Source: a virus
Virus record (IMG/VR): IMGVR_UViG_3300036985_005205
Location: 1 to 36,841 of that record
DNA length: 36,841 nt
Strand: one strand, 5' to 3'
Positions within the stretch are counted from its first letter, which is position 1; each line of letters starts with the position of its first letter. Positions 1 to 36,841 of this stretch are shown one piece after another. The notes below the pieces were generated by a model. The model had not been told where the DNA came from. It worked only from the letters and a program-made list of their open reading frames with translations, and searched no databases. The position numbers and the translations under genes are program-made.

Positions 1-1
1 T

Positions 2-157
2 GTAATTATTGAACCTATATACTTTGATGGAGTATTCTATGACGTAATGACAACTGAAGTAATTGACTTTGGAACTAATGAAGTATTCCCTATTGATTGT
101 GTTCATTCATTTGCGGGGTATGCTCAAGATGCTGATGGACCTATAATAATTATTTAA
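2..157 (+). CDS. C-terminal end of an unidentified protein (partial)
   Basis: The reading frame is open from the left edge and ends at TAA 155-157, giving 51 residues that finish in a run of four isoleucines. The segment is acidic and rich in Phe, Tyr and Asp, with no signal or membrane segment. Its stop lies one base before the next ATG, so it belongs to the same late operon as the lysis genes. The start is outside the window, and I do not recognise a family from this fragment. Confidence 0.6.
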   Translation, partial: VIIEPIYFDGVFYDVMTTEVIDFGTNEVFPIDCVHSFAGYAQDADGPIIII

Positions 158-158
158 A

Positions 159-293
159 ATGGCTAAAGTAAAACAACAAGAGAGTGCTTACCAACCTAAG
201 CCTAAAAAAACAGGGGTAGCTTCTAAAACAAAAACGAGTAAACTAAAATCGAGTAAGAACTATGTTAAAAAATATGTGGGGCAAGGTAGATAA
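159..293 (+). CDS. Small Lys/Ser-rich basic protein (44 aa), function unknown
   Basis: A short gene of 44 codons begins at ATG 159 with MAKVKQQ and ends with KKYVGQGR, stop TAA 291-293. About one third of the residues are Lys or Arg, with Ser, Thr and Pro between them, so the chain is probably disordered and could bind nucleic acid or an acidic partner. Its start is one base after the upstream stop, and its own stop overlaps the holin ATG (TAATG). That tight packing and the phage-typical leader make it a credible gene despite its size. I recall similar small basic proteins beside lysis genes in Bacteroidota phages, but no role is established from sequence. Confidence 0.65.
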   Translation: MAKVKQQESAYQPKPKKTGVASKTKTSKLKSSKNYVKKYVGQGR

Positions 294-724
294 TGAAATA
301 TTTTAATTACATAGTATCGTCTTTGGTACTGCTATTCGTTCCAATATATGGGTTATTAATAGCTGTAGGCGCAGCTATAATCCTTGATACTTTCACGGGA
401 ATATTTAAAAGTGTAAAACTAAAAGGTTGGTGTAGTATTAGAAGCAGAATATTGTCTAATATAATATCAAAGATGGCATTATATGAAGTATGTATTTTAT
501 TTCTTTTTGTAATAGACAAATTTCTATTAAATGAATTTATTGTTAAATGGTTTGGATTTACATTTATGTTTACAAAAATATGTGCTATACTTTTAATTTT
601 TATTGAATTGGTTTCAATAAAAGAAAATGTAGAAGAGACTTTTAAAATTGATGTTTGGAAATTACTTAAAAAAGCATTCCTTAGAGCAAAAGAAATCAAA
701 ACAGATATATCAGATTTACAATAA
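293..724 (+). CDS. Holin (phage_holin_4-like), 143 aa
   Basis: This probably forms the inner-membrane lesion that releases the endolysin at the end of infection. Three hydrophobic segments are visible at about residues 7-31, 62-80 and 88-107, followed by a charged, Lys-rich cytoplasmic tail. Two patterns fit the Bacteroidota/Firmicutes holin family PF05105: LDTFTGIFKS after the first membrane segment, and a late ELVSIKEN. The start overlaps the preceding stop and the stop (TAA 722-724) overlaps the lysozyme ATG, so translation is probably coupled. Position directly before a signal-less lysozyme and a spanin supports the call. Which subfamily it belongs to is less sure than its being a holin. 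Confidence 0.8.
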   Translation: MKYFNYIVSSLVLLFVPIYGLLIAVGAAIILDTFTGIFKSVKLKGWCSIRSRILSNIISKMALYEVCILFLFVIDKFLLNEFIVKWFGFTFMFTKICAILLIFIELVSIKENVEETFKIDVWKLLKKAFLRAKEIKTDISDLQ

Positions 725-1218
725 TGAAAACCAATCAAGAAGGGATTAATTTGATAAAGCACTTTGAATCACTACACGATGGGGATTTAAAGCAAATCGG
801 ATTGCAACCTAAAATGGACCCAATAGGAATATGGACCGAAGGTTATGGTAGAGCAATGCGTGATAATAAAGGAAACTTCATTAAAGGTGCTATAAATAAA
901 AAATTAGCTTACTCAAGAACATCTATAAAAACAGAACCTGAAGCAGAATTAGCATTAGCACAAGATTTAATACCAAGAGAACATATTGTGGCTCAAAATA
1001 TAAAAGTTCCAATAAATGAAAACCAATTTAGTGCATTGGTTTCTTATGTTTATAATACAGGCGGTTCTAGTACATTATATAAATTGATTAACTCAAAAGC
1101 ATCAGACAAAGAAATAGCAGCTTGGATTCAACAACACTATATTAAAGCTGATGGAATTATAATGAATGGATTAATACTAAGAAGAAAAGCAGAATCAAAT
1201 TTATACTTTAAGAAATGA
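724..1218 (+). CDS. Endolysin, GH24 (T4-type) lysozyme, 164 aa
   Basis: A muramidase expected to cut the MurNAc-GlcNAc bond of host peptidoglycan. The N-terminal region carries the GH24 pattern: Glu15 in IKHFES as general acid, Asp32 in MDPIGIW, and Thr38 just before EGYG. The Asp-x5-Thr spacing equals that of T4 lysozyme (Asp20/Thr26), while the Glu-to-Asp loop is about eight residues longer. The later FSALVSYVYNTG segment (around residues 100-115) matches the conserved helix of the family. There is no signal peptide, so it needs the upstream holin to reach the periplasm. Its stop overlaps the spanin start as ATGA at 1215-1218. Confidence 0.92.
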   Translation: MKTNQEGINLIKHFESLHDGDLKQIGLQPKMDPIGIWTEGYGRAMRDNKGNFIKGAINKKLAYSRTSIKTEPEAELALAQDLIPREHIVAQNIKVPINENQFSALVSYVYNTGGSSTLYKLINSKASDKEIAAWIQQHYIKADGIIMNGLILRRKAESNLYFKK

Positions 1219-1682
1219 AAAAAATATTATTAGTACTTGTTTTATTATTGGCTTCTTGCGCTGCAAGAAAAGTAAACGTAGATAAAGTAGATGCTGTTAT
1301 TAAAACAGATAGCACTTCTGTAACCAAACAAGAAACCGTAGCTACTCAAGATAATCACGTTAGTATCGTAACAAATACTGACGAGGTAGAAATAGTTCCT
1401 ATTGATACTTCAAAATGTATTGAAGTTGATGGAAAGAAGTACCATAACGTAAAGCTAAGATACATAAAAACAAAAAAGGTCTTAGTAGATACCACAAAAA
1501 TAAAAGTGTCTGAAAAAGCCTCTATTGAGGTTAAGATAAAAAAAGAAGGAAAGATTCGTTCATTCAAAAAAGAAGTAGATAAGAAAGCAAATTACGCCAT
1601 ATACTTTTGGTGGCTCCTGATTCTATTGCTTATTGCATTAGGATTTTATACTTATAAAAAAATCAATCGAACTTTATTATAA
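1215..1682 (+). CDS. Putative unimolecular spanin (lipoprotein with C-terminal TM), 155 aa
   Basis: The protein opens with a lipoprotein signal peptide and lipobox (LLASC, Cys15 as the lipidated residue) and ends with a strong transmembrane segment at about residues 128-146, followed by a basic YKKINR tail. Between them is a periplasmic stretch of about 110 residues rich in Val, Thr, Lys and Asp, probably beta-rich. Outer-membrane anchoring at one end and inner-membrane anchoring at the other is the architecture of u-spanins such as T1 gp11, which fuse the two membranes after peptidoglycan is cut. Its place right after holin and endolysin supports that role. Sequence similarity among spanins is poor, so topology and context are the evidence. 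Confidence 0.8.
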   Translation: MKKILLVLVLLLASCAARKVNVDKVDAVIKTDSTSVTKQETVATQDNHVSIVTNTDEVEIVPIDTSKCIEVDGKKYHNVKLRYIKTKKVLVDTTKIKVSEKASIEVKIKKEGKIRSFKKEVDKKANYAIYFWWLLILLLIALGFYTYKKINRTLL

Positions 1683-1688
1683 AATTCA

Positions 1689-1696
1689 TATATTTG
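1689..1696 (+). promoter_or_regulatory. Putative Bacteroidota promoter -7 element
   Basis: The sequence TATATTTG matches TAnnTTTG, the -7 box of Bacteroidota housekeeping promoters, and lies in the 47-base gap between spanin and coiled-coil gene. Its end is 33 bases before the ATG at 1730. No TTG is seen at the expected -33 position, so the call rests on the -7 box and its location. Confidence 0.45.
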
Positions 1697-1729
1697 TAGA
1701 ATTATTAATTAAATAAAAATTAAATCAAA

Positions 1730-1966
1730 ATGGCGAACACGCAAGTAACACAGGAAGAATTAACAAAAATTCAAGAATTAAACTCAGAGTTTAATAAAGC
1801 AAAAATGGCAATCGGAGATGTTGAATTACAAAAACAACAAATCTTACGTCACATTGAAGAATTAAAAACAGTATTCTCAGCACACGAAAAAGAATTAATT
1901 GAGAAGTATGGTGCAGATGCTGTTATTAATATTCAAACAGGAGAGGTAACACAAAAAACAGACTAA
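1730..1966 (+). CDS. Small coiled-coil protein (78 aa), function unknown
   Basis: A short, highly helical protein. Residues about 10-62 form a predicted coiled coil with regular Leu/Ile spacing (ELTKIQELNSEF, LQKQQILRHIEEL). It ends in a small element, KYGADAVINIQTGEV, which recurs in my memory of small proteins next to Bacteroidota phage structural genes. It has no signal or membrane segment. It follows a putative promoter and precedes the fibre genes by five bases, so it could be a fibre or virion assembly factor, but nothing in the sequence proves this. Confidence 0.7.
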   Translation: MANTQVTQEELTKIQELNSEFNKAKMAIGDVELQKQQILRHIEELKTVFSAHEKELIEKYGADAVINIQTGEVTQKTD

Positions 1967-1971
1967 AAAAA

Positions 1972-3708
1972 ATGGCAAAGATTAGCACATACCCGGAGCA
2001 ACAACCTCCTTCGTTAGATGATTATGTAATAGGGACTTCAGTCAGTAATGCATTAGCAACTAAAAACTATTTTATATCAGATGTCCTTGGTTTAGTTACT
2101 TTGGATATGGTATTGACTAATGGAAACACTTCATTATTAGATGCTAATATAGGAAGTTTAGGATTGTGGGATAGTGCGCATTCAAATTATATAACTATAG
2201 GAACAACTGACCAAGGTGTTACATTTAATGTTCCTTCTGTTGGTCAAATATTTTCAGTTCAAAATGATAACATAACATTTGGAAATGCTATAATTGAAAA
2301 TAATTTATTATCAACAATAAGAACATATAATTTACCAAATCAATCAGGAACTTTTGCTTTAACAAGTGATTTAACTTTGAACAACGTTTTAAATACCGGT
2401 AATACTTCATTATTAGACGCTAAGATAGGCGAGTTGTATTTATATGATATAACAAATTTTGATTACGCTAAAATAAAAATAAACGATTCAGAGTATAATT
2501 TATATGATTCCGGCGGAACTATAATAACTACTATTGCTAGTTCGGGCATAGCATTTCATCCAAATGCATATAATGGGTTTTTATATGTACCAAATACAAT
2601 AACAACAAGTAGAATTTATGAATTTCCAAATCAATCAGGCGTAGTTGCTTTAGTATCTGATATACCATTTGGTAAGATTAAAATGGAAGACCCTACCGGG
2701 GCTTTCTTTACTAATTTAACAACGGCTCACGCTTATGTTGACTCATTTACTGCTAGTGTTTTATATGATGAAACATTCCACGATGGGGTTTATAGATTTA
2801 GTGTAGCTCCTAATGCTTCATTTGCATTATTACCTAATTTTTGTGATAATGGCAGTATGTTGTTTGAAGACCCTGATGGCTTAGTTGTTACATTTGGAGA
2901 AAGTTGTTTTGTTAGAAGTTCAAGAAATAATATATTTGGAAATATTACTGTTGGAGGTTATTTTTTAAGTATTTCTTCAGGAGATAATACAATAGGTACT
3001 GTTTTAGATATTACGGGAGGTTTCTTAGAAAATTCTACCGGTAATAATATAATAAAAGGAGGAACATTTTTAGATGATTTTCTAGCATTTTCAAATGGTA
3101 ATAATATAGTTGGAAATATAGTAGTAAGGCACAACGCTTTTAAAGGCTCAAGAGGAAATAATAAAGTTGGAAGTATAACCGCAGATGATAATCTTTTTTA
3201 TGCTTCAGAAGGAAGCAACACAATAGATGACATTTCAGCAGGCGAATTAGCATTTCACGGTTCTTTAGGGAATAATACAATTCGAGATATTATTTCATTA
3301 TCGACAGATGGGTTTAGTTCTTCATCAGGAAACAATACAATAAGAGATATTTTATCAGGTGGAGATACTTTATTTGGCGGTGCTATGGGCAATAATACGA
3401 TGAATGTTATTTCTGTTGGATTAAATTGTTTCCAAAATGCAAATCCTACTATAAAAAATACAGTTTATCAAATATTAAATTGTAGTAATTATTTTGCTTC
3501 CAATTATACAGGTAGAATGGATGTTGGGTTATGGGGAATAGATGGCACCTTAAATTTACCAACTGATATATTTACTACAAATAATATAACTTGGATTCAT
3601 ACATTTTGGAGTAATCAATATAACAATGTTGGAGGCCAAGATGCAGATATTACCAATGTTGTAGCTAACTTTGATGGTAGCGGAAATGCTACGTTAATTT
3701 TTGATTAA
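1972..3708 (+). CDS. Tail fibre/spike protein with beta-solenoid repeats (578 aa)
   Basis: A likely receptor-binding or virion-surface protein. The N-terminus MAKISTYP is shared with the next gene and probably docks both on the virion. Residues about 45-250 contain two copies of a GNTSLLDA(N/K)IG module and two of a P-N-Q-S-G-x-x-A-L-x-S-D module. Residues about 318-490 hold about nine repeats of 17-20 residues built on GNNxxxxI, each followed by a hydrophobic or aromatic position and a Ser/Gly turn, the pattern of a right-handed beta-helix. A short non-repetitive C-terminal domain with Trp-rich segments (ITWIHTFW) follows. No catalytic residues of a polysaccharide lyase were recognised, so enzymatic activity is not claimed. 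Confidence 0.75.
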   Translation: MAKISTYPEQQPPSLDDYVIGTSVSNALATKNYFISDVLGLVTLDMVLTNGNTSLLDANIGSLGLWDSAHSNYITIGTTDQGVTFNVPSVGQIFSVQNDNITFGNAIIENNLLSTIRTYNLPNQSGTFALTSDLTLNNVLNTGNTSLLDAKIGELYLYDITNFDYAKIKINDSEYNLYDSGGTIITTIASSGIAFHPNAYNGFLYVPNTITTSRIYEFPNQSGVVALVSDIPFGKIKMEDPTGAFFTNLTTAHAYVDSFTASVLYDETFHDGVYRFSVAPNASFALLPNFCDNGSMLFEDPDGLVVTFGESCFVRSSRNNIFGNITVGGYFLSISSGDNTIGTVLDITGGFLENSTGNNIIKGGTFLDDFLAFSNGNNIVGNIVVRHNAFKGSRGNNKVGSITADDNLFYASEGSNTIDDISAGELAFHGSLGNNTIRDIISLSTDGFSSSSGNNTIRDILSGGDTLFGGAMGNNTMNVISVGLNCFQNANPTIKNTVYQILNCSNYFASNYTGRMDVGLWGIDGTLNLPTDIFTTNNITWIHTFWSNQYNNVGGQDADITNVVANFDGSGNATLIFD

Positions 3709-3721
3709 TAAATAAAAATAA

Positions 3722-6700
3722 ATGGCTAAAATATCTACTTACCCTTCTGCGGAGGAACCTTTATTATTGAGCGATAGGTTAATAGGTACAGAGGCTATCA
3801 GAACAATACCTTCTCCAACTCCCCTTGCGACAAAAAACTTTTCGTTAGGGGAATTGTTATTGTTATTCTCTGACAACTTTCCTGCAGCCTCATTACAGGC
3901 TGTTCTTGATACAGGCAATAGCGCAACTCAAAACATTACTTTAGTAGGTACTATTGACACTACATTAATAAAACCTGACAACATTGAGGACGCAACCGGA
4001 AGTCAAGGTTTAACTTTTCAATTCCTTAGTAAAGCAACATCAAGTATAAATTGGGTTGATTTACCTATTGATAATCTTCAAGCTGTTCTTAATGCAGGTA
4101 ATACTGCAACTCAAAACATAACTCTTGTTGGTAATATTACCTCAACAAAGATAATTCCGGGGAATATTCAAGATGAAACCTCAGTTCTTGGAACTACAGG
4201 ACAGGTCCTTTCTAAAACAGCAACAGGAATAAAATGGATAACAAACCCTGCTTCATATACAGCCGGATTAGCCGATGTATTATCTGTAGGTAACACTTCA
4301 ACTTTAGATGCCAATATCGGAGGATTAGGGCTATATGATTTAGAAGGATTTGCTTATGCGACTATAACAGCATTTGACCATAATTTTACTTTTAAAGACT
4401 ATAATGGCGATTATGTATTATATACGGAACAAGGTAACTTGTCATTATATAAAACCAATATTATTGTTGCCGGAATTTCTTCTTCTTTATTAACAGTATC
4501 AAGAAGCTTCCTTCTGCCTGATAATGCGGGTACAATTGCTTTAACAAGCGATATTGGTACTTGGGGAACATTAAATTATCCTGCTTGGACAACGGGTACT
4601 CCGTTTGTGAAAATGACTGCTGTAGGAACATTTGCATTAGATACAAATATATACTTAACAGGAATTACGTCTTCAGACGTAACTACAGCGTTAGGATATA
4701 CTCCTGTAACAAACGCGAGAACATTAACTATTAATGGAGTTACTTATGATTTAACTGCCGACAGAAGTTGGACAATAGCTACATCATTATCTCCGCTTAC
4801 TACAAAAGGAGATTTATATACATTTAGTACAGTTGACGCGAGATTACCTGTTGGTACTGATGGTCAAATTTTAACAGCAAATAGTAGTGTTGCTGAAGGA
4901 TTATCTTGGCAAGACAATTATGCTGATTGGACGTCTGTAGTAAAACATATTGTAAAAAATAATGGTTTAAGTGGTACTATTACAAAAGGAACTGCGGTAT
5001 ATGTAACAGGAAGCAATGGCACAAATATGCTTGTTGGTAGAGCGAGTAATGTTTCTGAAGCAACTTCTAGTAAAACTATGGGGTTGATGCAGTCAGATAT
5101 AACAACTACAGGGGGAAATCAAACAGGATTTGTGGTTACGGAAGGATTATTAGCAGGGCTAAATACAGCAGGACAAACTGCCGGAGACCCTGTGTGGCTT
5201 GGTGTAAACGGAGCATTAATTTATGGATTAATAAATAAACCTTACGCACCTGCTCACTTGGTATTTATTGGAATTGTAACAAAAATTAGTGCGGGAAATG
5301 GTGAAATATTTGTAAAAGTACAGAACGGATTTGAATTAAAAGAAATTCACGATGTTGATATTGTAACTAATGTGCCCATAAATGGAGACATACTTGGATT
5401 CAATGGTACATTATGGGTTAATAAAACAATTGCAGGATGGTTAGGATATACGCCAATATCAGGAACAGGAACGACTAACTATTTACCTAAGTTTACAGGA
5501 GCGAGTGCTTTGGGTAATAGCTTAATATTTGATAATGGCACAAACGTAGGTATTGGAATGGCTGCTCCGTCATTTAAAGTTCAAGTTGAAACAAGTGTTA
5601 ACGGGGCGGATGGTATTTATGCAAGAAATACAAACACAGGAGCTTCAGCTTTTGGAATTGTGACAGCAAGTTCTATGGTGGGTAATTTAGATTTAAAAGC
5701 ACATTCAGCTGCACACGGAGCTTGGCCAAATACTTCAATGTTGCAATCCGGAAGTGGATTTACAGGTGGTTTAGTATTACAGCAACAAGGAGCAAATCCT
5801 ATTTCGTTTTGGACAAATTCAACCGAAAGAATGCGTATTACCTCAGCAGGATATGTAGGAATAGGAACTGCAACACCGACTGTTACATTAGACTTAACGT
5901 CTGCAAGTGGATTAGGATTACGTTTACTTGAAACATCAACAGGAAACAGTAATAGAATACAACTTGGAACAGGTAGTGGTTTTGGTTACATAGATGCAAC
6001 TTGCGGAAGTGGAAGTCCTTCATTATCATTGCAGGTAGCATCTAGTGAAAAAATGCGAATCACAGATGCAGGCAACGTAGGTATTGGAACGGCAACTCCA
6101 TTAGTAAAATTAGGGGTGGCTGTTAACGGTACCGATAGTAAATTTCAGGGGATACAATTAACTATTCCCGAAAGTACTATTGGGTCAGCAAGAATTGGAT
6201 TAGTTACAGAAGGCGTAAGTCGTCAGCAAGCTTATATAAAATTTATGAAGTTGAATGCCGGAATAGCTCGGTCAGGTACAATTGCATTTTTTACGGCAGG
6301 GGTTGATGGCGATAACGGCACAGAACAAATGCGAATCACAGATACAGGCAACGTAGGAATCGGAACAACTACTCCGACAAACGCTAAATTAAAAGTTAGT
6401 GGAAATTCGGCTAGTGGAGCAATAATGTCTGAAGATACTACATCCACAACTTCATTTGTTAGAGTCTTAGGGGATATAAGTTCACAAAATTTATTCAATT
6501 GGCAAAGCGGTACAGCTTTAAGATTTGCAACTTCAAATCAGGATTATAGTAGTTTTGCTGAAGTAATGCGTATTACCTCAACGGGCAATGTAGGAATCGG
6601 AACAACTGCTCCTGCTGCGGCTACAAAATTAGAAGTAACAGGGGGTAATACAAGATTACAACAAATTGAAGTAAAACCCGGATATGCTCAATATTTTGAA

Positions 6701-8260
6701 AAAACAGGAACTACTCAAAAAACAAAATTATACTTCTCAGCAGCAAATACATTTGATTATGATAATGAAGGTTCAAATGTGAATTTCCTTGCGGCTTGGA
6801 ACGGAACAATTAAACTTGAAACAGGTTCAACAGGATATGAAAATGGCAAAGTAATAATACCTTACGGAAAACTTGGAATTGGAACATCTGCTCCGACATC
6901 GAAACTTGACATCGTAGATACTACATTATCGGGTTCGGGTGCATTAGCGGGTTCAGTTTTAAACTTAGCACAGACTTGGAATACAACAGGAAATCCAACC
7001 GCTATATTTGCAAATATTACAAATACTGCAAGCGGCGGAAGTTCATTGTTAATGGATTTACAAATTGGAGGTGTTTCTCAATTGGCATTACTTAAAGACG
7101 GAAGATTGCAATTAAAGAACGGAACTATAAACGCGGTAGGTAATAATTTGAATTTCCGCTCAGCATTAGCAGGTGGTAGTGGTTATGTAATTGATGTACA
7201 ATCTTACAATACATTAAACGGAAATAATAATGAGCAAGGCTTTGGATGGTTTTCAGGCACTTATGCTCCAACAAGTTTAAGCGGTGTTCCTTCTTTTAAT
7301 GCTTTAAAACTTAGCCCTACTATAAACCAAACAGGCACAGCAAATGGAGTAACGAGAGGTTTATATATAAATCCAACATTAACATCCGCTGCTAATTTTA
7401 GAGCTATTGAATTATCAAACAATACAGGTTTTGGAATATTTCAATCAGGTACTGCTGTCAATTCATTTGCAGGCAACGTAGGAATCGGAACAACTGCTCC
7501 TTCATCAAAATTACAAGTAAATGATACTACCGCATTTACTTATAGCGCAGCTCCGAATGTTTCTGCTAAAATAGGCGCTTCGGGTACGGGCGGAAGTTTC
7601 TTAGTAAATACTCCAAGCGCAAATTCAACTTACGAATCAGGTCTTGCAATAGATGGAACATATACAGGCGGAAAATCAGTAATAAATATAAACGCTTTTG
7701 GAGTGTACTCAGGTGGTCCGTATAGTGCTGATTTAGCTTTTAAAACATCAACCAATACTACTTTATCTGAAGTAATGCGTATCACAAATGCAGGCAACGT
7801 AGGAATCGGAACAACCGCTCCTGCTGCTAAATTGCAAGTTAATGCTCCCGGAGCTTTGTCAACGGACTTAGCTTTTAAGATTAGGAATAGTGCCGATACT
7901 TTGGATTTAGTTACTGTTAATGGATTAGGTACTTTAATAGGAAAAGGATTTCAAGGAACATACTTTTATGCAGGTACAACTTATTATGATAATGCTCGAA
8001 TTTACATAGGCTCAACTAGTAATGCAAAATTTCAGACTTTTACAAGTGGGTTTTCAATTGAACAGGGAGCTCTTACAACAATTGCACCAACCGCAATATT
8101 TGAGTTAAAAAGCACAACTCAAGGATTTTTACCTCCGAGAATGACAAACGCTGAAAGATTATTAATATTAACTCCTGCAGTTGGTTTATGTGTATATTGT
8201 ACAGACGTAGTTGAAGGATTATATATAAACAAATCCACAGGGTGGACATACATAGGATAA
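3722..8260 (+). CDS. Giant repeat-rich tail fibre protein (1512 aa)
   Basis: A long fibre likely to reach the cell surface. It starts with MAKISTYP like its neighbour and contains one GNTSTLDANIG module and an LPDNAGTIALTSDI module also found there. Residues about 359-550 match a common fibre segment (LTTKGDLYTF, then an all-beta region from NGLSGTITKG). From about residue 608 to 1375 there are eight copies of a (N/Y/K)(V/L)GIGxxxP motif, five preceded by MRIT(S/D/N), spaced by variable inserts; this stem pattern is widespread in fibres and bacterial surface proteins. Residues about 1456-1512 form a terminal domain with FELKSTTQGFLPPRMTNAER. It lacks an S74 chaperone domain. The ORF is intact. 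Near-identical DNA repeats make it prone to recombination. Confidence 0.85.
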   Translation: MAKISTYPSAEEPLLLSDRLIGTEAIRTIPSPTPLATKNFSLGELLLLFSDNFPAASLQAVLDTGNSATQNITLVGTIDTTLIKPDNIEDATGSQGLTFQFLSKATSSINWVDLPIDNLQAVLNAGNTATQNITLVGNITSTKIIPGNIQDETSVLGTTGQVLSKTATGIKWITNPASYTAGLADVLSVGNTSTLDANIGGLGLYDLEGFAYATITAFDHNFTFKDYNGDYVLYTEQGNLSLYKTNIIVAGISSSLLTVSRSFLLPDNAGTIALTSDIGTWGTLNYPAWTTGTPFVKMTAVGTFALDTNIYLTGITSSDVTTALGYTPVTNARTLTINGVTYDLTADRSWTIATSLSPLTTKGDLYTFSTVDARLPVGTDGQILTANSSVAEGLSWQDNYADWTSVVKHIVKNNGLSGTITKGTAVYVTGSNGTNMLVGRASNVSEATSSKTMGLMQSDITTTGGNQTGFVVTEGLLAGLNTAGQTAGDPVWLGVNGALIYGLINKPYAPAHLVFIGIVTKISAGNGEIFVKVQNGFELKEIHDVDIVTNVPINGDILGFNGTLWVNKTIAGWLGYTPISGTGTTNYLPKFTGASALGNSLIFDNGTNVGIGMAAPSFKVQVETSVNGADGIYARNTNTGASAFGIVTASSMVGNLDLKAHSAAHGAWPNTSMLQSGSGFTGGLVLQQQGANPISFWTNSTERMRITSAGYVGIGTATPTVTLDLTSASGLGLRLLETSTGNSNRIQLGTGSGFGYIDATCGSGSPSLSLQVASSEKMRITDAGNVGIGTATPLVKLGVAVNGTDSKFQGIQLTIPESTIGSARIGLVTEGVSRQQAYIKFMKLNAGIARSGTIAFFTAGVDGDNGTEQMRITDTGNVGIGTTTPTNAKLKVSGNSASGAIMSEDTTSTTSFVRVLGDISSQNLFNWQSGTALRFATSNQDYSSFAEVMRITSTGNVGIGTTAPAAATKLEVTGGNTRLQQIEVKPGYAQYFEKTGTTQKTKLYFSAANTFDYDNEGSNVNFLAAWNGTIKLETGSTGYENGKVIIPYGKLGIGTSAPTSKLDIVDTTLSGSGALAGSVLNLAQTWNTTGNPTAIFANITNTASGGSSLLMDLQIGGVSQLALLKDGRLQLKNGTINAVGNNLNFRSALAGGSGYVIDVQSYNTLNGNNNEQGFGWFSGTYAPTSLSGVPSFNALKLSPTINQTGTANGVTRGLYINPTLTSAANFRAIELSNNTGFGIFQSGTAVNSFAGNVGIGTTAPSSKLQVNDTTAFTYSAAPNVSAKIGASGTGGSFLVNTPSANSTYESGLAIDGTYTGGKSVININAFGVYSGGPYSADLAFKTSTNTTLSEVMRITNAGNVGIGTTAPAAKLQVNAPGALSTDLAFKIRNSADTLDLVTVNGLGTLIGKGFQGTYFYAGTTYYDNARIYIGSTSNAKFQTFTSGFSIEQGALTTIAPTAIFELKSTTQGFLPPRMTNAERLLILTPAVGLCVYCTDVVEGLYINKSTGWTYIG

Positions 8261-8277
8261 CAAATAAATAAATAAAT

Positions 8278-8640
8278 ATGGAAACTAAATACGAGTGGAT
8301 TATCAGCGCATTAGATTGCAGAGTAAAAGAAGGAAGTCTTAAAGATGTGGTAAACGTTGTTCATTGGAGGTTAAACGCTTTTAATGATAAATATACGGCT
8401 GAAACATACTCAGCAACAGGTATGCCAACTCCAAGCGGAACAGATTTTACCTTATATGCTGATTTGACCAAAGAGCAAGTCGTTGGATGGGTTGAAACAG
8501 TTTTAAGTGTAATTCCTGAACCAATAGATGGCGAACCACAATTATCTCCATTAGAACAAATAAAAATTAACCTTAATGAGAATTTATATTTACAAGAATA
8601 TCCTGTAGAAATAAGTCCACCATTACCTTTTTCAAATTAA
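8278..8640 (+). CDS. Conserved phage protein next to fibres (120 aa), function unknown
   Basis: A compact soluble protein beginning METKYEWIISALDCRV. The N-terminal 65 residues look like a small beta domain and residues about 60-85 carry a TLYADLTKEQVVGWVE segment ending in a helix. The last 40 residues are Pro-rich (PVEISPPLPFSN). I recall similar proteins, listed as uncharacterised DUF-type families, near structural genes of marine phages; the name DUF7936 comes to mind but cannot be checked here. It sits 17 bases after the giant fibre gene, behind an AAATAAATAAAT leader, and is co-directional with all late genes. A structural or fibre-assembly role is possible, not shown. Confidence 0.7.
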   Translation: METKYEWIISALDCRVKEGSLKDVVNVVHWRLNAFNDKYTAETYSATGMPTPSGTDFTLYADLTKEQVVGWVETVLSVIPEPIDGEPQLSPLEQIKINLNENLYLQEYPVEISPPLPFSN

Positions 8641-8645
8641 ATCAA

Positions 8646-8873
8646 ATGGATATAAGAAAAATATCAATAGGTCCTGACTATAAAAGTGGCGCAATGCATT
8701 ACATAGTTGGACAGAAAATACTCGGAGATTCGAACGAAATTCATCATATTAAATATAATGAAGAAAAAAAATCTATACAAATCTACATCATTAATCAAAA
8801 AAAAGAAGTAGTTTTGTGGAAGGAATTTACTTTTACAATTCCAATTTCAATCGAATTTAATATAGACTTTTAA
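8646..8873 (+). CDS. Small conserved phage protein (75 aa), function unknown
   Basis: A 75-residue protein that starts MDIRKISIGPDYK and alternates strands and charged turns, ending FTIPISIEFNIDF; it is probably a small beta domain. It has no signal or membrane segment. I remember close relatives in uncultured marine Bacteroidota phages, always uncharacterised and near the same neighbours. The start lies behind an AAATCAA leader ending in ATGG, as for other genes here, and the stop overlaps the next ATG as TAATG at 8871-8875, so it is probably translated together with the GroES-like gene. Confidence 0.65.
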   Translation: MDIRKISIGPDYKSGAMHYIVGQKILGDSNEIHHIKYNEEKKSIQIYIINQKKEVVLWKEFTFTIPISIEFNIDF

Positions 8874-9436
8874 TGAAATCTCCATTTTACTTTATAGCTA
8901 AGCCTATAAATGGTAAACGTTATGATAACACAAGGAGCATAGGAGGCATTGACTTTATAGTTAGTACCTCAGAAGAAGACCATAAGTTTTCTAATAGATA
9001 TGCAGAGGTTATCGAATTACCAATAGGTTACAAAGGTCCTATCTCTATAGGAGACACTCTTCTAGTGCATCATAATGCATTTAAGTACTACAACGATATG
9101 AGAGGCCGGCAAAAAAGTGGAAAAAGTTTTTTCAAAGATGATTTATTTTTCATTGAAACAGACCAATTCTTTATGTATAAGAAAGGAGATACTTGGAATG
9201 CTTATGACAAATATTGCTTCGTAAGACCTGTCCCTGCTACTGAATCTTATATTAAAAAACCTTTTAGCGAAGAACCACTAATGGGACAAATGGTATATCC
9301 TAATGAATATTTACTAAGTCAAGGAGTTAAAGAAGGCGATTATGTTTGCTTTTCTCCCGATAGTGAATATGAATTTACCGTTGAAGGAGAAAAATTATAT
9401 CGAATGTATGACCATCAAATAACAATAAATTTATGA
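8873..9436 (+). CDS. Tandem GroES-like (Cpn10-like) protein, candidate co-chaperonin (187 aa)
   Basis: Two successive segments can be aligned by eye to GroES. In the first, FIAKP (residues 7-11) parallels GroES VIVKR, TRSIGGID (20-27) parallels the GroEL-binding mobile loop TKSAGGIV, RYAEVIELP (42-50) parallels RGEVLAVG, and PISIGDTLLV (56-65) parallels DVKVGDIVIF. In the second, AYDKYCFVRPV (110-120), MGQMVYP (137-143) and GVKEGDYVCF (151-160) repeat the scheme, with the final YRMYDHQITI like GroES MSESDILAI. The second half has no obvious GGI mobile loop. T4 gp31 shows that phages use such proteins to direct GroEL towards capsid folding. The gene lies upstream of the head genes and overlaps both neighbours. 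Fold assignment is an inference from pattern, not a search. Confidence 0.6.
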   Translation: MKSPFYFIAKPINGKRYDNTRSIGGIDFIVSTSEEDHKFSNRYAEVIELPIGYKGPISIGDTLLVHHNAFKYYNDMRGRQKSGKSFFKDDLFFIETDQFFMYKKGDTWNAYDKYCFVRPVPATESYIKKPFSEEPLMGQMVYPNEYLLSQGVKEGDYVCFSPDSEYEFTVEGEKLYRMYDHQITINL

Positions 9437-9999
9437 TAAATATTATAGATGATTTTTTAGATGAAGATATTTATGAATCTGTTTATCAGAAATTATCTGA
9501 TAATGAATTTATAGAAGTAGAGGTAGGAGATAAACATTTTTGGGTACAATATAGCAATAAAGAATTTGATGATTTTATTGTTGAGAAATTAACTACTATA
9601 GATGGTGTACAAAGAGAATGTCTATTAGGGTTCTTTAGAGTAGCAACTGAAGAGTTCGATACTGATTGGAGAATACACGCAGACTCAAAAGTAGGCGATA
9701 TTAGACCCGAAAGAGCACTTGTGTTATATATATCTCCATCTACAAAAGAAGGCCTTCACGGGACCGCTTTTTGGAAACATAAAAAGGTTGGTTATAAGAT
9801 GCCGGATGATGTAACTAATGAAGAAGCAGATAGGTTTCTTTTAGAAGAAGCTAATAACTTAGATAATTGGGAGCTTAGTTCTGTAGTAGGATATAGACCA
9901 AATCGTGCACTTATGTACCCATCGGTTTATTTTCATAGTAAATATCCAAATACAGGTTGGAAAGAAGGAAGAATGGTATATGTAATGTTTTATAGATAA
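9433..9999 (+). CDS. 2OG-Fe(II) oxygenase-like protein (188 aa)
   Basis: The sequence carries the ligands expected of a 2-oxoglutarate/Fe(II)-dependent dioxygenase on a double-stranded beta helix: His82-x-Asp84 in WRIHADS, the distal His168 in SVYFHSKYP, and Arg180 twelve residues later in KEGRMVYVMF as a candidate 2OG-carboxylate binder. The strands between (ERALVLYISP, GYRPNRALMYP) fit the core. Such proteins hydroxylate prolines or other residues, or modify nucleobases; the substrate here is unknown. It overlaps the GroES-like gene by ATGA (9433-9436) and stands four bases before the putative small terminase. It resembles the prolyl-hydroxylase-like proteins often carried by aquatic phages. 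Confidence 0.75.
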   Translation: MINIIDDFLDEDIYESVYQKLSDNEFIEVEVGDKHFWVQYSNKEFDDFIVEKLTTIDGVQRECLLGFFRVATEEFDTDWRIHADSKVGDIRPERALVLYISPSTKEGLHGTAFWKHKKVGYKMPDDVTNEEADRFLLEEANNLDNWELSSVVGYRPNRALMYPSVYFHSKYPNTGWKEGRMVYVMFYR

Positions 10000-10003
10000 T
10001 TTT

Positions 10004-10288
10004 ATGACAACAAAAGAAGTAAAATTAAAAATCATTGCAGCGGGACATAAAGCAGTACTAGAACTTATCAAGGTTGCAGAAGAGTCTATCTTGAATCCTG
10101 ATATGGATGGAGATGATTTGGCTGCTGATAAATTAAAGAACGCTGCGGCTACAAAAAAATTAGCAATCTTTGACGCTTTTGAGATTCTTAGTAGAATAGA
10201 ATCTGAAAGAGAAAGCCTAGATATTGCCGAAAAAGGAGGAAGTAAAACTGATACAAAACAAGGATTTGCAGAAAGAAGGTCAAAATAA
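10004..10288 (+). CDS. Putative small terminase subunit (94 aa)
   Basis: A small helical protein rich in Ala, Lys and Glu (EVKLKIIAAGHKAVLELI, then LKNAAATKKLAIFDAFEIL) placed directly upstream of, and overlapping, the large terminase gene. Small terminase subunits (TerS) recognise packaging sites and are small, helical and found in this position. No clear helix-turn-helix was identified, so the call is positional. The C-terminus, GFAERRSK, is basic. The overlap with terL is 65 bases if the TTG at 10224 is the terL start. Confidence 0.5.
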   Translation: MTTKEVKLKIIAAGHKAVLELIKVAEESILNPDMDGDDLAADKLKNAAATKKLAIFDAFEILSRIESERESLDIAEKGGSKTDTKQGFAERRSK

Positions 10289-12512
10289 TATCTATTATAT
10301 AGTTAAGGACTATATACCTGCTAATGCTATTACTAAAAAAAATAGCAATAAGTCTTGGTTATATGGTTACAACGACCAATATGATGTTATAGTTATATCT
10401 AAGACAGGAGAAATTGGAGAGATAATAAACATCTCAGGTCTTTACGTGGCCTTACCTAAAACCCCAAAAAAATGTTTCGAAAGAAGTTCTTCAAAATCTG
10501 AGCAGCATTGGGAGCGGGAACCTTTGCCTAAACAACTATCACGAATACAGTCAATTTTCCAATGGAACGAAATGCCATCTGATTTTAAAAATAGATGGGT
10601 TGATTATATTGAGCAAGAGTTTGACTTCAGAGAGAATGGGTATTGGTTTATGAACAATGGAGTTCCTACTTATATCACGGGTTCTCATTATATGTACCTT
10701 CAATGGTCAAGTATTGATGTTGGTTATCCTGACTTTCGGGAAGCAAATAGAATATATTGGATTTTTTGGGAAGCCTGTAAAGCTGACTCACGTTCTTTTG
10801 GAATGATATACTTAAAGATTAGACGTTCAGGATTCTCCTTTATGTCTTCTTCTGAAGCAATAAATATAGGAACTCTTGCAAAAGATGCAAGGATTGGTAT
10901 ATTATCAAAAACAGGTTCTGATGCTAAGAAAATGTTTACCGATAAAGTTGTTCCTATCAATAGCAGACTTCCGTTTTTCTTCAAGCCTATTATGGATGGT
11001 ATGGATAAGCCAAAAACAGAGTTGGCTTTCCGAGTACCGGCATCTAAGATTACAAAGAAAAATATGTATGAGAATGACAACGAAATTGTCGAAGGATTAG
11101 ATACATCAATAGATTGGAAGAATACGGATGACAACTCTTATGATGGGGAAAAGCTATTGTTCTTGGCGCATGACGAATCGGGAAAATGGCTACGACCTAA
11201 TAATATCAAGGAGAATTGGCGAGTTACTAAAACCTGTCTTCGTTTAGGTTCTAAAATTATTGGAAAGTGTATGATGGGTTCAACTTCAAATGCTTTAGCA
11301 AAAGGGGGTCAGAACTACAAAGATATGTTTGAGGATTCAGCAGTTACCACACGTAATGCCAATGGTCAAACTAAAAGTGGCCTATATTCTTTATTCATTC
11401 CTATGGAGTGGAATATGGAGGGATTTATAGATAAATACGGTATGCCTGTGTTCTTCAAACCTGATACTCCTGTTATGGGGGTTGATAATATGATGATAAA
11501 AAATGGAGCTGTAAATTATTGGGAGGCTGAGGTTGATTCATTAAAAAATGATGCTGATGCATTAAATGAGTTTTATCGTCAGTTTCCAAGAACTACATCA
11601 CACGCTTTTAGAGATGAAAGCAAACAATCTTTATTTAATCTTACAAAGATATACCAACAAATTGACTATAACGATAGCCTTATAAAAGAGCACTATATAA
11701 CTCGTGGTTCATTCCATTGGAGAGATGGTATGAAAGATACTCAGGTTATGTTTACACCTGACGCAAGAGGAAGATTTAAAGTAAGTTGGACACCTGCAAA
11801 ACATTTGCAAAATAATGTTCATTTAAGAAGCGGAATGAAACATCCGGGGAATGAGCACATTGGGTCATTTGGTTGCGATAGCTATGATATATCAGCAGTA
11901 GTAGGTGGTAGAGGGTCTAACGGCTCTTTGCACGGACTTACTAAGTTCAATATGGACGATGCTCCTTCAAATGAGTTTTTCTTAGAGTATATCGCTAGGC
12001 CACAAACGGCAGAGATATTCTTTGAAGAAGTATTAATGGCTTGTGTGTTTTATGGTATGCCAATTCTAATTGAGAATAACAAACCTAGATTACTTTACCA
12101 TTTTAAAAATAGAGGGTATAGACATTATTGTCTAAATAGACCTGATAAACAATATAATAAGTTAACAAAAACAGAACGTGAATTAGGAGGAATACCCAAT
12201 TCATCTGAAGATGTTAAACAATCTCACGCTTCTGCAATTGAATCTTACATAGAAAAGTATGTAGGTATAGATTTTACAGGAGATTACAGGGATAGTGATG
12301 CTATGGGCACAATGCCTTTTACAAGAACGTTAGAAGATTGGGCTAAGTTCGATATTAATGACCGAACAAAGTTTGATGCATCTATCAGTTCAGGATTAGC
12401 TATTATGGCTAATCAGAAGCATTTATATATGCCGGAGAAAAAAGATTCAAAAATAAGTATTAACTTCGCAAGGTATTCAAATGAAGGTTCAACAAGTGAA
12501 ATAATTAAATAA
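10224..12512 (+). CDS. terL: Terminase large subunit (packaging ATPase/nuclease), 762 aa
   Basis: The motor that pumps DNA into proheads and cuts concatemers. ATPase domain: a deviant Walker A at about residues 198-206 (KIRRSGFSF), Walker B LLFLAHDE with Asp317/Glu318, and a coupling motif GSTSN at 352-356. Nuclease domain (RNase H-like): Asp552 in GCDSYD, Glu617 in ILIENNK, and an acidic GDYRDSD segment near residue 690. Length is on the long side for TerL. The frame has no ATG near its beginning; TTG 10224 is the first in-frame start considered and another non-ATG start is possible, so the first 10-20 residues are uncertain. The stop is immediately followed by the ATG of a homing endonuclease. 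Confidence 0.92.
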   Translation: MPKKEEVKLIQNKDLQKEGQNNIYYIVKDYIPANAITKKNSNKSWLYGYNDQYDVIVISKTGEIGEIINISGLYVALPKTPKKCFERSSSKSEQHWEREPLPKQLSRIQSIFQWNEMPSDFKNRWVDYIEQEFDFRENGYWFMNNGVPTYITGSHYMYLQWSSIDVGYPDFREANRIYWIFWEACKADSRSFGMIYLKIRRSGFSFMSSSEAINIGTLAKDARIGILSKTGSDAKKMFTDKVVPINSRLPFFFKPIMDGMDKPKTELAFRVPASKITKKNMYENDNEIVEGLDTSIDWKNTDDNSYDGEKLLFLAHDESGKWLRPNNIKENWRVTKTCLRLGSKIIGKCMMGSTSNALAKGGQNYKDMFEDSAVTTRNANGQTKSGLYSLFIPMEWNMEGFIDKYGMPVFFKPDTPVMGVDNMMIKNGAVNYWEAEVDSLKNDADALNEFYRQFPRTTSHAFRDESKQSLFNLTKIYQQIDYNDSLIKEHYITRGSFHWRDGMKDTQVMFTPDARGRFKVSWTPAKHLQNNVHLRSGMKHPGNEHIGSFGCDSYDISAVVGGRGSNGSLHGLTKFNMDDAPSNEFFLEYIARPQTAEIFFEEVLMACVFYGMPILIENNKPRLLYHFKNRGYRHYCLNRPDKQYNKLTKTERELGGIPNSSEDVKQSHASAIESYIEKYVGIDFTGDYRDSDAMGTMPFTRTLEDWAKFDINDRTKFDASISSGLAIMANQKHLYMPEKKDSKISINFARYSNEGSTSEIIK

Positions 12513-13175
12513 ATGGCGTGTGTATATAGACATATAAGAAAAGATTTAGATATTCCATTTTATATAGGAATAGGAAACAGCACTAAAAGGGCATATTCTA
12601 AAGCTAATAGAAACATTTATTGGAATAATATAATCAATAAAACTGACTATGAAGTAGAAATTCTGTTAGATGAAATAGAATATGAATATGCTAAAGAAAA
12701 AGAAATTGAATTTATATCTTTATATAAAAGAAAAATAGACGGAGGTATATTATGTAATATTACTTTAGGTGGAGATGGCTGTCTTGGATTGGTCCATACA
12801 GATGAGGCTAAACTTAAGATGAGCATTCCAAACAGAGGTAAAATTATCTCGGAAGAACAAAGACGTAAAGTATCTGAATTTAATAAAGGCAGAAAACACT
12901 CTGAAGAATCTAAAAAAAAAATGTCAAATAGTGCTTTAGGAGAAAAAAATCATTCTTACGGTAAAAAAGCATCTGAAGAAACAAAATTAAAAATGAAAGC
13001 GTCTGCTAATAGAGGAGAAAATAATTTATCTTCAAAATTAACTAATTCAGATGTTTTAGAAATTAGAAGATTATATAATGAAAAAATTAGTTCTAAAAAT
13101 TTGTCTAAAATTTTTAATGTAGCTAAAAGCAATATATTATCTATTGTTAATAGAAAAACTTGGAAACACATATAA
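12513..13175 (+). CDS. GIY-YIG homing endonuclease with NUMOD3 repeats and HTH (220 aa)
   Basis: A free-standing mobile endonuclease. The N-terminus carries a GIY-YIG domain: CVY at residues 3-5, FYIG at 16-19, Arg26 as candidate catalytic arginine, an acidic helix AKEKEIEFI (60-68) holding the metal-binding glutamate, and LCNITLGGDG at 80-89. Residues about 105-165 contain repeated GRKHSEESKKKM / GKKASEETKLKM units of the NUMOD3 DNA-binding type, and residues about 170-220 end in a helix-turn-helix (SSKNLSKIFNVAKSNI). This is the I-TevI-like layout seen in phage mobile genes. It starts at the base after the terL stop and ends three bases before the portal gene, so it interrupts the usual terL-portal order without breaking either gene. 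Confidence 0.9.
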   Translation: MACVYRHIRKDLDIPFYIGIGNSTKRAYSKANRNIYWNNIINKTDYEVEILLDEIEYEYAKEKEIEFISLYKRKIDGGILCNITLGGDGCLGLVHTDEAKLKMSIPNRGKIISEEQRRKVSEFNKGRKHSEESKKKMSNSALGEKNHSYGKKASEETKLKMKASANRGENNLSSKLTNSDVLEIRRLYNEKISSKNLSKIFNVAKSNILSIVNRKTWKHI

Positions 13176-13178
13176 AAT

Positions 13179-15614
13179 ATGAAAAATATAGTAATAGATA
13201 TAAAGGCAACTTCTTTCCCTAGTCAATTAGCAACTGATGCAGAAAAAGCATCTGAACAATTTGGACTACAAGTTGGGAATTCAATTATGTACGAATGGTT
13301 CCGAAAGGATGGAAACTCTTGCAGATATTATGGGCAATGGAAAGAATTTCATAGACTTAGGCTATATGCACGTGGAGAGCAATCAGTTGCAAAATATAAA
13401 AATGAATTAGCAATTGATGGAGATTTATCATATCTAAATTTAGATTGGACACCTGTGCCTATTATTCCTAAATTTGTTGATATTATTGTTAACGGAATGT
13501 CTGATAGATTATTTAAGGTTAAGGCTTATGCACAAGATGCTATGTCTCAATCAAAAAGAAATAAGTATCAAGATATGGTTGAAGGTCAAATGATTGCAAA
13601 ACCTATATTACAATCCATAAAGGAAAGTACAGGTGTTAATGCTTTTACAATGGACCCTGAGAAGTTGCCTGAAACAGATGAAGAATTATCTTTATATATG
13701 CAACTTAATTACAAACCTGCGATAGAAATTGCAGAAGAAGAAGCTATAAACACTATTTTCGATGAGAATCATTATGATGACATTAGAAAAAGACTTGATT
13801 ATGATGCTACCGTACTTGGTGTATCTATAGCTAAACACGAGTTTCTTCAAGGAACAGGAGTTAAAATATCTTATGTTGACCCTGCTAATGTGGTATATAG
13901 TTATACTGAAGACCCTTACTTTAGAGATTGTTTCTATTGGGGAGAAATTAAAACTATGGCAATTACTGAGTTAATGAAAATTGACCAAAAATTAACCAAA
14001 GAAGATTTACAAGAAATTACTCAATATAGCCAAGGTTGGTACGATTATTACAATGTTGCACAATTTTATCAAAATAGTGTATTTGCTCGTGATACTTGTA
14101 CGTTAATGTATTTTAATTATAAGACTACTAAGAAAGTAGTTTATAAGAAAAAAATGCTTGACAATGGTGGGTCAAGAGTTATAGCAAAAGATGATACGTT
14201 CAATCCTCCACAGGATATGATGGACGAAGGAAACTTTGAAAAAATCGAGAAAACTATTGACGTTTGGTACGAAGGTATTATGGTTATGGGAACCAATATT
14301 CTTTTGAAATGGAAAATGTCTGAGAATATGGTTAGACCAAAATCAGCTAGTCAACACGCATTACCTAACTATATTGCTTCAGCCCCGCGTATGTACAAAG
14401 GTGCTATTGAATCTACGGTTAGAAGAATGATACCATTTGCTGACCTTATACAAATCACTCACTTAAAATTACAACAAGTAATTAATCGTGTTGTTCCTGA
14501 TGGGGTATTCATTGATGCCGATGGTCTTAATGAAGTTGACCTAGGAAATGGAGCAGCATATAATCCTGAGGATGCCTTAAGATTATACTTTCAAACGGGT
14601 TCTGTTATTGGTAGAAGTTTTACTCAAGATGGAGACTTTAACAATGCAAAAATTCCAATTACTCAATTAAGTTCAAATGCCGGTACAGGTAAAACTCAAA
14701 TGCTTATTGCTAACTATAATCATTATATGGATATGATTAGAACCGTAACAGGTTTAAATGAAGCAAGAGATGGTTCTACTCCTGACCCTAACTCTTTAGT
14801 TGGTTTACAAAAACTAGCCGCTCTTAATTCAAATACAGCTACTCGTCATATTCTTGATGGTGGTTTATTTATTTATCGTTCTCTAGCAGAGGCTTTAACT
14901 TATAGAATTGGAGATATTTTAGAGTATGCTGACTTTAAAGACCAATTTATAAATCAAATCGGTAGATACAATGTATCTATTTTAAATGAAATATCTGACC
15001 TTTATATTTATGACTTTGGTATCTTTATAGAAGTGGCTCCTGATGAAGAACAAAAAGCACAACTTGAAGCTAATATCCAAATGGCATTGTCCAAAGGAGA
15101 TATTAATCTTGAGGATGCTATTGACATTCGTGAAATTAGAAATCTTAAACTTGCCAATCAGTTATTGAAAATGAAGCGAGTTAAGAAGCAAGACCGTGAG
15201 GAAAAAATGGCTATGCAAAAACAAGCTATGATTGCTCAACAACAATTGAAGTCTCAAGAGATGGCAGGTCAGACGGCTATGCAGAAAATGCAAGCAGAAT
15301 TGCAAACAAAAATGCAATTAAAACAAATGGAGGCTGAGTATGACATTAAAATAATGCAGGTACAAGCTGAATTAAAATCACATTTAATGGCTGAGGAGTT
15401 TATGTATAATCAACAACTTCACGGTATGGAAATGGAAACATTAGGTAAACGTGAAAATGAACGTGAAACGGCAAAATCTAAACGTATAAGTCAACAAAAT
15501 ACAGAGCAATCTAAACTTATAGACCAACGTAAAAACAATTTACCTCCATTAAATTTTGAATCTAATGAAGACAGTTTAGATGGATTTGACTTGGCAGAAT
15601 TTGAGCCTCGTTAA
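13179..15614 (+). CDS. Portal protein (811 aa)
   Basis: The dodecameric ring through which DNA enters and leaves the head and on which the tail is built. The call rests on position (after terL, before scaffold and major capsid), length, and composition: an alpha/beta N-terminal two thirds with segments such as VDIIVNGMSDRLF, YDATVLGVSIAKHEF and RRMIPFADLIQITHLKLQQ, followed at about residues 668-770 by a Met/Gln/Lys-rich coiled coil typical of portal C-termini, and an acidic end. I recall the N-terminus (YEWFRKDG, YARGEQS) from marine Bacteroidota phage portals. It is longer than the common 450-730 residue range, mainly because of the C-terminal helix. Confidence 0.85.
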   Translation: MKNIVIDIKATSFPSQLATDAEKASEQFGLQVGNSIMYEWFRKDGNSCRYYGQWKEFHRLRLYARGEQSVAKYKNELAIDGDLSYLNLDWTPVPIIPKFVDIIVNGMSDRLFKVKAYAQDAMSQSKRNKYQDMVEGQMIAKPILQSIKESTGVNAFTMDPEKLPETDEELSLYMQLNYKPAIEIAEEEAINTIFDENHYDDIRKRLDYDATVLGVSIAKHEFLQGTGVKISYVDPANVVYSYTEDPYFRDCFYWGEIKTMAITELMKIDQKLTKEDLQEITQYSQGWYDYYNVAQFYQNSVFARDTCTLMYFNYKTTKKVVYKKKMLDNGGSRVIAKDDTFNPPQDMMDEGNFEKIEKTIDVWYEGIMVMGTNILLKWKMSENMVRPKSASQHALPNYIASAPRMYKGAIESTVRRMIPFADLIQITHLKLQQVINRVVPDGVFIDADGLNEVDLGNGAAYNPEDALRLYFQTGSVIGRSFTQDGDFNNAKIPITQLSSNAGTGKTQMLIANYNHYMDMIRTVTGLNEARDGSTPDPNSLVGLQKLAALNSNTATRHILDGGLFIYRSLAEALTYRIGDILEYADFKDQFINQIGRYNVSILNEISDLYIYDFGIFIEVAPDEEQKAQLEANIQMALSKGDINLEDAIDIREIRNLKLANQLLKMKRVKKQDREEKMAMQKQAMIAQQQLKSQEMAGQTAMQKMQAELQTKMQLKQMEAEYDIKIMQVQAELKSHLMAEEFMYNQQLHGMEMETLGKRENERETAKSKRISQQNTEQSKLIDQRKNNLPPLNFESNEDSLDGFDLAEFEPR

Positions 15615-15615
15615 A

Positions 15616-15633
15616 ATGTAAAAAATTTTACAT
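15616..15633. promoter_or_regulatory. Palindrome overlapping putative promoter before scaffold gene
   Basis: ATGTAAAA and TTTTACAT form a perfect 8-base inverted repeat separated by two bases, just after the portal stop and sharing its last base with the following TAAATTTG box. A dyad at this place could be an operator for a repressor or activator, or a weak hairpin. There is no long U-tract directly after it, so it does not look like an intrinsic terminator. Confidence 0.35.
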
Positions 15634-15640
15634 AAATTTG
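15633..15640 (+). promoter_or_regulatory. Putative Bacteroidota promoter -7 element
   Basis: TAAATTTG fits TAnnTTTG and lies 32 bases before the scaffold ATG, nearly the same distance as at the promoter before 1730. It would drive the scaffold and major capsid genes, which need high expression. No matching -33 TTG was found at the normal spacing. Confidence 0.5.
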
Positions 15641-15672
15641 TAAAAAATTAAATTAAATTAAAATCAAATCAA

Positions 15673-16776
15673 ATGGAATACAAAGTTAGATTATTAGATG
15701 GTATCGAAGAAAAAGGTACGGCTCAGGTAGAACAAGAATTACTTGAAAAACACGAACAAGAAATTAGTGGTAATGTACAAGATGTTGTACAAGATAACGT
15801 ACAAGTTCAGGATAATGTACAAGATATTATACAGCAAGAACCTGAATTAAATGAAGAACAAGTTCTTTCATATATTGGAAAAAGATATAATAAGCAGATA
15901 AATTCATTAGATGAATTAACGGCCCAAAGACAAGAAGCTGAGGCTTTACCTGAAGACGTTGCTGCTTATATGAAATATAAAAAAGAAACAGGAAGAGGAT
16001 TTGAGGACTTTTTAAATCTTAAAAAAGATTATGACTCAATGGACTCAGATAGTTTACTTAAAAGTTATCTAACGGCCACTCAAGAGGGGCTTGATAGAGA
16101 CGATATTGATTCTTTGATGGAGGATTATCAGTACGATGAAGATATTGATGATGAATCACAAATCAAAAGAATCAAAATCACAAAGAAAAAGGCTGTTGCC
16201 GAAGCAAAGAAATTTTTTAATTCTCAAAAAGAAAAATACAACGTGCCACTTGAGTCAAGTGTACCACTTATTTCTGACGAGGAAAAAGAGATTTATGAAA
16301 GCTACAAGCAATATACCAAGCAAGCGAAGACTATTGACGAAGAGAATGAAAGAAAAAGAAGTTGGTTTAACCAAAAATCTGACGAAGTATTTAACGGAGA
16401 ATTCAAAGGTTTTGAGTTCAATGTTAATGATAAAAAAGTCACTTTCGCTCCCGGAGATGCCAATGAACTTAAGAAGGCACAAGCTACACCTGCAAACTTC
16501 ATTAATAAGTTTTTAGATGAGCAGGGCTTGATTAAGGATGCGGCAGGTTATCATAGGTCATTAGCAATTGCAATGAATCCCGAAAAATTTGCGAAGTTCT
16601 TTTACGAACAAGGACAAGCAGATGCTACAGAAGGAACAATGAAAGGCATAAAAAATATTAATATGTCTGAGCAAAGAGCCCCTGAAGTCGGTAAATCATC
16701 AGAAGGAATGCAGGTAAAAGCGGTAAATCCTGATTCCGGTAGAAGTCTCAAAATCCGTAGTATAAAACGATTATAA
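15673..16776 (+). CDS. Putative capsid scaffolding protein (367 aa)
   Basis: A charged, mostly helical protein between portal and major capsid genes, the place of scaffolds that shape the prohead and leave or are digested before packaging. The N-terminal region holds a short repeated stretch (VQDVVQDNVQVQDNVQ, residues 35-50). The middle is strongly acidic (DDIDSLMEDYQYDEDIDDE), and the C-terminus is basic (GRSLKIRSIKRL), as is usual where scaffolds touch the capsid protein. A conserved-looking block, PANFINKFLDEQGL, lies near residue 275. No protease motif was recognised. Assignment is by position and composition. Confidence 0.7.
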   Translation: MEYKVRLLDGIEEKGTAQVEQELLEKHEQEISGNVQDVVQDNVQVQDNVQDIIQQEPELNEEQVLSYIGKRYNKQINSLDELTAQRQEAEALPEDVAAYMKYKKETGRGFEDFLNLKKDYDSMDSDSLLKSYLTATQEGLDRDDIDSLMEDYQYDEDIDDESQIKRIKITKKKAVAEAKKFFNSQKEKYNVPLESSVPLISDEEKEIYESYKQYTKQAKTIDEENERKRSWFNQKSDEVFNGEFKGFEFNVNDKKVTFAPGDANELKKAQATPANFINKFLDEQGLIKDAAGYHRSLAIAMNPEKFAKFFYEQGQADATEGTMKGIKNINMSEQRAPEVGKSSEGMQVKAVNPDSGRSLKIRSIKRL

Positions 16777-16794
16777 ATTTAAAAATTAATTAAA

Positions 16795-18222
16795 ATGGCA
16801 AGTGCTTTATTATCTAACCCTACTTATGCATTACAACCGGCAGCGGAGCAAGTAGCGTTGCAAACAAACTATATTACCAACTTTAACTTTTTGAATCAGT
16901 ATCTTCCTGATACTTACGAAAAAGAGTTTGAAAGATATGGTAATAGAACCATCGCATCATTCTTAAGAATGGTAGGTGCTGAGATGCCTTCTAACTCTGA
17001 CCAAATCAAATGGGCAGAACAAGGACGTCTTCACATTAAGTACACTAGCTGTACTTCAAATGCAGCAGTTAACGCTAACACAGCAACTTTCACAGTAGCT
17101 GATGCAGGTGTTACTTACATCGCAATTAGAGTTGGACAAACTCTTATGATTCAAAACAACGCTTCAGGTGTTTTCAACAAAGCAATCGTTACTGTGGTTC
17201 CTTCAGCAACTACTTTCACAGTAGCTTACTACGAGGGCACAGGACAAGCATTTGCTGTTTCTACAGCTTGTACTGTATTCATTTACGGTTCTGAGTTCAA
17301 AAAAGGAACTACCGGAATGGTTGGTTCATTAGAAGCAGAAGACGAAATCTTCTCTAACAAGCCTATTATCTTGAAAGATAAATATGCTGTTAATGGGTCT
17401 GATATGGCTCAAATTGGATGGGTTGAAGTTACTACTGAAAACGGAGCTACAGGTTACTTGTGGTATTTGAAATCAGAGCACGAAACTCGTTTACGTTTTG
17501 AAGACTACATTGAAACTGCAATGATTGAAGCAGTTCCTGCTGCTGCAGGTTCAGGTGCTTTAGCTGCTTTAGGTGGTGTTGCAGGTGGTTCTGAAGGTAT
17601 CTTCTACGTTGTAAATAGTAGAGGTAACGTATGGGGTGGTGGTACACCAACTTCATTATCTGATTGGGATACAATTGTTTCTCGTTTGGACAAGCAAGGT
17701 GCTATCGAAGAAAACGTTGTGTTTGTTAACCGTGGATTGTCTTTCGACATCGACAATATGTTAGCAGGATTAAACGGATTTAGCACAACAACTCCTGCAA
17801 ATTCTGCATCTTTCGGTTTATTCGACAATGATGTTGAAATGGCATTAAACTTAGGTTTCACAGGATTCCGTAGAGGTTATGATTTCTACAAATCTGATTG
17901 GAAATACCTAAATGACCCAACTATGAGAGGTGGATTGAGCAATACTGCTGCTACTGCAACAGGCACAATCACAGGTCTTTTAGTTCCTGCAGGTTCTACA
18001 TCTGTGTATGACCAAATAATGGGTAAAAATGCAAAACGTCCTTTCTTACACGTAAGATACCGTGCTTCAGAAGCTGAAGACCGTAGATACAAAACGTGGA
18101 TTACAGGTTCTGCAGGTGGTGCTCAAACATCTGACTTAGATGCAATGGAGGTTAACTTCTTGTCTGAAAGATGTGTATGTACACTTGGTGCAAATAACTT
18201 CGTATTATTCCGTTTCGGTTAA
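16795..18222 (+). CDS. Major capsid protein (475 aa)
   Basis: The main shell protein, presumably with the HK97 fold. It follows the scaffold by 18 bases and has the expected size. The N-terminal part reads FNFLNQYLPDTYEKEFERYGNR near residues 31-51. Residues about 85-165 look like an inserted small beta domain (IRVGQTLMIQNN, then TTFTVAYYEG). A Gly/Ala-rich loop lies near 250-265. Codon choice differs from neighbours: AAC, TTC, ATC, TAC and CGT are frequent, as expected for the most highly expressed gene. The leader is AATTAATTAAA ending in ATGG without a Shine-Dalgarno sequence. It is followed by a strong hairpin. Identity rests on position, length and codon use plus recalled similarity to marine Bacteroidota phage capsids. 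Confidence 0.85.
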   Translation: MASALLSNPTYALQPAAEQVALQTNYITNFNFLNQYLPDTYEKEFERYGNRTIASFLRMVGAEMPSNSDQIKWAEQGRLHIKYTSCTSNAAVNANTATFTVADAGVTYIAIRVGQTLMIQNNASGVFNKAIVTVVPSATTFTVAYYEGTGQAFAVSTACTVFIYGSEFKKGTTGMVGSLEAEDEIFSNKPIILKDKYAVNGSDMAQIGWVEVTTENGATGYLWYLKSEHETRLRFEDYIETAMIEAVPAAAGSGALAALGGVAGGSEGIFYVVNSRGNVWGGGTPTSLSDWDTIVSRLDKQGAIEENVVFVNRGLSFDIDNMLAGLNGFSTTTPANSASFGLFDNDVEMALNLGFTGFRRGYDFYKSDWKYLNDPTMRGGLSNTAATATGTITGLLVPAGSTSVYDQIMGKNAKRPFLHVRYRASEAEDRRYKTWITGSAGGAQTSDLDAMEVNFLSERCVCTLGANNFVLFRFG

Positions 18223-18236
18223 TATATAAGGTTATA

Positions 18237-18268
18237 AGTTATGCCGCTCTTGATTGGGCGGCATAATT
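18237..18268 (+). terminator. Strong hairpin after the capsid gene (possible terminator or mRNA-end stabiliser)
   Basis: Starting 15 bases after the capsid stop, AGTTATGCCGCTC (18237-18249) pairs with GGGCGGCATAATT (18256-18268) around a 6-base loop, giving 13 pairs with two G-U wobbles and a G/C-rich core in an A/T-rich genome. Only a weak T-bearing stretch (CTAATTAT) follows, so it may terminate poorly and instead protect the 3' end of capsid mRNA or tune read-through. Confidence 0.6.
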
Positions 18269-18276
18269 CTAATTAT

Positions 18277-18401
18277 AGTTATAGAGTCGCTTAGGAGGGT
18301 TATTTTAGTGAGTAAATTCAAAAACTACCGAAGGGTAGGGAAAAAGTCACTTCTTTTTTTGTTTGAATTTTTAAATAATTCAAGTCTGAGGCTCTGTAAC
18401 T
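18277..18401 (+). ncRNA. Candidate structured RNA element between capsid gene and next gene
   Basis: This segment folds by hand into a closed three-way junction. AGTTATAGAG (18277-18286) pairs with CTCTGTAACT (18392-18401) over ten positions including one G-U; after a small internal loop, CTTAGG (18290-18295) pairs with TCTGAG (18385-18390). Inside are one arm closed by AGTGA/TCACT (18307-18311 with 18347-18351) and tipped by CTACC-GAAG-GGTAG (18325-18338), and a second arm TTTGAATT/AATTCAAG (18362-18369 with 18377-18384). AAATTCAAA at 18314-18322 could instead pair with TTTGAATTT at 18362-18370, so two folds compete. It lies in the 5' region of the 247-residue gene. I know no named family that matches; whether it is a cis-regulator or a separate RNA cannot be told. 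Confidence 0.4.
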
Positions 18402-18444
18402 TTTATTAAAAATAAAAATTAAATTAAATTAAATTAAAATTAAA

Positions 18445-19188
18445 ATGGCAACAACACCTTCAGTAAACAAAGTCTATAAATTAACAATAGGCAATCCGCT
18501 TTCATATAGCTTAGCGGCAAGAAATCATCCACGATTCCCTTTAATGTGGTATGATGAAAAAAAGAATGAAAATAGAGCTCTTAGATATGCAATAAATCAG
18601 AAATCTCCTTTTGAGGATGAACAAGACGGAAATGCTATTATTGAGCCAATTATGTTTGAGGACGGATTTTTAAGCGTTCCAAGAACAAATCCTGCACTTC
18701 AAGCTTTCTTACACTATCATCCTTTAAATGGAAGGATTTTTGTTGAGGTAGATGAAGAAAAAGATGCAGCCCACGAGGTTGAAGATTTAGATATTGAAAT
18801 TGATGCATTGGTTGAAGCAAGAAAACTTTCCCTTGAGCAAATTGAAACGCTTACAAGAGTTATGTTTGGTAAAGACCCTTCAACAATTTCAACAGCAGAA
18901 TTAAAACGAGATATTTTAGTGTTTGCTAAAAATGACCCAAGAGGATTCTTGACTACATTGAATGACCCTGAATTGCAATTCCAAGCAAAGATTCGTTTAT
19001 TCTTTGAAGAAAAATTATTAGCATTGCGCAACAACGATAAAGAGGTTTGGTTTAATACACCTACTAACAAGAAAAAAATGTTATCAGTACCATTTGGGGA
19101 AGACCCTTTTGATATGGCAGGATATTTCCTATCAAGCGATGATGGCATTGATTCTCTTAAAATGTTAGAGGCCAATATAGCCAAATAA
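18445..19188 (+). CDS. Conserved virion-associated protein after capsid (247 aa), function unknown
   Basis: A soluble protein with an N-terminal beta-rich half (VYKLTIGNPLSYSLAAR, residues 10-26; MFEDGFLSVPRTNP around 72-85) and a C-terminal helical half from about residue 105 containing STAELKRDILVFAKNDP and ending in a PFGEDPFDMAGYFLSSDDG segment. I recall proteins of this kind always beside the capsid gene in uncultured marine Bacteroidota phages, uncharacterised. Position between the capsid and ring proteins suggests head completion, a decoration role or an assembly factor. It is preceded by a repetitive AATTA leader and followed by an intrinsic terminator, so it closes the head transcription unit. 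Confidence 0.75.
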   Translation: MATTPSVNKVYKLTIGNPLSYSLAARNHPRFPLMWYDEKKNENRALRYAINQKSPFEDEQDGNAIIEPIMFEDGFLSVPRTNPALQAFLHYHPLNGRIFVEVDEEKDAAHEVEDLDIEIDALVEARKLSLEQIETLTRVMFGKDPSTISTAELKRDILVFAKNDPRGFLTTLNDPELQFQAKIRLFFEEKLLALRNNDKEVWFNTPTNKKKMLSVPFGEDPFDMAGYFLSSDDGIDSLKMLEANIAK

Positions 19189-19228
19189 ACTTTTATATTT
19201 AGGATTAGGGTGTCCCCGGTCGGAAATT

Positions 19229-19258
19229 AGCACAGATTTTATTTCTGTGCTTTTTTTT
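19229..19258 (+). terminator. Intrinsic (Rho-independent) terminator
   Basis: AGCACAGA (19229-19236) and TCTGTGCT (19244-19251) form a perfect 8-base stem with a 7-base loop, directly followed by a run of eight T (19251-19258, the first also the last stem base). It lies 40 bases after the stop of the 247-residue gene and just before a promoter-like box, dividing head genes from tail genes. Confidence 0.88.
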
Positions 19259-19261
19259 ATG

Positions 19262-19269
19262 TATATTTG
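19262..19269 (+). promoter_or_regulatory. Putative Bacteroidota promoter -7 element after terminator
   Basis: TATATTTG fits TAnnTTTG and starts three bases after the T-run of the terminator, 14 bases before the ATG at 19284. The expected -33 region would fall inside the terminator hairpin and carries no TTG. A very short leader would result. Confidence 0.5.
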
Positions 19270-19283
19270 TAAAAAGATTTAAA

Positions 19284-20216
19284 ATGATAAACGAAGTTAG
19301 AAATGCAGTACTATCCGTATTGAATAAGAATAATTATGGATATATTTCTCCATCGGACTTCAATTTGTTTGCTGAAAATGCACAGATGGAGATATTTGAA
19401 GATTACTTCAAAAATTATAACAAGGCTATAAATGCTGAAAATGCGCGTACAGCAGGAAGTGATTATGCTGAAATTGAGGGTCCTATTGCTGAAACACTTG
19501 AAGGTTTTTTAGTTACAAATTACTTATCGCATTTGGGTTCAAATAGATACTCAGCACCATCTCTTACTACAACAGGAGACGATGATTATTATATTCTTAA
19601 AATGCTTTGTCATACAAAAAAATTGACATCGGGAACTGCTACATCTGTCCCTTTAGGATTTCTTATAGACTCTACAGCAACATTTTTATCTGATGGTTTA
19701 TCTGTTGGAGATGTTGTTGTTAATGGAAATACCGGTGCTATTGCAACAATTACACAAATATTTTCAAATGTATCATTGGTATTGAGTTCAAATATCTTTA
19801 CAGTAATAGGGCAAGTATATAATATTTACTCAAAAGCAGTAAAAGAAGCGGATAAAGTTAGTGTTGGAAAGATTACAATGCTTAATGCATCGAGCCTAAC
19901 AAGTCCAACTGAATTTTATCCATCATACACTCTTGAGGAAGAAACAATTAAGTTATTTCCCGACACTATAGATGCTAAAGGAAAAGTTGAATGTGTTTAT
20001 TTTAGATACCCTAAAACACCAAAATGGACTTACATTACATTAGTAAGTGGGGAACCGGCTTTTGACCAATCGCAACCCGATTATCAGGACTTTGAACTTC
20101 CTTTTTCAGATATTTATATATTAGTAATGAAGATACTTCAATATTGTGGTATTTCAATTCGTGAGAATGAAGTTGCTCAATTTGGAATGATTCAAGAACA
20201 ACAAAATAATCAATAA
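19284..20216 (+). CDS. Putative head-tail adaptor/ring protein (310 aa)
   Basis: A virion protein in the slot for the ring or adaptor that joins the portal to the short tail. It begins with a helical segment (MINEVRNAVLSVLNKNNYGY) typical of adaptor-like proteins in marine Bacteroidota phages as I recall them. Residues about 113-185 look like an inserted small beta-barrel (LSVGDVVVNGNTGAIATITQ), absent from relatives I remember. The C-terminal part includes YPSYTLEEETIKLFPDTI and VYFRYPKTPKWTY, and a helix at the end (ILVMKILQYCGISIRENEVAQ). Together with the next gene it probably forms the collar. Adaptor assignment is inferred from order and fold impression. Confidence 0.6.
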   Translation: MINEVRNAVLSVLNKNNYGYISPSDFNLFAENAQMEIFEDYFKNYNKAINAENARTAGSDYAEIEGPIAETLEGFLVTNYLSHLGSNRYSAPSLTTTGDDDYYILKMLCHTKKLTSGTATSVPLGFLIDSTATFLSDGLSVGDVVVNGNTGAIATITQIFSNVSLVLSSNIFTVIGQVYNIYSKAVKEADKVSVGKITMLNASSLTSPTEFYPSYTLEEETIKLFPDTIDAKGKVECVYFRYPKTPKWTYITLVSGEPAFDQSQPDYQDFELPFSDIYILVMKILQYCGISIRENEVAQFGMIQEQQNNQ

Positions 20217-20231
20217 TAAAAATAACGAGAA

Positions 20232-21155
20232 ATGGCATATATATCGCAATATGAATATTATGATAACAATGGTAGTGCACCTCAAGATGCAAATTGGGGT
20301 TCGTATCAATATGTTAGCTTAGACGATGTAGTCAATAATTTTTTATTGATGTATTCAGGAAACCACTCATTAGTTAATAACGAAGAACGATACAAAGTAA
20401 TCTTTCACGCAAAACGAGCCATACAAGAGCTTAATTATGATGCGTTCAAAGAAATCAAAGTATTAGAGTTAAGTGTGGCTGATTCGCTAAGATATGTGCT
20501 TCCATCGGACTATGTAAATTGGGTTCGTATCTCATTATACAGAGATGGTTGGTTAAGACCATTGACTGAAAATATTCAAGTGCTTTCTTCAAATGCATAT
20601 TTGCAAGACCAACAAGGGAATATTTTATTTGACCAAAACGGAAATATTCTTCAACCTCAATATTCTGATATTGATTTTGATAGATTGATGAAGTTAAAGA
20701 AAAGCATTTATTTAAACCAAGGCAATCAATTTCACGGAGCTGAAGGTTGGTACTTTGAAGGAATGTGGTATTTTGATTATGGTATTAATACAGCATTTGG
20801 TTTAAATACTGAAACGGCTAATTTTAATCCTACTTTTAAAATAGATAAAAAAGCAGGAGTTATAAATTTTGACTCAAGTATGGCAGGAGAATTATGTATT
20901 CTTGAGTATGTATCTGACGGAATGGAAGGAGGAGATAATTCATTAATTACTGTTAATAAGTTATTTGAACAATATATCTACGCTGCTATTAAATATGAAA
21001 TATTAAACTCTAAATTTGGGGTTCAAGAATATATAGTTGCACGTGCTAAAAAAGAAAGAACAGCATTACTAAGAAATGCAAAAATAAGAATTAGTAATAT
21101 TCATCCGGGAAGACTCTTAATGAATTTAAGAGGAATGGACAAGATAATAAAATAG
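20232..21155 (+). CDS. Putative ring / tail tubular protein (307 aa)
   Basis: The protein starts MAYISQYEYYDNNG and continues with WGSYQYVSLDDVVNNFLLMY, a signature I associate with ring or tail-tube proteins of crAss-like and uncultured marine Bacteroidota podoviruses. The region RYKVIFHAKRAIQELNYDAF (about 56-75) is a long helix, followed by LRYVLPSDYVNWVRISLY, a beta-hairpin common to adaptor proteins of podoviruses (T7 gp11-like position). Residues about 280-307 form a final helix and basic tail. It lies 15 bases after the adaptor gene and ends one base before the tail hub start. It most likely forms the second ring between the portal and the nozzle. Confidence 0.65.
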   Translation: MAYISQYEYYDNNGSAPQDANWGSYQYVSLDDVVNNFLLMYSGNHSLVNNEERYKVIFHAKRAIQELNYDAFKEIKVLELSVADSLRYVLPSDYVNWVRISLYRDGWLRPLTENIQVLSSNAYLQDQQGNILFDQNGNILQPQYSDIDFDRLMKLKKSIYLNQGNQFHGAEGWYFEGMWYFDYGINTAFGLNTETANFNPTFKIDKKAGVINFDSSMAGELCILEYVSDGMEGGDNSLITVNKLFEQYIYAAIKYEILNSKFGVQEYIVARAKKERTALLRNAKIRISNIHPGRLLMNLRGMDKIIK

Positions 21156-21156
21156 T

Positions 21157-24100
21157 ATGGCGAATTTCACAAGAAATTTTTTATCGGGCAGAATGAACAA
21201 AGTTGTTGACCAACGAGTTCTTCCTGAAGGCGAGTATGTTGATGCTATGAATATTAGAATGGGGTCAACTGAAAATTCTGAAGTAGGTGTTATTACTAAT
21301 ACAAAAGGTAATTTACCTTTAACCTCATTGGCTTATTTAGACGGAACTCCTTTAAGCACAAGTGCAAGATGTATCGGAGCTATTGAAGATAGCGCTAATG
21401 AAACTATTTATTGGTTTGTACACGACCCTGAATTTACAGTTGGAGCTACAGGTAAACTTGATTTAGTTGTATCTTACAATGTATTGACCAACATACTAAC
21501 GTATCACGTTATTAGTATTGATAATGGAGGTGGTGTTGATACTACTTTAAATTTTAATCCTTCATATCTTATTACAGGAGTAAATTTAATTAATGATTTA
21601 TTATTTTGGACAGATGATTACAATGCTCCAAGATTTATAAATATACGTCCTATTGGAAATAGATACCCTAATCCAATAGCAAACATTGATACATTAAATC
21701 CTGAAGCAATTCTTGTTATAAAAAAGCCACCTATTGAAGCTCCAACGGTTCAACCCATAACTACAAGTGGTCAAGAGAATTATTTAGAAACAAGATTTAT
21801 ATGTTTTGCATATAGATATAAGTATATAGACGGAGAATATTCAGCTACCTCACAATGGTCAGCACCGGCATTTGTACCAAATCAATTTTCATTTAGTCTT
21901 AGTAGTATGTTAAATGAGGGTATGACCAATTACTGTAATACCGCTATAATAAATTTTAACTCAGGAGGTCCTCTTGTTGTTGGTATTGATTTATTATTTA
22001 AACAATCTGAGAATAATATAATTAAAATTATCCAACAACTTAATAAGGCAGAGGATTTAGGAGGTGTGAATAATCAAGTTTTACAATATTCATTTAATAA
22101 TAGTAAAATATTTACTATACTTAATGAAGCTGAGATTTTAAGACTTTATGATAATGTGCCAAGATATGCTAAAGCCCAAACTATTATGGGTAATAGATTG
22201 ATGTATGGAAATTACGTTGAAGGATATGACTTAATTGATAAAAATGGTCATCCAACTAAAATTGAATATATTACAGATTTCATTACGGAAGTAATCGGAA
22301 GCACAGATGTAGAAGATAGTCTTGGGGCAGGAGTTTATAATATAGACCCTGCATCCGAAGGATTATCTGTAGGCGATTCTATTATATATTTTGATTTAGC
22401 AGGACAAAATTTGGTAGAAGGTTCTGCTATATCTGTAGATGTAAAAATAGCTCATAGTTTATTCACAGGATATACTCCTTTTCCTGACCAAGAAACACAA
22501 AATGTTGATTTATCGTTTGGTTACTTGTTAACAGACTCATATACATCTGTTTATGAGTTAGCATCAAGTCCTGAATTTCAGGCAGCAGTAGGTACTACTT
22601 TGAATATACTTCCTGTTTCAACTACAATAGTAGGACAAGAAACGTCTTGTAGTGGCATTACCTTTACAGACTCATTTAACTGTGCATTGCCTAATAATTT
22701 AGGTACCGCTCCTGATGATTTTACAAAATATGGTAGTGGTATAAATGCTATACTACAACCTATAAAAATAATAACTACACCTGCTAGTACTTCAATTGGA
22801 TTTCAATTTCCTGCAATGGAATATGTAGATGACATTACTATTCCAACTAAAAGAGTTTATGAGTATTATCAAGTTACTTATGCAAATGTTGCTTTTCAAG
22901 AAATTGCAAGTCCTCAAAGTTTACATAGTAATAGAGGATATGAAGTTGGTATTGTATATATGGATGAATTTAATAGGTCCACAACTGCTTTAGTAAGTAC
23001 AAATAATGCACAGCATATTCCTTGCGGATATTCTGCAAATAAAAATAGTATTCAAGTTACTATACCGGTTGCTCAAAGAGCCCCTGAATGGGCTACACGA
23101 TACAAATTTGTAATTAAACCCGATGCTGAAAGATATGAAACTATTTTCAGTAATTTATATTTTATCAATCCTGAGACTAACGAAGTATGGCTTTTGCTTG
23201 AAGGAGAGAATATGAGAAAGGTTGAGAATGGAGATAAGTTAATCGTAAAAGCCGATACTATAGGTCCTACTCCTAATTGTGTATATACTACAGTTTTAGA
23301 AAAAACATCTCAAGTAGAAGGATTTATTAAAATACCTAGCACTATTGACCCTACTGTAGATATAAACATACCTGCAGGTTTATATATAAAATTAAATCCA
23401 AATAATTTCAACTTAGTAACAGATGAAAATGCAATAATAGCTCCGGGTAAAAAAGAAGCTTCAGGTAGTGATGGAGCCCACGCTTTTCTAAGTTATCCTA
23501 TGAATATTGAAGACCCTGCAAATCCGGGTATGTATGTTGATTATGACATTCCTGCAGGAAGTAGAATAGAATGGTATGTGGATTGGAATAGACCGGGTGT
23601 AAAAGGAAAATGTGAGCCTAGAGGGTATAGATTAGATAAAGTATATACGTCATCATCAGATTATGATAATATGTATGATTGGTTTGTTGGAGATAATATT
23701 GCTCTTACTATAAATTCAGGTACTCAAAAACAAGATAATGAAGTAAATGAATTTATTCCCGGAACAAGTGTTTATTTAGTTGACTCAGCTACTGAAATTA
23801 ATTATTGGCAATTTTATAGAAATCCAACTACTAATCAACTTATTATTAGATGGAGTAGTACAAATAGCTGCACGGGAGGAAGAGTTAATTATCCTCGTAG
23901 CCGTAGAATCTACATTGAGGCAGATATTACAGTATTTCGTGCGGAAAATACAATTGTTTTTGAAACTGAACCTGCCGATGCTTTACCTGATGTATTCTTT
24001 GAAAATGAATTATCATTTGCAATAGATGCTGATGGTAATCATTCAGGTAATATTCAAAACCAAGATATTGCAGGTAATGTTCCTGCTATAATAGATACTA

Positions 24101-26541
24101 AATTTTTCAATTGCTATGCTTTTGGAAACGGAGTAGAAAGTTATAAGATACGGGATTCAATTATTGGAAGGTCTTTTAGTTTTGGAGAAAGAGTAACCTC
24201 AGTAGCTGCTCAAGATTATATGGCTGCAGATAGATTCTCTGATATTATCTATAGTGGAATTTATAATGGAGAATCAAATATAAATAAATTAAATGAGTTT
24301 AACTCAGGATTATCAAACTTCAAACATTGCGAAGCATCATTTGGAGAAATCCAATTATTAGATGGTAGAAATACAGATATTCTTACTTTACAGGAAGATA
24401 AAATATCTTACGTTTTAGGCGATAAAAATTTATTATCCGATGCAAGTGCCGGTGGTATAATAACCGCCTCTCCTGCGGTCTTAGGAACTCAAATGGCTCG
24501 TACTGAAAAGTATGGTATTAGTTTTAATCCTGAGAGTTATGTTCAATGGGGATTTGATAGATTCTTTACAGACGCAAAACGTGGAGCTGTTATTCAATTA
24601 AAAGGAGGAGATAGCCAAAACGAACAATTGGTAGCTATATCTGAACAGAATATGAGAACTTGGTTTAGAGATAAATTCAATGATTCTTTTAATTATCAGA
24701 AATTAGGAGGGTTTGACCCTTATATGAATGAATATGTATTGGTTATGAACGACCAATCATTACCTATTAATCCTCAATGTTTAGCTTGTGGTACAACTCA
24801 AACATTTACATTATCAGTAGCGCCTCCTCAAACTTTTAAATCACAATCATATTGTGTAGATTTAGGACCCACTGTAGGAGAGACAGAAGTAAGTTGGTTG
24901 TTTTCAAGTATAGAAGCAGGGAAAACACTTACGGTAAGTGTAAATTACAATGGAGATTTTTATACATCAGGTCCTGTAAGTGCTAATGGAACTTTATCTT
25001 TTAATAAAAATAATATATCTGTAGAAACCGCTGAAATTATTTTAGAATACACAGGGGATATGGTGGTATCAGTACTTGGAGATTGTTGTAATGCAGAGCC
25101 AATGACTATAGTTGAAGTTGTATTAACTAATAATTCAGAAGTAGGAAAAACTATTCACACTCAGTATAGATATACGAATGATGTATTTGTAGGTCCATTG
25201 TTATCTAATTTAGTTTTATTTGGTAGCGGTACATCAAGTCCATTAGTATCAAGATATAATATAACTACAGGATTTGTAGGGTCAGGAGGCTTTCCTCCTG
25301 AACTTAGTAATATGAGATTATCAACAAATGCTATAGTACCTGATAACTATGTATTCGATGTAGCTCAAGATAAATTCAAATATTTAAGAACATCTACACT
25401 ATACAATAATAATGATGTTGATATGAATGCTATGTTAGCAGCTTCTACAACAGCAACTCCTAATGCAGGAGCTGCTCCATTATATTATGCTGATTTTACG
25501 GTTCCTTTAAGTTCTCTTGGAGAATATCTTTATTTAATTTGGGATTTAAGAGATGCTGTACCTGCTACTCTATGTTATGGAAATTCTAAAGTTGATTCTT
25601 GCTGTGATTGTATTGAAGGAAATTATTATCTAAATGCAGATTTTACAATTGCTACTTGTATTTTTGATGATGCTGATTTAACTATTATTTCAGCCAATGG
25701 ATTTTATTCTACAGGAGGCATAGTAAGAGAATTAGTAGATGGTATATTATTACCTCAACAACCTTGTAATGCTTGTACAACTCCTTGTCCCGCGTATGTA
25801 CACGCTGTTCAAGACCCGGCTGTTTTCGCTACAAATTTAGATGTAGGAAGTACAGAAACAGGAGCTATATTAATTGGTTTTAATATTCTAAATGTACCTG
25901 ATGGTATTAGAGTTACTTACGATGGAGTAGTTTATAATAAAATATCTTCTGAATTTTTAGGAGTTAGACAAAGTGCTAATTACGGTCATTATACAATTAT
26001 AGGAACATCAGGCTATACGGGAGTTTGTAGTACTTTTTACCCATCAGGAGGAACATTAACCCAACCTTATCTTTTATATAATTCTTCAACATCATCTTTT
26101 GAAGATACGGGAACAACTCAAACAAATACTATATTGACAGACGATTTCTTTATTGGACCACAGTCGGGTGGTTGCCTAATAGTAATACCAAAACCAAATG
26201 TTACGCCAAGCGATTTGCTTATTGAATTTATTAGTCCTTGTTTTTATACTACACATTGGAGTTTTATAGCAAGTTGTCCTGCTAAATTACCAACTTTTGT
26301 TTGTTCTAATATGTTTGCAACTGCATCAATTCCTTGCGCTACACCTATATCAAATACATATTATTTTGCAAGAGTACATCCATTAGACAGTTATGTTGGG
26401 CTTTATGATTATATATTTTTAGATGAAAATGGACAATTTCCTGTAAGTGATGGGTATTATTTAACACCTAATGCAGACGTTACAAATAAAGTAATACACG
26501 TAGTAAATGGAGTAATAACAGCGATAACAAATTGTATTTAA
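21157..26541 (+). CDS. Giant tail hub/nozzle protein (1794 aa)
   Basis: The largest tail component, expected to form the tube end (nozzle or muzzle) that opens on infection. The N-terminus MANFTRNFLSGRMNKVVDQR followed by EGEYVDAMNIRMGSTENSEVG is the start I associate with the hub proteins of Bacteroidota podoviruses, which are propeller-like as in T7 gp12. Repeated beta segments follow (KAQTIMGNRLMYGNYVEGYD near residue 345; EKYGISFNPESYVQWGF near 1120). The C-terminal third, from about residue 1200, is rich in cysteine, with CLAC (about 1206), SCCDC (about 1481) and PCNACTTPCP (about 1538), and seems to carry added beta domains. No signal or membrane segment. Function is inferred from position, size and N-terminal pattern. 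Confidence 0.65.
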   Translation: MANFTRNFLSGRMNKVVDQRVLPEGEYVDAMNIRMGSTENSEVGVITNTKGNLPLTSLAYLDGTPLSTSARCIGAIEDSANETIYWFVHDPEFTVGATGKLDLVVSYNVLTNILTYHVISIDNGGGVDTTLNFNPSYLITGVNLINDLLFWTDDYNAPRFINIRPIGNRYPNPIANIDTLNPEAILVIKKPPIEAPTVQPITTSGQENYLETRFICFAYRYKYIDGEYSATSQWSAPAFVPNQFSFSLSSMLNEGMTNYCNTAIINFNSGGPLVVGIDLLFKQSENNIIKIIQQLNKAEDLGGVNNQVLQYSFNNSKIFTILNEAEILRLYDNVPRYAKAQTIMGNRLMYGNYVEGYDLIDKNGHPTKIEYITDFITEVIGSTDVEDSLGAGVYNIDPASEGLSVGDSIIYFDLAGQNLVEGSAISVDVKIAHSLFTGYTPFPDQETQNVDLSFGYLLTDSYTSVYELASSPEFQAAVGTTLNILPVSTTIVGQETSCSGITFTDSFNCALPNNLGTAPDDFTKYGSGINAILQPIKIITTPASTSIGFQFPAMEYVDDITIPTKRVYEYYQVTYANVAFQEIASPQSLHSNRGYEVGIVYMDEFNRSTTALVSTNNAQHIPCGYSANKNSIQVTIPVAQRAPEWATRYKFVIKPDAERYETIFSNLYFINPETNEVWLLLEGENMRKVENGDKLIVKADTIGPTPNCVYTTVLEKTSQVEGFIKIPSTIDPTVDINIPAGLYIKLNPNNFNLVTDENAIIAPGKKEASGSDGAHAFLSYPMNIEDPANPGMYVDYDIPAGSRIEWYVDWNRPGVKGKCEPRGYRLDKVYTSSSDYDNMYDWFVGDNIALTINSGTQKQDNEVNEFIPGTSVYLVDSATEINYWQFYRNPTTNQLIIRWSSTNSCTGGRVNYPRSRRIYIEADITVFRAENTIVFETEPADALPDVFFENELSFAIDADGNHSGNIQNQDIAGNVPAIIDTKFFNCYAFGNGVESYKIRDSIIGRSFSFGERVTSVAAQDYMAADRFSDIIYSGIYNGESNINKLNEFNSGLSNFKHCEASFGEIQLLDGRNTDILTLQEDKISYVLGDKNLLSDASAGGIITASPAVLGTQMARTEKYGISFNPESYVQWGFDRFFTDAKRGAVIQLKGGDSQNEQLVAISEQNMRTWFRDKFNDSFNYQKLGGFDPYMNEYVLVMNDQSLPINPQCLACGTTQTFTLSVAPPQTFKSQSYCVDLGPTVGETEVSWLFSSIEAGKTLTVSVNYNGDFYTSGPVSANGTLSFNKNNISVETAEIILEYTGDMVVSVLGDCCNAEPMTIVEVVLTNNSEVGKTIHTQYRYTNDVFVGPLLSNLVLFGSGTSSPLVSRYNITTGFVGSGGFPPELSNMRLSTNAIVPDNYVFDVAQDKFKYLRTSTLYNNNDVDMNAMLAASTTATPNAGAAPLYYADFTVPLSSLGEYLYLIWDLRDAVPATLCYGNSKVDSCCDCIEGNYYLNADFTIATCIFDDADLTIISANGFYSTGGIVRELVDGILLPQQPCNACTTPCPAYVHAVQDPAVFATNLDVGSTETGAILIGFNILNVPDGIRVTYDGVVYNKISSEFLGVRQSANYGHYTIIGTSGYTGVCSTFYPSGGTLTQPYLLYNSSTSSFEDTGTTQTNTILTDDFFIGPQSGGCLIVIPKPNVTPSDLLIEFISPCFYTTHWSFIASCPAKLPTFVCSNMFATASIPCATPISNTYYFARVHPLDSYVGLYDYIFLDENGQFPVSDGYYLTPNADVTNKVIHVVNGVITAITNCI

Positions 26542-26545
26542 AATT

Positions 26546-27358
26546 ATGAATTACACATTATCATATAGTGAAGGAGTTGCCGGTTGGGTATCTTTTTATT
26601 CTTATCAACCTGATTGGATGATTGGAATGAATAATTATTTTTATACCTTTAAAGGAGGAGATATTTATAAGCACAACGTAAATGCTTCACGTAATACTTT
26701 TTATCAACCTTGGTGGACTAAATTAGGCCAACCATTAAATGCTTTTACACCTTCTTCTATTCAGAGCGTATTTAACAACTCTGCTCTTGAGAATAAATTA
26801 TTTAAGACCCTTAATTTAGAAGGAGATACTCCTTGGAGTGCTAATTTAGTAACTGATTTGCAAGTTTCAGGATATATTGAGCAGTCTTGGTTTGAGAAAA
26901 AAGAAGCCTCTTATTATGCTTTTGTAAGAAATAACTCAATAGGAGAATTAGCCCTTAGAAGTATGAATGGTATTGGAAGAAGCTTCCAAGTTACAGGAGG
27001 TACTACAATTAAGTTCTCAATTAGTCCATTAATTGCTTTAGGAAATATAATTAGTATTGGAGATTTATTGTACTTTTTTGTACCACCGGCAAGTACTCCG
27101 CTACTCGCAGGTAAGGTAACAGCAATAAATGTTGACTATCCAAGTGGTTTAAATCAACTAACAATTACCACTACAGTACCGGGCGCAACAACGGTTCCGA
27201 TAACAACTCAGAACCCTTATTTCTTATATATTAAAAATTCTGTTGCAGAATCGCACGGAGTTCTAGGACATTATTGTACCTTTACGCTTCAAAACGATTC
27301 TTCTGACAAAATTGAATTATTTGCAGTTGAAGCTAATGTAATGAAAAGTTTCCCTTAA
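26546..27358 (+). CDS. Tail-associated structural protein (270 aa)
   Basis: An all-beta protein five bases after the hub gene. Residues 11-43 (GWVSFYSYQPDWMIGMNNYF, then FKGGDIYKHN) resemble a segment that in other phages, as I remember, lies within the hub polypeptide itself, so this may be a separate chain completing the hub. Residues about 155-232 look like a small beta-barrel (IISIGDLLYFF, LAGKVTAINV, LNQLTITT) similar in pattern to segments of the capsid and adaptor proteins here. The end, NDSSDKIELFAVEANVMKSFP, is a beta-strand pair. A role at the tail tip is likely but not proved. Confidence 0.5.
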   Translation: MNYTLSYSEGVAGWVSFYSYQPDWMIGMNNYFYTFKGGDIYKHNVNASRNTFYQPWWTKLGQPLNAFTPSSIQSVFNNSALENKLFKTLNLEGDTPWSANLVTDLQVSGYIEQSWFEKKEASYYAFVRNNSIGELALRSMNGIGRSFQVTGGTTIKFSISPLIALGNIISIGDLLYFFVPPASTPLLAGKVTAINVDYPSGLNQLTITTTVPGATTVPITTQNPYFLYIKNSVAESHGVLGHYCTFTLQNDSSDKIELFAVEANVMKSFP

Positions 27359-27364
27359 TTTTAA

Positions 27365-27372
27365 TATCTTTG
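27365..27372 (+). promoter_or_regulatory. Putative Bacteroidota promoter -7 element before GNAT-like gene
   Basis: TATCTTTG fits TAnnTTTG in the 15-base gap after the 270-residue gene. The first ATG (27374) comes one base later and the second (27380) seven bases later. If it is used, transcription would begin almost at the second ATG and yield a leaderless or near-leaderless mRNA. No -33 TTG was found. Confidence 0.4.
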
Positions 27373-27373
27373 T

Positions 27374-27790
27374 ATGCGTATGGAATTAGTTATTAGACCT
27401 CTTAATGAAAATGATTACCAAGAAACACTCGTAAATTGGTGGAAACAATGGGATTGGGAAGCGCCTCAAAAAGATTTTTTACCCGATGACGCAAAAGGAG
27501 GAATGATAGTTTACGATGGAGATACACCAATTTGTGCAGGTTTTGTGTATATTACAAACTCAAAAGTAGCTTGGGTAGATTGGATTATATCTAACAAAGA
27601 ATACAGAGAAAAAGACAAAAGAAAAGAAGCAATACAATTATTAATAGCATCACTTACTAATATTAGTAAAAATACAGGCAGTAAATATGCTTATGCTTTA
27701 ATTAAAAACAAAAGTTTAATTCAAACGTACATAGACCTCGGATATACAGAAGGGGATTCGTACACAAGTGAAATGATAAAATTATTATAA
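27374..27790 (+). CDS. GNAT-like acetyltransferase domain protein (138 aa)
   Basis: A compact alpha/beta protein with the GNAT opening (LVIRPLNENDYQETLVNWW), then strands GGMIVYDGDTPICAGFVYI and VAWVDWIISNKEYR, a helix KRKEAIQLLIASLTNI, and a C-terminal pair (KYAYALIKN, YIDLGYTEGD) as in the GCN5-related N-acetyltransferase fold. The acetyl-CoA loop (R/Q-x-x-G-x-G/A) is not clear: YREKDKRKEA stands in its place, so catalysis is uncertain. It could acetylate a virion or host protein, or be a structural relic. ATG 27380 (MELVIRPL) is an alternative start two codons in. It ends one base before the next gene. Small GNAT-like proteins occur among structural genes of aquatic phages. Confidence 0.55.
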   Translation: MRMELVIRPLNENDYQETLVNWWKQWDWEAPQKDFLPDDAKGGMIVYDGDTPICAGFVYITNSKVAWVDWIISNKEYREKDKRKEAIQLLIASLTNISKNTGSKYAYALIKNKSLIQTYIDLGYTEGDSYTSEMIKLL

Positions 27791-27791
27791 A

Positions 27792-28763
27792 ATGGGAGTA
27801 GCAACAGCAATAGCAATTGGAGGATTGGCCATAACGGCCGCCACAACAGCAAATTCATTCGTTCAAGCAGGGAAAGCAAAATCAAAACAAAGACAAGCAG
27901 AAGCAGATGCTGCTGCCGCAATGGCTGAGGCCAAGAAGAAACTTGAGATAAACTTTACTGATGAACTAGCCGTTCAAAAAGAACCTTATGAACTTCAAAG
28001 AGAAGCAATGCTTTCTCAGGGGGCTCAGGCTATTCAAGCAGGAGTGGAATCAGAAAGAGGCGCGGCTACTACGGCAGGTAAAGTTATGATGGCTCAAAAC
28101 GAAGCTCAAGCCGGTATTCGTACTGATATGACTCAAGAAATGACTGACATCCAAAACAAGAAAGTTGCTGAAGCAAGTCGTCTTAGAGATTTAGGTGCTC
28201 AATTAGATTTAGGAGAAGCTGAAGGTCAGCAAATGATAGCGAGAAACGCTGAAGCAGAATCTAAAGCAGCTACTCAAGCAGGAATACAAGGTATCGGAAG
28301 TATGGCACAACAAGGATTGGGTATGATGCCTTTATATTTTAAAGACGGAGGTACACCGGCAGCACCGGCAGTAGGTGCAGCTCCTACAAATCCACAACCG
28401 GGTAATGCTCAATCTTATGGACCTATGGGGCAAAATTGGGCTCCTATGCAAGCAGCAAAACCTTCTCCTCCAATATTTGGACCACAAACTCCTGCAGCAG
28501 GTTCACAGTATGGTCCTATGGGGATAAATTGGAGTGGTGTAGGTTCTGATAGAAAATTAAAGAAAAACATAACTAAGATTGGAGAGTCTCCAAGTGGATT
28601 AAACATATATTCTTTTGAATATATAGATGAGGAGAAATTTGGAAAAGGTGTTTTTCAAGGGGTAATGTCTGATGAAGTACCACAATACGCAGTAATAAAA
28701 GGAAACGATGGATTCGACAGAGTTAACTATTCTTTATTAGATATAGAATTTAAAACAATATAA
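27792..28763 (+). CDS. Internal-virion-like protein with C-terminal S74 auto-processing chaperone domain (323 aa)
   Basis: Residues 1-25 form a hydrophobic Ala/Gly helix, residues about 28-185 are an Ala/Gln/Glu-rich helical rod, and residues about 195-245 form a Pro/Gly/Gln linker with PMGQNWAPMQ and PMGINWSG, a duplicated motif. This part resembles small internal virion proteins such as T7 gp14. From Ser252 to the end is a short S74 intramolecular-chaperone domain: SDRKLKKNI with the Ser252/Lys257 dyad (Ser-x4-Lys, as in endosialidase Ser911/Lys916), then LNIYSFEYI, GVFQGVMSDEVPQYAV and DRVNYSLLD. In the family, the domain helps a trimer fold and cuts itself off just before the Ser. Here it would release residues 1-251. 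Placing such a domain on an internal-type protein is unusual. Confidence 0.7.
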   Translation: MGVATAIAIGGLAITAATTANSFVQAGKAKSKQRQAEADAAAAMAEAKKKLEINFTDELAVQKEPYELQREAMLSQGAQAIQAGVESERGAATTAGKVMMAQNEAQAGIRTDMTQEMTDIQNKKVAEASRLRDLGAQLDLGEAEGQQMIARNAEAESKAATQAGIQGIGSMAQQGLGMMPLYFKDGGTPAAPAVGAAPTNPQPGNAQSYGPMGQNWAPMQAAKPSPPIFGPQTPAAGSQYGPMGINWSGVGSDRKLKKNITKIGESPSGLNIYSFEYIDEEKFGKGVFQGVMSDEVPQYAVIKGNDGFDRVNYSLLDIEFKTI

Positions 28764-28765
28764 TT

Positions 28766-30370
28766 ATGCCTTTAGGATATAAGTATGTAGAAAGAGATGC
28801 AGATTCTCAAATGAATTGGTTTGAGGTTGGTAAAGGAATTACCGATATGCTTACTGAAGTAAATCGCGTACGTGAAGAAAAGAAAGCTGCATACGAACAA
28901 GCTACTCGTGACGATATGAACAACTTGATGGACGCTCCTCAGGGGCAAAATCAAGATGCTAATACTTTTATAAATAATTATGCTCACGATATGATTAATC
29001 AAAAAAAAATTGATTATGATTTATTCAAAAGAGGGCAAATGAGTGAAAGAGATTATACTCTAAGGATGCAAAACGGTATGGATGGAACAAAACAATTGTT
29101 TCAAATCCAAAAATTATATCAAGATAATTACCAAAAGAAAATGGAAGGAATTACTTCAGGAAAACTACAATCTATGAATATATTTAATATGAGTATGGTT
29201 GAAGGTTATGGAGATTTCAATAATTCAAAAGCCACTATAAACCCTGCTGACGGTACTGTTGGAATTGGTTTAATGGAGAATAAAATTATTGATGGTAAGG
29301 TGGTTCGTGTTCTTTCTAAAAATATAGCTAATGTAAATGTAATTAAAGGTAAGGTTTTACAAGACATACCAACATTTGATGTTGATGCAGCTACTACAAA
29401 AACAGTAGCTAATTTTGGTACACGTAAAGATATATGGTATGAAGCAGCTACAGTTTCCGGAGCAGGAAGTATAACTGAGTATATGGGTGTTGATTTTTTA
29501 TCTACATTAACAGACCCTGTAGATAAAAAAATAGTAAAAGGAATGCACGATGCTATTGAACAACAAATTGGTTATTACTTTTCAAATCCATATAATTTAT
29601 CTTCAGTATTAACTGAAAATACAGGAAAATATAATGATAAATCTTATACATTTGATAGAGAAGAAGCAGATAAAGACCCTAAGAAAATACTTGTAAAAGT
29701 TGACCCTAATACTCAACTTACTGCTCTTGATGAAACAGGTAAAAATTATAAGTCACAATATAAAGAAGCTGCTGATTGGGTTCGAACTGATATGTTAAGT
29801 AAAATGGACCAAGAGAGAAGTATTAAAACAACAGCTCAAAATCAATTACAAGAATCGGCAGAAACAAAAGAAAGAGCAAATGCTAAATATAGAGCCGTTG
29901 AGCCTTCTGAACCTATAAAAGTCGGAGAGATTCTTAATTTAACAACTACTGATAAGAAAGGTAATAAAAATGTTGTTGGTTCAACACAAAGAATTGAAAA
30001 CTTAGTTTTTAATGAAGGTAAAGGAATACAAAACGTAGCAACAAATATAACATATAATCATAAAAACGGAACTCTTGAGCTTTCAGGGTATCAAGTAACA
30101 GGAAAAGAATCAGAAGGTAGAAAAGTAGAAGGAGACGGAACAACCGGTTCAGAAAGTTCAACTGTTATTAAACAAACGAAATTTGTGAAGAATGACATTA
30201 CTAGCGCGCCTCTTTTATCAACAATGGTTTTAAAATTACCTAACCCTGAAAATCCGGGATATAATTTTTCTAACATTAAAGAAGCGAAATCTTACTATAA
30301 AAGAATGTACGAAAGTAGAGCAGGTAAAAAAACAATACAATTTGATGCACAAGGAAACATTATAAATTAA
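28766..30370 (+). CDS. Putative structural/internal virion protein (534 aa)
   Basis: A mainly helical protein without signal or membrane segments. The N-terminus (PLGYKYVERDADSQMNWFEV) leads into a charged helix VNRVREEKKAAYEQATRDD, and residues about 60-130 remain helical. The middle (about 150-200) has a beta section, ATINPADGTVGIGLMENKI. Residues about 350-375 are a Gln/Glu coiled coil, and the last 130 residues include a beta region (VGSTQRIENLVF, NGTLELSGYQVTG) and a final SYYKRMYESRAGKKT. It starts two bases after the S74-bearing gene and ends eight bases before the giant gene, in the position of the middle of the three ejected proteins of T7-like phages (gp14-gp15-gp16). That analogy is positional. 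Confidence 0.6.
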   Translation: MPLGYKYVERDADSQMNWFEVGKGITDMLTEVNRVREEKKAAYEQATRDDMNNLMDAPQGQNQDANTFINNYAHDMINQKKIDYDLFKRGQMSERDYTLRMQNGMDGTKQLFQIQKLYQDNYQKKMEGITSGKLQSMNIFNMSMVEGYGDFNNSKATINPADGTVGIGLMENKIIDGKVVRVLSKNIANVNVIKGKVLQDIPTFDVDAATTKTVANFGTRKDIWYEAATVSGAGSITEYMGVDFLSTLTDPVDKKIVKGMHDAIEQQIGYYFSNPYNLSSVLTENTGKYNDKSYTFDREEADKDPKKILVKVDPNTQLTALDETGKNYKSQYKEAADWVRTDMLSKMDQERSIKTTAQNQLQESAETKERANAKYRAVEPSEPIKVGEILNLTTTDKKGNKNVVGSTQRIENLVFNEGKGIQNVATNITYNHKNGTLELSGYQVTGKESEGRKVEGDGTTGSESSTVIKQTKFVKNDITSAPLLSTMVLKLPNPENPGYNFSNIKEAKSYYKRMYESRAGKKTIQFDAQGNIIN

Positions 30371-30378
30371 AAAAAACT

Positions 30379-33300
30379 ATGCTACAACCTGATAAATTAA
30401 AAAAACTTAATGAAAATGCTAGAAAAATGTCTGAGGCAGGAAGGAGCCAAGAAGACATTATGGCTATGAGAGATGCTTTTATAGAGCAGTTCGGAAATGA
30501 AGAACCATTAAAAAAAAAAGATATTGGGGCATCAAACGTTCCAACTCCTCAACCAAGTACTACGGCATTACCTTCGGCAGATGGTTCGTTGGCTACGCAA
30601 CAACCTATTGAGGAAATAACTCCTAAGAAAAAAGAAAAAGAAAGTTATCTAAGTAATTTAGGTACAAGCATTATATCGGGTATAAATGATGTAAATAAAA
30701 TTATTACATCTATACCTGAAACAATATATAATGTTTTTAGTATTCCTCAAAATGCAATAGCTTATGCTACAGGCTTAGATATTTCTACAAACTCAGATAA
30801 ATTTAAAAATAAAGTAGGTATTAAAAACCCTGTTTTAGATTATTATAAGGAAGAAGGAAAAAAATTAGAGAAAGAAATATCTAGTTTTAATCAAGATAGA
30901 TATAAAACATCTTCTATATATGAAAATGTAAAAGATGGAAATTACCAAGATGCTTTTGAATTATTAGGAAGTGGTATTGCAAGGTCAGCACCAACAAGTA
31001 TAGCTATGATGGCAGGTGGTGCAACTTTAAGTACTGCAGAATTAGCTACTGCATCAACTGCTGCATTTTATGACCAAAATTTAGAGCAAATTCAAGAAGA
31101 AAACCCTGATAATTCAGATATAGAAAATAATATAAAAGCATTAGGAATGGCTGCTGCTGAAAGTGTATTTAGCTCTATAGGAGAAGGTCAAATAGGAGCT
31201 GTATATAGAGATATAATAAGAAAAGAAGGAGCAGAAGTAGGAAAGCAAGTTTTTAAAGATGGTCTTGTACAAATGTATAAAGGAGCACTTGAAAAATATG
31301 GTGTACCTGTAGGTTTATTAGGAGAAGGAATAGAAGAGTCTTCTACTCAAATAACGCAAAATATGATTAGTGGTAAACCTGCTTTTGATGGAGCTGCCGA
31401 TGCTTTTATATTAGGCGGAGGTAGTGGAGTTATGTTTACGGCTCCAATATCTTTAAAAAATGCTAAAGACAGAATAAAAAATAAAATAATTGAAGTTGAT
31501 GATAAGAAAAAAATTAATACAATATTAGAAGATAGCGAAGAAACATTTAGTAAAGTTTTTGATGTATCAAAAGATTCTGAAATAAATCAAAAACAATTAA
31601 GCATAGCTTCTTTAGAAAAATCAAGAGACTTATTGGTTAAAGACTTAGATAGTGATGTTAAAAAAGGAAATATAACTAAGGACCAAGCAAAACAATCTCT
31701 TTATGTTTTTGATAAAACAAAACAAATAACAGGTCAATTAAGAGATGTTGATGTTGACGAAAAGTCAAAGGTAGAGATAGCCAACTTATTAAAAGAAAGA
31801 GAAAGTTTATCTGAAAAAATAAATGGAAAAGATGAAGCTCTGTCTATTTTAGAAAAACAAAGAATATCAGAGATAAATGAAAAAATAAAAGAAACAATTT
31901 TAAAATCAAAGACAGTAGAGGCTATAACAGCTCCTGAAGAAGTAACTGCAATAACAGAAAGAATCACAGAGCTAGAAAATACTTTATCTCCTGAAACTGA
32001 GATACAAGTTCCTGCTTTGGAAAAAGTTGAATTAGAAAAAGAATTAGAAACCCTTAAAAAAGAAGAAGATGCCTTTCAAGAGCAAACAACAGATGAAAGC
32101 GTGTTACGCGCAGAACAACCCGAATTGGGATTGCAAGGAATGGGCGAAGGAAACGCCCAACCTGAAGGAATTGCCCAAGAGGAAACTATCATTACTGAGA
32201 AACCGGAAGAAGTAATTTCTGAAGAGGATTTAAAAGGATATGAAGAGGCTATTAAACAAGGAGATATTGATGAAAGTTTAATATCTGAATTAGATAAAGA
32301 ATCTATAGACCAAGCATACAAACAAAGAGATGCCGAAATAGAACTTACTAAAACAACAACAGAAGGTTTTGGAGATAAAAATATTTTTTTGCACGAAAAT
32401 TTAGGAAGAATTAAACCAAGTGATTTTGACAGTTACGGAGACCGTAATCAAAGAGAAGGAAATAAAGGATTTTCTATAAAATATTTATCAAACAAAGCAA
32501 CGCCATTAGATGTTAAACTTGTTGAGTTGTCAGAATTATTTGGTTCAGAGATAACTCCTAATGATGCAATTGATTATATATTAGATAGAGAATCAAATCC
32601 TGAAAAATACAAAAGGTCAAAATATAAAATAAAAAAATTAAGTACTGCATCTAAAATAATCTTTACTCCTGAGAAAGCTTATGATATATATATGAATCTT
32701 AAAAATGATGCTAAATCTATGAACGCATTAGATGCGTTAGCAGGAGAAGTATTATCTGATGAACAAGTTAAAATAATAAAAAATCATTTAAAACAAAAGT
32801 ATGGAGAAACCAACACCGCAACAAGTAGAAGTTTACAACGAACTAATGAGGCTTCTAAAAGAGTCGAAGTAGATAATGCAATAAAGACTCTTCAAGAATC
32901 AAAAGAATATGCTGAGGCAGATGATATTCAGAAAGAAAAATTAGTTAGAGCTACTCGTAAAGAACTTGGCTTAAAAGAGAAAGCAGCACCATCGGTTAAT
33001 AAATTATTTGGCAAGTTGAAAGACATTGCTAAAGTTACTATGACTGAGAAAGCAGCTCTTATTAAACAAATTAAAGATACTGCTAAAGGAGCAAGAGAAG
33101 CTGTTAAAGCTTTTAAATTAGCAAGTCAGCAATTGACTAAAGACATTAAAGAATTAAAAGAATCAGGCAAAATTACAGCTACTCAATTAACAAGCATCCT
33201 TGTTAAATTTAGTAAAGTAAATGTACTTAACGAAGCGTCTGTGTCTAATTTTGTTGATTATATGACAAAGGTTTTTGCCGATGCCGACTACGCCAATAAA

Positions 33301-36300
33301 ATTGAAACGGCTAAAAGTAATTTAAAAACAGCTAAGAAAAACATTGTTACCAAGCTAGGGATAGCCGATGGTTTAGTCCTTCCTTTACAAAGATTATTTG
33401 CAATTAATCCAACATTAATACCTGACGCTTATTTAGGAAAATACTTAAGCTTAGTAGATATGTTTGGAAAAAAACAAGCCGTGCTTACTCTTGAAGAAAA
33501 ATCTCAAACAATAAAAGATGTTCAAGATATACTTGATGAAATTAATAATGAAAGGTCATTAGTTGATGAATTAGCTGATAGATTCAATAACTCTGAAAAT
33601 AAAGTATTTAAAGATGATAAGCTAGATTACTCAGCATCATTAGATAAAATGCTTGAAGAAGGAGATATTGATAGCGATGATTTGGCATTAATGAAAAAAT
33701 ATAAGAAAGACATCGTTCCTCAGGTAGAAAAAAGTAAACTAACCGAAGAAGAAATTCAGGAAGAAAAAGATGGGCTTATTCGTTTGTTAAAAAAATCAAC
33801 TATAAACCCAAGTGAACTTTCAACTAGAGATGAACGTGAAAAATCAAAAAACCTTAATTTATTAATTAAAGGAAATGCTATTAACGAACTAACTAATGTT
33901 GAATTAAAAAATTTATTAAAGGTTATAGACAATATAAATAATGGATATTTTCCGCATTATGCTCAATTGATGATTGAGAAATTAAATGAGATTAATAATT
34001 CTAATCCATTGGAAGCTTCTGTAAACAAATCAAAACCATTACCTGTATCTAAATTGTATGCTGAAGCAAAATCTTTACTAACAAAGAAAGATGCAATATT
34101 AGAGATGATAAGAAGAAATCCTTTGTTTAATATAGACCAAGTATTGGGGGACTTTAAAACAAAAGATATATTTAATTCATTATTAAATAAAGCGGCTGAA
34201 GCAGAAGCTAAATTTACTTCAGAACTAAAAAATGTTCAAGCTTTATTAGAAAAAGCAGAAGAAAAAGTTGCAAGGTCATTTGAACTTGAACCTAATGAAA
34301 CATTAATGTCAAAGTTTAAAATAATGACCTATATGGTTCAACTTGAGTATGATTCTAATCCTGATAATAAACAAGTAAATCCTGCAGCAGAGTATTTAAA
34401 AGCCACTATAAAACATATCGAAGCCGGTAAATCTCAATTTGGAGAACGTGATGCTGAAATATTACAAAAAATACTAAAAGAATTTGCTCCCGATGGTCAA
34501 ATTGATAATAAAAAATTATATAACTCATTTAATAACGCTGAAAAAGAAGCTATAAAAACAGTTCGTAATATAAATGAATCATTAAAAGAAAAAGCTGAAC
34601 ATACTGCTGCTATTATTAGAGGTCAAAAAATTAATCCTTTAAATAATTATGTGCACTTAAATGTTCTTCACGAATACAAGCCAAATGATTTATCATCAGG
34701 AGAGTCTTTTGCTAATGATTATAACAATTCAATGAGACCATCGACTAAAGCTAAGTCATTAATAGAGAGAACGGGTAAAGTTTCTCCATTAAACTTTGAT
34801 GTATTTGCTTCTGCTCAAAGAGGAGCAAAGTTTGTTCTTATGGATTATCATTTAACTGAACCTATTCGTACTGCTCGTAAGACCATGAATAGAACTATAT
34901 CAAATATAGAAAATAAAGGAAAGATATCTAAAGAAAAAAGACAAATAATAAACGCTATCAATAACGCTTTTGAGGAGGCTATTGAAAATTTAGTTGTTAA
35001 TAATTATACCGAAACATCTATTGGAGATGATGTAGTTGATTATGTAAGCAAACAGGGTTATCGAGCAGTTCTTGCCGGAACAGGTAGATTTGCAGCAGAA
35101 CTTCTTTCAAACGTAGGATTTGTAATTATTAGTGACCCAACTGCATTAACAGAAGGAGTTAAATATATAGATGTAATTATGTCTGAAGATGCTCCTATTA
35201 TAATGAGTAACTTAAATTCTAAAGAAATCAATCGTATTTTTCCTACAGATACATTATCAGGAAGAATGATTGATTCAAATATACTAAGTCAAGCAAGTGG
35301 TATAAAAGGTGGTAAATCTAAAAATGTTGTTGCTAATAAAATACAACAAATTTGGAATTTATCAGGTAAAAAATATGTTAATGCCGTTGAATTATTAGCA
35401 GATATTCAAATTTCAACTCCCGATAAAGCTATTATGAGACCTATATGGTTTGGTTCATTTGCCTATAATTTTAAAAAGATTTCGGGTAAAGATGTAGATT
35501 TTAAAAAGATAGCTGAAAATGATGAATCCTATATGGAAGAAAATAAAGAAGCACTTGAAGAAGCAAAAACAATTGCCGATGAAAGGTCTGTAATAACGGG
35601 GGCAAGTAGTAATGCATTTACAGGAATACTTAAAGGAACAAGCAAACCAAACCAAAGTATTTCCACAAAAGCATTTAATAATATGAATAGTTTTATGACT
35701 AAGTTTATGGTCTATGAATTTGTTACTGCAAGAACAGGTATAATGGCTGCTATGGGTAATGGTTCATTAACAAGAAAACAAGGAGTTGCATTATTAGGAG
35801 CTGCTGCTACTCGTATGACTGTATATAGTTTATTAATTAAAGCATTAGGGGGAGGAATTATAGGATTGTTATTTGACGATGAAGACGATGAAGAAGATAA
35901 AGCTCCTGAAAAAGCAGTTGGTCAAGCATTAGCTTCAACCTTTACCTCTATGTTATTAGGAAGAGATTTTGGTAATGCAACAAAATCATTAATAAATTAC
36001 GGAGTAGAACAAGTAAATGAAAATTACCTTGACTTTTTAAGAGAAGGAGATTATGACCCTTATAAAGATGCATTGCAGTATTCAACAATACCTGCTGATA
36101 AAAAAGGAACACAAACAGGAGTTTATGATTTCTTTAAAAATATGACAGGTTCTTATGGTCCTGCTATTAAAACTGCTGACTTTGTGCTTAAGAAAGCATT
36201 TGAAGATAAAAAGAAAAAATCGGATGCTATAAAAATACAAGAAAAAGAAAAAAATATAAGAATACCTTTAGAGGTATTAGGTAATTTAGGTCTTATTCCT

Positions 36301-36432
36301 CTTTATAAAGAAATTAGAAAATCTGTAATGAAAGATATTTACAAAGGTCTTAAAGATAAAAAAGGAATAAGCAAGGAAGAACTTAAAAAAACAGACCCAA
36401 AGATGTATAAAATAATGTATGGAAATGATTAA
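30379..36432 (+). CDS. Giant internal/ejected virion protein candidate (2017 aa)
   Basis: The longest gene of the window and last of the late block. The chain is very rich in Lys, Glu and Asn, with long coiled-coil stretches (about residues 385-580 and 850-1400). Gly/Ala-rich hydrophobic patches occur near residues 205-225 (SIAMMAGGATLSTAELATAS), 343-355 (ILGGGSGVMFTAP), 1575-1590 (SNVGFVIISDP) and 1805-1835 (LLGAAATRM to GGGIIGLLF), the last followed by an acidic run DDEDDEEDK. Such patches in a huge soluble protein fit a protein stored in the head and ejected to span the envelope, as T7 gp16 or crAss-like cargo proteins do. I looked for RNA-polymerase DxDxD active-site, lytic transglycosylase and peptidase motifs and saw none I could defend. 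Function is inferred. Confidence 0.6.
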   Translation: MLQPDKLKKLNENARKMSEAGRSQEDIMAMRDAFIEQFGNEEPLKKKDIGASNVPTPQPSTTALPSADGSLATQQPIEEITPKKKEKESYLSNLGTSIISGINDVNKIITSIPETIYNVFSIPQNAIAYATGLDISTNSDKFKNKVGIKNPVLDYYKEEGKKLEKEISSFNQDRYKTSSIYENVKDGNYQDAFELLGSGIARSAPTSIAMMAGGATLSTAELATASTAAFYDQNLEQIQEENPDNSDIENNIKALGMAAAESVFSSIGEGQIGAVYRDIIRKEGAEVGKQVFKDGLVQMYKGALEKYGVPVGLLGEGIEESSTQITQNMISGKPAFDGAADAFILGGGSGVMFTAPISLKNAKDRIKNKIIEVDDKKKINTILEDSEETFSKVFDVSKDSEINQKQLSIASLEKSRDLLVKDLDSDVKKGNITKDQAKQSLYVFDKTKQITGQLRDVDVDEKSKVEIANLLKERESLSEKINGKDEALSILEKQRISEINEKIKETILKSKTVEAITAPEEVTAITERITELENTLSPETEIQVPALEKVELEKELETLKKEEDAFQEQTTDESVLRAEQPELGLQGMGEGNAQPEGIAQEETIITEKPEEVISEEDLKGYEEAIKQGDIDESLISELDKESIDQAYKQRDAEIELTKTTTEGFGDKNIFLHENLGRIKPSDFDSYGDRNQREGNKGFSIKYLSNKATPLDVKLVELSELFGSEITPNDAIDYILDRESNPEKYKRSKYKIKKLSTASKIIFTPEKAYDIYMNLKNDAKSMNALDALAGEVLSDEQVKIIKNHLKQKYGETNTATSRSLQRTNEASKRVEVDNAIKTLQESKEYAEADDIQKEKLVRATRKELGLKEKAAPSVNKLFGKLKDIAKVTMTEKAALIKQIKDTAKGAREAVKAFKLASQQLTKDIKELKESGKITATQLTSILVKFSKVNVLNEASVSNFVDYMTKVFADADYANKIETAKSNLKTAKKNIVTKLGIADGLVLPLQRLFAINPTLIPDAYLGKYLSLVDMFGKKQAVLTLEEKSQTIKDVQDILDEINNERSLVDELADRFNNSENKVFKDDKLDYSASLDKMLEEGDIDSDDLALMKKYKKDIVPQVEKSKLTEEEIQEEKDGLIRLLKKSTINPSELSTRDEREKSKNLNLLIKGNAINELTNVELKNLLKVIDNINNGYFPHYAQLMIEKLNEINNSNPLEASVNKSKPLPVSKLYAEAKSLLTKKDAILEMIRRNPLFNIDQVLGDFKTKDIFNSLLNKAAEAEAKFTSELKNVQALLEKAEEKVARSFELEPNETLMSKFKIMTYMVQLEYDSNPDNKQVNPAAEYLKATIKHIEAGKSQFGERDAEILQKILKEFAPDGQIDNKKLYNSFNNAEKEAIKTVRNINESLKEKAEHTAAIIRGQKINPLNNYVHLNVLHEYKPNDLSSGESFANDYNNSMRPSTKAKSLIERTGKVSPLNFDVFASAQRGAKFVLMDYHLTEPIRTARKTMNRTISNIENKGKISKEKRQIINAINNAFEEAIENLVVNNYTETSIGDDVVDYVSKQGYRAVLAGTGRFAAELLSNVGFVIISDPTALTEGVKYIDVIMSEDAPIIMSNLNSKEINRIFPTDTLSGRMIDSNILSQASGIKGGKSKNVVANKIQQIWNLSGKKYVNAVELLADIQISTPDKAIMRPIWFGSFAYNFKKISGKDVDFKKIAENDESYMEENKEALEEAKTIADERSVITGASSNAFTGILKGTSKPNQSISTKAFNNMNSFMTKFMVYEFVTARTGIMAAMGNGSLTRKQGVALLGAAATRMTVYSLLIKALGGGIIGLLFDDEDDEEDKAPEKAVGQALASTFTSMLLGRDFGNATKSLINYGVEQVNENYLDFLREGDYDPYKDALQYSTIPADKKGTQTGVYDFFKNMTGSYGPAIKTADFVLKKAFEDKKKKSDAIKIQEKEKNIRIPLEVLGNLGLIPLYKEIRKSVMKDIYKGLKDKKGISKEELKKTDPKMYKIMYGND

Positions 36433-36841
36433 ACGAATCTAATATACTTTAATTCTTTTTGTTTCTCATAATAGACCATCAACTCTAAGTCATTAACGGA
36501 GCCATTGCGTGGAATACGACCACCCCACGCAATATCTCCTCTTAGTTTGTTTACTTTTCCGTATATTATACCATCTTCACAAGACCATATCATTACAGGA
36601 GTCAACCTCTTATCAGCCAACTTTACTAACTTTCTTGCAGCTACCGGCAAAGGGTATGCGTTGTGCATTGTTCTTATCCTTCCCTTAACCTCTGCGTAAG
36701 CTATCAAACTTCCTTCCTTATCGAATATTTTGTAGTCGATGTCGTGTGGGTCCAATTTTTTATAAGAGCCTCCAAAAGTGCCTACAAATAGCTCTATGGC
36801 TTTCTTCTCTCTAATTAAATCTTGCTCTGTCTCAAAAGTCA
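36429..36841 (-). CDS. PD-(D/E)XK-like nuclease (start codon cut by window edge)
   Basis: On the minus strand the frame is open to the right edge. The last complete codons read TFETEQDLIREKKAIELF, and the two bases at the edge (TG on the minus strand) may be the end of an ATG start, giving a protein of about 137 residues. Downstream of it, LDPHDIDYKIFD is followed by LIAYAEVKGR, so Asp (DIDY) and Glu-x-Lys (EVK) form the PD-(D/E)XK nuclease pattern seen in Holliday-junction resolvases, VRR-NUC and restriction-like enzymes. The TTG at 36755 is a poor start because it would remove the N-terminal helix. The gene converges on the giant gene: both stops share TTAA at 36429-36432. It probably marks the edge of the early/replication genes. 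Confidence 0.7.
   Translation of the reverse strand, partial: TFETEQDLIREKKAIELFVGTFGGSYKKLDPHDIDYKIFDKEGSLIAYAEVKGRIRTMHNAYPLPVAARKLVKLADKRLTPVMIWSCEDGIIYGKVNKLRGDIAWGGRIPRNGSVNDLELMVYYEKQKELKYIRFV

Follow-up and report, generated by a model that had tools for sequence, protein, structure and literature searches.

What occupies the unusually long gap downstream of the capsid gene in this phage, and what could it do for the genes on either side? We analysed the window, that is, the whole 36,841-nt stretch of virus record IMGVR_UViG_3300036985_005205, in which 222 nt separate the major capsid protein gene from the gene for a 247-aa protein; the median for relatives is approximately 82–85 nt, and most fall between 70 and 110 nt. 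The original prediction, made from the letters of the window, placed a possible new structured RNA at positions 18277–18401 and proposed that it alternates, switch-like, between two mutually exclusive folds. Among annotated viruses, those closest to the window are a Manatee Spring podovirus, Maribacter phage Panino, Flavobacterium Elemovirus phages, and Cellulophaga phages, and the window thus most likely derives from a phage of aquatic Flavobacteriia. The same gap contains one or two small open reading frames (ORFs) in other relatives (L120, L126, L133/L012, L035, L038, L040, L048, and L049); these are lysine/proline-rich, encode approximately 80–150 aa, and in many cases carry their own terminator-like hairpin, marking the spot as a hot spot for cassettes. 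The segment studied here is noncoding, as had been predicted: stops in every frame of all three homologous sequences described below rule out a coding role.

We found that the fold of 18277–18401 is real. Each element named in the original prediction was recovered, at its proposed position, in the minimum free energy (MFE) structure. These consist of the outer stem (18277–18286 with 18392–18401), which extends to 18287/18391; its extension (18290–18295 with 18385–18390); and a three-way junction in which the CTACC hairpin and an A/T arm (P4 and P5 in Table 1) stand on a helix formed by 18313–18321 and 18363–18371. A further helix (18297–18305 with 18373–18381) lies between the extension and the junction helix. 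The energy of the segment, -37.1 kcal/mol, was reached by none of 200 dinucleotide shuffles (mean -22.8, sd 3.1; z = -4.64). Two neighboring features had not been part of the prediction: a strong hairpin just upstream, termed PA, and a U-tract at the 3′ end. Because the 13 pairs of PA adjoin the segment, the longer gap stretch that includes it folds with z = -6.4.

Using the capsid protein and the downstream protein as queries, we obtained 155 viral loci; 149 loci, the window among them, cover the gap. The same RNA occurs in two more distinct forms, both exactly at the capsid-downstream site: one in L092 (gap of 228 nt; near-identical copies in L398 and L399) and the other in L090, which equals L008 (gap of 273 nt). 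The remaining long gaps among relatives hold small reading frames and no such RNA. Identity over the RNA is 66% between the window and L092 and 93% between L092 and L090, and the three sequences share a common architecture of a basal helix P1, a helix P2, and a three-way junction of P3, P4, and P5. When they were aligned (alignment A2, Table 1), 93.8% of cells were paired, the tentative pseudoknot counted in. Base-pair covariation, which the original prediction had put forward as its test, was found: 13 pairs distributed over five helices have changed on both sides. Column-dealing shuffles gave a mean of 4.6 such pairs (0 of 500 as high), and slid partners gave 1–3. P4, for instance, reads TTGTC-GAAG-GGCAA in L092/L090, and the inner extension of P1 contributes no covariation evidence because its sequence is invariant. 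By RNAalifold the alignment has an energy of -37.4, whereas shuffling its columns gave -13.9 ± 3.1 (z = -7.5, 0 of 300). Since L092 and L090 are close kin, only about two well-separated sequences stand behind the covariation, and most of its signal comes from one comparison, that of the window with the L092/L090 pair.

Table 1. Features of the capsid-downstream RNA and its surroundings in the window, with the corresponding helix columns of the three-sequence alignment A2
Feature	Position	Strand	A2 columns	Basis
-7 motif TAAATTTG(TAA), candidate promoter of the 367-aa gene/capsid operon	15633..15643	+		motif in 76/77 relatives
Major capsid (virion structural) protein gene, upstream neighbor	16795..18222	+		PHROG 13704, head and packaging, E 9e-105
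PA, upstream hairpin, 13 pairs (18237–18249 with 18256–18268)	18237..18268	+		gap fold; no U-tract 3′ of PA
Main structured domain	18277..18401	+		z -4.64; covariation; matches of model R1
P1 5′ strand, partner 18391–18401	18277..18287	+	4–14/119–129	both-side changes in 5 pairs
P1 inner extension CTTA, partner 18387–18390	18290..18293	+	17–20/115–118	sequence invariant
P2 5′ strand, partner 18373–18379	18299..18305	+	26–32/101–107	both-side change in 1 pair; 95% of cells paired
Possible pseudoknot strand AGTGA, partner P5 loop TCACT (18347–18351)	18307..18311	+		alignment
P3 5′ strand, partner 18363–18370	18314..18321	+	41–48/90–98	both-side changes in 4 pairs
P4 hairpin CTACC-GAAG-GGTAG	18325..18338	+	52–56/61–65	both-side changes in 2 pairs; loop invariant
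P5 hairpin (18339–18346/18353–18360)	18339..18360	+	66–73/80–87	both-side change in 1 pair; loop ACTT invariant
P1 3′ strand, continuing straight into the U-tract	18391..18401	+		alignment
U-tract TTTTATT, directly 3′ of P1	18401..18407	+		sequence; TTTTT in L092, L090
Downstream gene, 247 aa, conserved, function-unassigned	18445..19188	+		gap before start without promoter motif
Putative operon-closing terminator AGCACAGA-TTTTATT-TCTGTGCT-T7, then promoter motif TATATTTG	19229..19272	+		motif in 98/98 relatives

When each sequence was folded only as far as the U-tract, PA, P1, P3, P4, and P5 appeared in the MFE structure of all three; confidence in P2 and in the inner extension of P1 is lower for L090 and L092, and the base of P1 in L092 has three poorly paired positions beside the U-tract. 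The junction and loop segments CGCTTA, AGT, GAAG, ACTTC, and TCTGAGG are invariant among these few sequences. L092 and L090 also have a hairpin at the position of PA, with a different sequence. The segment TTCCTAATTAGGAA, which lies between PA and P1 in these two loci (L092:3773–3840, L090:3728–3840), could form a hairpin that would compete with bases of PA and P1; its counterpart in the window is weak. On this comparative evidence, the segment is a conserved structured RNA and genuinely functional, as the retention of its pairs by matching mutations argues.

The proposed switch fared differently. AATTCAA is indeed duplicated in the window; the alternative pairing of its second copy with TTGAATT, on which two exclusive folds would depend, is not conserved. 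This helix has 13 of 21 cells paired, seven of them the window's own; of its seven pairs, four are lost in L092 and L090 alike, and shuffles often equal that result. We therefore reject the switch pairing, and two exclusive folds are not supported.

The RNA appears to belong to no described family. At the gathering score, none of 4227 Rfam families matched anywhere in the window, and a permissive search returned chance-level matches on the window gap and none on the L092 and L090 RNA. ARAGORN found no tRNA or tmRNA in the window. Comparison by blastn of the gap with phages, and of the L092 RNA with phages and plasmids, gave no real match, and a literature search limited to open-licence papers turned up no account of an RNA like it. 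A covariance model of the RNA, R1, matches L092, L090, L008, and L396–L399 at 150–152 bits and the known carriers as a whole at 138–152 bits; among approximately 370 collected loci it found nothing above background beyond the known carriers, and across 40 whole virus records it matched those of L008 and L092 alone. DNA-pattern scans of the whole viral collection, together with a single scan of bacterial genomes, returned only known carriers (L396–L399) or coincidences, the latter including L423, L424, and L428–L437; most of the loci from these scans were checked with R1. Given the lack of an Rfam match and of a published description, the RNA family is, as far as tested, new and rare, and the claim of a new structured RNA holds, with one fold in three diverged sequences, both-side changes, and alignment energy in its favor. 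The prediction had also looked to close relatives for the element. Covariation and energy favor the structure, whereas most close relatives lack it and have a plain terminator instead.

In a phylogeny built from the 247-aa gene, the carriers fall inside one well-supported clade of 17 rows, yet they do not group together: the window is basal, and L008/L092 are nested among lineages with plain terminators. At least two changes are forced on this tree as a result. Over the RNA, the window and L092 are 66–70% identical, close to the 68% at third codon positions of the neighboring gene. These data fit better with an old resident of the clade that was repeatedly lost, or with recombination between kin, than with separate distant imports. 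When the gene content of the carriers G001 and G002 was set against that of the non-carriers G022, G024, and G029, no clear carrier-specific partner protein emerged; the candidates that carriers alone share are small proteins of unknown function and a large protein with local similarity. The window additionally encodes a free-standing homing endonuclease (12513–13175; NUMOD3, PHROG 314) between terminase and portal, of which a 78% identical homologue occurs in the non-carrier G022 and none in G001 or G002, and a phage lysozyme (724–1218; PF00959) with a homologue in none of five compared relatives.

The relatives' gaps indicate what usually stands at this site. Under a simple rule, 110 of the 115 distinct gap sequences from relatives have a terminator-like hairpin followed by a T-run; the five that failed are L092, L090, and three gaps whose hairpins are unusual in tail or loop. 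The window passes the rule via PA alone, the tail of which is no real U-tract. In carriers, the terminator is replaced by PA and the domain with the flanks kept (TATATAGTAAA... and ...AAATTAAATTAAAT), and the terminator stems CAGAGCC/GGCTCTG of L082 and L097 much resemble AGAGTC/GGCTCT in P1 of the window. TAnnTTTG is the Bacteroidetes-type -7 promoter motif. Nearly every gap on either side has it (76 of 77 ahead of the 367-aa gene and 98 of 98 behind the 247-aa gene), but only 4 of the 115 capsid gaps do, and the window's own capsid-downstream gap lacks it. Since the flanking gaps have a promoter motif and the capsid gap has none, the site resembles a built-in attenuator. The simplest reading is a single operon that comprises the 367-aa gene, the capsid gene, an attenuating terminator, the 247-aa gene, and a terminator (19229–19251), with the next promoter motif at 19262. 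Within that last gap (19189–19283), the terminator AGCACAGA...TCTGTGC-T7/8 is near-invariant and TATATTTG follows immediately 3′; many relatives, though not all, have a small hairpin, GGATTGGGGTGTCCCCGGTCGGAAATTAGC, ahead of it.

A conserved fold thus stands in a terminator's place within a probable operon, its gap free of a promoter motif and its P1 helix abutting a U-tract. Our preferred reading, held tentatively and at somewhat less than even confidence, is that it serves as a cis-acting structured attenuator or 3′-end element of the capsid operon, one that may respond to a factor and protect mRNA. Transcription would start at the 15633 motif before the 367-aa gene and run through the capsid gene. 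In nearly all relatives, the simple terminator would pass only some polymerases into the 247-aa gene, so that capsid mRNA would exceed downstream mRNA. In the window phage, PA and a prefolded three-way-junction domain (P2–P5) take the place of the simple hairpin. Because P1 ends directly in the U-tract, it would act as the terminator stem and the domain as its loop, the prefolded P2–P5 joining the two P1 strands. The folded domain would then set how often P1 forms in time, perhaps in response to a protein or ligand, and the element would shield the 3′ end of the capsid mRNA. Such an RNA would terminate or attenuate transcription, stabilize the capsid message, respond to a factor, and probably tune the output of the next gene. 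Several features count against an attenuator. The U-tracts are modest (TTTTATT and TTTTT), the imperfect P1 base next to the U-tract of L092 would make for a weaker terminator, and the domain is absent in most relatives. A helix of approximately 11 pairs with an apex of approximately 100 nt is moreover a non-standard terminator, in place of a short-loop, G+C-rich stem of at least 5–6 pairs, and standard terminator scans did not report P1; its U-tract does lie directly 3′ of the stem in all three sequences. More speculatively, and in our view doubtfully, the element could define an undescribed class of flavobacterial-phage regulatory RNA, with a folded sensor domain in the loop of a capsid-operon terminator through which a phage or host factor would set how much capsid is made relative to downstream protein as virions assemble.

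Other readings of the same structure must be weighed against an attenuator. The domain could belong to the 247-aa gene as a 5′ leader, riboswitch-like or protein-binding, in which P2–P5 binds a ligand or phage protein and switches termination or translation. The compact three-way junction with its invariant junction and loop segments would suit such a role, as would the terminal helix with its U-tract, a location 43 nt before the start codon, and the possible loop–junction pseudoknot AGTGA/TCACT. The pseudoknot, however, has five pairs in the window and retains three of five in all relatives, with no covariation among the three sequences; the invariance of segments comes from few sequences; the switch pairing is not conserved; and close relatives without the RNA have a highly similar downstream protein. 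We regard this reading as unlikely. Slightly less likely still is a trans-acting small RNA of approximately 170 nt, made up of PA and the domain, that is released from the capsid mRNA's 3′ UTR by cleavage or termination and acts on host or phage targets or a protein. A stable terminator-like 3′ end, no coding overlap, and a sporadic presence typical of accessory functions speak for it, and a gap without a promoter motif and mostly short unpaired segments against it.

The put RNA of phage HK022 and the EAR are cis-acting structured processive antiterminator RNAs. An RNA of this type (put of HK022, EAR of Bacillus) would modify polymerase as a nascent transcript and bypass the terminator after the 247-aa gene, which lies downstream as such a model would have it; the two modules, a hairpin and a large domain, and the loss of the usual capsid terminator in carriers also accord with it. 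Read-through there seems unnecessary, however, because the gap behind the 247-aa gene has a promoter motif of its own in 98 of 98 relatives, and the U-tract adjoins P1; we consider antitermination improbable. A remnant of a mobile element, or a guide RNA of, for example, the TnpB/IscB type, inserted in the terminator would account for the scattering of carriers on the tree and for a location in a hot spot for small-gene cassettes. The IS605-orfB-II RNA (RF02998) even aligned end to end over 18262–18389 in the permissive search, but its score of 12.5 bits falls short of the gathering score of 88, and its E value of 9.8 is at chance level. No similar sequence exists elsewhere in carrier genomes or the collected loci, and the divergence matches that of third codon positions in the neighboring gene, as in resident sequence, making this origin highly improbable. 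Chance folding is hardly credible at all: the region is A/T-rich and the sequences number about two once the kinship of L092 and L090 is allowed for, but the energies (z = -4.6 and -6.4; alignment z = -7.5) and the 13 both-side changes, against 4.6 in shuffles and at most 3 with slid partners, refute it in practice.

The element is a covariation-backed RNA without an Rfam match, set in a phage late operon at a point where relatives rely on a plain terminator of attenuator-like character. Because some lineages have the element and others lack it, while their capsid and downstream proteins are approximately 90% identical, they constitute a natural experiment on capsid stoichiometry, and a responsive element would mean that virion assembly involves a regulated terminator. 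The mechanism is one that we infer; the likely role, that of a structured attenuator, is of a known kind. Compared in general terms with put and EAR, the element is likewise a structured cis RNA within a transcription unit that has lost a terminator, but it matches no Rfam family, ends in a U-tract, and precedes a downstream unit with its own promoter motif. It resembles riboswitches and structured leaders with terminator platforms in its compact junction, its invariant loops and joins upstream of a gene, and its helix with a U-tract; unlike riboswitches, it matches no Rfam family, does not conserve a switch pairing, and sits 3′ of a capsid gene in a late operon. It differs from intrinsic terminators and intra-operonic attenuators in having a three-way-junction domain in place of a loop and an extra hairpin upstream, so that terminator rules miss it. 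It is like them in lying between two genes of a probable operon, in a helix that abuts a U-tract, and in standing where nearly all relatives have an intrinsic terminator.
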